From positions 1 to 50,050 of the forward strand of contig JAFRLY010000060.1 in assembly GCA_017431005.1 (NCBI GenBank): a DNA stretch of 50,050 nucleotides, read 5' to 3'. Positions 1-50,050 of this stretch are shown piece by piece. This stretch comes from Clostridia bacterium (GTDB lineage Bacteria; Bacillota; Clostridia; Christensenellales; Aristaeellaceae). The notes under the pieces were generated by a model. The model had not been told where the DNA came from and ran no database searches. It saw only the letters and a program-made list of their open reading frames with translations. The position numbers and the translations under genes are program-made. Each line of letters begins with the position of its first letter. The first letter of the stretch is position 1.

Positions 1-17
1 GGCTCTTCATGCAGCAT
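1..17 (-). CDS. Start of an unidentified gene running off the left edge
   Basis: Only the first five codons are inside the window, reading M-L-H-E-E on the minus strand. An AAGGAG ribosome binding site (complement of 26-31) sits eight bases upstream of the ATG at 17-15, and a TATAAT box lies further upstream (complement of 40-45). The product cannot be identified from five residues. The terminator at 98-125 separates it from the metallophosphoesterase gene upstream, so it probably starts its own transcript. Confidence 0.5.
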
Positions 18-39
18 ATGGCTCACTCCTTATGCTTTT

Positions 40-45
40 ATTATA
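40..45 (-). promoter_or_regulatory. -10 box for the left-edge gene
   Basis: The minus strand reads TATAAT here, 22 bases before the ATG at 17. A weak -35 (TCAACA, complement of 65-70) lies 19 bases away, so only the -10 box is convincing. Confidence 0.4.
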
Positions 46-97
46 CCATAAATCGCCCTCTATGTGTTGATTTTATTGACTTCTCGGCACTTTTATA

Positions 98-125
98 TGA
101 CAAAATCCGAGGCCTTAACCTCGGA
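98..125 (-). terminator. Terminator of the minus-strand metallophosphoesterase unit
   Basis: Perfect 7-bp inverted repeat (106-112 with 119-125, loop CCTTAA) followed on the minus strand by TTTTGTC. It sits just past the stop codon at 168, as expected for intrinsic termination of the two-gene minus-strand unit. Confidence 0.55.
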
Positions 126-142
126 CTTTGTCGACAGTCTGT

Positions 143-169
143 CTGCCGCGGAATCGCGGCAGTTTTTTT
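143..169 (+). terminator. Plus-strand terminator hairpin with T7 tract
   Basis: CTGCCGCG (143-150) pairs perfectly with CGCGGCAG (155-162) and is followed by seven T residues, a textbook intrinsic terminator on the plus strand. It overlaps the stop codon of the minus-strand gene at 168. No plus-strand gene ends here inside the window, so it may insulate against read-through from the left. Confidence 0.6.
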
Positions 170-833
170 ATTTCAGCTCGCTGGCCCTGCGGAGCATCCT
201 TCGCCCCAGGCTGGTTGGCTCGCGGCGGTCCGGTGTGTCCGGCAGCTCAAAAACATAGCTCATATAAGCATTGATGACCGGAATCCCGTTGTATTCCCGC
301 TCGTGCTTGAAAAACGCGGTATAGGACTGATGCACATGTCCGTGGATCATGACCGCCGGACGGTGCTTCTCCACCAGGGAACGGAAGCATATAAAGCCCA
401 TATGGCACAGATCCTCCTGATCACCGCAGCCCCGGATCGGCGCATGCGCCAGCAGGATATCAAAACCGCCGGTCATCCGCAGGCGGAAGCGCAGCTTCCG
501 GATCCGGGAGGACATCTCCTGCTCCGAATACATATTGCTGCCGTCCCGGCGGTACCGCATGGACCCTCCCAGACCGAGAATCCGGACACCGTTCACTTCA
601 ACAACCGTGTCCTCGGCGCAGATGCAGCCTTCCGGAGGATTCTGCTCATAGATGTCATCATGATTGCCCCGGACATAGACAATGGGAGCGCTGGTGAAGC
701 AGGTGAGGTAGGAGAGGTAACGTGCAGGCAGATCACCCGCGGAGAGAATCAGATCGATTCCCTCCAGCTCCTGCCGGACCCGTTCGCCCCAGAGCCTGGG
801 GGAGGGTTCATCCGCGATGGCCAGGATGCGCAT
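168..833 (-). CDS. Calcineurin-like metallophosphoesterase
   Basis: A 221-residue cytoplasmic protein with the metal-binding motifs of calcineurin-like phosphoesterases in order: an early Asp (ADE, replacing the usual DxH), GD in SAGDLP near residue 32, GNHDD near 57, HAP near 130, and GHVH near 164. Such enzymes use two metals to hydrolyse phosphomono- or diesters. It resembles small bacterial YfcE/Icc-like proteins, and the substrate cannot be told. The first metal motif is not a clear DxH, which may alter metal use. It starts at ATG 833, ten bases after the stop of the ParB-like/BMP gene and probably in the same transcript. The GTGAG before the start is a modest ribosome site. Confidence 0.8.
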   Translation of the reverse strand: MRILAIADEPSPRLWGERVRQELEGIDLILSAGDLPARYLSYLTCFTSAPIVYVRGNHDDIYEQNPPEGCICAEDTVVEVNGVRILGLGGSMRYRRDGSNMYSEQEMSSRIRKLRFRLRMTGGFDILLAHAPIRGCGDQEDLCHMGFICFRSLVEKHRPAVMIHGHVHQSYTAFFKHEREYNGIPVINAYMSYVFELPDTPDRREPTSLGRRMLRRASELK

Positions 834-843
834 AGTTCTTAAC

Positions 844-2778
844 TCACTTTCTGATCCAGCTGAAGGAACTGATTTCGGGTTTTAATTCGCCGTGCATTCC
901 CTGGAGGCGGACCAGCGGACGGGCCGTGGGGATCATCTCATCCTCAGAGGGGAAGGAACCGACAATATTGTCCGCCAGATAATCCATACAGAGAATCTCC
1001 GCCGGGGTCAGACGCTGCTCCGCCTGGCAGCGGAGAACGCCGGCCTGGTCGCGGAATTCCCCTTCAAACGGGGAGAAGGAACCGTCCTGCAGGCCTTCCC
1101 GGTAATGATTGATGAGCCGCATGGCATAGGGATCGAAACGCTTGGAGAACGCCACGTCCAGAATGCGGGACCCGATGCCCCACCAGTAGTTGGTGGCGAT
1201 GCTTTTGTTGTCCGCCGGGGAGAAGGTGCCGTTCAGCAGACTTTCCACAATCGTCTGATAGAAGGGCCCCCACTGCGGGATCAGCGTGGCGATGTTTGTA
1301 ATCTCATCACCGCTGCGCAGATACAGTCCGTAATCCCGTGCCGTGTGATTCGGCGCTGTGATATCCCGGTTGCAGATGACCTGAATCTCCGGATCTTTGA
1401 AAGGATTCTCAGCGTCAAAGTAGGTGGCGGAGGTCCAGTTCAGATAAATCCTGGCGGAGGGATTCACCATGCGGGCGCCGATTGCGAACGCGTTGGCCGC
1501 GGAGGCGACACCGTAGATGGGGAAATCGGCGATATACCCGATCTTCCCATTGCGGGAAAGGATGCCGGCAGCCAGACCCATCAGGAACTTTGCCTCATAG
1601 AAACGGATATAGTAGGTGCGGATGTTATTGTAGCTGGATAGCAGGGAACAGCACAGGAATTTGACCTCCGGATGCTTCAGCGCCGGCTCAATGCAGCTGT
1701 TGAGCATGACGGGGGATGTGGCGAAAATGGCTGTGTATCCCTCCTGGATCAGCCTGTCAATCTCCGCCTCGAAATCGGTACGGGAGGGAACGACGCGCGC
1801 AACGGTTTCCACCTTGTCGCCGAGCTTTTCCTCGATTTCAAGGCGGCCCAGGTTATGCCAGTAGTTCCATGCGGAAGCCTCAATATCCCTGTTGAAGAGG
1901 AAAGCAGCCTTGATTTTGCTGGGCCGGAAAAGGGAGGAAATCAGCGGAATACCGGAAGCCTGCTGCGGCGCGGGATCCATGACCAGCTTCACCTTGCTGT
2001 CCCGCACCTCAAATTCATTGGCCATGAGCCGGATATGCGCCGCGGTGGTTTCCATGTCCTCATCCCTGACATCCTTGTAGCCGAAGGCAATCAGATAGGA
2101 AAGGAAGGCGTCGCCGACCTGCATGACCGCCTTGTCCTTCATCATGTCGTTATAGGCAATACGGAAGTAGGCATAAACCTTCCGGAGCGCAATAACCTCC
2201 TCCTGCTGCCAGGTTTCTCCCGCGCGGATACCGGGCAGGGAAAGCAGTTTCTCATAGGAGCCGGGCTTTGTGAACAGAATGGTATAAATCCCGGATTCTT
2301 TGGTGAAGGTGCAGTATTCCTCATAGGCTTTGTGACGCGGGTCGTCCGACGGAGCGGGGTAAACCCGGGTGACATCGGCGTCGATATCCCTGGCATCCAT
2401 TGCCTTCATGACGGAAACACGCTTGTTTCCCTCGATCACGTAGTACTCTCCCAGGTATTCGAGGCAGGTGATGGGCTGATTCACGCCCTGAGCTATCACG
2501 CTCTCATAAAGATGATCCCACTTGGCCGCAAACTCACTGCCGGATTCCAGAAGGGGCATGAAGTTGCTTGCAAAGGCATAGGACCGTCCCTGGGAAACGG
2601 AGCCCACCACCCGCTCGATTGGAATGGACTGAACGCCGAGAGACAGGCGGCTGAGCTGGGACAGGCCGGGCACCTTGTCCTCCAGCACGGGCAGGTAGGG
2701 ATCTGTATGATTCTGAAGCGCTGCGGAATAAACCCTCAGGCCTTCACGGCGAAATTTGCTGTAATGCTCCAAAGACAT
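844..2778 (-). CDS. ParB-like/BMP-family fusion protein, cytosolic
   Basis: A 644-residue protein with two parts. Residues 50-140 resemble the ParB/sulfiredoxin-like fold, with the loop EGNKR at 116-120 in the place of the ParB nucleotide-binding motif. Residues from about 288 (KIKAAFLFN) to 560 look like the BMP/PnrA (Med) domain that normally binds nucleosides for ABC import. There is no signal peptide or lipobox, so the ligand-binding domain is predicted to be cytoplasmic, unlike transport-associated BMP lipoproteins. An in-frame GTG at 2823 would add 15 residues; I chose ATG 2778 because GAAAGAAGG lies six bases upstream. It is transcribed with the downstream metallophosphoesterase and away from purC. 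Role unknown; ligand sensing is an inference. Confidence 0.7.
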   Translation of the reverse strand: MSLEHYSKFRREGLRVYSAALQNHTDPYLPVLEDKVPGLSQLSRLSLGVQSIPIERVVGSVSQGRSYAFASNFMPLLESGSEFAAKWDHLYESVIAQGVNQPITCLEYLGEYYVIEGNKRVSVMKAMDARDIDADVTRVYPAPSDDPRHKAYEEYCTFTKESGIYTILFTKPGSYEKLLSLPGIRAGETWQQEEVIALRKVYAYFRIAYNDMMKDKAVMQVGDAFLSYLIAFGYKDVRDEDMETTAAHIRLMANEFEVRDSKVKLVMDPAPQQASGIPLISSLFRPSKIKAAFLFNRDIEASAWNYWHNLGRLEIEEKLGDKVETVARVVPSRTDFEAEIDRLIQEGYTAIFATSPVMLNSCIEPALKHPEVKFLCCSLLSSYNNIRTYYIRFYEAKFLMGLAAGILSRNGKIGYIADFPIYGVASAANAFAIGARMVNPSARIYLNWTSATYFDAENPFKDPEIQVICNRDITAPNHTARDYGLYLRSGDEITNIATLIPQWGPFYQTIVESLLNGTFSPADNKSIATNYWWGIGSRILDVAFSKRFDPYAMRLINHYREGLQDGSFSPFEGEFRDQAGVLRCQAEQRLTPAEILCMDYLADNIVGSFPSEDEMIPTARPLVRLQGMHGELKPEISSFSWIRK

Positions 2779-2852
2779 AAAACCTTCTTTCCTGAAATAT
2801 GGAGTCTGCCGGGCGGAAAACACCTGTGCCCGAAAGGCAAGGCTCCGCCATT

Positions 2853-2881
2853 ATTTTAACGGTTTTGAGGACGGGACGCAA
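2853..2881 (-). promoter_or_regulatory. Predicted promoter of the ParB-like/BMP gene
   Basis: On the minus strand TTGCGT (complement of 2876-2881) and TAAAAT (complement of 2853-2858) are 17 bases apart, about 75 bases before the chosen start. The -35 matches consensus only in part. Confidence 0.4.
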
Positions 2882-2972
2882 GAGCTGCGGAAAAGACGAA
2901 CATTCTGGGGGAAAAGCATAAAAAGGTTTGCAACCTGTCGAATATGGGAAAAGTGTGGAAGTATTTGCCTGC

Positions 2973-3001
2973 TTGAGAAAAGCATGCAAACATGATAAAC
3001 T
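2973..3001 (+). promoter_or_regulatory. Predicted promoter of purC
   Basis: TTGAGA (2973-2978) and TAAACT (2996-3001) are 17 bases apart. The transcript would have a leader of about 65 bases containing a perfect 7-bp hairpin (3030-3036 with 3040-3046) just before the ribosome site. I see no purine riboswitch core. Confidence 0.45.
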
Positions 3002-3071
3002 GATTTATCCGCAAAGCCCGGAAAGAAACGGCCGGAAGGTCCGGCCCCATTTCAGAAGGAGGATCCGAAGC

Positions 3072-3788
3072 ATGCCGGAAATCGGAGCGCTGCTGCGCGA
3101 AGGAAAAGGAAAACGCGTATATGCCACGGACGATCCGGATCTTGCCATCGTGTACTACAAGGATGAAGCCATGGCCTTTCACGGCCTGAAGCGCGGCCGC
3201 ATCCTGGGGAAGGGCGAAGTGAACAACGCGATCTGCGAGCATCTGTTTACGCTGCTTCGGGAGAACGGTGTTGAGAGTCATTTCGTGGAGCGGATTGATC
3301 CGCGTCACAGCCTGGTGAGACGCTGCGAGATGCTGCCGTTTGCCGTGAATGTGCGGAACCGGGTCGCCGGAAAGCTGTATGAACGGACCGGGCTGCCGGT
3401 CGGGATGAAGCTGGACCCGCCGGTGGTGGAGTTCGTGCTGAAGGATACGGAGCTGGAGTCCGATCCGCTGGTCAACCACTCCCATATATACGCCATGCGG
3501 GCGGCCACACCGGCGGAAATGGATGAGATTGAGCGGGTAAGCCTGAGGGTGAACGAGATCCTGACGGCCTACATGAAGGAAATCAATATAGAACTGATCG
3601 ACTTTAAGCTGGAGTTCGGCCGCTTTCACGGACAGGTGATCCTGGCGGACGAAATATCACCGGACACGGCCCGCTTCTGGGACAGCCAGACGCATGAGCC
3701 GCTGGATATTGACCGGTTCCGCCGGGATCTGGGGGATGTGGCGGAGGCTTATCAGGAAGTGCTGCACCGGATGATGGGTGCCAGCTGA
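3072..3788 (+). CDS. purC: Phosphoribosylaminoimidazole-succinocarboxamide synthase
   Basis: Joins aspartate to CAIR with ATP to make SAICAR, a step of de novo purine synthesis in the cytoplasm. The 238-residue length is normal for bacterial PurC. Family signatures are visible: GKGKRVY near residue 11, the conserved stretch around LKDTELESDPLVNHSH in the middle, and IDFKLEFG near 180. The start at ATG 3072 is fixed by an AGAAGGAGGA site ten bases upstream; the frame stays open to 2928 but has no homologous sequence there. The secreted glycosidase gene follows after 28 bases and probably shares its transcript. No other pur gene is nearby, so purC is detached from its pathway here. Confidence 0.95.
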   Translation: MPEIGALLREGKGKRVYATDDPDLAIVYYKDEAMAFHGLKRGRILGKGEVNNAICEHLFTLLRENGVESHFVERIDPRHSLVRRCEMLPFAVNVRNRVAGKLYERTGLPVGMKLDPPVVEFVLKDTELESDPLVNHSHIYAMRAATPAEMDEIERVSLRVNEILTAYMKEINIELIDFKLEFGRFHGQVILADEISPDTARFWDSQTHEPLDIDRFRRDLGDVAEAYQEVLHRMMGAS

Positions 3789-3816
3789 CGGGAATCAGAT
3801 CCGTGAGGAAGCAGAT

Positions 3817-4785
3817 ATGAGCAGGAAACTGATTTGTATGCTGGCGGCGCTGCTGCTGGCTTTTCTTTTCAGCGGGGCGGCGCCGGCGGAAACTGTTCCG
3901 GAAAACCTGCCGGACAGCGGTTTTCCCGATCTGAACGCGTCCGGTTTCCTCGACGAAGGCGAATATGTTGAGGAAAATCCGGAGTCAGGTATCTGGCGGT
4001 ATGCCAGTCCGACGCTGCGGATCGAAATCGTGCGGCGGTCGGCGGAAAAGCCTGCCCAGACCTGGTATGAAGCTGAAATCTGGTGCGCGGAAGGCAGCGC
4101 CGGCCCCCGGGTGATTTCCGCGGACCTGGAAAAATGGAAAAAAACGACGGAGTTCCCTTACAAGCTGGTCCGGCAGAACGGTACGGTCCTCGCGATCTCG
4201 GCTGATTTTGCCCAGCTGCGCGTCCGGCAGGGCGCAAGGGCGGGGGTGGTGATCCGGAACGGAAAAATCCTTTCCACCAGAACCTACGGTGCCAATTCCT
4301 CCCACTTTCCGAATCTTGACTGCCTGGCGATCTACGGGGACGGTGACATGCGGGTCTTCGACAGCAATGAGAAGACCGCTGAGGAATACCTGGAGGAAGG
4401 CGCGGTGGACGTGCTGAGCTTCGGCCCCTGGCTGATCCGGGACGGACAGCTGAATGAGAAGGCGCTGAAAAAGTACGGCAGGAGCACGGCCCAGCGGGTG
4501 GCAGTCGGCATGGTGGAAAAGGGACACTACTTCTTCATGATGCTGGAGGGCCGGATTACCCGGAGCAGAGGCGCCGGAATTTCATTCCTGGCGGAGCGGC
4601 TGCTTGAAAAGGGATGCACGCTGGGATTCAACCTCGACGGCGGGCAGACGGCGTCCATCGTGTTTATGGGACATCAGCTGTGCAAGATGGATAATAAGAA
4701 GAGGAACCTGTCCTCGCGCAGGGCGGCGGATATCCTGGGAGTCGGTTATTCGGAGCTGCTGCCCGCGGTAACCGATCCCTGGTGA
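3817..4785 (+). CDS. Secreted phosphodiester glycosidase family protein (NAGPA-like)
   Basis: A 322-residue exported protein. Residues 1-24 form a signal peptide (positive start, hydrophobic LICMLAALLLAFLF core, cleavage after APA at 24). The rest matches the phosphodiester glycosidase domain named after the mammalian uncovering enzyme NAGPA: SFGPWLIRDG near residue 195, an R-AVG strand, and the LDGGQTA loop near 275 followed by RRAADILGVGY. Family members act on glycan phosphodiesters or related cell-wall polymers; the substrate here is unknown. The start follows GAGGAA at 3804-3809. It lies 28 bases behind purC with no promoter visible between, though the functions are unrelated. Confidence 0.8.
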   Translation: MSRKLICMLAALLLAFLFSGAAPAETVPENLPDSGFPDLNASGFLDEGEYVEENPESGIWRYASPTLRIEIVRRSAEKPAQTWYEAEIWCAEGSAGPRVISADLEKWKKTTEFPYKLVRQNGTVLAISADFAQLRVRQGARAGVVIRNGKILSTRTYGANSSHFPNLDCLAIYGDGDMRVFDSNEKTAEEYLEEGAVDVLSFGPWLIRDGQLNEKALKKYGRSTAQRVAVGMVEKGHYFFMMLEGRITRSRGAGISFLAERLLEKGCTLGFNLDGGQTASIVFMGHQLCKMDNKKRNLSSRRAADILGVGYSELLPAVTDPW

Positions 4786-4881
4786 GGAGGTCAGTAATCC
4801 TCGCTTCCAGAGGTATTCCAAAGGGGGAGACGCTTCGGATCCGGTGGACACCGACCGCTGGTGAAGAATAGGAATAAGATG

Positions 4882-4910
4882 TTGCAAAGGGAAAAAACTT
4901 GTGTTAAAAT
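4882..4910 (+). promoter_or_regulatory. Promoter of the tig-clpP-clpX-lon-engB operon
   Basis: TTGCAA (4882-4887), a 17-base spacer and TAAAAT (4905-4910), 64 bases before the tig start. It belongs to a set of promoters in this window that share TTGCAA as -35. No CIRCE or CtsR-like operator is evident around it. Bases 4786-4881 hold no gene and no convincing terminator. Confidence 0.65.
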
Positions 4911-4974
4911 GCCAAGCGGTGCGTTCTGCGCATCGCTGTATTTTTTGTTGATTTATGCAGGAGGAAAATGATTC

Positions 4975-6387
4975 ATGAGCTATACCTACGAGAAGGTTTC
5001 CGGCAACAAAGCCAAGCTGACCTTCACCGTCCCCGCTGAACAGTTCGACGAAGCGCTGCAGAAGGCTTTTCTGAAGGTGCGCGGCCGGATCAACGTGCCC
5101 GGATTCCGCCGGGGCAAGGCTCCCCGCCGGATGATCGAGACGCTCTACGGCGAAAGTGTTTTTTATGATGAAGCCCTGGATGCCATTTTCCCCGATGTAT
5201 ACCGTGAAGCCGTGAAGGAGCTGGATCTTCATCCCGTGGATCAGCCGGAAGTGGAAATGGATGAAATCGGCGCCGGCAAGGATCTGAAATTCCATCTGGA
5301 AGTGTTCGTGCGGCCTGATGTGACCCTGGGCGACTATAAGGGCCTGGAGGTTGAGGTGGCTCAGCAGAAGGTTACGGATGAGATGATTGACGCCCGGATC
5401 GCGCAGGACCAGGAAAAGGTCAGCCGCACCGTGGACGTGGAAGACCGGCCCGTGCAGAACGGGGACACCGTGAACCTGAACTATGCGGGCACGGTTGACG
5501 GCGTGGCCTTTGACGGCGGCACCGCGGAGAACCAGACGCTGACCATCGGCAGCAATCAGTTCATCCCCGGATTTGAAGAGCAGATGATCGGCATGAACAT
5601 CGGCGAGGAAAAGGACCTGAACGTAACCTTCCCGGCGCAGTATCACGCGGAAAACCTGGCGGGCAAGGACGCGGTGTTCCATGTGAAGGTCAACAGCATC
5701 CAGGCGACCGAAAAGCCTGCGCTGGATGACGACTTCGCAGCGGATGTCAGTGAATTCAACACCTTTGCGGAATACCGCGAGAATGTGGTGAAGGAGCTGA
5801 CGAAGCAGGTTGAGGAAAGCAACGCCAATGCCATCGAGAATGCTGTGATGGAAAAGGCTGTGGCCAATGCGCAGATGGATGTCCCCGCCGCCATGATTGA
5901 CGATCAGGTGGACTACATGATCCAGGATATGGAAATGAATATGCGCTATCAGGGCCTGAAGATGGAAGACTTCCTGAAGTACACCGGCCAGACGCTGGAC
6001 GCCATGAAGCTGAGCTATCGCGGCGAGGCGGAAAGACGGGTAAAGACCGAGCTGGTCATGGAAGCGATCCGCAAGGCTGAAGGCGCGGAACCGACCGAAG
6101 AGGAAATCGAAGCCGAAATCAAGCGGCAGGCCGAGTCCATGGGCCGGGATGCGGAGGACTTCAAGAAGAGCCTGACGGACAGCCAGAAGGACTACCTGAA
6201 GGACAACGCTGAGATCCGGAAAGCCCTGAAGGTCATGCGGGAGAGTGCGAAGGTCAGCGAGCCGAAGCCCGCTGAAGAACCCAAGGCTGAGGAAGCTGCG
6301 GATACTTCGAAGGATGAGCCGAAGCAGCCTGCACGCCGGCGTACCACCAAGAAAACTGAAAAGCCCGCTGAGGAAGCGGAAGCCTGA
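4975..6387 (+). CDS. tig: Trigger factor
   Basis: Ribosome-bound chaperone with prolyl isomerase activity that receives nascent chains. The 470-residue protein has the ribosome-binding N-domain with the signature [12 protein letters not shown] near residues 40-51, an FKBP-like isomerase domain from about 158 ([15 protein letters not shown]) to 245, and the helical chaperone arms after that. The end is an unusual low-complexity tail from about 425, rich in Glu, Pro, Ala and Lys and finishing [12 protein letters not shown], beyond the usual family end. CAGGAGG lies before the ATG. It is the first gene of the operon, in the usual tig-clpP-clpX order. Confidence 0.97.
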
Positions 6388-6397
6388 TGAATCCCTA

Positions 6398-6426
6398 CGG
6401 CGGCCCGGCCAGGCCGCCGCATTTTG
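6398..6426 (+). terminator. Hairpin between tig and clpP, possible attenuator
   Basis: CGGCGGCC (6398-6405) pairs perfectly with GGCCGCCG (6412-6419) and is followed by CATTTTG. The short T run suggests partial termination or an mRNA processing barrier rather than a full stop, since clpP follows in the same operon. Confidence 0.4.
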
Positions 6427-6448
6427 TCAAAAAAAGGAGGAGAACAGA

Positions 6449-7054
<606 letters not shown>

Positions 7055-7062
7055 GGAAGAGC

Positions 7063-8385
7063 ATGGCCAATAATTATTCCACAAAGCAGCCCCGCTGCTC
7101 CTTCTGCGGGAAGCTTCAGAATCAGGTGGAACGCCTGATTGCCGGGCCGAATGTCTACATCTGCAACGAATGCGTGGAACTGTGCAATGACATCATCTCG
7201 GAGGAGGAATCCTTCGGGGGTGCGGCGGGCAGCGGCACAGGCAGGAAAAACCGCGCGGGCGGCGTGAACGGACCGGTGAATCCGCCGCTTCCGGCTGAAA
7301 TGAAAAAGGTGCTGGATGAGTACGTCATCGGGCAGGAACGGGCAAAGCGCGCGCTGAGCGTGGCGGTGTACAATCACTACAAGCGGATCAGCCGGAAGCA
7401 GACCCGTGAGGATGTGGAGCTTCAGAAGAGCAATATTCTGCTGCTGGGTCCCACGGGCAGCGGCAAAACCTATCTGGCGCAGACGCTGGCCCGGATTCTG
7501 GACGTTCCCTTCGCCATTGCCGACGCCACCAGCGTGACGGAAGCGGGCTATGTGGGCGACGATGTGGAAACTATTCTGCTGAAGCTGATTCAGGCAGCGG
7601 ACTGGGACGTGGAGAAGGCCCAGCGCGGCATCGTCTATATTGACGAGATCGATAAGATTGCCCGCAAGGGAGAAAACATGTCCATTACCCGGGACGTCAG
7701 CGGTGAAGGCGTGCAGCAGGCGCTGCTGAAGATCCTTGAAGGGACTGAGGCCGCTGTTCCGCCCCAGGGCGGCCGGAAGCATCCGCATCAGGAAATGATC
7801 CGGATTGACACGACGAACATCCTGTTCATCTGCGGCGGCGCCTTTGACGGCCTGGTGCCGATTATTGAGAGCCGCATCGGAAAGAAAACCCTGGGCTTCG
7901 GCGCAGAGCTGCAGAGCCAGCGGGATCCGTCCAGGACAGACGCCCTGAAGGACGTGCGTCCGGAGGATCTGACCAAATACGGACTGATTCCCGAATTTGT
8001 CGGGCGCCTGCCGATCGTGGTGACGCTGGACGGTCTGGATGAGGACGCGCTGATCCGGATCCTGCGGGAACCGAAAAACGCGCTGTGCAAGCAGTATGAA
8101 GCCCTGCTGGAGATGGACGGGATCCGCCTGACCTTCCAGGAGGAGGCTGTGCGGGAGATTGCCCGGCAGGCCATCGCCAGGAAGTGCGGCGCCCGCGGAC
8201 TGCGGGCAATCATTGAGGACTGTATGCTGGACACCATGTTCGAACTGCCGGGCATGGCCGATGTCAGCGAGTGCGTGATTACGCTGGATTCCGTGACCGG
8301 CGGAAAACCGGAGCTGATCCGGGAGGCGCCCAAGCGCATCAGCCGGCGAACGGAGCCGAAGGCCAGCAAGACGGACGCGTCGTAA
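7063..8385 (+). CDS. clpX: ATP-dependent Clp protease ATP-binding subunit ClpX
   Basis: AAA+ unfoldase that recognises substrates and feeds them to ClpP. The 440-residue protein has the N-terminal zinc-binding domain with Cys12, Cys15, Cys34 and Cys37, Walker A GPTGSGKT at 129-136, pore loop GYVG at 162-165, and Walker B VYIDEID around 191-197. A GTG at 7051 overlapping the clpP stop is an alternative start; ATG 7063 is preferred because GAGGAA precedes it and homologous proteins start just before the zinc finger. The linker after the zinc domain is Gly-rich (residues 52-72). Confidence 0.98.
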
Positions 8386-8404
8386 GGCGCGATGAAAGGA
8401 AATC

Positions 8405-10714
8405 ATGACAAAACCCAAAGTAATGGAACTGCCGGTGCTGCCCCTGCGGGGGCTGACGCTGTTTCCCGGCATGGTGCTGCATTTTGACGTAGGCCGTGCC
8501 AAGAGCGTGCGGGCACTGGAAAAATCACTGATGGCGGACCAGAAAATTTTTCTGGTGACGCAGATCAATGACAGCATAGAGGATCCGAAGCCGGAGGATC
8601 TGCATCCGGTGGGTGTGATCGCAACCATCCGCCAGGTCATGAACCTGCCCGGAGAAAATGTGCGGGTGCTGGTGGAAGGGGAGAGCCGGGGATCAATCCG
8701 CCAGGTGCTGGAGCAGGAGCCCTGCTTCACGGCGGAGGTGCTGATCCACAGGGATCGGGCCGCACGGTCAGCGGAAGCCAAAGCCCTGGTGCGCACAAGC
8801 CAGGATCTGTTTGACGAGTATGCCAAAACCTCCCAGCGGGTGAGCCAGGAGGCGGTGAACACCGTACGGGGCATGGAAAAACCCGGGGAGATTGCCGATC
8901 TGCTCGGCGCCAACGTGCTGAACAAGCCGGAGGAGAGGCAGAAGCTGCTGAATGAGCTGGACCCGGTAAAGCGCCTGGAGGCGATCTGTGAAATCCTGAT
9001 CCGGGAATCCGATATGGCGGACAGGGAAAAACAGATCCAGGCCCGGATCAAAAAGCAGATGGAAAAGAACCAGAAGGATTATTACCTTCGGGAACAGATC
9101 AAGGCCATTCAGGATGAGCTCGGCGACCGGAGCGATACGGAAGCGGACGAGCTGCGGGCCCGCATGGAGAAAACCCCGCTGAATGAGGAAGCCCGGACGA
9201 AATGCGAGAAGGAGCTGGACCGGCTGAGCCGCATGGCGCCCGGATCCCCGGAGGCCGCCATCAGCCAGACCTATGTGGAATGGATTCTGGATCTTCCCTG
9301 GGGAATCACCACGGAGGACAATCTGGATCTGGCCCAGGCGCGTGACGTGCTGAACCGGGATCACTTCGGGATGAACGAGGTAAAGGAACGGATCATTGAA
9401 TATCTGGCCGTACTGCGGATGAAAAAGGATCTGCGGGGGCCGATCCTCTGCTTTGTCGGACCGCCCGGCGTCGGGAAAACAAGTATTGTGAAGGCGATTG
9501 CGGAAGCGGTCGGCCGGAAATTTGTGCAGATGAGCCTGGGAGGCGTGCGGGATGAAGCGGAAATCCGCGGACACCGCAGGACATACATCGGTGCGATTCC
9601 GGGCCGGATTATTGCCGGACTGAAGCAGGCCGGAACCATGAATCCTGTTTTCCTCTTTGACGAAATTGACAAGATGAGCGGCGACTTCAGGGGCGACCCT
9701 GCGTCAGCCATGCTGGAAGTACTGGACGCGGAGCAGAACAGCGCCTTCCGGGATCATTACATGGAGCTTCCCTTCGACCTCAGCAAGGTGATGTTCATCA
9801 CCACGGCCAACAGCATGGAGGGCATTCCCGCTCCGCTGCTGGACCGGATGGAGCTGATCGAGGTGCCCAGCTATACAGAGGAGGAAAAGTTCCAGATTCT
9901 GAAGTCCCATCTGATGCCCAAACAGATTCAGGCGCACGGGCTGCAGGAGATGGAACTGGACTGCGGGGACGACGTTTACCGGAAGATGATCGAGGGCTAT
10001 ACCCGGGAGGCCGGCGTACGGACTCTGGAACGGGTGGCCGCAAAGGTCTGCCGCAAGATCGCGGTGGAGATCCTGGAAAAGCAGGAATGGAAGGTTCACC
10101 TGGACGCTGACGGACTGGAGAAGCTGCTGGGGGCGCCGAGATATCACCGGGAGGCTCCGGAAAAGGAGCCCAGGATCGGCGTGGTGAACGGCCTGGCCTA
10201 TACCACGGTGGGCGGCGAAATGCTGGAAGTGGAATGCGCGCCGATGCCGGGCAAGGGAGGCCTCAAGCTCACGGGACAGCTGGGAGACGTCATGAAGGAA
10301 TCTGCTGAGACGGCGTTCAGCTGGATCCGCTCCCACAGCGAAGCCCTGGGTCTGCAGAAGGATTTCTACAAGGATATTGACCTGCATGTGCACGTGCCGG
10401 AAGGCGCGGTGCCCAAGGACGGCCCGTCCGCAGGCGTGACCATGACGACGGCGCTGGTGAGCGCGCTGACAGGCAAGGCTGTACGGCAGGATGTCGCCAT
10501 GACCGGAGAGGTAACCCTGCGGGGGCGTGTCCTTCCCATCGGCGGCCTGAAAGAAAAAACCCTGGCTGCCTTCAGGGCCGGGATTAAGATTCTGGTCATT
10601 CCGGAGGAAAACCGGAAGGATCTGGAAAAGATTCCGGCGGAGGTGCTCTCCCGGTTCCGGATCGTGCCGGTGAAGGACGTGGAGGAAGTACTGCGCACAG
10701 CGCTTGCAGAATAA
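8405..10714 (+). CDS. lon: ATP-dependent protease Lon
   Basis: Hexameric AAA+ serine protease for misfolded and regulatory proteins. The 769-residue protein has the N-terminal substrate-binding domain ([15 protein letters not shown] at 9-23), a coiled coil, Walker A GPPGVGKT at 352-359, Walker B FLFDEIDK, and a C-terminal peptidase domain with the Ser-Lys dyad: Ser675 in KDGPSAG and Lys718 in GGLKEK. Nineteen bases separate it from clpX, with AAAGGAA before the ATG. Linkage with clpX and engB is common in Firmicutes. Confidence 0.98.
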
Positions 10715-10728
10715 CTGGAATAACCGGG

Positions 10729-10756
10729 CCGGCAGCGGAGTTTCCGCCGCCGGTTT
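10729..10756 (+). terminator. Weak hairpin between lon and engB
   Basis: CCGGC(A)GCGGA (10729-10739) pairs with TCCGC(C)GCCGG (10743-10753) with one mismatch, followed by only TTTC. Probably an attenuating or stabilising hairpin rather than a full terminator. Confidence 0.35.
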
Positions 10757-10780
10757 CGCATGAATAAAAGGAAGGAAGCC

Positions 10781-11368
10781 ATGGACATTAAAACTGCGGA
10801 GTTCGTGACCTCCCTGGCGCGTTACGGCACATTTCCCGGCAAAGGCCTGAAGCAGATTGCCGTAGTGGGAAAGAGCAATGTCGGCAAAAGCACGCTGATC
10901 AACACCCTGTGCAGAAGAAACAAGCTGGCCCGCACCAGCTCCACACCGGGAAAAACCCGGCTGATCAACATTTTTCTGCTCAACGGGAGCTTCCACCTGA
11001 TTGATCTGCCGGGCTACGGGTTCGCAAAGGTGGACAAGAAGGAAAAGGAACGCTGGGGGCTGATGATGCAGGAGTATTTCACCACGGCGGAAGAGCTTCG
11101 TCATGTGCTCTGCCTGGTGGATATCCGGCATGAGCCCACTGAGGACGACAGGGTGATGAATCAGTTCCTGCGAGAGATGGAGATTCCCTTCACCGTGGTT
11201 GCCACCAAGGCGGACAAAATCAGCCGCGGCGCCCGCATGAAAAACCTAGCGCCGATCTGCAGGGCCCTTTCTGTGCAGCCCTGGGAAATCATCTGCTTCA
11301 GCGGTGAGGACGGGACCGGCCGGGATGAGCTTCTGAAGCGGATGAGCGAAGTGCTGCGGGAAGACTGA
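10781..11368 (+). CDS. engB: Ribosome biogenesis GTPase EngB (YsxC/YihA)
   Basis: Small essential GTPase that assists 50S ribosomal subunit assembly. The 195-residue protein shows the GTPase motifs: G1 GKSNVGKS at 30-37, the switch region STPGKTR near 54-60, G3 DLPGYG at 75-80, G4 TKADK near 147, and a late SGEDGTG loop. ATG 10781 follows AAAGGAAGG; an ATG at 10760 would add seven residues without homology. It closes the tig operon, and the next gene has its own promoter. Confidence 0.95.
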   Translation: MDIKTAEFVTSLARYGTFPGKGLKQIAVVGKSNVGKSTLINTLCRRNKLARTSSTPGKTRLINIFLLNGSFHLIDLPGYGFAKVDKKEKERWGLMMQEYFTTAEELRHVLCLVDIRHEPTEDDRVMNQFLREMEIPFTVVATKADKISRGARMKNLAPICRALSVQPWEIICFSGEDGTGRDELLKRMSEVLRED

Positions 11369-11397
11369 CAGCTTCGCAAATTTGTATCTTTTTCCTA

Positions 11398-11426
11398 TTG
11401 CAAATGCGTGGGATCGATAGTATAAT
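11398..11426 (+). promoter_or_regulatory. Promoter of the zinc-ribbon gene
   Basis: TTGCAA (11398-11403), 17 bases, then a perfect TATAAT (11421-11426). Transcription from about 11433 would give a leader of roughly 165 bases before the start at 11598, which is long for a gene of this kind. Confidence 0.75.
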
Positions 11427-11469
11427 CTCAAGCCGTAGAACCGCCGGCGCGAGTGAAAATCGAAACAGG

Positions 11470-11581
11470 GTGGGTCGTGGTTCCCATGAAGTGGGGACGC
11501 GTATTCGACATGTGGGGATTTTTGCGCTAACGAGTGGGAAAACGGTTGGGATTTGTCCCAATTTCGGTCCGCACAGGTGGG
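11470..11581 (+). promoter_or_regulatory. Helically phased GTGGG repeat array in leader
   Basis: GTGGG occurs at 11470, 11491, 11512, 11534 and 11577, with GTTGGG at 11545. The first four are 21, 21 and 22 bases apart, close to two DNA turns each, so they face the same side of the helix. Most continue as GTGGGGA or GTGGGAA. The motif resembles the TGGG direct repeats bound by MraZ, and mraZ itself lies 2.4 kb downstream. An RNA role is also possible, because a TTGGGA/TCCCAA hairpin (11546-11551 with 11556-11561) lies inside the transcribed leader. Confidence 0.5.
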
Positions 11582-11597
11582 AAAAGGAGGAAGACGG

Positions 11598-12023
11598 ATG
11601 AATCTGGTGAAGTGTCCCCGTTGTGATCTCAATTATATTCTTGAAGGGGAGAAGCTCTGCAAGGTCTGCCAGCGGGAGCTGAAGGGCGACAGGCGGGACT
11701 CGGAAGTGGAGCTCTGCAGCATCTGCAATGAGGCGCCGGCCCTGCCGGGCAAGGATGTATGCCTGTTCTGCCTGAAGGAAATGAACAAGAGCAACAGTAC
11801 ACCGGATGATGAGAGCATGGAGCGGGAAACGCTGGAGCCGGATAACATCGGAGATATGGATTCCATGAGCGGAATGGACGAGATCATCCCTGAGGTGGAT
11901 GATGATTCGGCCATTCCCAGCCAGGAGTTCGGGGAGATTGAAAACGAACTGAGCCTGGAGGACGTCCGTGAGGACGAGGAGCGCGGTGCGGAAGAGGATG
12001 AGGAAGAGGACGAAGACATCTGA
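11598..12023 (+). CDS. Zinc-ribbon protein with acidic tail, function unknown
   Basis: A 141-residue protein with four CxxC pairs in the first 65 residues (CPRC, CKVC, CSIC, CLFC), forming two likely treble-clef or ribbon zinc sites. The second half is strongly acidic and ends with long Glu/Asp runs. Similar conserved proteins occur in Clostridia without assigned function. AAAGGAGG before ATG 11598 fixes the start. It is preceded by a strong promoter and the phased GTGGG leader, and followed after 27 bases by a metallophosphoesterase gene. The acidic tail suggests contact with a basic partner such as RNA polymerase or a ribosomal protein; that is inference only. Confidence 0.75.
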   Translation: MNLVKCPRCDLNYILEGEKLCKVCQRELKGDRRDSEVELCSICNEAPALPGKDVCLFCLKEMNKSNSTPDDESMERETLEPDNIGDMDSMSGMDEIIPEVDDDSAIPSQEFGEIENELSLEDVREDEERGAEEDEEEDEDI

Positions 12024-12050
12024 CCGCTCCGGAAACTGAGAGGAACAAAC

Positions 12051-12758
12051 ATGCGCCTGTTTGCCATTGGAGACCTGCACCTGTCCGGCGGGGACGATAA
12101 ACCCATGGACGTGTTCGGTCCGCAGTGGGACAGGCACTTTTTGCATATCCGGGAGAATTGGGAACGGCTGGTCAGACCGGAGGACACTGTGCTGATTCCG
12201 GGGGATATCAGCTGGGCCATGCAGCTGCAGCAGGCAATTCCGGATCTGCAGGATATCGGAAGACTGCCGGGCAGAAAGGTGCTGCTGAAGGGAAATCATG
12301 ATTACTGGTGGAGTTCCGTGACCCGCGTGCGGGAGGTTCTGCCTCCCGGTATGACAGCCCTGCAGCACAGCGCGGAGGATATCGGCGGCTGTGTGGTTTG
12401 CGGAACCCGGGGATGGCTGATTCCGACAACCGGCGCTCCCCTCGGTGAGGCGGATGAAAAGCTTTACCGCCGGGAGGCACAGCGCCTGAATCTGGCGCTG
12501 GATCAGGCGGAAACACTGGCGGAAGGCAGACCCATCGTGGTGATGATGCACTATCCGCCGCTGACGGCAGCCGAGCGGGAAACGTTGTTTACGGAACTGC
12601 TGGAGCAGCGCAAAGTTCATACCGTTCTTTACGGGCATCTGCACGGGGGCGGAATCAGTCTGGGATTCAACGGAGTCCATCAGGGGATCCGGTACAGGCT
12701 GGTATCCTGCGACAGCATCGGGTTCTGCCCCGTGGAAATCCCACTCGAAGAAGAATAA
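12051..12758 (+). CDS. Metallophosphoesterase
   Basis: A 235-residue calcineurin-like phosphoesterase with a complete motif set: DLHLS at 8-12, GDISW near 51, GNHDYWW near 81, HYPP near 166 and GHLHGG near 196. The YWW after GNHD and the overall length fit the family of predicted phosphohydrolases often placed in COG1768. It is presumably cytoplasmic, since no signal peptide is present. GAGAGGAAC precedes the ATG. It lies between the zinc-ribbon gene and degV with short gaps (27 and 22 bases), so the three are likely co-transcribed. Substrate unknown. Confidence 0.85.
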   Translation: MRLFAIGDLHLSGGDDKPMDVFGPQWDRHFLHIRENWERLVRPEDTVLIPGDISWAMQLQQAIPDLQDIGRLPGRKVLLKGNHDYWWSSVTRVREVLPPGMTALQHSAEDIGGCVVCGTRGWLIPTTGAPLGEADEKLYRREAQRLNLALDQAETLAEGRPIVVMMHYPPLTAAERETLFTELLEQRKVHTVLYGHLHGGGISLGFNGVHQGIRYRLVSCDSIGFCPVEIPLEEE

Positions 12759-12780
12759 AGAAAGCGGGAGATACTGAGAT

Positions 12781-13650
12781 ATGATCAGGACAGCGGTAAT
12801 GACGGATACCAACAGCGGAATCTCTGTCCAGGAGGGGCAGGAGATGGGCGTCTATGTACTGCCCATGCCCGTGGTGGTGGACGGGAAGGAATATACGGAG
12901 GGTGTGGATATCACCCATGAAGCGCTCTTTGAAGCCCTGGAGGCCGGCAAACCGGCAATGACTTCCCAGCCAAGCCCTGCGGACGTCCGGGCACTCTGGG
13001 ACAAGGCGCTCGCAGACGGCGCGGAACAGGTGGTCTACATTCCCATGTCCTCCAAGCTCAGCGGTTCCTGTGATGCAGCAGCCGCTCTTGCTGAAGATTA
13101 CGGCGGCAAGGTGGCTGTGGTGGATAATCACCGGATATCCGTGACGCTTCGCTCCAGCGTGAAGGACGCCCTGTATCTTTCCAGACTGGGAAAGACGGCG
13201 GAAGAGATCAAGGCGCAGCTTGAACGCAACGCTTTTGACGCCAGCATCTATATCTGTGTCAATACGCTGAAATATCTGAAGCGGAGCAACCGGGTCACAG
13301 CGGCGGGGGCCTCGCTGGCGACGGCCATGAACCTGCATCCGGTGCTGAATATCCGGGGCGGGAAGCTGGATGCCCAGTGTGTGGTCCGCGGTGACAAGCA
13401 TACGCAGAAGACCCTGATCAAGCTGATGGAAACGGATCTTGAAAAGAGGTTCCGCTATATACCCCGAAACCAGATGCGCATGTATACCGCCGGCACCTTC
13501 GTCAACCCGGAGGATGCTGAGGAATGGACCGGCCGGGTACGGAAGGCTTTCAAGGATGAAAGCATCAGGTATTATCCGCTGTCCTGCTCCATTACCTGCC
13601 ATGTGGGGGAAAACGCGGTCGCCATTGCGATGGCGATCAAAGGTGAATAG
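12781..13650 (+). CDS. DegV family fatty-acid-binding protein
   Basis: A 289-residue DegV-type (FakB-like) protein. Features are the N-terminal MTDTNSGIS strand-loop, TSQPSPADV near 61 in the position of the conserved ligand-binding TSQPS loop, MSSKLSGSC near 85, and LKYLKRSNRVT near 165. Proteins of this fold bind a fatty acid and, when paired with FakA, present it for phosphorylation. No fakA gene is in the window. It is the first of two DegV paralogues here (see 26573-27427). A strong terminator follows at 13697-13729. Confidence 0.9.
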   Translation: MIRTAVMTDTNSGISVQEGQEMGVYVLPMPVVVDGKEYTEGVDITHEALFEALEAGKPAMTSQPSPADVRALWDKALADGAEQVVYIPMSSKLSGSCDAAAALAEDYGGKVAVVDNHRISVTLRSSVKDALYLSRLGKTAEEIKAQLERNAFDASIYICVNTLKYLKRSNRVTAAGASLATAMNLHPVLNIRGGKLDAQCVVRGDKHTQKTLIKLMETDLEKRFRYIPRNQMRMYTAGTFVNPEDAEEWTGRVRKAFKDESIRYYPLSCSITCHVGENAVAIAMAIKGE

Positions 13651-13696
13651 AAAAATCTTAACTTTTTGTAACAATATACTGAAAAAGAGAATTCTG

Positions 13697-13729
13697 ACAG
13701 GAGCCGGAAACTGAGGCTCCTGTTTTTTT
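13697..13729 (+). terminator. Terminator after degV
   Basis: ACAGGAGCC (13697-13705) pairs perfectly with GGCTCCTGT (13715-13723), followed by a run of T. It closes the zinc-ribbon/phosphoesterase/degV unit and isolates the dcw cluster. Confidence 0.85.
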
Positions 13730-13803
13730 ATACCAAATATTGTGAATGATGCGAATTAAGGACACAAGACGCAAACGAAAGAGCTCGTTTTAATTACGAA
13801 AAT

Positions 13804-13851
13804 ATTACAAAATTATTACAAAAACAATTCAAAAACAATTCAAAAGAATTG
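13804..13851. repeat. A-rich tandem repeats upstream of the mraZ promoter
   Basis: ACAATTCAAAA occurs twice in tandem (13824-13834 and 13835-13845), preceded by two ATTACAAA copies and followed by GAATTG, which can pair with CAATTC. The 11-base period puts the A runs nearly on one face of the helix. Such a stretch could act as a bent or UP-like element for the promoter at 13873-13901. There is no gene in 13651-13966; it holds the terminator, this repeat, the promoter and the MraZ-type sites. Confidence 0.4.
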
Positions 13852-13872
13852 AAAAAACCCAGGACAGAAGTC

Positions 13873-13901
13873 TTGCGCATCAGAAAAATGTGTGCTAAAT
13901 T
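13873..13901 (+). promoter_or_regulatory. Promoter of the dcw cluster (mraZ)
   Basis: TTGCGC (13873-13878), 17 bases, TAAATT (13896-13901). The start of transcription would fall inside the G-run repeats described next, so a protein bound there would block initiation or early elongation. Confidence 0.5.
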
Positions 13902-13903
13902 GG

Positions 13904-13958
13904 TGGGGAAAAAGGGGAATTTATCCCTAAAAAGGGGAAAAAGTGGTAGAAAAGGGGG
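13904..13958 (+). promoter_or_regulatory. Probable MraZ operator (G-run repeats)
   Basis: GGGG or GTGG cores begin at 13905, 13914, 13934, 13943 and 13954, about 10 bases (one helical turn) apart or a multiple of it, embedded in A-rich DNA; a CCC at 13925-13927 fills the skipped turn on the other strand. MraZ is known to bind direct TGGG-type repeats before its own gene. The last repeat includes the ribosome binding site of mraZ. Confidence 0.65.
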
Positions 13959-13966
13959 AAGGATAC

Positions 13967-14422
13967 GTGGCTGGCTTTATCGGATCCTACTCCCACAGCA
14001 TGGACGCAAAAGGCCGTCTGGTGATCCCCCAGAGCTTCCGGGACAAGCTGGGAGAACAGTTTTGCGTCGCCCCTTCCTATGATTTCCAGTCCATTGCCAT
14101 CTATCCGACAGAAATGTGGGAAAAACGCAGTGAGGCTTTTGAAAAGCTGGGTCATCTGAACCCTTCGCTGAACCGCTATCTGGAACAGTTTTACGCGCTG
14201 AGTTACAACGAACAGTCCTGCGACGGGCAGGGGCGCGTGCTTCTTCCGGTGAACATCCGCCAGAAGATTCTCGGAGAAGAGCGGGATGTGGAGCTGACCG
14301 GCGCCAACGACCATATCCGTGTCGTGGCCAGCAGCGTCAGCGCCAGAAGCTGGGATCAGTTCCGCAGCGAGCTGCCTGATCTGCTGAATCTCATTGCCGG
14401 ACTGGAGAAGCAGGATTCCTGA
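13967..14422 (+). CDS. mraZ: Transcriptional regulator MraZ
   Basis: Double-AbrB DNA-binding protein that represses its own dcw operon. The 151-residue protein has two swapped-hairpin domains with their DxxxR signatures, DAKGR near residue 12 and DGQGR near 85. I chose the GTG at 13967 because it gives the typical start (GFIGSYSH before DAKGR) and GGGGGAAGG lies just upstream; a GTG at 13943 in the same frame would add eight residues but lies inside the operator. It is not followed by rsmH, its usual partner. Confidence 0.93.
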   Translation: MAGFIGSYSHSMDAKGRLVIPQSFRDKLGEQFCVAPSYDFQSIAIYPTEMWEKRSEAFEKLGHLNPSLNRYLEQFYALSYNEQSCDGQGRVLLPVNIRQKILGEERDVELTGANDHIRVVASSVSARSWDQFRSELPDLLNLIAGLEKQDS

Positions 14423-14454
14423 GAGATATCACGAATTAAGAAAGAGGGATAACC

Positions 14455-15060
14455 ATGATGGAGGCTTCCGTCCGGGCAGGCAGAAGGCTGCAGGATGTTT
14501 CTGTACGCTGGCAGGAAAGCCGGGACCGCAGAGATCAGCGGCAGCAGCTTGCAAACATCCGGAGGAAACGGATGTCCTGCGCAGACAGCCTGCAGGATTT
14601 CCAGAAGACGCAGGACTGGACCGGCCAGATGTCCATGAGCCCCAGCGGCCGGTTCCAGGTGATTGAGGACAGCCGGAAACGGGAGCCGCTGGTGACACGG
14701 GAAGGCCTGCAGTGGAATTTCGGATGGGGCGTGCTGATTGCCGTGGCTGTGCTGTTTGCGGTTGTTCTGCTGGCAGATGCGGTTCTGATCGGAAACTGCA
14801 GCCGCTCCATTGACAGGCTGAGCAGCCGGATTGAGATGATTGCCCAGAAGAACGGGCAGCTGTCCGCCGAACTAAGCTACAGCTCCGGTGACATCAGCGT
14901 GTGCACGGAGGCTGTGAAGCTGAACCTGATTTCCTCAAGCGGGGCCATGACGGTGAAGCTGACAGCTCCCCAGAGCGCCAGCCTGACCTTCGCCGGAACG
15001 GCTCAGGGAAATGCTGCGCACAGTGCGGGCAGCCGGATCGCGTCCATCGTGGGAGACTGA
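14455..15060 (+). CDS. FtsL-like cell division protein
   Basis: A 201-residue single-pass membrane protein: charged cytoplasmic segment (1-83), transmembrane helix at about 84-106 (WGVLIAVAVLFAVVLLADAVLI), then an extracytoplasmic segment that begins with a short coiled coil (SIDRLSSRIEMIAQKNGQLSAEL) and ends in a Ser/Ala/Thr-rich part. This topology and its position between mraZ and murE fit FtsL or a FtsL/DivIC-like protein that joins DivIB at the septum. Sequence identity alone would not prove it, and the long cytoplasmic part is atypical. The ATG follows GAGGGA; a second ATG is one codon later. Confidence 0.6.
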   Translation: MMEASVRAGRRLQDVSVRWQESRDRRDQRQQLANIRRKRMSCADSLQDFQKTQDWTGQMSMSPSGRFQVIEDSRKREPLVTREGLQWNFGWGVLIAVAVLFAVVLLADAVLIGNCSRSIDRLSSRIEMIAQKNGQLSAELSYSSGDISVCTEAVKLNLISSSGAMTVKLTAPQSASLTFAGTAQGNAAHSAGSRIASIVGD

Positions 15061-15085
15061 AGGTCAGTCTCCCGTTTCGTGTAGT
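15051..15085 (+). terminator. Perfect hairpin overlapping the ftsL-like stop codon
   Basis: GGGAGACTGA (15051-15060) pairs over all 10 bases with TCAGTCTCCC (15064-15073), loop AGG. The left arm contains the stop codon. Only short T groups follow, so it is a candidate attenuator or mRNA cleavage and stability element between ftsL and murE. Confidence 0.45.
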
Positions 15086-15111
15086 TTTGGAACAGTAAAG
15101 GAAGATGACAT

Positions 15112-16581
15112 ATGCGCTTGCGGGAACTGATTCAGGAGATGCCCTATACGGAGGAAGTCCGGGGCGATCTGGATACAGATATACGGGAAATCACGTCCTC
15201 CAGCCGGGACAAGACGGACGCCGGGCTGTTTTTTTGCATAGTCGGCGCGCGGTTTGACGCCCATGACTATGCGTGGGAAGCAGTGGAGAACGGATGTGTC
15301 GCGCTGATTGTTGAGCATTTTGTGGACCTGCCGGTTCCCCAGGTGCGGGTCAGCAACGGCCGGGCGGCCATGGCCAGAATTGCCGAAGCTTTCTACGGCT
15401 TCCCCTCGCGGGAAATGAAAATGATCGGCATCACCGGCACGAAGGGGAAAACCACGACCACCTATCTGCTGAAAAGCATCTGCGAGAAGGCCGGTTATAC
15501 GTGCGGGATTATCGGGTCCACCGGAAGCGTGGTCGGCAGCAGTCACCTGGACAGCAAGCTGACGACGCCGGATCCCATCGACCTGCAGAAAACCCTGCGG
15601 ATGATGCGCGATGCCGGCGTGCAGGTGGTCTGCATGGAGGTCAGCGCTCATGCCATTGACATGTGCCGGCTGGACGGTATGACCTTTGAGGTCGGGTGCT
15701 ATACCAATCTGAGTCAGGACCATCTTGATTATTTCTACACCATGGAGCGCTATTTTGAGACCAAAAAGCGGTTCTTCACCGAAGGAATGGTCAGGAATGC
15801 GGCGCTGAACGCGGATGAGGAGACCTCCGGGAATATTCTGAAGGACCTGCAGATTCCGAACATCACCTACGGAATCTGCGTGAATGCGGACGTGTTCGCG
15901 AGAGATCTTGAAATCACCGAGGAAGGCGTCCGGTTCAACGTGCAGCTCCACGGCATGCATGACTTCGCCGTCCGTATGCGGATGACCGGCATGTTCAATG
16001 TTTATAACGCTCTGGCGGCAGCCAGCTGCGCGCTGATTCTGGGAATCGAACCCGACCGGATCCGGGAGGGGCTGGAAGCGGTGACGCGGGTGCCCGGCCG
16101 GATCGAAATGCTGCAGACCGGGACCCCGTACAAGGTGATCCTGGATTACAGCCATTCGCCGGACGCGCTGGAAAATATTCTGAAAACGGTGCGCCAGTTC
16201 ACCCGGAACCGCGTCATCTGCCTTTTTGGCTGCGGAGGCGACCGGGATAAGGGCAAACGTCCCATGATGGGCGAGATCGGAGGCCGGCTGGCGGATTACT
16301 GCATACTGACTTCGGACAATCCCCGGACGGAAAATCCGATGGTTATTCTGGCGGCCATAGAAAAGGGCATCAAACCCACCGGCAAGCCTTACCGGGTGAT
16401 CGAAAACCGGAAAGAGGCCATCCGGGCCGCGCTGACCATGGCGGAGGACGGGGACGTGATTGTCCTGGCGGGAAAAGGCCATGAGACCTATCAGGAGATC
16501 ATGGGCGTGAAGCGGCCTTTTGATGAGAAAGTAATCGTCAGCGAGCTGCTGCGGGAAATGAAGCTGGAGCAGGCGGATTAA
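15112..16581 (+). CDS. murE: UDP-MurNAc-tripeptide synthetase (meso-DAP ligase)
   Basis: Adds the third residue of the peptidoglycan stem peptide using ATP. The 489-residue protein has the P-loop GTKGKTTT at 109-116, the TTPDP loop at 151-155, EVSAHA at 176-181, and DNPR at 402-405. DNPR is the signature of enzymes that add meso-diaminopimelate rather than lysine, so the wall is predicted to be of the DAP type. AAGGAAG lies before the ATG at 15112. The next gene, mraY, begins 13 bases after the stop, and murF, usual between them, is absent. Confidence 0.97.
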   Translation: MRLRELIQEMPYTEEVRGDLDTDIREITSSSRDKTDAGLFFCIVGARFDAHDYAWEAVENGCVALIVEHFVDLPVPQVRVSNGRAAMARIAEAFYGFPSREMKMIGITGTKGKTTTTYLLKSICEKAGYTCGIIGSTGSVVGSSHLDSKLTTPDPIDLQKTLRMMRDAGVQVVCMEVSAHAIDMCRLDGMTFEVGCYTNLSQDHLDYFYTMERYFETKKRFFTEGMVRNAALNADEETSGNILKDLQIPNITYGICVNADVFARDLEITEEGVRFNVQLHGMHDFAVRMRMTGMFNVYNALAAASCALILGIEPDRIREGLEAVTRVPGRIEMLQTGTPYKVILDYSHSPDALENILKTVRQFTRNRVICLFGCGGDRDKGKRPMMGEIGGRLADYCILTSDNPRTENPMVILAAIEKGIKPTGKPYRVIENRKEAIRAALTMAEDGDVIVLAGKGHETYQEIMGVKRPFDEKVIVSELLREMKLEQAD

Positions 16582-16594
16582 GGAGCGTATCGTG

Positions 16595-17611
16595 ATGTAC
16601 CGTATCATTGCCGGAATGTTTTTATCCCTGGGGATTGCCCTGGCGATGGGGCCGAAGCTGATTGCCTGGCTGAGAAAGCTGCACTTCGGTCAGACGATCT
16701 ATGATCTGGGCCCTGCGCATCAGCAGAAGCAGGGGACTCCGGTAATGGGCGGACTGATGATGGCTGCGGGCTTTACGGCTGCCTCTCTGATCTGCCATCC
16801 CGCCGGATGGAACGGCGCGGCGGACTGGATCTGGCCGCTGCTGGCGGTCTCTCTTCTGAGCATGGGAGTCGGCTTTGCGGACGACTATATCAAAGCGGTT
16901 AAGAAGCGGCATGACGGCCTGCAGCCGATGCAGAAGATTATCGGGCAGTGTGTTGTGGCAGTGGGCTTCAGCTGTTATTGCTATTTTTCTCCGTCGGTCG
17001 GGAGCGCGATTTATATCCCCTTCGCGGGAGTGAACTGGGACCTGGGCATCTGGTATATTCCGGTAATGAGCCTTCTGGCGATCTTCATGGTAAACAGCAG
17101 CAACCTGCAGGACGGCCTGGACGGGCTGCTGAGCACCATCACCGCGGTGCATGCGGGCGCGTGGACAGTGATCTGCATCATCCTGACGATGATGCCCGGA
17201 CTGCTGAAGGGCGCTGACGGGAATACCGCCGGATATGCCACGACGGCTGTGTTCGGGGCCGCCGTGACAGGCGCGTGCGTCGGGTTCCTGCGGTTCAACC
17301 GCTATCCGGCCAAAACCTTTATGGGAGACACCGGCAGCATGCTGCTGGGCGGAGCCAGCGTGGCGATGGCCATGGTAACCCGGCTGCCTGTTTTGCTGGT
17401 GCTGACCTTCTTCTGCCCGGTGATGAGCAGCGTCAGCGTGATCCTTCAGCGGTATTATTTCAAGCTGACCCACGGGAAGCGCATCTTCCTGATGAGTCCG
17501 GTTCATCATCATTTTGAGAAAAAAGGGTATTCTGAGACGCAGATTGTCAGCATGTACGCGGGCATCACGCTGCTGCTGAGCCTGGCCGCTGTGGCCGGCA
17601 TCTGCGGATAA
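16595..17611 (+). CDS. mraY: Phospho-MurNAc-pentapeptide transferase
   Basis: Integral membrane enzyme that links phospho-MurNAc-pentapeptide to undecaprenyl phosphate, giving lipid I. The 338-residue protein has about ten hydrophobic segments and the family motifs: the GTPVMGG loop near residue 48, the catalytic GFADDYIK near 93, NSSNLQDGLDGL near 168, GDTGS near 248 and the MSPVHHHFEKKG histidine motif near 305. AGGAG at 16581-16585 serves either GTG 16592 or ATG 16595; I chose the ATG. It overlaps no neighbour and lies 27 bases ahead of murD. Confidence 0.97.
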   Translation: MYRIIAGMFLSLGIALAMGPKLIAWLRKLHFGQTIYDLGPAHQQKQGTPVMGGLMMAAGFTAASLICHPAGWNGAADWIWPLLAVSLLSMGVGFADDYIKAVKKRHDGLQPMQKIIGQCVVAVGFSCYCYFSPSVGSAIYIPFAGVNWDLGIWYIPVMSLLAIFMVNSSNLQDGLDGLLSTITAVHAGAWTVICIILTMMPGLLKGADGNTAGYATTAVFGAAVTGACVGFLRFNRYPAKTFMGDTGSMLLGGASVAMAMVTRLPVLLVLTFFCPVMSSVSVILQRYYFKLTHGKRIFLMSPVHHHFEKKGYSETQIVSMYAGITLLLSLAAVAGICG

Positions 17612-17638
17612 TCCATACGGGAGAACAGGAGGCGCTCT

Positions 17639-18997
17639 ATGAACTGGGAAGGCAAAAAAGTGCTGGTTGTCGGTATGGCCCGAAGCGGCGTGGCGGCGTC
17701 GCAGCTGCTGCGCGCCTACGGGGCGGAGGTGACTGTGAATGACAGCAAATCCGAGGAGGAGCTGGGCGAACAGCTGAACTCCCTGGAAGGGCTGAAGCTT
17801 GAACGGCGCTTCGGCTGCGGAGCCATGGATCTGCTGAAGGGGCAGGACTGCCTGATTATCTCTCCCGGCATTCCGGATACAGCGCCTTTTGTCCGCAAGG
17901 CCAAGGAAATGGGTATCTATGTTATCGGCGAACTGGAGCTTGCCTCCCAGCTGAGCAAAGGGACCCTGGTTGCGGTCAGCGGCACCAACGGAAAGACGAC
18001 CACTGTTTCCCTGCTGGGAGAGATTTTCCGTAACAGCGGGAAGGTGACCCATGTGGTGGGAAATATCGGTTATCCCTATTCCCTGGCCGCACTGGTCAGC
18101 AAGCCGGAGGATGTTATGGTCTGCGAGGTGTCCTCCTTCCAGATGGAAACGGCAGACACCTTCCATCCCCATATCGCCGTCCTGACCAATATTTCGGAGG
18201 ATCATCTGAACCGTCACGGCACGATGGAGGTTTATACCGAACTGAAGATGCGTATATTCCGGAACCAGACGCCGGAGGATTACGCGGTCTTCAACGCGGA
18301 TGATCCGGGACTGGAAAACCTGCATAAACAGGTCAGGAGTCGGGTGCTGCAGTTCAGCCATAAAAAGGAAGTCTCCGAAGGCGCCTTCGTGAGGAACGGG
18401 GAAGTGATCGTCCGCCTGAACGGCGAGGAACGCAGAGTCTGCGCTGTATCGGAAATCCGCATTCCCGGAGCCCATAATCTGGAGAACGCGCTCGGCGCTG
18501 TCTGCGCCGCAGCCGCCATGGAGGTTCCGATTCCCGTGATCCGCCACAGCCTGAAGAGCTTCCGGGGTGTGGAGCACCGGATCGAGAGCGTTCGTGAGCT
18601 GGACGGCATTGAGTACATCAATGACAGCAAGGGAACGAATGTGGATTCCACGATCAAAGCCGTGGAGACCATGAACAAGCCTACCGTCATCATTCTCGGA
18701 GGATATGACAAGCATACGTCCTTTGATCCGCTGGCGGCTGTCATGGTGAAAAATGATATGATCCGCGAAGCGGTTCTGATCGGGGAAACAGCGGGACAGA
18801 TCGAGCAGAGCCTGAAAACGGCCGGCTTTGCGGGCGTCCATCGGGCGGGCAGCATGCGGGAAGCGGTGGAGCTGAGCCGCAGCCTGGCTTCCGAGGGATG
18901 GAATGTGCTGCTTTCTCCCGCCTGTGCGAGCTTCGACATGTTCAGGGACTACGAGGAGCGGGGCCGCAAGTTTAAGGAGATTGTCCATGGATTATAA
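17639..18997 (+). CDS. murD: UDP-MurNAc-L-alanine:D-glutamate ligase
   Basis: ATP-dependent addition of D-glutamate to UDP-MurNAc-Ala in the cytoplasm. The 452-residue protein has an N-terminal UDP-binding fold (VVGMARSG at 10-17), SPGIP at 75-79, the P-loop GTNGKT at 115-120, EVSSFQ near 163, the N-H-rich IPGAHNLENALGA near 274, and the C-terminal NDSKGTN and GGYDK loops. CAGGAGG lies before ATG 17639. Its last 11 bases overlap the start of the divIB gene, implying translational coupling. Confidence 0.97.
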   Translation: MNWEGKKVLVVGMARSGVAASQLLRAYGAEVTVNDSKSEEELGEQLNSLEGLKLERRFGCGAMDLLKGQDCLIISPGIPDTAPFVRKAKEMGIYVIGELELASQLSKGTLVAVSGTNGKTTTVSLLGEIFRNSGKVTHVVGNIGYPYSLAALVSKPEDVMVCEVSSFQMETADTFHPHIAVLTNISEDHLNRHGTMEVYTELKMRIFRNQTPEDYAVFNADDPGLENLHKQVRSRVLQFSHKKEVSEGAFVRNGEVIVRLNGEERRVCAVSEIRIPGAHNLENALGAVCAAAAMEVPIPVIRHSLKSFRGVEHRIESVRELDGIEYINDSKGTNVDSTIKAVETMNKPTVIILGGYDKHTSFDPLAAVMVKNDMIREAVLIGETAGQIEQSLKTAGFAGVHRAGSMREAVELSRSLASEGWNVLLSPACASFDMFRDYEERGRKFKEIVHGL

Positions 18998-20063
18998 CGG
19001 CGGGAATGCGGCGCCTCCCCGGGGAGGGGAGCCGCAGCCCCGCAGAACTGCCGGCGGCAACGGCGCCGGCCAGGGCGAGGGGCAGGTCCGGGACTGGCAG
19101 CGGGATACCTGGTACGGGCCTGCGCCGGCTTACGGAAATCCCTTCGATGAGCCCGAAGACGCGCCTGAACTGCGGGACAGCAGATCCGAGAACGTGAATG
19201 AGCATCTGGGCGAATTCTGGGATCAGCAGACAACGGGCTATCAGTATACCGGGGCAAACAGGAGCGCCGGAGAACGGAAAGCTGCGCCCCGCCGGAACCG
19301 GACGAAAGCCTCTTCCAAAGCTGCCGGCAGGAGTCCCGGCGCCGGAAAAATCCTGCTGATCCTGATCTGTCTGCTGATCGGGACCTGGATTACCCTGCGC
19401 TTTACCATCTTTAATCTGCAGGATATCCGGGTCGAGGGAAATCAGGTGCTCACGGACGATGAAATCCTCCGGATCAGCGGGATACAGGCCGGAGACAGCC
19501 TGCTGCGCCTGGATGAGTCAGAGGTTGAAAAGCGTATCAACGGCGATTACAGACTGCAGTTCAGATACCTGGAGAAGAAGATTCCCGGACAGGCGACGCT
19601 CCGGATCCGGGAGCGTGAAGCCTGCTGCTGGTTTACTTACGGCGGTATTCTGTATACCATGGATAAAAACCGGATGATCATGTTTGAAACGGAGGACCTG
19701 AACCTGCGCCCGGCGGAGCTGGTGGAGGTCAAAGGGCTGAAGATCCGGTCCGGCTGCCGGGTAGGGCAGACACTGACGCTGAATGACACGAGCCAGGAAA
19801 CGCTGATCAGCGGTCTGTTCCTGGAAATGAAGGTCCTCGGATGCACAAAGCTGATTCAGGAGGCTGATCTGAGCAACACAGGCTCTCTGCTCATGATGAC
19901 CCGGGACGGCTATACCGTCAGCATGGGAGACATGACAAACCTGCACGCGAAGCTGCGCAGCACGCTGCTGGTGCGGGAAAAGCTGAGAGAAATGGAGCTG
20001 AGCGGCGGAACCATCAGCGTGATCAATCCGGAGAATCCGGTCTATTCTCCCTCTGCTGTATAA
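18987..20063 (+). CDS. divIB: Cell division protein DivIB/FtsQ
   Basis: A 358-residue bitopic membrane protein of the divisome. It has a long hydrophilic, Gly/Pro/Arg-rich cytoplasmic part (1-118), one transmembrane helix (about 121-140) and then a POTRA domain starting at FNLQDIRVEGNQVLTDDEIL, followed by the beta domain of the FtsQ family. ATG 18987 follows AAGGAG and overlaps the end of murD. The cytoplasmic part is much longer than in most relatives and may hold an extra binding site. A strong internal promoter for ftsA follows the gene. Confidence 0.88.
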   Translation: MDYNGGNAAPPRGGEPQPRRTAGGNGAGQGEGQVRDWQRDTWYGPAPAYGNPFDEPEDAPELRDSRSENVNEHLGEFWDQQTTGYQYTGANRSAGERKAAPRRNRTKASSKAAGRSPGAGKILLILICLLIGTWITLRFTIFNLQDIRVEGNQVLTDDEILRISGIQAGDSLLRLDESEVEKRINGDYRLQFRYLEKKIPGQATLRIREREACCWFTYGGILYTMDKNRMIMFETEDLNLRPAELVEVKGLKIRSGCRVGQTLTLNDTSQETLISGLFLEMKVLGCTKLIQEADLSNTGSLLMMTRDGYTVSMGDMTNLHAKLRSTLLVREKLREMELSGGTISVINPENPVYSPSAV

Positions 20064-20098
20064 AAATTCATAAAATTGTAATATTTTTTTTAAAAGGC

Positions 20099-20127
20099 TT
20101 GCAAACCTGCCTGAAATCACATATAAT
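20099..20127 (+). promoter_or_regulatory. Promoter of ftsA-ftsZ
   Basis: TTGCAA (20099-20104), exactly 17 bases, TATAAT (20122-20127). The T-rich stretch just upstream (20082-20092) may serve as an UP element. It gives ftsAZ independent expression from the MraZ-controlled promoter, with a 5' leader of about 70 bases. Confidence 0.75.
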
Positions 20128-20203
20128 CAAAAGTGGTTTATCATTGGCAGGGTTTTGTGTTAAAACCAGCGCATATCCTGAAAACAGGGGGGATTCGATT
20201 CCT

Positions 20204-21397
20204 ATGAAAACCACGGTTGCGGCTATCGACTTCGGCACAAGCAAAATTGTAACGCTTGTGGCTGAAAACAGCGGCAACCAGCGCTGTGATATTGTGGCTG
20301 CTGGCGTCGCTAAATACGATGGCTACCTGGAAGAAGGGTGGAACAATCCGGGTATGCTGGATGAGGCCATCCGCCGTTCTCTGCAGGACGCGGAAGAGCA
20401 ATCCAACACCAAAATCCGGGAGATCAATGTGGGCGTTCCCGGGGCTTTTACCCGTGTTTATGCCACGAAAGTGACGCTGTCCCTGAAGGGGACGGATCCG
20501 AGAGTCACCTCCGCGGACGTGAAGAACGCTTTCAACAAGGCGGCCGAAAACCTGGCGGATCTGCCGGGTGTCGTGGTGCATTCCAGCCCGGCCTGGTTCA
20601 TGGTGGATAACGGCAAGAAAACCCTGGAGCCCGTCGGCATGAAGGGCCGGGAAATGACTGCCTTTATCAGCTTTGTGGTGGGCAACCGCTTCTTTGTGGA
20701 TGACGTGACAAACCGGATGGCCGATCTCGGTGTTTCTGTCGCGGGCTTCTACTCCACCTCAGCCGGCGAGGCGATGCTGTACCTGAATGAGCAGGACCGG
20801 GATCATACTTCGGTGCTGATCGATATGGGCTACCTGAACACCGAGATTATCGGCGTGGAAGGCGACGCGATTATCTATCACAAGGTGCTCGATGTGGGCG
20901 GCGGTGATATCGCGGTGGCCCTGGCGGAGAACCTGGATATCAGCCTGAGCGCGGCTGAGGATATTAAACGTCAGTTTGTTTACGGGATTGAAACCGGCGG
21001 GGAAAGCTATGAGGTTCAGGGTGAGGACGGGCTGAAAGCGCACGCCTTTACCAGGGATCAGGTAAAGCCGGTGATCTGCAAGGCGGTCGATGAGATTGCC
21101 GTTCAGATCAAGGAGGCAGTGGACGAGGACTTCGGCGGCCTGGGCAACTGGAGCAGCGTGTTCATGACCGGCGGCGGACTGAGCTTTAACCGGGGCGGAA
21201 AGGAATATCTCTCCGGCAAGCTGGGCCGGCCCGTGCAGGAAACACCCCGGAGAACCACCAAGCTGAACAGCCACAGCTTCTCCAGCGCACTGGGGCTGAT
21301 GGATCTGATTATTGATACGATTGAGCAGCAGCGCCAGCCTTCCGCCGGCGCCGGCGGAAAACTGAAGGACTTCTTCCGGAGTCTGTTGGGAGGTTGA
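20204..21397 (+). CDS. ftsA: Cell division protein FtsA
   Basis: Actin-like ATPase that tethers FtsZ to the membrane. The 397-residue protein shows the phosphate-1 motif AIDFGTSKI at 7-15, the SHS2 region around [25 protein letters not shown] as phosphate-2, and MTGGGLSF as the adenosine motif. It ends in an amphipathic helix ([13 protein letters not shown]) as expected for membrane targeting. ATG 20204 is chosen because it begins directly before the nucleotide motif; the G-run before it is an unusual ribosome site. It is some 20 residues shorter than typical FtsA. ftsZ follows after five bases. Confidence 0.88.
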
Positions 21398-21402
21398 ACA
21401 AA

Positions 21403-22845
21403 ATGATCGAATTCACCAATGAAGAGCAAAACACCTTTGCTTCGATCAAGGTCGTCGGCTGCGGCGGCGGCGGAAACAATGCGGTGAACCGCATGGTGGC
21501 GGCCGGACTGCGCGGCGTGGAGTTTATTTCCGTCAATACGGATAAGCAGGCTCTGGGCCAGTCCAACGCACAGGTCAAGATCCAGATCGGTGAAAAACTG
21601 ACGAAGGGCCTAGGCGCCGGTGCAATTCCTGAGGTGGGCCGCCGTGCAGCGGAAGAGAGCCGGGAAGAGATTGCCTCCGCACTGAAGGGCGCCGATCTGG
21701 TGTTCATCACCGCAGGCATGGGCGGCGGCACCGGTACCGGCGCTGCGCCGATTGTGGCGGAGATTGCCCGGGATCTCGGAACCCTGACCATTGCCGTTGT
21801 GACCAAGCCCTTCAATTTCGAAGGCAAACAGCGGATGAAGAACGCGGAAGCCGGCATTTCCGAGCTGAAGCAGCATGTGGATACGCTGGTTGTGATTCCC
21901 AATGACCGCCTGCTTCAGGTGGTCAACAAGGGAACCACGATGCTGGAAGCCTTCGGGATCGCTGACGATGTGCTGCGCCAGGGCATTCAGGGCATCAGTG
22001 ATCTGATCGCGGTGCCCGCGATGATCAATCTGGACTTCGCGGATGTCAAGACCGTTATGGAATCCGGCGGCATGGCGCATATGGGCATCGGTATCGGCAC
22101 CGGCGAGAACAAGCTGGTGGAGGCTGCGAAGAACGCCATTGCCTCTCCGCTGCTGGAGACCAATATCGACGGCGCGCGCGCTGTGCTGATCAACGTAACC
22201 GGCGGCAGCGACATCTCCATCGTGGATATCAATGAAGCGGCCAACCTGATTATGGAAGCGGCAGATCCTGACGCCAACATCATCTTCGGCGCCGGCATTG
22301 ATGAGAATATGGGCGACGAGGTGCGGATCACCGTCATCGCCACAGGCTTTGAGAAGACGCCCTTCCCGAACAAGGAGCCGGCGCGGAAGCCGAGAGAGCT
22401 TGAGCATGAGCGGCTCTTCGGTTCCTTCGGAACCAACTTCTCCCGTCCTGAGACGCCCGCAACCCGCGATTATCTGGACCACTCCGCATCCGCAACAGGA
22501 TCCGGTCTGTTTTCCGGAGCGGGAGACGCTCAGCCCTTCATGGGCGCCAGCAGGCCCAGCATGGGCGTTCCCGGCGCGGTGAACAACGGTTCCTTCCAGA
22601 ACGGCTTCAGCTATCAGCAGGGGCAGCCGAACACGCAGGCCACCCGTCCTTTCCAGAGTATGGGAAGCCAGCAGATGACCGGCGGGCAAGCTCCGCTCGG
22701 ACAGGCGCCGAACTATCAGCCGGTGTTTAACAGCAACGGTCAGGTAACCGGCCAGCAGACCGGCGGTTTCCAGGCGATTCCGCAGAATTCCGCCATGACG
22801 ACGGACGATCACGGCGTGCCGGGTTTCCTTCGCCGGAAAAAATAA
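21403..22845 (+). CDS. ftsZ: Cell division protein FtsZ
   Basis: Tubulin-like GTPase that forms the Z-ring. The 480-residue protein contains [15 protein letters not shown] near 17, the tubulin signature [10 protein letters not shown] near 109, and the T7-loop region NLDFAD near 210. A long linker from about 330 to 465, rich in Gln, Gly, Pro, Ser and Asn, leads to the conserved C-terminal peptide ([13 protein letters not shown]) that binds FtsA and others. The linker is about twice the usual length. ATG 21403 follows GGGAGG at 21388-21393; an upstream TTG at 21394 is less likely. Confidence 0.98.
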
Positions 22846-22858
22846 AAAACCGTCAAAA

Positions 22859-22894
22859 AAGGGGATTGACAGTATGTGTCAATCCCCTTATTAT
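22859..22894 (+). terminator. ftsZ terminator hairpin overlapping the ribU promoter
   Basis: A 13-bp perfect inverted repeat (22859-22871 with 22877-22889, loop GTATG) ends in TTATTAT and acts as the likely ftsZ terminator. Its left arm contains TTGACA (22866-22871), and 17 bases later comes TATTAT (22889-22894), so the same DNA carries the promoter of the riboflavin transporter transcript. Confidence 0.65.
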
Positions 22895-22917
22895 ATGCAC
22901 AGCAAACGACCTTTCAG

Positions 22918-23035
22918 CGCCTCTTCAGGGACGGGTGAAATTCCCTACCGGCGGTAAAGCCCGCGAACCGAAGTTCTCTTCGGCCGATCCGGTGAAATTC
23001 CGGAGCCGACAGTACAGTCTGGATGAAAGAAGAAA
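22918..23035 (+). promoter_or_regulatory. FMN riboswitch (RFN element)
   Basis: The conserved core is plain: TTCAGGGACGGGTGAAATTC near 22924, ACCGGCGGTAAAGCCCGCGA near 22947, GATCCGGTGAAATTCCGG near 22986, and GCCGACAGTACAGTCTGGAT closing with GAAAGAAG. The P1 stem is CTCTTC with GAAAGAAG. It senses flavin mononucleotide and shuts off the downstream riboflavin uptake gene. The expression platform includes a 9-bp hairpin at 23073-23106. Confidence 0.95.
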
Positions 23036-23072
23036 CGGCTGCGTTATACGCCGGGATACCGGCGCTCTCGTA

Positions 23073-23109
23073 CCGCCCCTCTGAGCAAAGACGCACGGAG
23101 GGGCGGTTT
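23073..23109 (+). terminator. Riboswitch expression-platform hairpin
   Basis: CCGCCCCTC (23073-23081) pairs with GAGGGGCGG (23098-23106), followed by TTTGCG and, ten bases on, the AAAGGAGG ribosome site. The short T run suggests either weak termination or a role in exposing the ribosome site when FMN is absent. Confidence 0.6.
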
Positions 23110-23130
23110 GCGTTGAAAGGAGGATGCAGA

Positions 23131-23727
23131 ATGAACGCATCAGAAAAGAAAAAATGGTTTTCCGTTACTGTCATGACCCGGATCGCGCTGCTGACCGCGG
23201 CGGCGAGCGTCCTGTTCCTGGTGGAAATCCCGGTGGTTGCCTTCTATAAGCTGGATCTGAGCAACATCCCGGTGCTGCTGGGGGCTTTCTCCATGGGAAC
23301 ACTTCCGGGCGTCCTGATTCTGGGCCTGAAAAGCCTGATCGGCCTGCTTCATTCATCCAGCGCCGGAATCGGGGAGCTGGCGGACTTCATCATGGGAGCG
23401 GCGCTGATTATCCCGGCCTCGGTGATCTACCATCGGAACAAGACGCGGAAAAACGCGCTGCTGGGCATGGCTGCCGGCACGGTGTGCATGGTGATTGCTG
23501 CCGTCGCCGTGAACAAGTGGATCATGCTGCCCTTCTATATGAAGGCATTCCACATGAATATGGAGGCCATTCTGGCCTTTGCCGGCGTGAACGGCGTGGA
23601 TTCCGAGCTGAAGCTGCTGCTGCTGATCACAGGCCCGTTCAATCTCCTGAAGGGACTGGTGCTCAGCCTGGTGACAGGGGTGATCTACAAGCCGCTGTCC
23701 CCGCTGCTGCACGGCCGCCTTCGCTGA
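23131..23727 (+). CDS. ribU: Riboflavin ECF transporter substrate-specific component
   Basis: Membrane S component that binds riboflavin and works with a shared ECF energising module encoded elsewhere. The 198-residue protein has six hydrophobic segments (about 11-30, 40-60, 68-88, 94-125, 150-170 and 172-190) and an N-terminal pattern (ALLTAAASVLFLVEIP, LDLSNIPVLLGAF) typical of RibU. The FMN riboswitch directly upstream supports the substrate. AAAGGAGG at 23117-23124 sets the start at 23131; the frame is open further upstream into the riboswitch and that part is not coding. Confidence 0.93.
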   Translation: MNASEKKKWFSVTVMTRIALLTAAASVLFLVEIPVVAFYKLDLSNIPVLLGAFSMGTLPGVLILGLKSLIGLLHSSSAGIGELADFIMGAALIIPASVIYHRNKTRKNALLGMAAGTVCMVIAAVAVNKWIMLPFYMKAFHMNMEAILAFAGVNGVDSELKLLLLITGPFNLLKGLVLSLVTGVIYKPLSPLLHGRLR

Positions 23728-23732
23728 ACAGC

Positions 23733-23764
23733 AAAAGGTCCGGATCATCAGATCCGGACCTTTT
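23733..23764. terminator. Bidirectional terminator between ribU and a minus-strand gene
   Basis: Fourteen-base perfect inverted repeat (23733-23746 with 23751-23764, loop ATCA) with A4 on one side and T4 on the other. It can terminate ribU from the left and the small gene at 23780-24007 from the right. Confidence 0.85.
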
Positions 23765-23779
23765 GAGATCCCTGCAGGA

Positions 23780-24007
23780 TCAGGCGTTCTGCCACTCCTT
23801 GGCCTTGGCGGGAGACATGCGCTTGATGGTCTCCTCAGCGTAGGGGGATTCAGAACCGCCGAACTGATAGAGGAACAGCTTGCCGCCCTGGGTCTTGTAC
23901 AGGGTTTCCTCATATCCCTTGGGGTCGCCGAACTGGCCGAAAACCTTCTTCTGAATCAGTTCAGAAGCTTCGGTATCGTATTCGACATTGCAAATTACTT
24001 TCTTCAT
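23780..24007 (-). CDS. Small conserved protein of unknown function
   Basis: A 75-residue protein starting MKKVICNVEYDTEASELI. The middle pattern (GYEETLYKTQGGKLFLYQFGG, then a Ser-Tyr pair and a C-terminal AKEW) matches a widespread family of small Firmicute proteins that have an ETLY...G.FFLY.GG core and no assigned function. ATG 24007 has GGAAGGAAGAG upstream on the minus strand, and a strong TTGCAA/TATAAT promoter precedes it. It is transcribed towards ribU and ends at the shared terminator. Members are often seen near mobile elements, but nothing mobile is visible here. Confidence 0.75.
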   Translation of the reverse strand: MKKVICNVEYDTEASELIQKKVFGQFGDPKGYEETLYKTQGGKLFLYQFGGSESPYAEETIKRMSPAKAKEWQNA

Positions 24008-24071
24008 AATACTCTCTTCCTTCCGCGCCGCAGCGCTTTCACAATAGTCACGTGCAAAAAGCACATCAAGT

Positions 24072-24100
24072 ATTATATCATATTCTGAAAAACCTTGCAA
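24072..24100 (-). promoter_or_regulatory. Promoter of the small minus-strand gene
   Basis: On the minus strand TTGCAA (24095-24100), a 17-base spacer and TATAAT (complement of 24072-24077). The leader is about 60 bases. It is a member of the TTGCAA promoter set. Confidence 0.75.
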
Positions 24101-24195
24101 GCCTTTTTTTATAAGTTTTTGAGCGGTCCGGGTCAATGGGAAACCCGGATACGGAAGAAACGAAATCATGAACGGATCATACGGGACGGACAAAA

Positions 24196-24224
24196 TTGCA
24201 AAAAAGACGGAAATATGGTAACAT
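24196..24224 (+). promoter_or_regulatory. Promoter of tex
   Basis: TTGCAA (24196-24201), 17 bases, TAACAT (24219-24224), about 107 bases upstream of the TTG start. The leader from about 24231 to 24330 has no clear hairpin or known riboswitch. Confidence 0.55.
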
Positions 24225-24330
24225 TTTCAGGCATGACCGCTCCCGGAACAGCAGGGAAAACAGGCGCTTTTCATCTGCACGGGCACAGAAGAGCCATGAC
24301 ATACACAGGTGGAAAACGGAGGACGCAACT

Positions 24331-26481
24331 TTGGATTTTGTCACAATACTGAGCCGTGAATTTTCGCTGCGGCCGCAGCAGGTTCAGGCGGCGATCGAAC
24401 TGCTGGATGCCGGCAACACGATTCCCTTCATCGCCCGCTACCGCAAGGAAGCCACCGGATCACTGGATGATCAGATTCTGCGGGAACTGGCGGAGCGGCT
24501 GGAATATCTGCGCAATCTGGAAAAACGCCGGGAGGAAATTGAAAAAGCCCTGACAGAGCAGGGCGTGCTGACGGAAGAACTGTCGGAACAGCTGAAAACC
24601 GCCGCGACCCTGTCCGAGCTGGAGGATCTGTACCGGCCCTTCAGGCCGAAACGCCGTACCCGGGCTACCGTGGCACGGGAGCGGGGCCTGGAGCCGCTTG
24701 CACTCAGGCTGATGATGCAGCAGGCCGGAGATGATCCCCTGCAGCTGGCGGCGGAATTTATTGATCCGGATAAGGAAGTTCCGGACGCGGAAAGCGCACT
24801 GGCAGGCGCACGGGACATCCTGGCGGAAACGGCCAGCGACAGCGCTGAAATCCGGAAGGAGCTGCGGGAACTGCTGGGCCGGGAAGCGGTGCTGGTCAGC
24901 AAAGGCGCAAAGGAAGAGGACAGCGTTTACAGCATGTATTACGACTTCCGGGAACCGGTGCGTACGATGGCCGCACACCGCATACTGGCGGTCAACCGGG
25001 GCGAGCGGGAGGAATTCCTGAAGGTTACGCTGGAAGCCCCGCAGGATAAGGCGCGGGAAATCGTGAAGAATGCTTATGTGCGAGGCGCGTCCGCCGCTTC
25101 CGCAGAGGTTGCCGCTGCCTGCGCGGATGCCTGGGAAAGGCTGATTTTTCCCTCCCTGGAGCGTGAAATCCGCAATGACCTGACGGACCGGGCAAACGTT
25201 TCGGCGATCCGGGTCTTCAGTGAAAACCTGCATCAGCTGCTGATGCAGCCGCCGATCAAGGGAAAGGTGACGCTGGGCGTGGATCCCGGCTTCCGCACCG
25301 GCTGCAAGCTGGCGGTTGTGGATGAAAACGGCAAGGTGCTTGATACGGGCGTCGGCTATTTCACACTGCCGGGAAATGAGGCGGGGAAGGCCGCGGCGGC
25401 CCGGCTGATCAAGGCATTTGTCAGGAAATACGGCATTACAGCGATCGCCATAGGGAACGGCACTGCCAGCCGGGAAAGCGAGCAGTTTATTGCCTCCCTG
25501 CTGCCGGAGCTTCCCGGAGCAGCCTATATGATTGTCAGCGAGGCCGGCGCATCGGTTTATTCCGCAAGCAAGCTGGCAGCGCAGGAATTCCCGGATTTTG
25601 ACGTCACACAGCGAAGCGCCGTATCCATTGCCAGGCGGATGCAGGATCCTCTGGCTGAGCTGGTTAAAATTGATCCGAAGGCAATCGGGGTGGGCCAGTA
25701 TCAGCATGATCTGAAACAGAATGAGCTGACGGACGCTCTGGACGGCGTTGTGGAGCAATGCGTCAACCAGGTGGGCGTGGAGGTCTCGACCGCGTCGGCG
25801 GAGCTGCTCTCCCATGTGGCGGGCATCGGCCCGGCTCTGGCGAAGAACATTGTGGCCTACCGGGAGGAAAACGGCATTCCCTCCCGTGCGGCGCTGAAGA
25901 AGGTTTCAAAGCTCGGTCCCAAGGCGTATGAACAGTGCGCGGGTTTCCTGCGGGTCCGGGACAGCAAAAACCCGCTGGACGCCACCGCAGTGCATCCCGA
26001 GAGCTATGAGGCGGCGAAAAGCCTGCTGGAAAAGCTCGGATATGACCTGAAGGATGTCCGGGGCGGTGTGGCGGATATTATTCAGCGCGCTTCCCGCTAC
26101 GGGCATGAACGGCTGGCCGCGGAAATCGGAATCGGTCTGCCTACCCTGAACGATATGCTGTCCGAACTGAAAAAACCCGGCCGTGATCCCCGGGACGAGC
26201 TGCCCAAGCCGGTGCTCCGGACGGACGTGCTGGATATGAAGGATCTGAAACCGGGCATGGAGCTGACCGGCACGGTGCGGAACGTGATCGATTTCGGCGC
26301 GTTCGTCGATATCGGTGTGCACCAGGACGGACTGGTGCATATTTCCCGGATGTCGGACCGGTATATCAGGCATCCTTCAGAGGTTGTGAAGGTCGGGGAT
26401 GTCGTCAGGGTCTGGGTCGTGAGTGTGGATGAAAAGAAGAAGCGCATCGCGCTGACCATGGTGCAGAGCCGGATGAGCTGA
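24331..26481 (+). CDS. tex: Tex-family RNA-binding transcription accessory protein
   Basis: A 716-residue protein with the Tex architecture: N-terminal helical domain containing NTIPFIARYRKEATGSLDD at about 29-47, a YqgF/RNase H-like domain with GVDPGFRTGCKLA near 315, tandem helix-hairpin-helix (VAGIGPALAKNIVAYREENG near 495), and a C-terminal S1 RNA-binding domain (LKPGMELTGTVRNVIDFGAFVDIGV) near 635. Tex influences transcription and RNA fate; it is not essential in most species. The start is a TTG at 24331: GGAGG is at 24318-24322, eight bases upstream, and the next residues (DFVTILSREF) match the usual N-terminus. No ATG is suitable. Confidence 0.93.
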   Translation: MDFVTILSREFSLRPQQVQAAIELLDAGNTIPFIARYRKEATGSLDDQILRELAERLEYLRNLEKRREEIEKALTEQGVLTEELSEQLKTAATLSELEDLYRPFRPKRRTRATVARERGLEPLALRLMMQQAGDDPLQLAAEFIDPDKEVPDAESALAGARDILAETASDSAEIRKELRELLGREAVLVSKGAKEEDSVYSMYYDFREPVRTMAAHRILAVNRGEREEFLKVTLEAPQDKAREIVKNAYVRGASAASAEVAAACADAWERLIFPSLEREIRNDLTDRANVSAIRVFSENLHQLLMQPPIKGKVTLGVDPGFRTGCKLAVVDENGKVLDTGVGYFTLPGNEAGKAAAARLIKAFVRKYGITAIAIGNGTASRESEQFIASLLPELPGAAYMIVSEAGASVYSASKLAAQEFPDFDVTQRSAVSIARRMQDPLAELVKIDPKAIGVGQYQHDLKQNELTDALDGVVEQCVNQVGVEVSTASAELLSHVAGIGPALAKNIVAYREENGIPSRAALKKVSKLGPKAYEQCAGFLRVRDSKNPLDATAVHPESYEAAKSLLEKLGYDLKDVRGGVADIIQRASRYGHERLAAEIGIGLPTLNDMLSELKKPGRDPRDELPKPVLRTDVLDMKDLKPGMELTGTVRNVIDFGAFVDIGVHQDGLVHISRMSDRYIRHPSEVVKVGDVVRVWVVSVDEKKKRIALTMVQSRMS

Positions 26482-26492
26482 ACCGGTGCAAA

Positions 26493-26521
26493 TTGACAGG
26501 GACAAGCCTTTGTGCTATATA
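26493..26521 (+). promoter_or_regulatory. Promoter of the second degV
   Basis: Perfect TTGACA (26493-26498), 17 bases, TATATA (26516-26521), directly after the tex stop codon. Confidence 0.7.
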
Positions 26522-26572
26522 AACAGGCGGCAGCGGAAAATGGATTCGCGCGCCGGACGGAGGATATGCAGC

Positions 26573-27427
26573 ATGTACAGAATCATTACGGAATCTTCCT
26601 GCGATATTTCGGAGGAGCAGCTGAAAAAGTGGCAGGTGGAGCTGATCCGGATGCCCTATCTGTTCCAGGATACCGGGGAACAGCATCTGGAAGGCGACGA
26701 GCCCATCCACGCTTTTTACGATGAAATGCGGAACGGGCGGATTGCCAAAACCTCCAGCGTGAACGAGGACACCTACAGCCGTACTTTTACGCCTGTGCTG
26801 GAAAACGGCGAGGATATTCTGTATGTGGCTTTTTCCAGCGGCCTGAGCGTGACCTGCGAAACCGGGCGGTCCGTGGCAAAACGCCTGCTGGAGAAGTATC
26901 CGGAGCGCAGCATCCGGGTGGTGGATTCCCTGTGCGCTTCCGCGGGACAGGGACTGTTTGTGTACCTGGCGGCGCAGAACCGGGACGCGGGAATGTCTCT
27001 GGATGAAAATGCGGACGCCCTGGAAGCGGATAAGCTGCAGCTGTGCCACTGGTTTACGGTGGACGACCTGAAATATCTGAAGCGCGGCGGACGTGTCAGC
27101 GCGGCTACGGCCCTGCTGGGCACCGCGCTGAATGTGAAGCCGGTGCTGCATGTGGATAATGAGGGGCACCTGATCAAGGTGACCCAGGTGCACGGAAGGA
27201 AGAAGTCCATCCGGAAGATGGCGGAAATGCTGGGAGAAACGATCATCAAAGGATCTCCGGTTTTCATCTCCAACGGGGACTGCTCGGAGGACGCGGAGAT
27301 GCTCGCAAGGATCCTGGAGCAGGAATATCAGGTAAAGACCATGCTGATCACTCCCATCGGCTCCGTGATCGGCGCACACTCCGGTCCCGGGACCCTGGCT
27401 CTTTTCTTCCGGGGAGAACACAGATAA
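26573..27427 (+). CDS. DegV family protein (second paralogue)
   Basis: A 284-residue DegV/FakB-like lipid-binding protein: TESSCDIS near residue 6, TSSVNEDTY near 64, SSGLSVTCETG near 90, and LKYLKRGGRVSAATALLGTALNVKPVL near 168-194, the classic DegV C-terminal signature. It differs clearly from the paralogue at 12781 (for example KRGGR against KRSNR), so each may bind a different fatty acid. GGAGG at 26559-26563 supports ATG 26573. It stands alone between its own promoter and terminator. Confidence 0.92.
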   Translation: MYRIITESSCDISEEQLKKWQVELIRMPYLFQDTGEQHLEGDEPIHAFYDEMRNGRIAKTSSVNEDTYSRTFTPVLENGEDILYVAFSSGLSVTCETGRSVAKRLLEKYPERSIRVVDSLCASAGQGLFVYLAAQNRDAGMSLDENADALEADKLQLCHWFTVDDLKYLKRGGRVSAATALLGTALNVKPVLHVDNEGHLIKVTQVHGRKKSIRKMAEMLGETIIKGSPVFISNGDCSEDAEMLARILEQEYQVKTMLITPIGSVIGAHSGPGTLALFFRGEHR

Positions 27428-27435
27428 TCGCAAAC

Positions 27436-27464
27436 AAAAGACTGCGCAGCGCGCGGTCTTTTTT
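27436..27464 (+). terminator. Terminator after the second degV
   Basis: AAAAGACTGCGC (27436-27447) pairs with GCGCGGTCTTTT (27451-27462) with one G-T wobble, loop AGC, followed by more T. Confidence 0.85.
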
Positions 27465-27480
27465 AAAACAAAGAGAATAC

Positions 27481-27509
27481 TTGATTCAGACAGGCTGATC
27501 TGCCATAAT
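27481..27509 (+). promoter_or_regulatory. Promoter of nfnA-nfnB
   Basis: TTGATT (27481-27486), 17 bases, CATAAT (27504-27509), 66 bases upstream of nfnA. Confidence 0.6.
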
Positions 27510-27574
27510 ATCTGGAAAGCGCGAAAACCTGCGGAATGCGGACGGACGCGATCATCAGGATAGGAGATGAAGAC

Positions 27575-28423
27575 ATGTATCCAATCATCCGGAAGAGGAT
27601 ACTGAATCCAACGGTCATTCAGATGGAGATAGAGGCGCCGCTGGTGGCGAGGAAAGCCCGCCCGGGACAGTTCATTATTCTGCGGGTGAACGAGGAAGGG
27701 GAACGGATTCCGCTGACTATCGCAGGCACGAACCCGGAGGAGGGGACCGTCAAGATTATTTTCCAGGTGGTCGGCGCAACGACGGAAGCCCTGAAGCATA
27801 AGGAAGCCGGGGAGGCTGTTCAGGACTTTGCCGGACCGCTGGGAATGGCCACGGAAACGGAAGGAATTGAACGGGTCTGCATCGTCGGAGGCGGCGTCGG
27901 CTGCGCCATCGCGCTGCCTGTGGCGGAAGCGTTCCACAGGCAGGGGGCGGAGGTCACCAGCATCATCGGCTTCCGGAATCAGGATCTGCTGATTCTGGAG
28001 GATGAATTCAAGGCCTGCTCCGATGAGCTGATCGTGATGACCGATGACGGAAGCTATGGAAGACACGGGAATGTGACGGTGCCGCTGAAGGAAATGCTGG
28101 AAGCCGGAAAGCCCTTTGACCGGATTATCACGATCGGGCCCCTGATCATGATGAAGTTTGTCGTGGCGGCCGCGAAGCCGTTCGGCGTTCCGGTAACCGT
28201 CAGCATGAATCCGATCATGATCGACGGCACCGGCATGTGCGGCGGCTGCCGGATCACACTGAACCGGAACGGAGAGCGGGTGACAAAGTTCGCCTGTGTG
28301 GACGGCCCGGATTTTGACGGCTATGAAATCGATTTTGATGAGGCGATGAGCCGGGGACGCATGTACGCTGATTTTGAACGGCAGGCATATGAAGAAACCT
28401 GCAATCTGTTCCGGCAGGCGTAA
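27575..28423 (+). CDS. nfnA: NADH-dependent ferredoxin:NADP+ oxidoreductase subunit A
   Basis: The 282-residue protein has an N-terminal FAD-binding beta barrel (ARPGQFIILRV near 31), an NAD-binding fold with VCIVGGGVGCAIALPVAEA near 105, and a C-terminal [2Fe-2S] site with Cys222, Cys225 and Cys241. An Asp at 217 (IDGTGMCGGC) stands where structural work on NfnAB found an aspartate ligand in place of a fourth cysteine. With NfnB it couples NADH and reduced ferredoxin to NADP+ reduction by electron bifurcation. Similar proteins are annotated as SudB or glutamate synthase small-subunit partners. GGAGA precedes ATG 27575. nfnB follows in 12 bases. Confidence 0.9.
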   Translation: MYPIIRKRILNPTVIQMEIEAPLVARKARPGQFIILRVNEEGERIPLTIAGTNPEEGTVKIIFQVVGATTEALKHKEAGEAVQDFAGPLGMATETEGIERVCIVGGGVGCAIALPVAEAFHRQGAEVTSIIGFRNQDLLILEDEFKACSDELIVMTDDGSYGRHGNVTVPLKEMLEAGKPFDRIITIGPLIMMKFVVAAAKPFGVPVTVSMNPIMIDGTGMCGGCRITLNRNGERVTKFACVDGPDFDGYEIDFDEAMSRGRMYADFERQAYEETCNLFRQA

Positions 28424-28435
28424 GGAGGACTGGAA

Positions 28436-29857
28436 ATGGCTGTGAATCCGAAAAAACAGGCGATGCCGACACAGGCACCGGAGGTGCGGGCGCATAACTT
28501 TCAGGAGGTTGCGCTGGGCTATACGGAGACCATGGCGCTGGAGGAAGCCAGCCGGTGCCTGAACTGCAAAAACCGTCCCTGCGTGGCCGGCTGCCCGGTG
28601 AATATTCAGATCCCTGATTTTATCAGCAGAATCAAGCAGAAGGATTATGAAGGTGCGTACCAGGTTATTCAGCAGAGCTCTTCTCTGCCGGCGGTCTGCG
28701 GCCGGGTCTGTCCGCAGGAAACCCAGTGCGAGGCGCAATGCACCCTGCTGCAGCGGGCCAAAATGGAACCGGTAGGGATCGGCAGGCTGGAGCGCTTTGT
28801 GGCTGACTGGCACAGTGAGCACGGACAGGAAACGGATCAGGTGCCGCCGGATAACGGCCATCGGGTTGCCGTTGTCGGCGCAGGCCCCTCCGGACTGACC
28901 TGCGCGGGAGACCTGGCCAAAAAGGGATACCGGGTAACGATCTATGAAGCGCTGCATACGGCCGGAGGCGTGCTGGTTTACGGTATTCCGGAGTTCCGGC
29001 TTCCCAAGCGCATCGTTGCCAGAGAGGTGGAAGGCCTGAAAAAGCTGGGCGTTCAGATGGAAACCAACGTCATCATCGGCAAGACGCTGACGGTGGATGA
29101 GCTTTTTGAGATGGGCTTCGAGGCGGTTTTTATCGGCAGCGGCGCCGGCCTGCCCAATTTCATGAATATTCCCGGGGAAGGGCTGAAGGGTGTGTATTCC
29201 GCCAACGAGTATCTGACCCGCAGCAACCTGATGAAAGCCTACCAGGAGCATCCGAACACGCCGATCATGAAGGGCGGCAGGGTTGCGGTGGTCGGCGGCG
29301 GCAATGTGGCCATGGACGCCGCGAGAACCGCACTGCGTCTGGGCGCTGATAAGGTCTATATCATTTACCGCCGTTCCATGGAGGAGCTGCCGGCCAGGCG
29401 GGAGGAAGTGGAACACGCGGAAGAGGAAGGCATCGATTTCCGGCTGCTGTGCAATCCGGTCCGTATTCTGGGATGGGAAAACCCTGAAAATCCGCGGGAT
29501 CCGCAGAACGGCTGTGTCCGCGCAATTGAGTGCGTCCGGATGGAGCTGGGCGAGCCGGATGCCAGCGGACGCCGCCGCCCGGTAGAAATTCCCGGCAGCG
29601 ACTTTACCCTGGAGGTTGACACGGTTGTGATGGCGATCGGAACCAGTCCGAATCCGCTGATCAAAAAGACCACAGAAGGCCTGGAGGTTAACCGGAGAGG
29701 CGGTATCATTGTCACGGAGGACGGCCTTTCCTCCAGAGCGCATGTTTACGCGGGGGGAGACGCTGTAACCGGAGCCGCGACAGTTATTTCCGCCATGGGA
29801 GCGGGCAAGACAGCGGCCGGCGCCATTGACCGTGAACTGAGCGGAAGAGCCGGATAA
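28436..29857 (+). CDS. nfnB: NADPH-dependent subunit NfnB (GltA-like glutamate synthase fold)
   Basis: A 473-residue flavoprotein. The N-terminal domain (about 25-110) binds two [4Fe-4S] clusters with CLNCKNRPCVAGCP at 38-51 and CGRVCPQETQCEAQC near 84-98. Two Rossmann folds follow: VAVVGAGPSGLTCAGDLAKKG near 142 for FAD and VAVVGGGNVAMDAARTALRLGAD near 282 for NADPH. Such proteins are often named GltA glutamate synthase, but pairing with nfnA and no large gltB gene supports the bifurcating NfnAB enzyme. AAGGAGG before the ATG. A strong terminator follows at 29903-29939. Confidence 0.92.
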   Translation: MAVNPKKQAMPTQAPEVRAHNFQEVALGYTETMALEEASRCLNCKNRPCVAGCPVNIQIPDFISRIKQKDYEGAYQVIQQSSSLPAVCGRVCPQETQCEAQCTLLQRAKMEPVGIGRLERFVADWHSEHGQETDQVPPDNGHRVAVVGAGPSGLTCAGDLAKKGYRVTIYEALHTAGGVLVYGIPEFRLPKRIVAREVEGLKKLGVQMETNVIIGKTLTVDELFEMGFEAVFIGSGAGLPNFMNIPGEGLKGVYSANEYLTRSNLMKAYQEHPNTPIMKGGRVAVVGGGNVAMDAARTALRLGADKVYIIYRRSMEELPARREEVEHAEEEGIDFRLLCNPVRILGWENPENPRDPQNGCVRAIECVRMELGEPDASGRRRPVEIPGSDFTLEVDTVVMAIGTSPNPLIKKTTEGLEVNRRGGIIVTEDGLSSRAHVYAGGDAVTGAATVISAMGAGKTAAGAIDRELSGRAG

Positions 29858-29902
29858 TACAGCAGTCTGAGCGGACGGTCGTGACTGCGGCATTTTTTCA
29901 GG

Positions 29903-29939
29903 GAAAACAGCCTGATTCATGTCGGATCAGGCTGTTTTC
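29903..29939 (+). terminator. Terminator after nfnB
   Basis: GAAAACAGCCTGAT (29903-29916) pairs over 14 bases with ATCAGGCTGTTTTC (29926-29939), loop of nine. Bases 29940-30138 hold no gene; a possible weak promoter (TAGACG, 17 bases, TATTAT ending near 30037) may serve the AraC gene. Confidence 0.85.
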
Positions 29940-30138
29940 TGTACATGACAAACAAAATGTAACCAAAAAAGAGACATATTTCCATATTTGATTCACAGAA
30001 CTCCATAGACGGAGACTTTTGACCGTCCTATTATAAATTGCTTAAGTATGAGAATATGCAGGAAAAATGCCAATTTGTAATCATCAGAAGACGCGGCAGA
30101 CGATCACTGCAGCAATGCAGGCAAGGAGGAGGACATAC

Positions 30139-31053
30139 GTGGAGACAGACAATCGGGGAATTAACCTGATGCAGATTTCACGCAGTACCAACTTCCACGG
30201 TGTGGAATATCCGACCCATCTGGGCAGCGCCCTGTACCTGAAAACCTGCGGGATTCAGCGGTGTATTCCGGGCTACTCCTATCTGCATTCCCAGAAGGAA
30301 GGATACCATCTGCATGTGGTATTGTCCGGGAGAGGCGTTCTGAAAACCCGGAACCGGGTTCATGATGTCCATGAGGGGCAGATCTTTCTCCTGAGGGAGA
30401 ATGAGGAAATTTACTACGAGGCGGACACACAGGATCCCTGGCAGTATGTATGGATTGCGTTCGCCGGGGAGTATGCCCACCGCTATATGCATTATGCCGG
30501 GTTTACGGATGATATCTACGTGCAGGAATGCCATGTACCTCCGATGGAGTTCTACACTCTGGTAAAGGAGATTCTCGAGCATCCTCATCTGAATATTTCC
30601 AGTGAGCTGCACCGGATGAGCCTGGCGCTTCAGTATCTTTCCCTGGCGATCGAATCCCGGGAATTCGGACAGGACGGCACGCGGCAGCGGGAGGATCTGT
30701 CTCCGGATGACTATGTGGCCTATGCAGCCCGGTATATCCAGGCGAATTACGCCAATATCCGCATCAGCGATGTGGCCAGCTATATCGGGGTGAACCGGAC
30801 CTACCTGACAACGCTGTTCAAGAAAAAGATGCTCATGTCTCCGCAGGAATTCCTGATGCATGTGCGGATGGACCGAAGCAGAAGCCTGCTGCGCCATACA
30901 GACATTCCCGTCAGCGCCGTGGCCAAGGAAGTAGGCTATGAAGATCAGCTGGCTTTCTCCAAAATATTCAAGAAGAAATTCGGAGTCAGTCCTGCACAGT
31001 ACCGGAAAAAAGCCCGGGAGGAAAGTGCCGGAACGGACCGCATCAAGCGGTAA
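30139..31053 (+). CDS. AraC family transcriptional regulator
   Basis: A 304-residue regulator: N-terminal AraC cupin (about 20-140; YHLHVVLSGRGVLKTRNRVHDVHEGQIFLLRENE) for effector binding and two helix-turn-helix motifs at the C-terminus (ISDVASYIGVNRTYLTTLFKKKM near 213 and SAVAKEVGYEDQLAFSKIFKKKFGVSPAQYRK near 260). I chose GTG 30139, which follows AAGGAGGAGG at the right spacing, over ATG 30169. It is a lone gene between nfnB and addB, so its target is unclear; the cupin type is typical for sugar-responsive regulators. The divergent sugar locus at 40950 has its own AraC gene. Confidence 0.9.
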   Translation: METDNRGINLMQISRSTNFHGVEYPTHLGSALYLKTCGIQRCIPGYSYLHSQKEGYHLHVVLSGRGVLKTRNRVHDVHEGQIFLLRENEEIYYEADTQDPWQYVWIAFAGEYAHRYMHYAGFTDDIYVQECHVPPMEFYTLVKEILEHPHLNISSELHRMSLALQYLSLAIESREFGQDGTRQREDLSPDDYVAYAARYIQANYANIRISDVASYIGVNRTYLTTLFKKKMLMSPQEFLMHVRMDRSRSLLRHTDIPVSAVAKEVGYEDQLAFSKIFKKKFGVSPAQYRKKAREESAGTDRIKR

Positions 31054-31091
31054 AACCCCAAAGGTTTTCACCGGGAGATCAGCCGCCGGAC

Positions 31092-31120
31092 TTGTTCAGG
31101 AAACGCTGATTGCGTATAAT
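31092..31120 (+). promoter_or_regulatory. Promoter of addB
   Basis: TTGTTC (31092-31097), 17 bases, TATAAT (31115-31120), 46 bases upstream of the start codon. Confidence 0.65.
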
Positions 31121-31165
31121 ACCATTCTGCCAACAATTTCATGAGCCGTCAGCGGAGGGAACAGT

Positions 31166-34100
31166 ATGGACACGATGAGCGTTATCGGAAGCCGGAGCGG
31201 TTGCGCCTGGCTTTCTGTTTTGCGGGCAGCGGATCAGTACCGGAAAAACGGAAAACGTGTTGTTGTGTATGTTCCGGAGCAGCTGACGCTGCAGACGGAG
31301 CGGGATCTGATTCTGGGTCTGAAGCTGCCGGGACTGCTGGACATGGATGTTGTCAGCCCCAGCAAGCTCAGGCGTCAGGTGCGGGAAGCAACCGGCAGCG
31401 GCACCCGGAGAGCGCTGGATTCCCTGGGACGGGTGATGGCGGTTCAGCGGGCCATGACAGAGCGGGGAAAGGAGCTGCAGTATTACCGGGATATGACAGA
31501 ACTGCCGGGGGCTGTATCCCGGCTGGATCAGGCGTTGGAGGAACTGCGGGACAACGGGATAACCCTGGAGGAGGCTTCTGAGTACGGAAAACAGGCCGGA
31601 ACAGGGGCGGAGCGCGCAAAGTTCCACGATCTGGCGCTGATCTGGAACCGGTATCAGGAGCTGACGGAAGAACGTTTTGAAGACGACCATACCGCGTGGT
31701 CCGGAACAATCGCGAGGCTTGGAAACAGCGGCATATGGCAGGGAATCGCCCTGATTGTTTACGGATTTGATACAATCCGGCCGGATCTGCGGGAGCTGCT
31801 GACAGAAGCGGCGGCTTATACAGACAGCATTACGGTCACCCTGACGATGGATGACGAGGACTGCAGGGATGAGAGCATATTCCGGGAACAGCGGGAAAGC
31901 GTGCGCCTGATGCGGCGGGAGCTCTCCGGGAAAGGTATTTCCTGCAGGGTTACCTATGAGCATCCGGTCCGGACCGACCGCGCGGAGGAAATCAGCTGGC
32001 TGGACAGCATGCTGTTCGCTGACGAGAGGACTCCTTATCCGGGAAAACAGACGGACGCGGTGAGCCTGTATGCCGCGGAATCCCTGTGGCATGAGGCGGA
32101 CAACCTGACGGAAACGCTGATCAGATGGCATCAGGAAGAAGGTATCGCCTGGGACCGGATGGCTGTTGCCCTGCCCAAGGAGACGGAGCTGGAGGGTATG
32201 CTGCTGGCCAGGCTGCGGGTAAAGGGCATTCCATTCTATTCAAACAGAAAAGAGGCAGCCGCGGAGCACGGTGTCAGCCGGCTCCTGCTGGGAGCGCTGC
32301 GCTGCGTACGCGACGGGATGGAAACGCAGAGCCTGCTGACGGCTGCGGGCAGCGGTTTTTCCAACCTGACGGAGGATGAATGCGCGAGGCTGGCCGGCTA
32401 TGCCGCGGCTCACGGCATCGAAAGAAAACGCTGGGAAAGCCCTTTTTCCCAGGGAGAGGACGCTGAAACCGCGGAGAAGATCAGGCTGCGGCTGCTGCAG
32501 CCGATCCAGGCCCTGAAGGCGGAACTGAAGGAAGCAAGGAATGCCGCAGCCTCCCTGGAGGCCGTGGTGCACTTTCTGGAAACGGAAGAGGTATGGGAAA
32601 AACTGAAAAAGCGGGAAGAGAAACTGCTGAACCGCGGGATGTACCGGGAAGCGGTTACTGACCGGCAGGTCTGGAATCTGATGATGGGCCTGCTGGATCA
32701 GCTGCAGGGTTTGCTGGGCGAACGCCGGGCATCCATGAAGGAGCTGGCGGACCTGCTGGAAACCGCTGTCAGTCAGGCGGAAATATCCGGAGTGCCGGAA
32801 TCTGAAAGCGGCGTGATGATCGGGGAAGCCGGGCACATGCTGAGCGGTGAGCTGGAAGGCCTGATTCTGCCCTGCGCCACAGACGGCCTGACGGCGGCCT
32901 CCGCTTCCGGCTGGCTGACGGACGCGGAACGGGACCGCCTGGAAAGCGCGGTCGGAAGGCCTGTGGGGCTCAGCCGGGAACGGGAAAGCCGGATGAAACG
33001 GTTTGACCTGTACCGTATGCTGAGCGCGCCGCGGAAAAAGCTGCGGATCAGCCGGAGCCTGAAAGGCGAGGACGGGACGGTTTTCCAGCCGGACGCGCTG
33101 ATCGGTTTTGTACGGGAAATTTTCCCGGATGTTCCGGAGGAGGGCGGCTTTCAGGGGAAGGACGTGCTGTCCGATCCGCTGACACCCCAGGCTGCTGCTG
33201 ACGGCCTTGCTGAAAAGCTGAGCGGCCTGTCGGAGGGAGAGACGGGAGAGATACCGCCTGCATGGCTGCAGAAATTCGCGGCGCTGCGGATGGATGCCCG
33301 ATACCGGAAGCTGGCAGAACAGATGATGCGCTGTATGCTGCCTGGAGGGGCGGGCAGAAAATACAGCATCCGGCCGGATACGGCCCGGAGACTGTTTTCA
33401 GCGGACAGGATTTCCATCAGCCGGCTGGAGCGGTACGCGGGGTGCCCATACCGTCATTTCATGGATTACGGACTGCGTCCGGTCCGGAAGGAAACCTTCT
33501 CTTTTGAAAGCGACGATGCCGGGAACTTTTTTCACGCGGTGCTGGACCGGTACATGCGCACAGCGTCCGCAGAGCCGGAATGGCCGGATCTTTCCGGGGA
33601 ACGGGTGGATGAACTGGTCAGCGGAATCTGCGCGGAGGCGACGAAGGAATGGGAATACGGTCCTCTGCGTGAGGACGCGCTGGGCATCTGGCAGGGAGAG
33701 GACTATCTGCGAAGAGTACGGCACGCGGCCGGGACCCTGACGCGGTTTGCCGCCAACAGCGATTTCCGTACAATCGCCACTGAGCAGGTTTTCGGCGAGT
33801 CCGAAGCATGGCCGCCTCTGATCCTTACGCTGCGGGACGGAACCCGGACCGCCATCCGGGGGAAAATTGACCGGATTGATACCTATGAGAACGGGGAAGG
33901 TGTCTGGCTGCGGATCATTGATCACAAGAGCCGTGAGAAGAAACCGGATGCCGCCCGGATGGCCTCCGGGGAACAGCTGCAGCTGATGATTTACCTGAAG
34001 GCAGGCATGCAGGCGTTCCCGGACGCGAAGCCGGCCGGCGCCCTCTACTATCCCGTGCAGGATCAGGAGGTGGATCCCGCACGGCCGGATCCGGAAGCGG

Positions 34101-34492
34101 CGGAGCAGGCAAGAATGGAGAAAGTCCGTATGAAGGGGCTGATCGCTGCGGACCAGGACGTGACCCGCGCAATGGACCGGGATATCCGGCCGCTTTCTGT
34201 GGATACCGTGTTCAACCAGGACGGCAGCGTAAGGAAAAACGCGGAGTGGGCGCTTTCGGCCGAAGAGATGGACGGACTCATGGACGCCGCTATGGAGAAG
34301 GCGGCAGAGCTGACGGAGGCGATGCGCTCCGGCGCGATCGCCGCCGAACCCAGCGCGGATCAGGACTTTTCGGTCTGCCGATACTGCGAGTATCTGCCGG
34401 TGTGCCATACGAAAAAGAAGGATGAACGTCTCCTGGACCGGGATATCACCTTCCGGGAGCTGGCCAGAAAAACACGTTGCAAGAACGGATAA
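31166..34492 (+). CDS. addB: Helicase-nuclease subunit AddB-like
   Basis: A 1108-residue protein resembling the AddB subunit of the AddAB (RexAB) complex that resects double-strand breaks for RecA. The C-terminal RecB-like nuclease shows GNFFHAVLDRY near 785, GKIDRID near 895, IIDHKS near 913 and QLQLMIYLKAG near 935. The iron-sulphur cysteines are visible: one in GCPYRHF near 757 and three in CRYCEYLPVC near 1073-1082. The N-terminal Walker A expected in AddB is degenerate (IGSRSGCAWLS, no GKT/S). No addA lies next to it. GGAGGGA supports the ATG. Its 3' end overlaps the promoter of the next gene. Confidence 0.85.
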   Translation: MDTMSVIGSRSGCAWLSVLRAADQYRKNGKRVVVYVPEQLTLQTERDLILGLKLPGLLDMDVVSPSKLRRQVREATGSGTRRALDSLGRVMAVQRAMTERGKELQYYRDMTELPGAVSRLDQALEELRDNGITLEEASEYGKQAGTGAERAKFHDLALIWNRYQELTEERFEDDHTAWSGTIARLGNSGIWQGIALIVYGFDTIRPDLRELLTEAAAYTDSITVTLTMDDEDCRDESIFREQRESVRLMRRELSGKGISCRVTYEHPVRTDRAEEISWLDSMLFADERTPYPGKQTDAVSLYAAESLWHEADNLTETLIRWHQEEGIAWDRMAVALPKETELEGMLLARLRVKGIPFYSNRKEAAAEHGVSRLLLGALRCVRDGMETQSLLTAAGSGFSNLTEDECARLAGYAAAHGIERKRWESPFSQGEDAETAEKIRLRLLQPIQALKAELKEARNAAASLEAVVHFLETEEVWEKLKKREEKLLNRGMYREAVTDRQVWNLMMGLLDQLQGLLGERRASMKELADLLETAVSQAEISGVPESESGVMIGEAGHMLSGELEGLILPCATDGLTAASASGWLTDAERDRLESAVGRPVGLSRERESRMKRFDLYRMLSAPRKKLRISRSLKGEDGTVFQPDALIGFVREIFPDVPEEGGFQGKDVLSDPLTPQAAADGLAEKLSGLSEGETGEIPPAWLQKFAALRMDARYRKLAEQMMRCMLPGGAGRKYSIRPDTARRLFSADRISISRLERYAGCPYRHFMDYGLRPVRKETFSFESDDAGNFFHAVLDRYMRTASAEPEWPDLSGERVDELVSGICAEATKEWEYGPLREDALGIWQGEDYLRRVRHAAGTLTRFAANSDFRTIATEQVFGESEAWPPLILTLRDGTRTAIRGKIDRIDTYENGEGVWLRIIDHKSREKKPDAARMASGEQLQLMIYLKAGMQAFPDAKPAGALYYPVQDQEVDPARPDPEAAEQARMEKVRMKGLIAADQDVTRAMDRDIRPLSVDTVFNQDGSVRKNAEWALSAEEMDGLMDAAMEKAAELTEAMRSGAIAAEPSADQDFSVCRYCEYLPVCHTKKKDERLLDRDITFRELARKTRCKNG

Positions 34493-34505
34493 AATGGCTT
34501 ATAAT
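34477..34505 (+). promoter_or_regulatory. Promoter of the small P-loop gene, inside the end of addB
   Basis: TTGCAA (34477-34482), 17 bases, TATAAT (34500-34505). The -35 box lies in the last codons of addB. Confidence 0.75.
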
Positions 34506-34541
34506 CAAAGAGGCAAAATCTTTTTAAGGGGGCGTATCACC

Positions 34542-34952
34542 ATGATACAGATCATTGCAGGCAAGAAGGGCTCCGGTAAAACGAAGCGGCTGATTGACCT
34601 GACCAATTCCACCGCGAAGGAAGCGGTACATGATGTCATTTTTCTGGATGACGATAATCGCTACATGTTTGACGTGGACCACAAGGTTCGCTTTATCAAT
34701 GCCGCGGAATACCATGTGCATAACGCGGATATGTTTGTAGGTTTTGTCTGCGGAATGCTGTCCTCCAACTTTGATGTTGGAACGGTTTTCGTGGATGCCT
34801 TCCTGAAGCTGGCGCATACTGAGCTGGCGGACTGCGAACCGATTGTGAAAGCGCTGGACGAGCTGGGCCGCAAGCAGAACGTGAACTTTGTGCTGAGCCT
34901 GAGCGCCGATCCTGATGAGCTTCCCGTGTTCATGAAGGGTTATCTGATCTGA
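34542..34952 (+). CDS. Conserved P-loop protein, function unknown
   Basis: A 136-residue protein with a clear Walker A, AGKKGSGKT, at residues 5-13, followed by VIFLDDDNRYMFDVDHKVRF near 31-50 and a FVDAFLKLAH stretch near 86 that could act as Walker B. It resembles small Clostridial ATPase-fold proteins, sometimes loosely called twitching motility protein, with no known role. AAGGGGG precedes the ATG. It has its own promoter and a hairpin terminator, so it is monocistronic. Confidence 0.75.
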   Translation: MIQIIAGKKGSGKTKRLIDLTNSTAKEAVHDVIFLDDDNRYMFDVDHKVRFINAAEYHVHNADMFVGFVCGMLSSNFDVGTVFVDAFLKLAHTELADCEPIVKALDELGRKQNVNFVLSLSADPDELPVFMKGYLI

Positions 34953-34973
34953 GATATCCGATAAAATATATAC

Positions 34974-35004
34974 AGAGGGCGGCGGATGAAAGTCGCCCTC
35001 TTTC
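34974..35004 (+). terminator. Terminator after the P-loop gene
   Basis: AGAGGGCG (34974-34981) pairs with CGCCCTCT (34994-35001), then TTCTG. The T tract is short, so some read-through into thrC is possible; no convincing promoter is seen directly before thrC. Confidence 0.6.
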
Positions 35005-35070
35005 TGAAATAATTCCCCGGACCGGAGCGCTGACGGCAGCCGGATTCAGGGTCAACGGAAGGTGAGAAGC

Positions 35071-36561
35071 ATGTCTTTTTTCTCCACCAGAGGAGGAAAT
35101 GTGGTGACGGCCAGCCAGGCGATTCTCAGGGGTCTGGCGCCGGACGGGGGACTTTATGTACCGACGATTTTCCCGACGGTATCTTCCCGGCAGATTTCGC
35201 AGATGACCGATATGTCTTATGAGCAGCGGGCTGCGGTGATTCTGGAACGCTATCTGGAAGACTATTCCATGAAGGAAATCACCGGCGCGGTTCAGGCAGC
35301 CTACAGCCGGGAACGGTTCGATGATCCTGCTGTTGCTCCCGTCAGAAAGCTGGATGCCTCCACCTGGGTGATGGAGCTGTTTCACGGGCCGACGCTGGCC
35401 TTCAAGGATATGGCGCTTCAGCTGCTGCCTCATCTGACACGGCTGGCGGCGGAAAAAAACGGGGAAACGAAGGAAGTCAGCATTCTGGTGGCAACCAGCG
35501 GGGATACCGGCAAGGCTGCGCTGGAGGGCTTCAGGGATGTCGCAGGCACCAGCTGCACGGTGTTCTATCCGCTGGAGGGCGTCAGCGATATTCAGAAACT
35601 GCAGATGATGACCACCGGGGGAAACAATACGCATGTAATCGCGGTGCGCGGCAACTTTGACGACGCGCAGACCGGCGTCAAGGAACTCTTCGCATCAGAG
35701 GCGTTTGTCAGGGCCATGGCGGAAAAAGGGAAGGTCCTTTCCTCCGCCAACAGTATCAATTTCGGCAGGCTGGCACCGCAGATTGTCTATTACTTCTCAG
35801 CTTATGCGGATCTGATCAGCCAGGGAGCGATCCGGCCGGGCGAAGCCGTCAACTTCTGTGTGCCGACCGGAAACTTCGGAAACATTCTGGCGGGCTTCTA
35901 TGCCCGGAATATGGGCCTTCCGGTGAACCGGCTGATCTGTGCCAGCAACCGGAACAAGGTGCTGACGGATTTCTTCCATGACGGGCGTTATTCCGTCCTT
36001 CGCACCTTCTTCAAAACCATCAGCCCGAGCATGGATATCCTGGTATCCTCCAACCTGGAGCGGCTGATTTACGAAGCAGCGGACCGGGACGGGGAACTGG
36101 TCAGAACCTGGATGAGGCAGCTTAAGGAATGCGGCAGCTATTCCGTCGGCGAGCAGCGCAGAGACTGGATCGACAGCGTGTTCTGGGGAGAATGCGCGGA
36201 CGACGTGGAAACGCTGCGTGAAATCGGACTCCGGTTCCAGCAGGACCATTACCTGATGGATCCGCATACAGCCGTAGCCGGCCATGTGCTCCGCCAGTAC
36301 CGGCGCAGAACCAACGATACGACACCGTGCGTGATCGTATCCACCGCCAGTCCCTACAAGTTCGCGGCGGATGTGCTCCGGGGCGTGAAAGGCGAACGGG
36401 AGGTCGCGTCCCAGGACGCGTTCGCTGCCAGCGAGGAGCTGGAGAAGCTGACAGGCGTGCCGATGCCTGCTCAGGTGCGCGAGCTCCGGAATCTGCCGGT
36501 GCGACATACGGCGGTCTGCGACAGGGACGGGATGGGTCAGGCCGTGCTGGAAGCTTTTTGA
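35071..36561 (+). CDS. thrC: Threonine synthase
   Basis: PLP enzyme converting O-phosphohomoserine to threonine. The 496-residue protein has the N-terminal pattern FFSTRGGNVVTASQAILRGLAPDGGLYVP, the PLP-lysine motif ELFHGPTLAFKDMALQLL near 108-125 and the phosphate loop TSGDTGKAALEG near 147. This is the long, E. coli/yeast-like type of threonine synthase. ATG 35071 is preferred over the in-frame GTG at 35062, given GGAAGGTGAG upstream. No other threonine genes are adjacent. Confidence 0.95.
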   Translation: MSFFSTRGGNVVTASQAILRGLAPDGGLYVPTIFPTVSSRQISQMTDMSYEQRAAVILERYLEDYSMKEITGAVQAAYSRERFDDPAVAPVRKLDASTWVMELFHGPTLAFKDMALQLLPHLTRLAAEKNGETKEVSILVATSGDTGKAALEGFRDVAGTSCTVFYPLEGVSDIQKLQMMTTGGNNTHVIAVRGNFDDAQTGVKELFASEAFVRAMAEKGKVLSSANSINFGRLAPQIVYYFSAYADLISQGAIRPGEAVNFCVPTGNFGNILAGFYARNMGLPVNRLICASNRNKVLTDFFHDGRYSVLRTFFKTISPSMDILVSSNLERLIYEAADRDGELVRTWMRQLKECGSYSVGEQRRDWIDSVFWGECADDVETLREIGLRFQQDHYLMDPHTAVAGHVLRQYRRRTNDTTPCVIVSTASPYKFAADVLRGVKGEREVASQDAFAASEELEKLTGVPMPAQVRELRNLPVRHTAVCDRDGMGQAVLEAF

Positions 36562-36571
36562 CATTTTTTCT

Positions 36572-36599
36572 TTGCAAATCGGGCGGAGTATGATAAAAT
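36572..36599 (+). promoter_or_regulatory. Promoter of pepP-efp
   Basis: TTGCAA (36572-36577), 16 bases, TAAAAT (36594-36599). A TTGACA also occurs at 36558-36563 overlapping the thrC stop, but too far from the -10. The leader contains a small hairpin, TGTGCC (36609-36614) with GGCACA (36621-36626). Confidence 0.6.
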
Positions 36600-36644
36600 G
36601 CCCACGGATGTGCCTGAACGGGCACACCGGAAAGGCGTGATGGA

Positions 36645-37718
36645 ATGACAGCTGCAGAGCGGCTGACGGAAATGCTCCATATGGGCCCCGGCCAGGGCGT
36701 TGTGGTGCATGATCCTTCAAACATGTTTTATCTGACGGAAGGATATACCGGAGAAGGAATGGTATATATTTCCGCTCAGAAACGGGTGATTATCACTGAC
36801 TTCCGCTACACGGAGCAGGCGGGGCGCCAGGCTCCCGGCTTCATGGCAGTGGAGATCAGCAGCGGAAAGAACCATAATCAATGGCTGTCTGAGCTTGTAC
36901 ATGCTGACGGTGTGACGGAGCTCCGGGTGGAGACGAATTACCTTTCCGTTGATACCTTCGGCATGCTGAAGGACGCTGTCGGCGAGGACGTTTCCTTTGC
37001 TCCGCTGAACAAAGCGCCGCAGAAGATCAGAGAAATCAAAACCCCCGCTGAGATTGTGACCATGCGGAAGGCGGCGGATATCACCACGGAAGCCTTTAAC
37101 GCCATTCTTCCCAAAATCCGGGAAGGCATGACGGAGAAGGAGCTGCAGATTGAACTGGATTTCACGATGCTCCGGCTCGGAGCGGACGGCAATGCCTTCA
37201 ATACGATCATTGCCTCCGGCGTAAACGGGAGTCTGCCTCATGCGGTGCCCGGCCAGAAGAAAATCCAGAAGGGCGATATGATCACCATGGATTTCGGCGC
37301 AAAAGTGGGCGGCTACTGCAGCGATATGACCCGGACGGTTTCCCTGGGGCAGCCCGGTGAGGAGATGCGCCGGATCTATGATACTGTCTACAGAGCGCAG
37401 TGCATGTGCGAGGATGCCCTGGCTGCCGGAAAGAACTGCGCGGAGATCGACAAGCTTGCCCGGGACTACATTGATGCCAGAGGCTATGAGGGCAGGTTCG
37501 GGCACGGACTTGGCCATTCGGTCGGAATCGATATTCACGAGGAGCCCCGGCTGAGCCAGAAATGCCACGAGATCCTGCAGGCCGGCGTCGTGATTACAGT
37601 GGAGCCCGGTGTGTATGTCCCCGGCCTGGGAGGCGTACGGATTGAAAACACGTGTCTGGTTAAGGAAAACGGCAGCGTCCCGCTGACGACAGCGGATAAG
37701 CAGCTAATCATCCTGTAA
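36645..37718 (+). CDS. pepP: Xaa-Pro aminopeptidase, M24 family
   Basis: A 357-residue metallopeptidase that removes N-terminal residues before proline. The N-terminal creatinase-like domain is followed by the pita-bread domain with five metal ligands in their motifs: Asp in MDFGAKVGG, Asp in [10 protein letters not shown], His in GHGLGHSVG, Glu in [10 protein letters not shown], and Glu in VRIENTCLV. The size fits the short cytosolic type. The ribosome site is weak (AAAGG at a long distance). The link to efp downstream (35 bases) is common in Firmicutes. Confidence 0.92.
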
Positions 37719-37753
37719 ATATCCGGAAGTTTAAAAATGGAGGAGAGAGAACT

Positions 37754-38311
37754 ATGATTACCGCTGGCGATTTCAAAAAAGGCATTACCATCGAGTGGGA
37801 CGGCGGCGTCTGGAACATCGTTGACTTCCAGCACGTGAAACCCGGCAAGGGCGCTGCCTTCGTACGGACCAAGATCAAGAACGTCATGACCGGCGCCGTT
37901 GTGGAACGCAGCTTCAACCCCACGGACAAGATGCCCAAGGCGATCATTGAAACCAAAGAGATGCAGTATGTCTATAATGACGGCGATCTCTACTACTTTA
38001 TGGACACTGAATCCTATGAACAGCTGCCGCTGAGCAAGGATCAGGTGGAAGACGCCATTCCCTTCGTCAAGGAAGGCACCAATGTGACCGTGCGCTTCTT
38101 CAAGGGCAGCGCGTTCTCCGTTGAAGCCCCGAACTTCGTGGTGCTCGAGGTGACGGACACCGAGCCCGGATTTGCCGGCGACACCGCGTCCAACACCTAC
38201 AAGCCCGCGACGCTGGAAACCGGGTTCAGCCTGCAGGTGCCGCTGTTCATCAACACCGGCGACAAGATTCAGATTGACACCCGTTCAGGCGAATATCTGA
38301 AGCGCGCCTGA
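37754..38311 (+). CDS. efp: Translation elongation factor P
   Basis: Binds ribosomes stalled at consecutive prolines and promotes peptide bond formation. The 185-residue length is exact for the family. The three beta-barrel domains are recognisable: KOW-like N-domain with the tip loop PGKGAAFVR (Lys32 is the site modified in many bacteria), a middle OB fold, and the C-terminal OB fold ending [16 protein letters not shown]. No modification gene is in the window. TGGAGGAGAG precedes the ATG. Confidence 0.98.
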
Positions 38312-38340
38312 TTTCCCGACACTGCCGGAGGTTTTTCGAT

Positions 38341-38799
38341 ATGAGCAAACTGACAGACAGGATCAGTTATCTGCAGGGCCTTGCGGAAGGCATGAAGCTG
38401 AATCCTGAAAAGGATTCCCATAAGCTGATTCTCGGCATGCTGGAAGTGCTGGGGGATATCGGCGATGCCTTTGACGCGCTGGCGGAAGCGCACGGCGAAC
38501 TGAACGACTATGTCGAGAGTATCGACGAGGATCTGGCGGATCTGGAAGCGAATCTCTACGACGAGGCGGAAGAAACCTGCGACGGCGACTGCGAAAACTG
38601 CGACGATGAGGAATGCGAATACAGCGCGAATGAAATGCTGTATGAATGCCCTCATTGCGGAGCCGAAATCGAAATCGATCCGGATCAGGATGATTTTGAT
38701 GAAGACGCGCTCTGCCCTCATTGCGGGAAATCCCTTTTTCCTGAGCTGCCCGAGGAAGTGGACGGCGATCCGGAAGAAGCAGAAGGTCCGGAAGAATAA
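38341..38799 (+). CDS. CD1247-like domain and zinc-ribbon protein
   Basis: A 152-residue acidic protein. Residues 1-75 form a helical domain (MSKLTDRISYLQGLAEGMKL ... ESIDEDLADLE) like the N-terminal domain of Clostridial CD1247-type proteins. Then comes a Cys/Asp-rich stretch (CDGDCENCDDEEC) and a CPHC...CPHC zinc ribbon at about 103-130, with an acidic end. Function unknown. GGAGG at 38327-38331 supports the ATG. It follows efp in 29 bases and probably ends the transcript at the terminator 38818-38842. The middle Cys cluster could bind extra metal. Confidence 0.8.
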   Translation: MSKLTDRISYLQGLAEGMKLNPEKDSHKLILGMLEVLGDIGDAFDALAEAHGELNDYVESIDEDLADLEANLYDEAEETCDGDCENCDDEECEYSANEMLYECPHCGAEIEIDPDQDDFDEDALCPHCGKSLFPELPEEVDGDPEEAEGPEE

Positions 38800-38817
38800 G
38801 CAGAGATCATTTATAAG

Positions 38818-38842
38818 GCTGCCTGAACAGGGCAGCTTTTTT
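38818..38842 (+). terminator. Terminator after the pepP-efp unit
   Basis: GCTGCC (38818-38823) with GGCAGC (38831-38836), extended by AA/TT pairs, then six T. Textbook intrinsic terminator. Confidence 0.85.
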
Positions 38843-38895
38843 CTGTCCCTGCACTGAAGACAATCTGAATCCTGCGTGAAGAAGCGGAGTCCGCC

Positions 38896-38924
38896 TTGCC
38901 CTGAAGAGGCCGGACGGCTATAAT
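38896..38924 (+). promoter_or_regulatory. Promoter of the glycosyltransferase gene
   Basis: TTGCCC (38896-38901), 17 bases, TATAAT (38919-38924), about 41 bases before the TTG start codon. Confidence 0.65.
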
Positions 38925-38964
38925 ATGTATATAAGACTGGAAAAGCCTGAAGGGGAGGATCAGA

Positions 38965-39984
38965 TTGTCAGAGGCGAAACCGATCCTGTGGATCGTGATA
39001 CCATGCTATAATGAGGAAGCGGTGCTGCCGGTAACCGCCCCGATGTTTCTGAAAAAGCTGGAGGAGTTGGCAGCGGCCGGCCGGATCAGTGAGGGCAGCA
39101 GGATCCTCTTCGTGGATGACGGCTCCGCGGATGCCACCTGGAATATTATCCGGGATCTGGCCGGGAAGGATGAGCGTTATCTCGGAATTCAGCAGAGCCG
39201 CAACCGCGGGCACCAGAACGCGGTGCTGGCCGGTCTGATGGAAGCCAAGGACCGGTGTGATATCACCATTTCCATCGACTGCGACGGCCAGGATGACCTG
39301 AACGCCATGGATGAAATGACGGATGCGTACTGGCAGGGATATGAGGTCGTCTACGGCGTCCGGTCTCAGCGGAAAACCGACACCTGGTTCAAACGGGTTA
39401 CGGCGGAAGGCTTTTACCGACTGATGAAGGTTCTGGGCGCAGAGGTTGTGTTCAACCACGCTGATTACCGCCTGATTTCAAGCCGGGTGCTGCAGAGCTT
39501 TGCAGATTTTGAAGAGGTGAATATTTTCCTGCGTGGGCTGATCCCGCTGGTGGGGTATCCCAGCACATCTGTCTACTATGAGCGTACTGAACGGCTGGCC
39601 GGAAAGAGCCACTATCCGCTGAGGAAAATGATCGCCCTGGCACTGAACGGCATTACCAGTCTGTCGGTCAAGCCGATTACACTGATAACCGGCAGCGGCG
39701 TCGCCTTCAGCCTGCTGGGGATTGCGGCCATGATCTGGGCAGTGGTTGAGGCCTTTCAGGGAAAGACGGTGGCCGGCTGGGCATCCCTGGTGTGCATCGT
39801 CTGTCTGCTGGGCGGAATTCAGCTGATCAGCCTTGGTATTATCGGGCAATATATCGGGAAAACGTACCTGGAAACCAAACACAGGCCCCGGTACATCATC
39901 AGCCAGCGCACCTGGGAACCCAGGCAGCGGGTATGGCTGGAGGATGAAAAGACAATTGACGGGGAAACGCAGAAACAGGTATAA
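38965..39984 (+). CDS. Glycosyltransferase family 2, GtrB/DPM-like
   Basis: A 339-residue membrane-bound transferase that likely charges undecaprenyl phosphate with a sugar. The GT2 fold shows IPCYNEEAVLP near 12, FVDDGSADAT near 51 and ISIDCDGQDD near 98 (metal-binding acidic motif). Two transmembrane helices follow at about 233-255 and 268-292, then a short cytoplasmic end with TYLETKHRPRY. The start is a TTG at 38965 with AGGGGAGG at 38950-38957; no ATG fits the N-terminus. Its last codons overlap the promoter of the next gene. Confidence 0.88.
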   Translation: MSEAKPILWIVIPCYNEEAVLPVTAPMFLKKLEELAAAGRISEGSRILFVDDGSADATWNIIRDLAGKDERYLGIQQSRNRGHQNAVLAGLMEAKDRCDITISIDCDGQDDLNAMDEMTDAYWQGYEVVYGVRSQRKTDTWFKRVTAEGFYRLMKVLGAEVVFNHADYRLISSRVLQSFADFEEVNIFLRGLIPLVGYPSTSVYYERTERLAGKSHYPLRKMIALALNGITSLSVKPITLITGSGVAFSLLGIAAMIWAVVEAFQGKTVAGWASLVCIVCLLGGIQLISLGIIGQYIGKTYLETKHRPRYIISQRTWEPRQRVWLEDEKTIDGETQKQV

Positions 39985-39985
39985 T
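39956..39985 (+). promoter_or_regulatory. Promoter of the coiled-coil gene, over the GT2 stop codon
   Basis: TTGACG (39956-39961), 18 bases, TATAAT (39980-39985). The -10 box contains the stop codon of the glycosyltransferase, so initiation and upstream transcription can interfere. Confidence 0.65.
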
Positions 39986-40036
39986 ATCCGCAGAGACAAC
40001 AAATCATCAATATCATACAGAAAGGAAGAGCGCGGT

Positions 40037-40861
40037 ATGTTCGGAGGAAAAAAACTGCAGGAAGCCAATGCTCAGCTGGATGCACTGAGGAGAGAACTGG
40101 ACCGGGAAAAAAGCGCCCGGGCAGAAGCTGAAAAGCTGCTGTCCAACGTACGGAGCAAGGTGAGCGAGCTGGAGGCGAAGCTGAAGGATACTGATCTGGA
40201 GCAGCTGAAGGAAAAGGCAAAGGAAAGTATCGCGGAATACGAAGGCCTTAAGGACCTGTATTCCCGTAAAATCAGTGATTTTGACAACAGCAGGGAAGAG
40301 CAGGAACAGGCCTTCGCCCGGGAAGCGGCCCTGCAGCGGCACAGCCTGGAAAACGAAATCCGGGACAACCGGCAGGCCAATCAGGATTTCGTGGCCAGCA
40401 CAGTGAAGACCTTCAGTGAAAGCTACAACTATTATCTGAACCAGATCAAGACCCTGATGGACGCTCTCGGAAATGTGGCGGCACGCACCGGCAGCGCGCT
40501 GTTTGAAGCCGGAAACGGTGATCTGAAGGAGCATTTCGGACTTCAGATGGTGGAGGAGCTGAAATCCGGCCTGGACGGCATGCAGAATGAAGCAGGGGAC
40601 CGCATTCTGATCGGCGCGGCCGAGGAAGCCCCCGCGGCGGCTGAGGAAGCAGCTGAATGCTGTGAGGAGACTGCGGAATGCTGCTGTGAGGAAGCAGAGA
40701 AAGCTGCGGAATGCTGCTGCGAAGAAGTGAAGGAAGCCGCGGAAGAAGCAGCCGAGGAAACAGCTGAAGCCGCGGAATGCTGCTGTGAGGAAGTGAAGGA
40801 AGCTGCCGGGGAAGCTGCAGAGGAAATCGCTGAAGCAGCGGAGGAACTCACGGAAGGCTGA
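40037..40861 (+). CDS. Coiled-coil protein with Cys-rich 11-residue tail repeats
   Basis: A 274-residue protein of unknown function. Residues 4-125 are predicted long coiled coil (heptads of Leu, Ala, Lys, Glu), 126-190 a mixed region with Tyr and Phe (SESYNYYLNQIKTLMDALG), and 206-274 a Glu/Ala/Cys tail. Cysteines occur as a pair at 208-209 and as CCC triplets at 215-217, 226-228 and 248-250. No signal peptide or transmembrane helix is present. AAAGGAAGAG precedes ATG 40037. It has its own promoter and a terminator. A filament or scaffold role is conceivable but unproven. Confidence 0.75.
   Translation: MFGGKKLQEANAQLDALRRELDREKSARAEAEKLLSNVRSKVSELEAKLKDTDLEQLKEKAKESIAEYEGLKDLYSRKISDFDNSREEQEQAFAREAALQRHSLENEIRDNRQANQDFVASTVKTFSESYNYYLNQIKTLMDALGNVAARTGSALFEAGNGDLKEHFGLQMVEELKSGLDGMQNEAGDRILIGAAEEAPAAAEEAAECCEETAECCCEEAEKAAECCCEEVKEAAEEAAEETAEAAECCCEEVKEAAGEAAEEIAEAAEELTEG
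40676..40840 (+). repeat. Five 33-base coding repeats (11-residue units)
   Basis: Five consecutive 33-base units encode 11-residue units: ECCCEEAEKAA, ECCCEEVKEAA, EEAAEETAEAA, ECCCEEVKEAA and GEAAEEIAEAA. Three carry CCC at the same place. Codons vary between units (TGCTGCTGT and TGCTGCTGC), so the pattern is kept at the protein level. Confidence 0.85.
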
Positions 40862-40893
40862 AACCTTACCCTGCACTGAACAGGAGAAATATT

Positions 40894-40922
40894 CCCGTGC
40901 CGTTGACCGGCACGGGATTTTC
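40894..40922 (+). terminator. Terminator after the coiled-coil gene
   Basis: CCCGTGCCG (40894-40902) pairs with CGGCACGGG (40908-40916), loop TTGAC, then ATTTTC. It lies between converging genes. Confidence 0.7.
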
Positions 40923-40949
40923 GTTTGCAGCCGGAATTCCTGCTTTGTC

Positions 40950-41840
40950 TTATCGCATCTGCGGCCGGTTGATATTGACACTGGGTTCGCCTTTGCGGAT
41001 CTCGCTGGGAGTAACTCCGAACTTTCTGCGGAACAGGCGGCTGAAGTAGAAAGGGTCGTTGAAGCCGTATTCCGCGGCGGCTTCCCGAACGGTGTACCGG
41101 CCGGTCCGCAGCGCCTCATAAGCCAGGTTCAGCTTTCGGTCGGACTGGTACTCGTGGAAACTCTTTCCCATCATTTTCCGGAAACGGGCGGAAAAGACGC
41201 GCTCGCTCATACCGGCTATTTCAGCAGCCTCGCTCAGGGAATAGAGGCGGTTCGGATTCCGGTTCAGGACATTCAGCAGATCCATAATCCAGTCTTCAGC
41301 CTGCGGCGCAGCGTTACGGGCAATGGAGGACAGCTCGTTCAGAATCGCGTTCAGCAGAATGTTCAGCAGTCTGTCGCGGTCCTCCCGGTGCCCCCAGTAA
41401 ACCTGCACCACGTTCCGGAACAAATCGTTCATTTCGTTTTTCAGCCCGCAATGGGTCAGCGTCCCCACACAGAAGGTATTCCCGGTGGCAAAAAGGCGGG
41501 CCTCCGCACCGGTCAGCTCGGTCTTCAGGCGGTCTTCCTTTTCCCGGTTGAAATGAATGAACATATTCCGGGATCCTACCGTGCAGGGAGCGGTTCCCCA
41601 GTGATGGCTGCCCGCGCGCAGCAGGATGACGTCTCCTGCTTTCAGATTATAGACGTCGTTGTCCTGGGCAACCTGCCAGCTGCCTTCCAGAATATACATC
41701 AGGTCATGCTCCTCCAGCACCCGGTCCACATGGTATTCCGGGGTTGGATAGTAATTCGTGCCGCAGAGCAGGACCCTGCGGCTGCCGGTGAATGAAAAAA
41801 GATCGTATTTCATGCCGGTCAATCCTTCCTGAAAATCCAT
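40950..41840 (-). CDS. AraC family regulator of the sugar locus
   Basis: A 296-residue regulator with an N-terminal cupin (EYHVDRVLEEHDLMYILEGSWQV ... AGDVILLRAGSHH, about 35-80) and two C-terminal helix-turn-helix motifs (LSEAAEIAGMSERVFSARFRKMMGKSF near 203 and REAAAEYGFNDPFYFSRLFRRKFGVTPSEIRK near 250). It is divergent from the solute-binding protein operon, the usual layout for a sugar-activated regulator. ATG 41840 has AGGAAA six bases upstream; ATG 41813 (MKYDLFSF) with AGGAAGGA upstream is a real alternative. Confidence 0.9.
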   Translation of the reverse strand: MDFQEGLTGMKYDLFSFTGSRRVLLCGTNYYPTPEYHVDRVLEEHDLMYILEGSWQVAQDNDVYNLKAGDVILLRAGSHHWGTAPCTVGSRNMFIHFNREKEDRLKTELTGAEARLFATGNTFCVGTLTHCGLKNEMNDLFRNVVQVYWGHREDRDRLLNILLNAILNELSSIARNAAPQAEDWIMDLLNVLNRNPNRLYSLSEAAEIAGMSERVFSARFRKMMGKSFHEYQSDRKLNLAYEALRTGRYTVREAAAEYGFNDPFYFSRLFRRKFGVTPSEIRKGEPSVNINRPQMR

Positions 41841-41872
41841 GTATTTTCCTGATTATCCATGAAAGCATAGAT

Positions 41873-41901
41873 ATTTTATCTGCTTCTTTCGTAAAAAACA
41901 A
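41873..41901 (-). promoter_or_regulatory. Promoter of the araC-type gene
   Basis: On the minus strand TTGTTT (complement of 41896-41901), 17 bases, TAAAAT (complement of 41873-41878), about 32 bases upstream of the ATG at 41840. Confidence 0.55.
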
Positions 41902-41912
41902 GAGGAAACAAA

Positions 41913-41942
41913 GAATTTTACCGATTAAAAAGTCTGTATAAT
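41913..41942 (+). promoter_or_regulatory. Activator-dependent promoter of the sugar-uptake operon
   Basis: A perfect TATAAT (41937-41942) has no recognisable -35 at 16-18 bases (AATTTT or similar). Together with a divergent AraC gene this suggests activation by that protein. The leader is long (about 150 bases) and ends in a hairpin, CCGCCCG (42059-42065) with CGGGCGG (42068-42074), just before the ribosome site. Confidence 0.5.
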
Positions 41943-42099
41943 TTGGGACAAATAACATATCCTGTAAAAAATATTATTGAATTGCTCCGTTTTTCACATT
42001 ATTTCCGGGAATTCCATGGCGGCAGCAACCTCCAAAATGTAAAATGTAACCAGAACATCCGCCCGGACGGGCGGAAAAATAAATAAGGAGGAACTGTCT

Positions 42100-43680
42100 A
42101 TGAAACGTATGGTAGCTATCGTGCTGGCTCTGGCGCTGTGCCTTGGCTGCATGTCCTTCGCTGCTGCGGAGGAGAAGACCAAGCTGACCGCTGTATTCAT
42201 TGCCCATCCTCTTACACAGAGTGTGTATGATATGGAATGGCTGATGCAGATCGAGGAAGATGCCGGCGTCGACATCGAATGGGAACAGATTTATACGGAC
42301 TGGAATCAGGTGAAGTCCACCCGGTTCGCTTCCGGAGACATCCCGGACCTGCTGTTCAACGCCACCGGCGACAGCGACTACACCACCTATGAAGGGCTGT
42401 TCATGGAGCTGACGGATCTGATTGATCAGTATGCTCCCAATGTGAAGGCCATGTTCGAGGAAGAGCCGGATACCCTGGCGCTGGCCAAGACCATGGACGG
42501 CAAGATCTATGCCACCCCGAAATTCCAGGGCAAGTGGCCGGACTGCAACGGCGTTATGTTCATCAACAAGACCTGGCTGGATGCGCTGGGCCTGGAAGTT
42601 CCCACCACGCTGAGCGAGCTCAAGAACGTGCTGATCGCTTTCCGTGACGGCGATCCCAACGGCAACGGCAACAATGCCGATGAAGTTCCCATGGACTTCA
42701 ACGGATGGTTCGGCGGCGCCTACTCCCTGAGCAACCTGATCGGTTCCTGGGGCATTCAGCTGGTCAACTGGGGCTATGACGGATACTTCGCCGAGGGCGG
42801 CGTCATCAAGAACTTCGCGGTTGACGAGCGCTACAAGGCCATGATGACCTACCTGGCGGATCTGTACGCCGAAGGCCTGATCAATCCCAACGCCATCACC
42901 AACGACTACTCCATGTTCCAGTCCCTGTCCCGCGGCGATGCTGACGGCAACGCGCTGGTGGGCGTGGTGCTGGGCTGGGAGGAAACCGACAAGTTCGGTC
43001 CGAACATCTACAACCAGTATATCCCCTGCGGCCCCTTCACGGATGACGTGGATGAGCTGGCGACCTCTGAACCCCGCTGGACCTATGACTTCTCCGGCCT
43101 GAACATGAGCAGCAACCGCGTCGCGATGAGCGCCAAGTGCGCCAATCCCGAAGCGGCCATGAAGTTCATCGACAAGTTCTATGAGCCGCAGCATTCTGTC
43201 GAGTCCCTGTTCGGCGGCGTTCTGGACGGCAACCTGGAAATCGTCGCGGATGATCACTACAAAGTACTGGATCCGCCCGAGGAAGCGCATACCGACAACG
43301 GCACCTGGAAGTGGACATCCACCTTCGCGGACAACGGCCCGATGTATATCCGCCGCGCGACCCAGATCGATATGGCGAAGGACATGGCCTTTGCGCTGGC
43401 TGAACGCGACCAGTACAAGGAAGCTATTGCCCGCATCGATATGGAGAATGAGTATTACCCGCAGTTCCTGATGAAGTACTCCGTCGAGGATCAGAACACC
43501 CTGGCACAGCTGCAGGTCGGCATCACGAGTGTGACCGACAGCTGGTGGGGTATGTGGATGACCGGCGAAGCTGACATCAATGATACCTGGGAAGATTATG
43601 TGGCTGAAGTCAACGCCAATGGCCTGGATCAGGTTCTGGCGATCCGGCAGGCTGCTTATGACGCCTGGAAAGCACAGTAA
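42100..43680 (+). CDS. ABC transporter solute-binding protein (LplA/YtcQ-like)
   Basis: A 526-residue exported binding protein for an oligosaccharide. Residues 1-23 are a signal peptide (MKRMVAIVLALALCLGCMSFAAA). Cys17 in CLGC is a possible but poor lipobox, and cleavage after FAAA would also fit, so anchoring is uncertain. The family-typical loop DPNGNGNNADEVP near 186 may bind calcium, and aromatic residues (WFGG, WGIQLVNWGYDGYF) line the probable sugar site. AAGGAGG precedes the ATG. A strong hairpin follows, then two permease genes; no ATPase gene is present, as usual for this class. Confidence 0.92.
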   Translation: MKRMVAIVLALALCLGCMSFAAAEEKTKLTAVFIAHPLTQSVYDMEWLMQIEEDAGVDIEWEQIYTDWNQVKSTRFASGDIPDLLFNATGDSDYTTYEGLFMELTDLIDQYAPNVKAMFEEEPDTLALAKTMDGKIYATPKFQGKWPDCNGVMFINKTWLDALGLEVPTTLSELKNVLIAFRDGDPNGNGNNADEVPMDFNGWFGGAYSLSNLIGSWGIQLVNWGYDGYFAEGGVIKNFAVDERYKAMMTYLADLYAEGLINPNAITNDYSMFQSLSRGDADGNALVGVVLGWEETDKFGPNIYNQYIPCGPFTDDVDELATSEPRWTYDFSGLNMSSNRVAMSAKCANPEAAMKFIDKFYEPQHSVESLFGGVLDGNLEIVADDHYKVLDPPEEAHTDNGTWKWTSTFADNGPMYIRRATQIDMAKDMAFALAERDQYKEAIARIDMENEYYPQFLMKYSVEDQNTLAQLQVGITSVTDSWWGMWMTGEADINDTWEDYVAEVNANGLDQVLAIRQAAYDAWKAQ

Positions 43681-43695
43681 TCCGGCAAAATAAAA

Positions 43696-43730
43696 GGGCG
43701 GGATGCGGAAAAACCGCATCCCGCCCGTCT
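43696..43730 (+). terminator. Long hairpin between binding protein and permease genes
   Basis: GGGCGGGATGCGG (43696-43708) pairs over 13 bases with CCGCATCCCGCCC (43714-43726), loop AAAAA, tail GTCTTTC. With the weak T tract it probably lowers permease expression relative to the binding protein, or protects the upstream mRNA. Confidence 0.65.
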
Positions 43731-43744
43731 TTCACAGGAAAAGA

Positions 43745-43779
43745 CGCGGCAGACACAGGAAATAAGGAAGTCTGCGGCG
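43745..43779 (+). other. Second stem-loop before the permease gene
   Basis: CGCGGCAGAC (43745-43754) pairs with GTCTGCGGCG (43770-43779) with one mismatch, loop of 15. It lies just upstream of the GGGAGGG ribosome site of the first permease and may affect its mRNA stability or translation. Confidence 0.35.
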
Positions 43780-43805
43780 AATGATTATCGCGGGAGGGAT
43801 TATCC

Positions 43806-44753
43806 ATGACGGCAGCGGTTTCAAAAAAGAAGAGCCGCGGGATCGGGTATTATCTGAAGCAGGATTGGCAGCTCTGGGTTATGCTGCTGCCGGCCATCGT
43901 ATATATCTTCATTTTCTGCTACATGCCCATGTACGGCGCGCAGCTGGCCTTCCGGAAATATGACTACGCGAAGGGCATCTACGGCGGCGACTGGGTCGGG
44001 TTCAAGTATTTCACGGATTATTTCAACAGTGCCATGTTCAGTACAACGCTGAAGAATACATTCCTGATCTCGCTTGCCAGCATCGTTTTCGGATTTCCGG
44101 CGCCCATCGTGCTGGCCATCATCATCAATCAGATCAGGAACAGCAAGTGGAAGCGGACGCTGCAGACCATCGTCTATATTCCGTACTTCATTTCCGTAGT
44201 TGTTCTGGTTTCCATGCTGAACGTACTGTTCGCCAAGAGCGGCGGTGTGCTCAGCGATTTTCTGAAGTCGCTCCATATTGTTCCCGGGAACGCGAATCTG
44301 CTGGGCCAGAAGCAATACTTCATCTGGATGTATGTCGGCAGCGGCATCTGGCAGAGCATGGGCTGGAACAGCATCATCTATATCGCAGCCCTCTCTTCCG
44401 TGGACGTCCAGCTGTATGACGCGGCCAAGATCGACGGCGCCAATGCCTGGCAGCGTGTGGTTCATATCGAGTTCCCGGTGCTGGTCCCGACGATCATGAT
44501 CCTGCTGATCATGAACATGGGCAGCATCCTGAACGTCGGCTTTGACAAGGTCTTCCTGATGCAGAACACACTGAACAAGCAATCGTCCGAGGTCATTTCC
44601 ACCTATGTTTATCACCTGATGGCGCCTACCACCGGCGCGCCGCAATTCAGTCTGGCAACGGCTGTGGGTCTGTTTACCAATGTGGTGAATTTCGTATTCC
44701 TGATGCTGACAAATTACGTCAGCAAGCGGGTTACGGGTTCCGGCCTGATGTAA
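43806..44753 (+). CDS. ABC transporter permease, LplB-like
   Basis: A 315-residue inner-membrane component with six helices (about 24-43, 85-107, 117-140, 170-190, 215-240 and 280-300). The EAA-type loop that docks the ATPase is seen at YDAAKIDGANAWQRVVHIEFPVLVP near 203-227. The N-terminal WQLWVMLLPAIVYIFIFCYMPMYG is the typical LplB start. GGGAGGG precedes the ATG. It pairs with the next permease to form the channel. Confidence 0.92.
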   Translation: MTAAVSKKKSRGIGYYLKQDWQLWVMLLPAIVYIFIFCYMPMYGAQLAFRKYDYAKGIYGGDWVGFKYFTDYFNSAMFSTTLKNTFLISLASIVFGFPAPIVLAIIINQIRNSKWKRTLQTIVYIPYFISVVVLVSMLNVLFAKSGGVLSDFLKSLHIVPGNANLLGQKQYFIWMYVGSGIWQSMGWNSIIYIAALSSVDVQLYDAAKIDGANAWQRVVHIEFPVLVPTIMILLIMNMGSILNVGFDKVFLMQNTLNKQSSEVISTYVYHLMAPTTGAPQFSLATAVGLFTNVVNFVFLMLTNYVSKRVTGSGLM

Positions 44754-44769
44754 GGGAGGTGCGGCAGAA

Positions 44770-45693
44770 ATGGCAAAAACGCATGACGCTGTTATCCACA
44801 GCAGAAACATCATCCGGGACCGGGATCCGGCAGACCGTATTTTCCACGGACTGGTGCTGTTCCTTTCGATCCTGTGCTTTATCGTGATTCTGTATCCCCT
44901 GTGGTTCGTGGTGATTGCTTCCATCAGCAATTCGGACATGGTGAACCGGGGGGAGATCGTTTTCCTCCCTAAGGATATCCGGTTCTACGGCTTTGAGCAG
45001 ATTTTCCAGGACAGCCGGATCCTGATCGGCTACCGGAACACGATTATTTATGTGCTCGGCGGCACGCTGCTGAACATGATCGTGACGATGCCCGCGGCCT
45101 ACGCGCTGAGCCGGCCGGACTTCAAGCCCCGAAACAAGATCATGCTGTACTTCGTTTTCACGATGTACTTCTCCGGCGGCCTGGTGCCGACCTACATGCA
45201 GATCAACAACCTGGGGCTGATCAACACACCCTGGATCCTGCTGATCATGGTGCTGATCAATACCTATAATCTGATCATCGCCAGGACCTTCATTCAGAAT
45301 ACCATTCCCAACGATCTTTATGAATCCGCTTCCCTGGACGGCTGCAGCCATTTCCGCTTCTTCTGGAGTATTGTCCTGCCGCTGTCCAAGGCGATTATCT
45401 CAGTGGAAATCCTGTATTACGCTGTATTCCACTGGAATGACTATTTCAATGCCCTGATCTATACGTCGAACAATGACATCCAGCCCCTGCAGATGGTTCT
45501 GCGGCGGATCCTGCTGCAGAATGAAGCCTTTGCCAACGGAAACGGCGGCGTTCAGGGCGGATATGCCCAGTCCTCCGCGGATCAGGTCAAGTATGCGGTG
45601 ATTATTGTTTCAACAGTCCCGATCCTGTGTGTATACCCCTTTGTGCAGAAATACTTTGAAAAGGGTGTCATGATCGGCGCTGTCAAGGGATAA
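44770..45693 (+). CDS. ABC transporter permease, LplC/YtcP-like
   Basis: A 307-residue partner permease with six predicted helices and the EAA-type motif YESASLDGCSHFRFFWSIVLPLSKA near 188-212. The region TMYFSGGLVPTYMQINNLGLINTPW is characteristic of the YtcP group. GGGAGG lies before the ATG, 16 bases after the previous gene. A strong hairpin with T tract follows at 45702-45731. Confidence 0.92.
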   Translation: MAKTHDAVIHSRNIIRDRDPADRIFHGLVLFLSILCFIVILYPLWFVVIASISNSDMVNRGEIVFLPKDIRFYGFEQIFQDSRILIGYRNTIIYVLGGTLLNMIVTMPAAYALSRPDFKPRNKIMLYFVFTMYFSGGLVPTYMQINNLGLINTPWILLIMVLINTYNLIIARTFIQNTIPNDLYESASLDGCSHFRFFWSIVLPLSKAIISVEILYYAVFHWNDYFNALIYTSNNDIQPLQMVLRRILLQNEAFANGNGGVQGGYAQSSADQVKYAVIIVSTVPILCVYPFVQKYFEKGVMIGAVKG

Positions 45694-45701
45694 TGGACAG
45701 C

Positions 45702-45731
45702 GGGGAAAGGCCCCCGGGCCTTTCCCCTTTT
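45702..45731 (+). terminator. Hairpin between transporter and glycosidase genes
   Basis: GGGGAAAGGC (45702-45711) pairs with GCCTTTCCCC (45718-45727), loop CCCCGG, tail TTTTAA. Likely partial terminator; no separate promoter for the glycosidases is visible. Confidence 0.6.
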
Positions 45732-45756
45732 AATATGGAAGATTGGGAGGAAGATT

Positions 45757-47724
45757 ATGCAGTATTTTGAGCGGGACGGTTCATCGCTGATCTGGCGGAA
45801 CAGGGGAGAAACGCTGGTCATCACGCCATGGGGGCCTGACAGCCTGCGGGTCCGCTCCGCCCTGATGGGCGAAGTGCAGGATTTCCGCTGGGCGCTGCTG
45901 GATCCGGCGGACTGCGAACCGGAGATCAGGGTGGAAGCTGAACGGGCTTCCATTACCGCCGGCAGGCTGACCGCTGAGGTGACCATGGATTCCTGGCACC
46001 GCTACGCGACTATTTCCTTTTACAATGCCCGGGGAGAACTGCTGCTGAAGGAAACCTCACCGGCCAACGCGCTGGCGCTGAAGAGCCGCAAGTTTGAGCC
46101 GCATCTGGGCGGCGATTTTACCCTGACAGTGACCTTTGAGGGACAGGACGGAGAGCATATCTACGGCATGGGTCAGTATCAGGAGGAAACCCTGGACTGG
46201 AAAGGCGCGACGCTGGAGCTTGCGCACCGGAATTCCCAGGCCAGCGTGCCCTTCTACATTTCCAGCCGGGGCTACGGCTTCCTCTGGCACAATCCGGCGA
46301 TCGGGGAGGTTTCCTTCGGATCGAACCGGACGACCTGGCGCGCGGAATCCACAAAACAGATGGATTATTTTGTGACGGCAGGCGACACGCCGGCGGAGAT
46401 CAGCCGGAATTACGCCCGCGCGACGGGATTCGCACCGGAAATGCCGGAATACGGCCTTGGCTTCTGGCAGTGCAAGCTGCGGTACTGGAACCAGGAGCAG
46501 CTGCTGGAGGTGGCGCGTGAGTACAAGCGCCGCGGCCTGCCGGTGGACGTGATTGTCTGCGACTTTTTCCACTGGCCGCGGATGGGGGACTACCGCTTTG
46601 ATCCGGAGTTTTTCCCGGATCCCGCGGCCATGGTCCGGGAACTGAACAGCATGGGCATCCAGCTGATGGTCAGCGTCTGGCCGCAGGTGGCGCTGACCAG
46701 CGAAAACTATCCGGAAATGCTGCAGCAGGGGCTGCTGGTACGGGCGGAATACGGGGAACAGATCGGCATGCGGTTTGTGGAGGACAGCATGTTCTATGAC
46801 GCGACCAATCCCCGGGCCCGGAAGTATGTATGGGAGAAATGCAAAAAGAACTACTGGGATGCCGGCGTCCGGGTCTTCTGGCTGGATGAGGCGGAACCGG
46901 AATACGGCACCTATGAATTCAAAAACTACCGCTATTCCCTGGGCAGCAATCAGCAGGTGGGGAATATCTACCCTCAGTGCTATGCGCGGGGCTTCTATGA
47001 GGGAATGCGGGAAAACGGTATGGAAAATCCCGTCAACCTGCTGCGCTGCGCATGGGCAGGGAGCCAGCGCTACGGCGCGCTGGTCTGGTCCGGGGATATC
47101 ATGAGCCGCTGGGAGGATTTCCGCCGGCAGATCTGCGCGGGCCTGAGCATGGGCGCGGCAGGCATTCCCTGGTGGACGACGGATATCGGCGGCTTCCACG
47201 ACGGCTGGCCGGAGAAGCCTGAGTTCCGGGAACTGCTGATCCGCTGGTTCCAGTGGGGCTGCTACTGTCCTGTTATGCGGATTCACGGCGACCGGAAGCC
47301 CGTTGAAAAGGTCTGCAGAAAAGACGGAACCGAGGTGCTCCCGTCCGGCAGCAGCAATGAGATCTGGAGCTTCGGGGAGGAGGCAGAACCCATTCTGGAG
47401 AAATATCTCCGCCGCCGGGAAGAAATCCGGCCTTATGTACGTGACCTGATGCATCAGGCGCATACCGACGGAACGCCGCTGATGCGTTCAATGGCTTACG
47501 AGTTCCCGGAGGATGAAGCCTGCGCGGGACTGAAGGATCAGTATATGTTCGGCAGCCGGTTCCTGGTGGCTCCGATCCTTTATCCGGGACTCCGGGAACG
47601 GGAGGTCATCCTGCCCGCCGGGTCAGCCTGGCGGGATGTGGATACGGGGGAAACCCTGAACGGCGGTCAGAAGGTACTCCTCTCAGCACCGCTGGACCGG
47701 ATACCGGTGCTGGAACGGCTGTAA
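45757..47724 (+). CDS. Glycoside hydrolase family 31
   Basis: A 655-residue cytoplasmic retaining alpha-glycosidase (alpha-glucosidase or alpha-xylosidase type). The N-terminal beta-sandwich is followed by the TIM barrel with the nucleophile Asp377 in FWLDEAEPE and the acid/base Asp447 in WSGDI. No signal peptide, so it acts on imported oligosaccharide. Its exact substrate cannot be read from the sequence; the place next to GH127 suggests a plant-type oligosaccharide. GGGAGGAAG precedes the ATG, 26 bases after the hairpin. Confidence 0.9.
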   Translation: MQYFERDGSSLIWRNRGETLVITPWGPDSLRVRSALMGEVQDFRWALLDPADCEPEIRVEAERASITAGRLTAEVTMDSWHRYATISFYNARGELLLKETSPANALALKSRKFEPHLGGDFTLTVTFEGQDGEHIYGMGQYQEETLDWKGATLELAHRNSQASVPFYISSRGYGFLWHNPAIGEVSFGSNRTTWRAESTKQMDYFVTAGDTPAEISRNYARATGFAPEMPEYGLGFWQCKLRYWNQEQLLEVAREYKRRGLPVDVIVCDFFHWPRMGDYRFDPEFFPDPAAMVRELNSMGIQLMVSVWPQVALTSENYPEMLQQGLLVRAEYGEQIGMRFVEDSMFYDATNPRARKYVWEKCKKNYWDAGVRVFWLDEAEPEYGTYEFKNYRYSLGSNQQVGNIYPQCYARGFYEGMRENGMENPVNLLRCAWAGSQRYGALVWSGDIMSRWEDFRRQICAGLSMGAAGIPWWTTDIGGFHDGWPEKPEFRELLIRWFQWGCYCPVMRIHGDRKPVEKVCRKDGTEVLPSGSSNEIWSFGEEAEPILEKYLRRREEIRPYVRDLMHQAHTDGTPLMRSMAYEFPEDEACAGLKDQYMFGSRFLVAPILYPGLREREVILPAGSAWRDVDTGETLNGGQKVLLSAPLDRIPVLERL

Positions 47725-47754
47725 ACCGGGAAAACAGGAAAAGAGGAAGAGAAT

Positions 47755-49647
47755 ATGCGCTATCAGTTGGGTGAAGGATTCTGGAGCCGGAGGATCCGGC
47801 AGGTACAGGACCGGATGATTCCGCTGCAGCTGTCCATTCTGAAGGATGAAGCTCCGGATACGGAACCATCCCATGCCATAGAAAACTTTAAAATTGCTGC
47901 AGGTCTTTCCAAAGGCGAATTCCACGGTATGGTGTTCCAGGACAGCGATGTCGGTAAATGGATTGAGGCGGCAGCCTACAGCCTGATGATTCGGCCGGAT
48001 CCTGAGCTGGAGCGGGAAGTGGACGATATTGTGGAGATTATCGGAAAGGCACAGCAGCCGGACGGATATCTGAATACCTGGTTTACAATCAAGGAACCCG
48101 GGAAACGCTGGACCAATCTCCAGGACTGCCACGAGCTGTATTCCTTCGGACATCTGGCAGAAGGCGCAGTAGCCTATCATCAGGCAACAGGAAAACGGGC
48201 TTTTCTTGATATCATGTGCCGCATGGCGGACCATATTGATACCGTGATCGGTCCGGAGGAGGGGAAGCTGCACGGCTATCCGGGACACCCGGAAGCGGAG
48301 CTGGCGCTCTGGAGACTGTATCATGAAACCGGCAATCCCAAATATCTGAAGCTGAGCCAGTATTTTATCGACCAGCGGGGGACGGAGCCCAACTTTTTCC
48401 TGGAGGAGTGGGAACGCCGCGGACGGATCAACCACTGGAGCGGCCGGAAGGATCCGGTCAATCTGCCCTATTATCAGGCGCATGAGCCTGTGAGAGAGCA
48501 GAAGGAAGCGGTCGGACATGCCGTGCGGGCTCTGTACCTGTATACGGGTATGGCCTGTATCGCTGCGGAAACGAAGGATGTTTCTCTGGCGGAGGCCTGC
48601 CGCCGGCTGTGGAAGAGCGCGGTTGAGGAAAAAATGTATGTTACCGGAGGCCTGGGAGCTACAGTAAAAGGCGAAGCCTTCATGGGACCTTTTGAGCTGC
48701 CCAATGATACGGACTATGCCGAGACCTGCGCTTCTGTCGCGCTGTGCTTCTTCGGAAGGGCGATGTCCCGACTGGAAAAGGACGGCAGGATCGGCGATGC
48801 CGTGGAACAGGCGCTGTACAACACCGTTCTGGCAGGTGTCAGCCTGGAGGCGGACCGCTTCTTCTACGTGAATCCGCTGGAGGTCATCCAGGGGGTATCC
48901 GGTGTGCAGCAGGGATTGGAGCATGATCTGCCCAGGCGCCCGAAATGGTATGCCTGTGCCTGCTGTCCACCGAATGTGGCCCGGCTGCTGACTTCCCTGG
49001 CCGAATATGCCGTGCAGGAAACAGAGGAAGGCTTCGTCGTTCATCAGTATCTGGACGGTGCTGTGGAGGGGGAAAAAGCGAAGCTGACCCTGCAGACGCA
49101 GTACCCGTGGGAGGGATTGCTGGATTATACGATCGAGGCGAAGCAGGACATCACCCTGGAGCTGCGGATTCCGGGCTGGGTCAATCCCGCGGAAGCGACG
49201 TTGGTGGCGGACGGAGCGGAGAAGCCGGTGCAGCCTGAAAAGGGCTTTGTGAAGCTGGAGATCCCTGCGGGAGTTCACCGCGTGGTGCTTTCCCTTCCGC
49301 TCAAGCCGCGCCGGATCTACGCGGATCCCCGGGTAAGGCAGACTGCCGGCTGCGTTGCTTTCGCCCGGGGCCCGGTGGTTTACTGCCTGGAAGGATGCGA
49401 CAATCCTGAGCCGCTCTGGAACCTGCAGGCGGATCCGGATGCTGAAATCACGGTGACGGATTATGATTCCGCCTGCCTGAAGGGTGTGCGGAAGCTGCTG
49501 GTTCAGGGCTACAGGCGGTCGGACGTCCCCGGTGCGCTCTATGGGACGCAGCGGCCTGAAAGGGAGCCGCAGCTGCTGACAGCGATTCCCTACTACGCCT
49601 GGGCAAACCGGGAACAGCGGGATATGCGGGTATGGATACGCGAATAA
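47755..49647 (+). CDS. Beta-L-arabinofuranosidase, GH127
   Basis: A 630-residue cytoplasmic enzyme of the HypBA1 type that removes terminal beta-L-arabinofuranose. The zinc and catalytic set is complete: Glu307, Glu323 and Cys325 (AETC), and Cys403-Cys404 in CACCPPN. The spacing matches Glu322, Glu338, Cys340, Cys417 and Cys418 of the characterised enzyme, with one of the cysteines serving as nucleophile. The (alpha/alpha)6 barrel is followed by two beta domains. GAGGAAGAG precedes the ATG. A terminator closes the locus at 49707-49733. Confidence 0.93.
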   Translation: MRYQLGEGFWSRRIRQVQDRMIPLQLSILKDEAPDTEPSHAIENFKIAAGLSKGEFHGMVFQDSDVGKWIEAAAYSLMIRPDPELEREVDDIVEIIGKAQQPDGYLNTWFTIKEPGKRWTNLQDCHELYSFGHLAEGAVAYHQATGKRAFLDIMCRMADHIDTVIGPEEGKLHGYPGHPEAELALWRLYHETGNPKYLKLSQYFIDQRGTEPNFFLEEWERRGRINHWSGRKDPVNLPYYQAHEPVREQKEAVGHAVRALYLYTGMACIAAETKDVSLAEACRRLWKSAVEEKMYVTGGLGATVKGEAFMGPFELPNDTDYAETCASVALCFFGRAMSRLEKDGRIGDAVEQALYNTVLAGVSLEADRFFYVNPLEVIQGVSGVQQGLEHDLPRRPKWYACACCPPNVARLLTSLAEYAVQETEEGFVVHQYLDGAVEGEKAKLTLQTQYPWEGLLDYTIEAKQDITLELRIPGWVNPAEATLVADGAEKPVQPEKGFVKLEIPAGVHRVVLSLPLKPRRIYADPRVRQTAGCVAFARGPVVYCLEGCDNPEPLWNLQADPDAEITVTDYDSACLKGVRKLLVQGYRRSDVPGALYGTQRPEREPQLLTAIPYYAWANREQRDMRVWIRE

Positions 49648-49706
49648 ATCTGAAAATATGATAACAACCCTGAAGTAGATCCGGATGTAAATTCGGATGC
49701 AGGGAT

Positions 49707-49733
49707 CCCGCGCTGAGGAGGCGCGGGTTTTTT
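49707..49733 (+). terminator. Terminator of the sugar operon
   Basis: CCCGCGC (49707-49713) pairs with GCGCGGG (49721-49727), followed by six T. Confidence 0.9.
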
Positions 49734-49740
49734 ATTTGCC

Positions 49741-49838
49741 GAACGATCGGGAAAGAGGAAACCCCCGGGAGGCCAAGGATAGCGAGGTGAAATCCGAACG
49801 ATCGGAGAGGGGAAAAGGGGAATGTCCGGAGGCCTTGA
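49741..49838. repeat. Imperfect 55-base duplication upstream of the rRNA promoter
   Basis: GAACGATCGG occurs at 49741-49750 and again at 49796-49805, each followed by a G/A-rich stretch and a GGAGGCC block (near 49768 and 49828). The copies diverge between these blocks. No gene is present from 49648 to 50050; the region holds the terminator, this repeat, the promoter and the leader. Confidence 0.55.
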
Positions 49839-49877
49839 AAAACCTGAATTTTTTTCAAAAAAAGTTGAAAAAAGGGG

Positions 49878-49906
49878 TTGACAAGGGGGTTCAGGTTTGG
49901 TATTCT
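49878..49906 (+). promoter_or_regulatory. rRNA-type promoter
   Basis: Perfect TTGACA (49878-49883), 17 bases, TATTCT (49901-49906), preceded by an A/T-rich UP-like element (49848-49873). The strength and the leader that follows suggest a ribosomal RNA operon. Confidence 0.7.
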
Positions 49907-49912
49907 ATGCAA

Positions 49913-50050
49913 GCTCGCTCGAACGGGGGTGCCGAAAGGGGGCCTGAGTGAGAGGGAGCAGGAGCGAACCTTGAAAACGATACAGAGGAAGTAAACGCGC
50001 AATTACAGGAAGAGACAGCGAAGATTCCAAAGAGTTAAAAACGCGGAGAC
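49913..50050 (+). ncRNA. Leader of a probable rRNA operon
   Basis: About 138 bases of non-coding transcript: G-runs, then CCTTGAAAAC near 49970, a block common in Firmicute rRNA leaders and spacers. No 16S sequence has begun by the edge at 50050, so the assignment rests on promoter type and this motif. Confidence 0.5.

Follow-up and report, generated by a model that had tools for sequence, protein, structure and literature searches.

The window analysed here is a stretch of 50,050 nucleotides of a Clostridia bacterium of the family Aristaeellaceae, and its features relevant to this work are listed in Table 1. A promoter and a long leader carrying GTGGG repeats are followed by genes for a zinc-ribbon protein, a phosphoesterase and a DegV-family protein, and then by mraZ. 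The array thus precedes the zinc-ribbon gene and not mraZ and the dcw genes; mraZ is served by a separate promoter and operator of its own. The zinc-ribbon protein contains four CxxC motifs and ends in a very acidic tail; its family matches were weak and stayed below threshold.

Table 1. Leader, gene and operator features of the window
Feature	Position	Strand	Remarks
Promoter of the zinc-ribbon unit	11398..11426	+	TTGCAA, 17-base spacer, TATAAT; both hexamers together 10/12
GTGGG box 1	11470..11474	+	
GTGGG box 2 (+21)	11491..11495	+	
GTGGG box 3 (+21)	11512..11516	+	
GTGGG box 4 (+22)	11534..11538	+	
Perfect inverted repeat TTGGGATTTGTCCCAA	11546..11561	+	Opened by TTGGG core; read from the letters
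GTGGG box 5 (+43)	11577..11581	+	Directly before the likely ribosome binding site
Zinc-ribbon protein gene	11598..12023	+	141 aa, acidic tail; Pfam matches below cut-offs only
Calcineurin-like phosphoesterase gene	12051..12758	+	PF00149
degV-family gene	12781..13650	+	PF02645; between phosphoesterase gene and mraZ
Likely intrinsic terminator	13698..13729	+	8-bp stem, 9-base loop, T7; read from the letters
mraZ promoter and operator	13873..13958	+	Promoter TTGCGC, 17, TAAATT (by reading)
GTGGGG of mraZ operator	13903	+	
Composite AGGGGAATTTATCCCTAAA of mraZ operator	13913..13931	+	
GTGG of mraZ operator	13943	+	
G-run of mraZ operator	13954	+	
mraZ, proposed regulator	13967..14422	+	GTG start; PF02381; one place in genome

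The original prediction had counted degV as part of the unit, which does not hold generally: a third gene-sized open reading frame precedes mraZ in two of the 34 congener loci with mraZ (degV in L044 and an untyped frame of similar size in L046). The mraZ start lies 1.4–1.5 kb past the zinc-ribbon start in 32 of these 34 loci and 2.4 kb past it in two, including the window; in distant loci the distance is 1.4–1.8 kb. The gene was present in 34 of the 35 congener loci fetched (the exception, L045, is at a contig end), and its operator lies 1.3–2.3 kb downstream of the leader boxes. The gap before the mraZ operator measures 191–265 bases in 31 loci and 92 in L074, where a spurious frame was probably taken as the last gene; L077 and L078 could not be placed. 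A scan of the window for terminators with loops of 3–8 bases gave no terminator-like site, the 9-base loop at 13698..13729 being outside its range. As a crude terminator scan of the congener loci marks some of them and not others (the window is unmarked), transcriptional read-through into mraZ is possible.

Downstream of mraZ (13967–20063 of the window) we found a 201-AA open reading frame with no Pfam match, followed by Mur-ligase (murE-like), mraY-like, murD-like and FtsQ-type genes. The usual neighbour of mraZ, rsmH (mraW), is not beside it in the window and lies on another contig (G000:C49); it was present in 19 of the 21 genomes of the genus searched. The window also carries an FMN riboswitch (RF00050, 116 bits) at 22917–23038.

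The promoter before the zinc-ribbon gene had been described as perfect, which is correct for the −10 hexamer but not for the −35, since TTGCAA agrees with TTGACA in four of six positions. The ATG at 11598 is separated from the −10 by 171 bases, against about 165 given before for the leader. The GTGGG starts at 11470, 11491, 11512 and 11534 (steps 21, 21 and 22) and the further copy at 11577 were confirmed in the letters of the window. The copy claimed at 11545 reads GTTGG, with a TTGGG core from 11546, and a sixth GTGGG, absent from the original prediction, is found at 11408 in the promoter spacer. The inverted repeat TTGGGATTTGTCCCAA resembles the composite of the mraZ operator minus one base; the window's own leader has this imperfect composite only and lacks the perfect box.

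GTGGG is rarer in the window than expected (55 copies vs. a shuffle mean of 114). The pattern GTGGG-N15-18-GTGGG-N15-18-GTGG gave two overlapping matches, both in this leader, and none in 100 shuffles of the window; across the 3.0-Mb, 85% complete assembly the same two matches were the only ones, and the reversed control also gave two. Helical phase calculated from the window gave p 0.006 for the five leader GTGGG and p 0.08 for all six leader GTGG. Phase from the window alone is therefore modest and suggestive, and becomes decisive only with the relatives added.

Conservation and helical phase of the leader boxes

The zinc-ribbon gene was found in 36 of the 37 genomes of the genus (own included), and a TTG...TATAAT promoter precedes it in all 36 congener loci. 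The array-bearing group consists of uncultured Clostridia of the gut, and its relatives in a named collection are Clostridia MAGs, many of them from ruminants. The leader is 168–199 bases long in 33 of the 36 loci and 39–41 bases in three. A lack of repeat conservation in close relatives, named by the original prediction as its refutation, was not observed: all but one of the 33 long leaders, and so 32 of the 36 congener leaders, hold at least two GTGG, and their spacing is helical. The three short leaders (L005, L012, L013) have the same promoter and no array. In a midpoint-rooted tree built on the zinc-ribbon and MraZ proteins, their genomes form one clade nested among array bearers, which makes a single loss of the array in this clade probable.

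The phase tests excluded the three short leaders and, of the 33 long ones, dropped seven to give a non-redundant set of 26 leaders less than 70% identical. In this set the distances between GTGG pairs show a period of 10.5 bp with a mean cosine of 0.76 (176 pairs), vs. a maximum of 0.26 in 1000 trials of random placement, a null that ignores ancestry, and GTGG ranks first for phase among the 4-mers with at least ten pairs. A distant set was cut by hand from the identity list and comprises 40 of 74 loci (L120, L125, L126, L128, L130 and L132–L167 minus L161); L120, L125 and L126 (59–63%) were kept in, L127, L129, L131 and L161 (62–66%) were left out, and L120 and L125 are possibly congeners. 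At least two GTGG occur in 11 of these 40 leaders and a clear array in seven. The period was 10.45 bp with a cosine of 0.90 and a null maximum of 0.52 (47 pairs in 11 leaders), with GTGG again first. Removal of L120, L125 and L126 left the period unchanged, the cosine being 0.89 and the null maximum 0.57.

The boxes are biased towards one strand (100 GTGG vs. 9 CCAC in the 26 leaders). Successive steps of 21 bases were counted 25 times, of 84 twelve times and of 42 nine times, and those of 10–11 only eight times; steps of two, four and eight turns thus outnumber single turns, while the sequence between the boxes changes. When positions are counted from the last box, taken as the GTGG whose distance upstream of the start codon is closest to 43 bases (box 4 in the window, not box 5), a GTGG stands at −84 in 22 of the 26 leaders (within 2 bp, rows −82 to −85 summed), and others are found at −105, −42, −64 and about −135. 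Weak AAGTG[ACT] copies in the non-redundant leaders fall on the same lattice (n = 10, cosine 0.88). The original prediction had set the 21-base step apart from the 10-base step at mraZ; the steps do differ, but 21 bases equal two turns of a 10.5-bp lattice, on which steps of one, three, four and eight turns also occur. A period equal to the B-DNA repeat, together with unconserved spacers, points to a protein on one face of double-stranded DNA. Contiguous repeats of about 10 bp, typical of known MraZ sites, are missing from most leaders.

Several other origins of the spacing were rejected. An upstream peptide or codon ruler does not fit, as the period-3 cosine is 0.165 vs. 0.76 at 10.5, and steps of 11, 22, 31 and 43 break the frame. 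Iterons and DnaA boxes are direct repeats, roughly two-turn or clustered; the leaders differ from them in their unconserved spacers, and no replication gene was seen alongside. Only 1 of 99 leader boxes is within one mismatch of the DnaA-box 9-mer consensus, TGTGGATAA, which speaks against a DnaA box cluster. Iterons, segregation signals and G-quadruplexes were set aside by reasoning alone.

A composite box in leaders and mraZ operators

The mraZ operators of the congeners are close to TTTGTGGGGAAAAAGGGAANNNATCCCAAAAA...AAAAGTGGTAGAAAGGGG, 32 fitting a first rule and all 34 a looser one. Within them, GTGG stands at 0, 20 and 40 in L064 (G036) and at 0, 10 and 41 in L061, L069, L072 and L074. 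The second box of the mraZ operator has CC 13 bases past its start, and this composite form (GTGG, 9 bases, CC) is common to leader boxes and mraZ operators. In the leaders, 37 of 99 boxes have CC at +13 and 16 have it at +12, with 0–7 at other offsets; in the distant set the counts are 14 and 11 of 45, respectively. With a looser box pattern, CC in the mraZ upstream regions peaks at +12 and +13 (33 and 27 of 245), and counted from the first mraZ box it peaks at +20 to +23 (25–44). In the coding control, 17 of 110 GTGG are followed by CC at +13, and the offsets +8, +14, +15 and +21 have counts as high or higher.

The composite patterns used for searches, including that of the distant-locus comparison described below, were written after the mraZ operators and some leaders had been viewed. 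RKGGRN6TCCCWAAA gave 30 matches in 37 genomes (approximately 98 Mb), 18 of them at mraZ, three in this leader and nine scattered. With 36 matches to the reversed control, the total shows no excess, and only the location of the matches counts as evidence. GTGGN7TCCCNAAA gave 26 matches; six of these have A or T ahead of AAA, a split made post hoc, and all six were at mraZ or in this leader, three at each. A matrix built from the mraZ boxes, with each genome left out in turn, placed 65 of 310 top-10 matches on the plus strand of the leader, where about 7 were expected, and five on the minus strand; the leader held the single best match for only 12 of the 31 genomes.

Shorter patterns proved less useful. 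GTGG-N8-CCC was rejected as a specific signature, with 310 matches in this genome vs. 459 in the reversed control; it also fits tRNA T-arms. As it is unspecific, weight was put on the longer pattern and on location. Among the matches listed for GTGG-N16-18-GTGG-N16-18-GTGG in the 37 genomes there was no excess over the reversed control, and no regulon could be called from it; some matches of this loose kind we take, by eye, to resemble oriC clusters of DnaA boxes. In the 13 mraZ loci fetched from other families, GTGG recurs at a 10-bp step in five (L081–L084, L089) and at 20 in L088, while four have no such pair; L085 and L092 were not located and L087 was misplaced.

MraZ is an AbrB-fold regulator and is reported to form rings. 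It was found at a single place per genome in all 23 congeners searched, any second match being, from its position, the second domain of the protein. When eight MraZ proteins of this group were combined in a profile, it matched the MraZ structures 1n0e, 9sx6, 9qlg and 9qlr in the PDB; a better-scoring match is an engineered repeat protein of which only 26 residues are covered. The earlier idea of a second MraZ target gains indirect support from the shared composite box, the mraZ operators and the single MraZ in each of the 23 congeners.

Alternative explanations of the array

Judged from these sequence comparisons, it is likely that the leader is a helix-phased operator in double-stranded DNA, read most likely by MraZ, which would probably repress the zinc-ribbon/phosphoesterase operon. 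As with the MraZ operators of mraZ and the dcw genes, its GTG(G) direct repeats are on one strand and in helical phase, and they lie downstream of the −10 of the promoter that would be controlled; its box is also the composite of this group's own mraZ operators. The leader array differs in that it precedes the zinc-ribbon operon and extends towards the ribosome binding site, and in that its boxes span 105–135 bp at distances of mostly two, four or eight turns instead of forming contiguous 10-bp repeats. As neither these contiguous repeats nor the position before mraZ was found, the leader would be a variant, not a plain member, of the MraZ operators.

According to the accessible text of PMC7761207, MraZ sites lie downstream of the −10 and have a repeated GTG motif, with four repeats of 7 nt separated by 3-nt spacers. 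In Mollicutes, the repeats are AAAGTG[T/G] (Fisunov 2016, as cited in the accessible text of PMC8475190), and the AAGTG core recurs here in the weaker copies on the lattice; the same text places the motif only at mraZ in M. genitalium, unlike the second locus described here. All direct MraZ sites described in the open-licence literature searched, as far as its text was accessible, are at mraZ, and that literature gave no description of an operator of this kind before a zinc-ribbon gene.

The phased DNA operator could instead be read by another DNA-binding protein with an MraZ-like site, the mraZ operator then being read by both proteins or the likeness being due to chance. We consider this unlikely, although the steps of the leader (21, 42 and 84) are unlike those of the mraZ operator (10 and 41), and the three congeners that have lost the array keep mraZ and its operator. 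The array and the composite mraZ operator are also not always found together: of nine distant loci with the composite operator, four (L135, L138, L140 and L150) lack an array upstream of the zinc-ribbon gene, while L120 and L165 bear an array and, by the same pattern, no composite operator. What is shared, however, is the whole composite GTGG-N9-CC, beyond a run of G. Moreover, among 33 distant loci with mraZ the composite operator is present in five of seven array bearers vs. four of 26 others (Fisher p 0.009, with ancestry not corrected and a post hoc pattern).

The original prediction had also offered an RNA element as an alternative, that is, hairpins or a protein-binding RNA in the leader acting on translation or termination. 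This finds no support genus-wide and is improbable as an account of the repeats. Rfam searches at two thresholds gave no family for the leader, the one match (E 2) being far below its gathering score; no consensus structure was found over 33 leaders with column-shuffle nulls, and the last box showed no covariation over 26 leaders (p 0.47). A 10.5-base period would also have no reason in single-stranded RNA. The leaders do fold more stably than shuffles (z −2.0 for the window, with 7 of 200 shuffles as good; mean z −2.6 for 33 leaders against mononucleotide shuffles, a weak control). Against column shuffles, three grouped alignments have the better fold, with a strong effect in the group described next and a weak one in another. 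In L004, L006–L011, L014 and L016 the −84 box sits inside a helix of 7 pairs, GTG.GCYG/CRGC.CAC (−105 to about −70). The helix is paired in 95% of cells and has three pairs changed on both sides, which 5 of 500 shuffles reach, and no slide and 0 of 500 shuffles reach its covariation score; these shuffle counts are optimistic, the nine leaders having been chosen by eye after a ten-leader group was folded. The helix may be an RNA hairpin or a DNA dyad added in that group, and it does not explain the lattice.

Phased A-tracts could by themselves make curved DNA for transcription or for nucleoid proteins, the GTGG boxes being by-products. A- and T-tracts of at least 4 bases indeed keep phase with the boxes, with R 0.74 and 0.61 overall and R 0.70 and 0.67 for tracts over 10 bases away from every GTGG, and they recur about every 10.5 bp as in curved DNA. 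They precede the box centre by 4.3 and 3.1 bases (0.4 and 0.3 turn), at many different turns. Pairs of tracts reach a cosine of 0.48 in the leaders; the gap before the mraZ operator gives 0.12 and a coding stretch −0.27. In both leader sets AAAA ranks second among the phased words. Yet GTGG is the best-phased word in both, and curvature leaves unexplained its strand bias and its CC partner, which makes this explanation highly improbable. Unlike plain curved DNA, the leaders combine the tracts with strand-specific GTGG boxes 0.3–0.4 turn away. Chance combined with shared ancestry is practically negligible: the leaders are homologous and of near-constant length, and the random-placement nulls ignore ancestry, but the 33 long leaders have a median identity of 42%, box subsets differ between tree neighbours and the distant set repeats the period.

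Proposed control of the zinc-ribbon operon by MraZ

As the comparison of leaders shows, the GTGG boxes, many with CC at +13, sit on the 10.5-bp lattice and so occupy one helix face over approximately 105–135 bp, mostly two, four or eight turns from each other, and the A/T-tracts are in phase with them in the manner expected of bent DNA. MraZ, encoded just downstream, is the likeliest reader to judge from the shared box. It would bind the transcribed leader behind the strong promoter and wrap or loop it, possibly between boxes eight turns apart, and would probably repress the zinc-ribbon/phosphoesterase operon, activation being possible. As MraZ is an activator in mycoplasmas (accessible text of PMC7761207), the sign of control could be either. 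The operon would belong to the same circuit as the control by MraZ of mraZ itself and of the division and cell-wall genes. The reach of MraZ can be wide, with about 23% of E. coli gene expression affected according to the same text, citing Eraso 2014.

A bolder and rather doubtful form of this proposal is a nucleosome-like operator. Here, the 105–135 bp of the leader would be wrapped on a ring-shaped MraZ, with the GTGG/CC boxes facing the ring at a two-turn pitch, the A/T-tracts bending the DNA and two composite boxes 84 bp, or eight turns, apart. This arrangement would be kept as a geometric ruler while nearly all of the intervening sequence turns over, and would tie the zinc-ribbon operon to division control.

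If control by MraZ is correct, the leader would be a second and much longer MraZ operator with another pitch, recognisable by its helical phase after sequence identity is gone. Its natural variants in dozens of genomes, together with the deletion in one clade, would make the binding geometry of MraZ testable, and the zinc-ribbon/phosphoesterase operon would gain a link to cell division.
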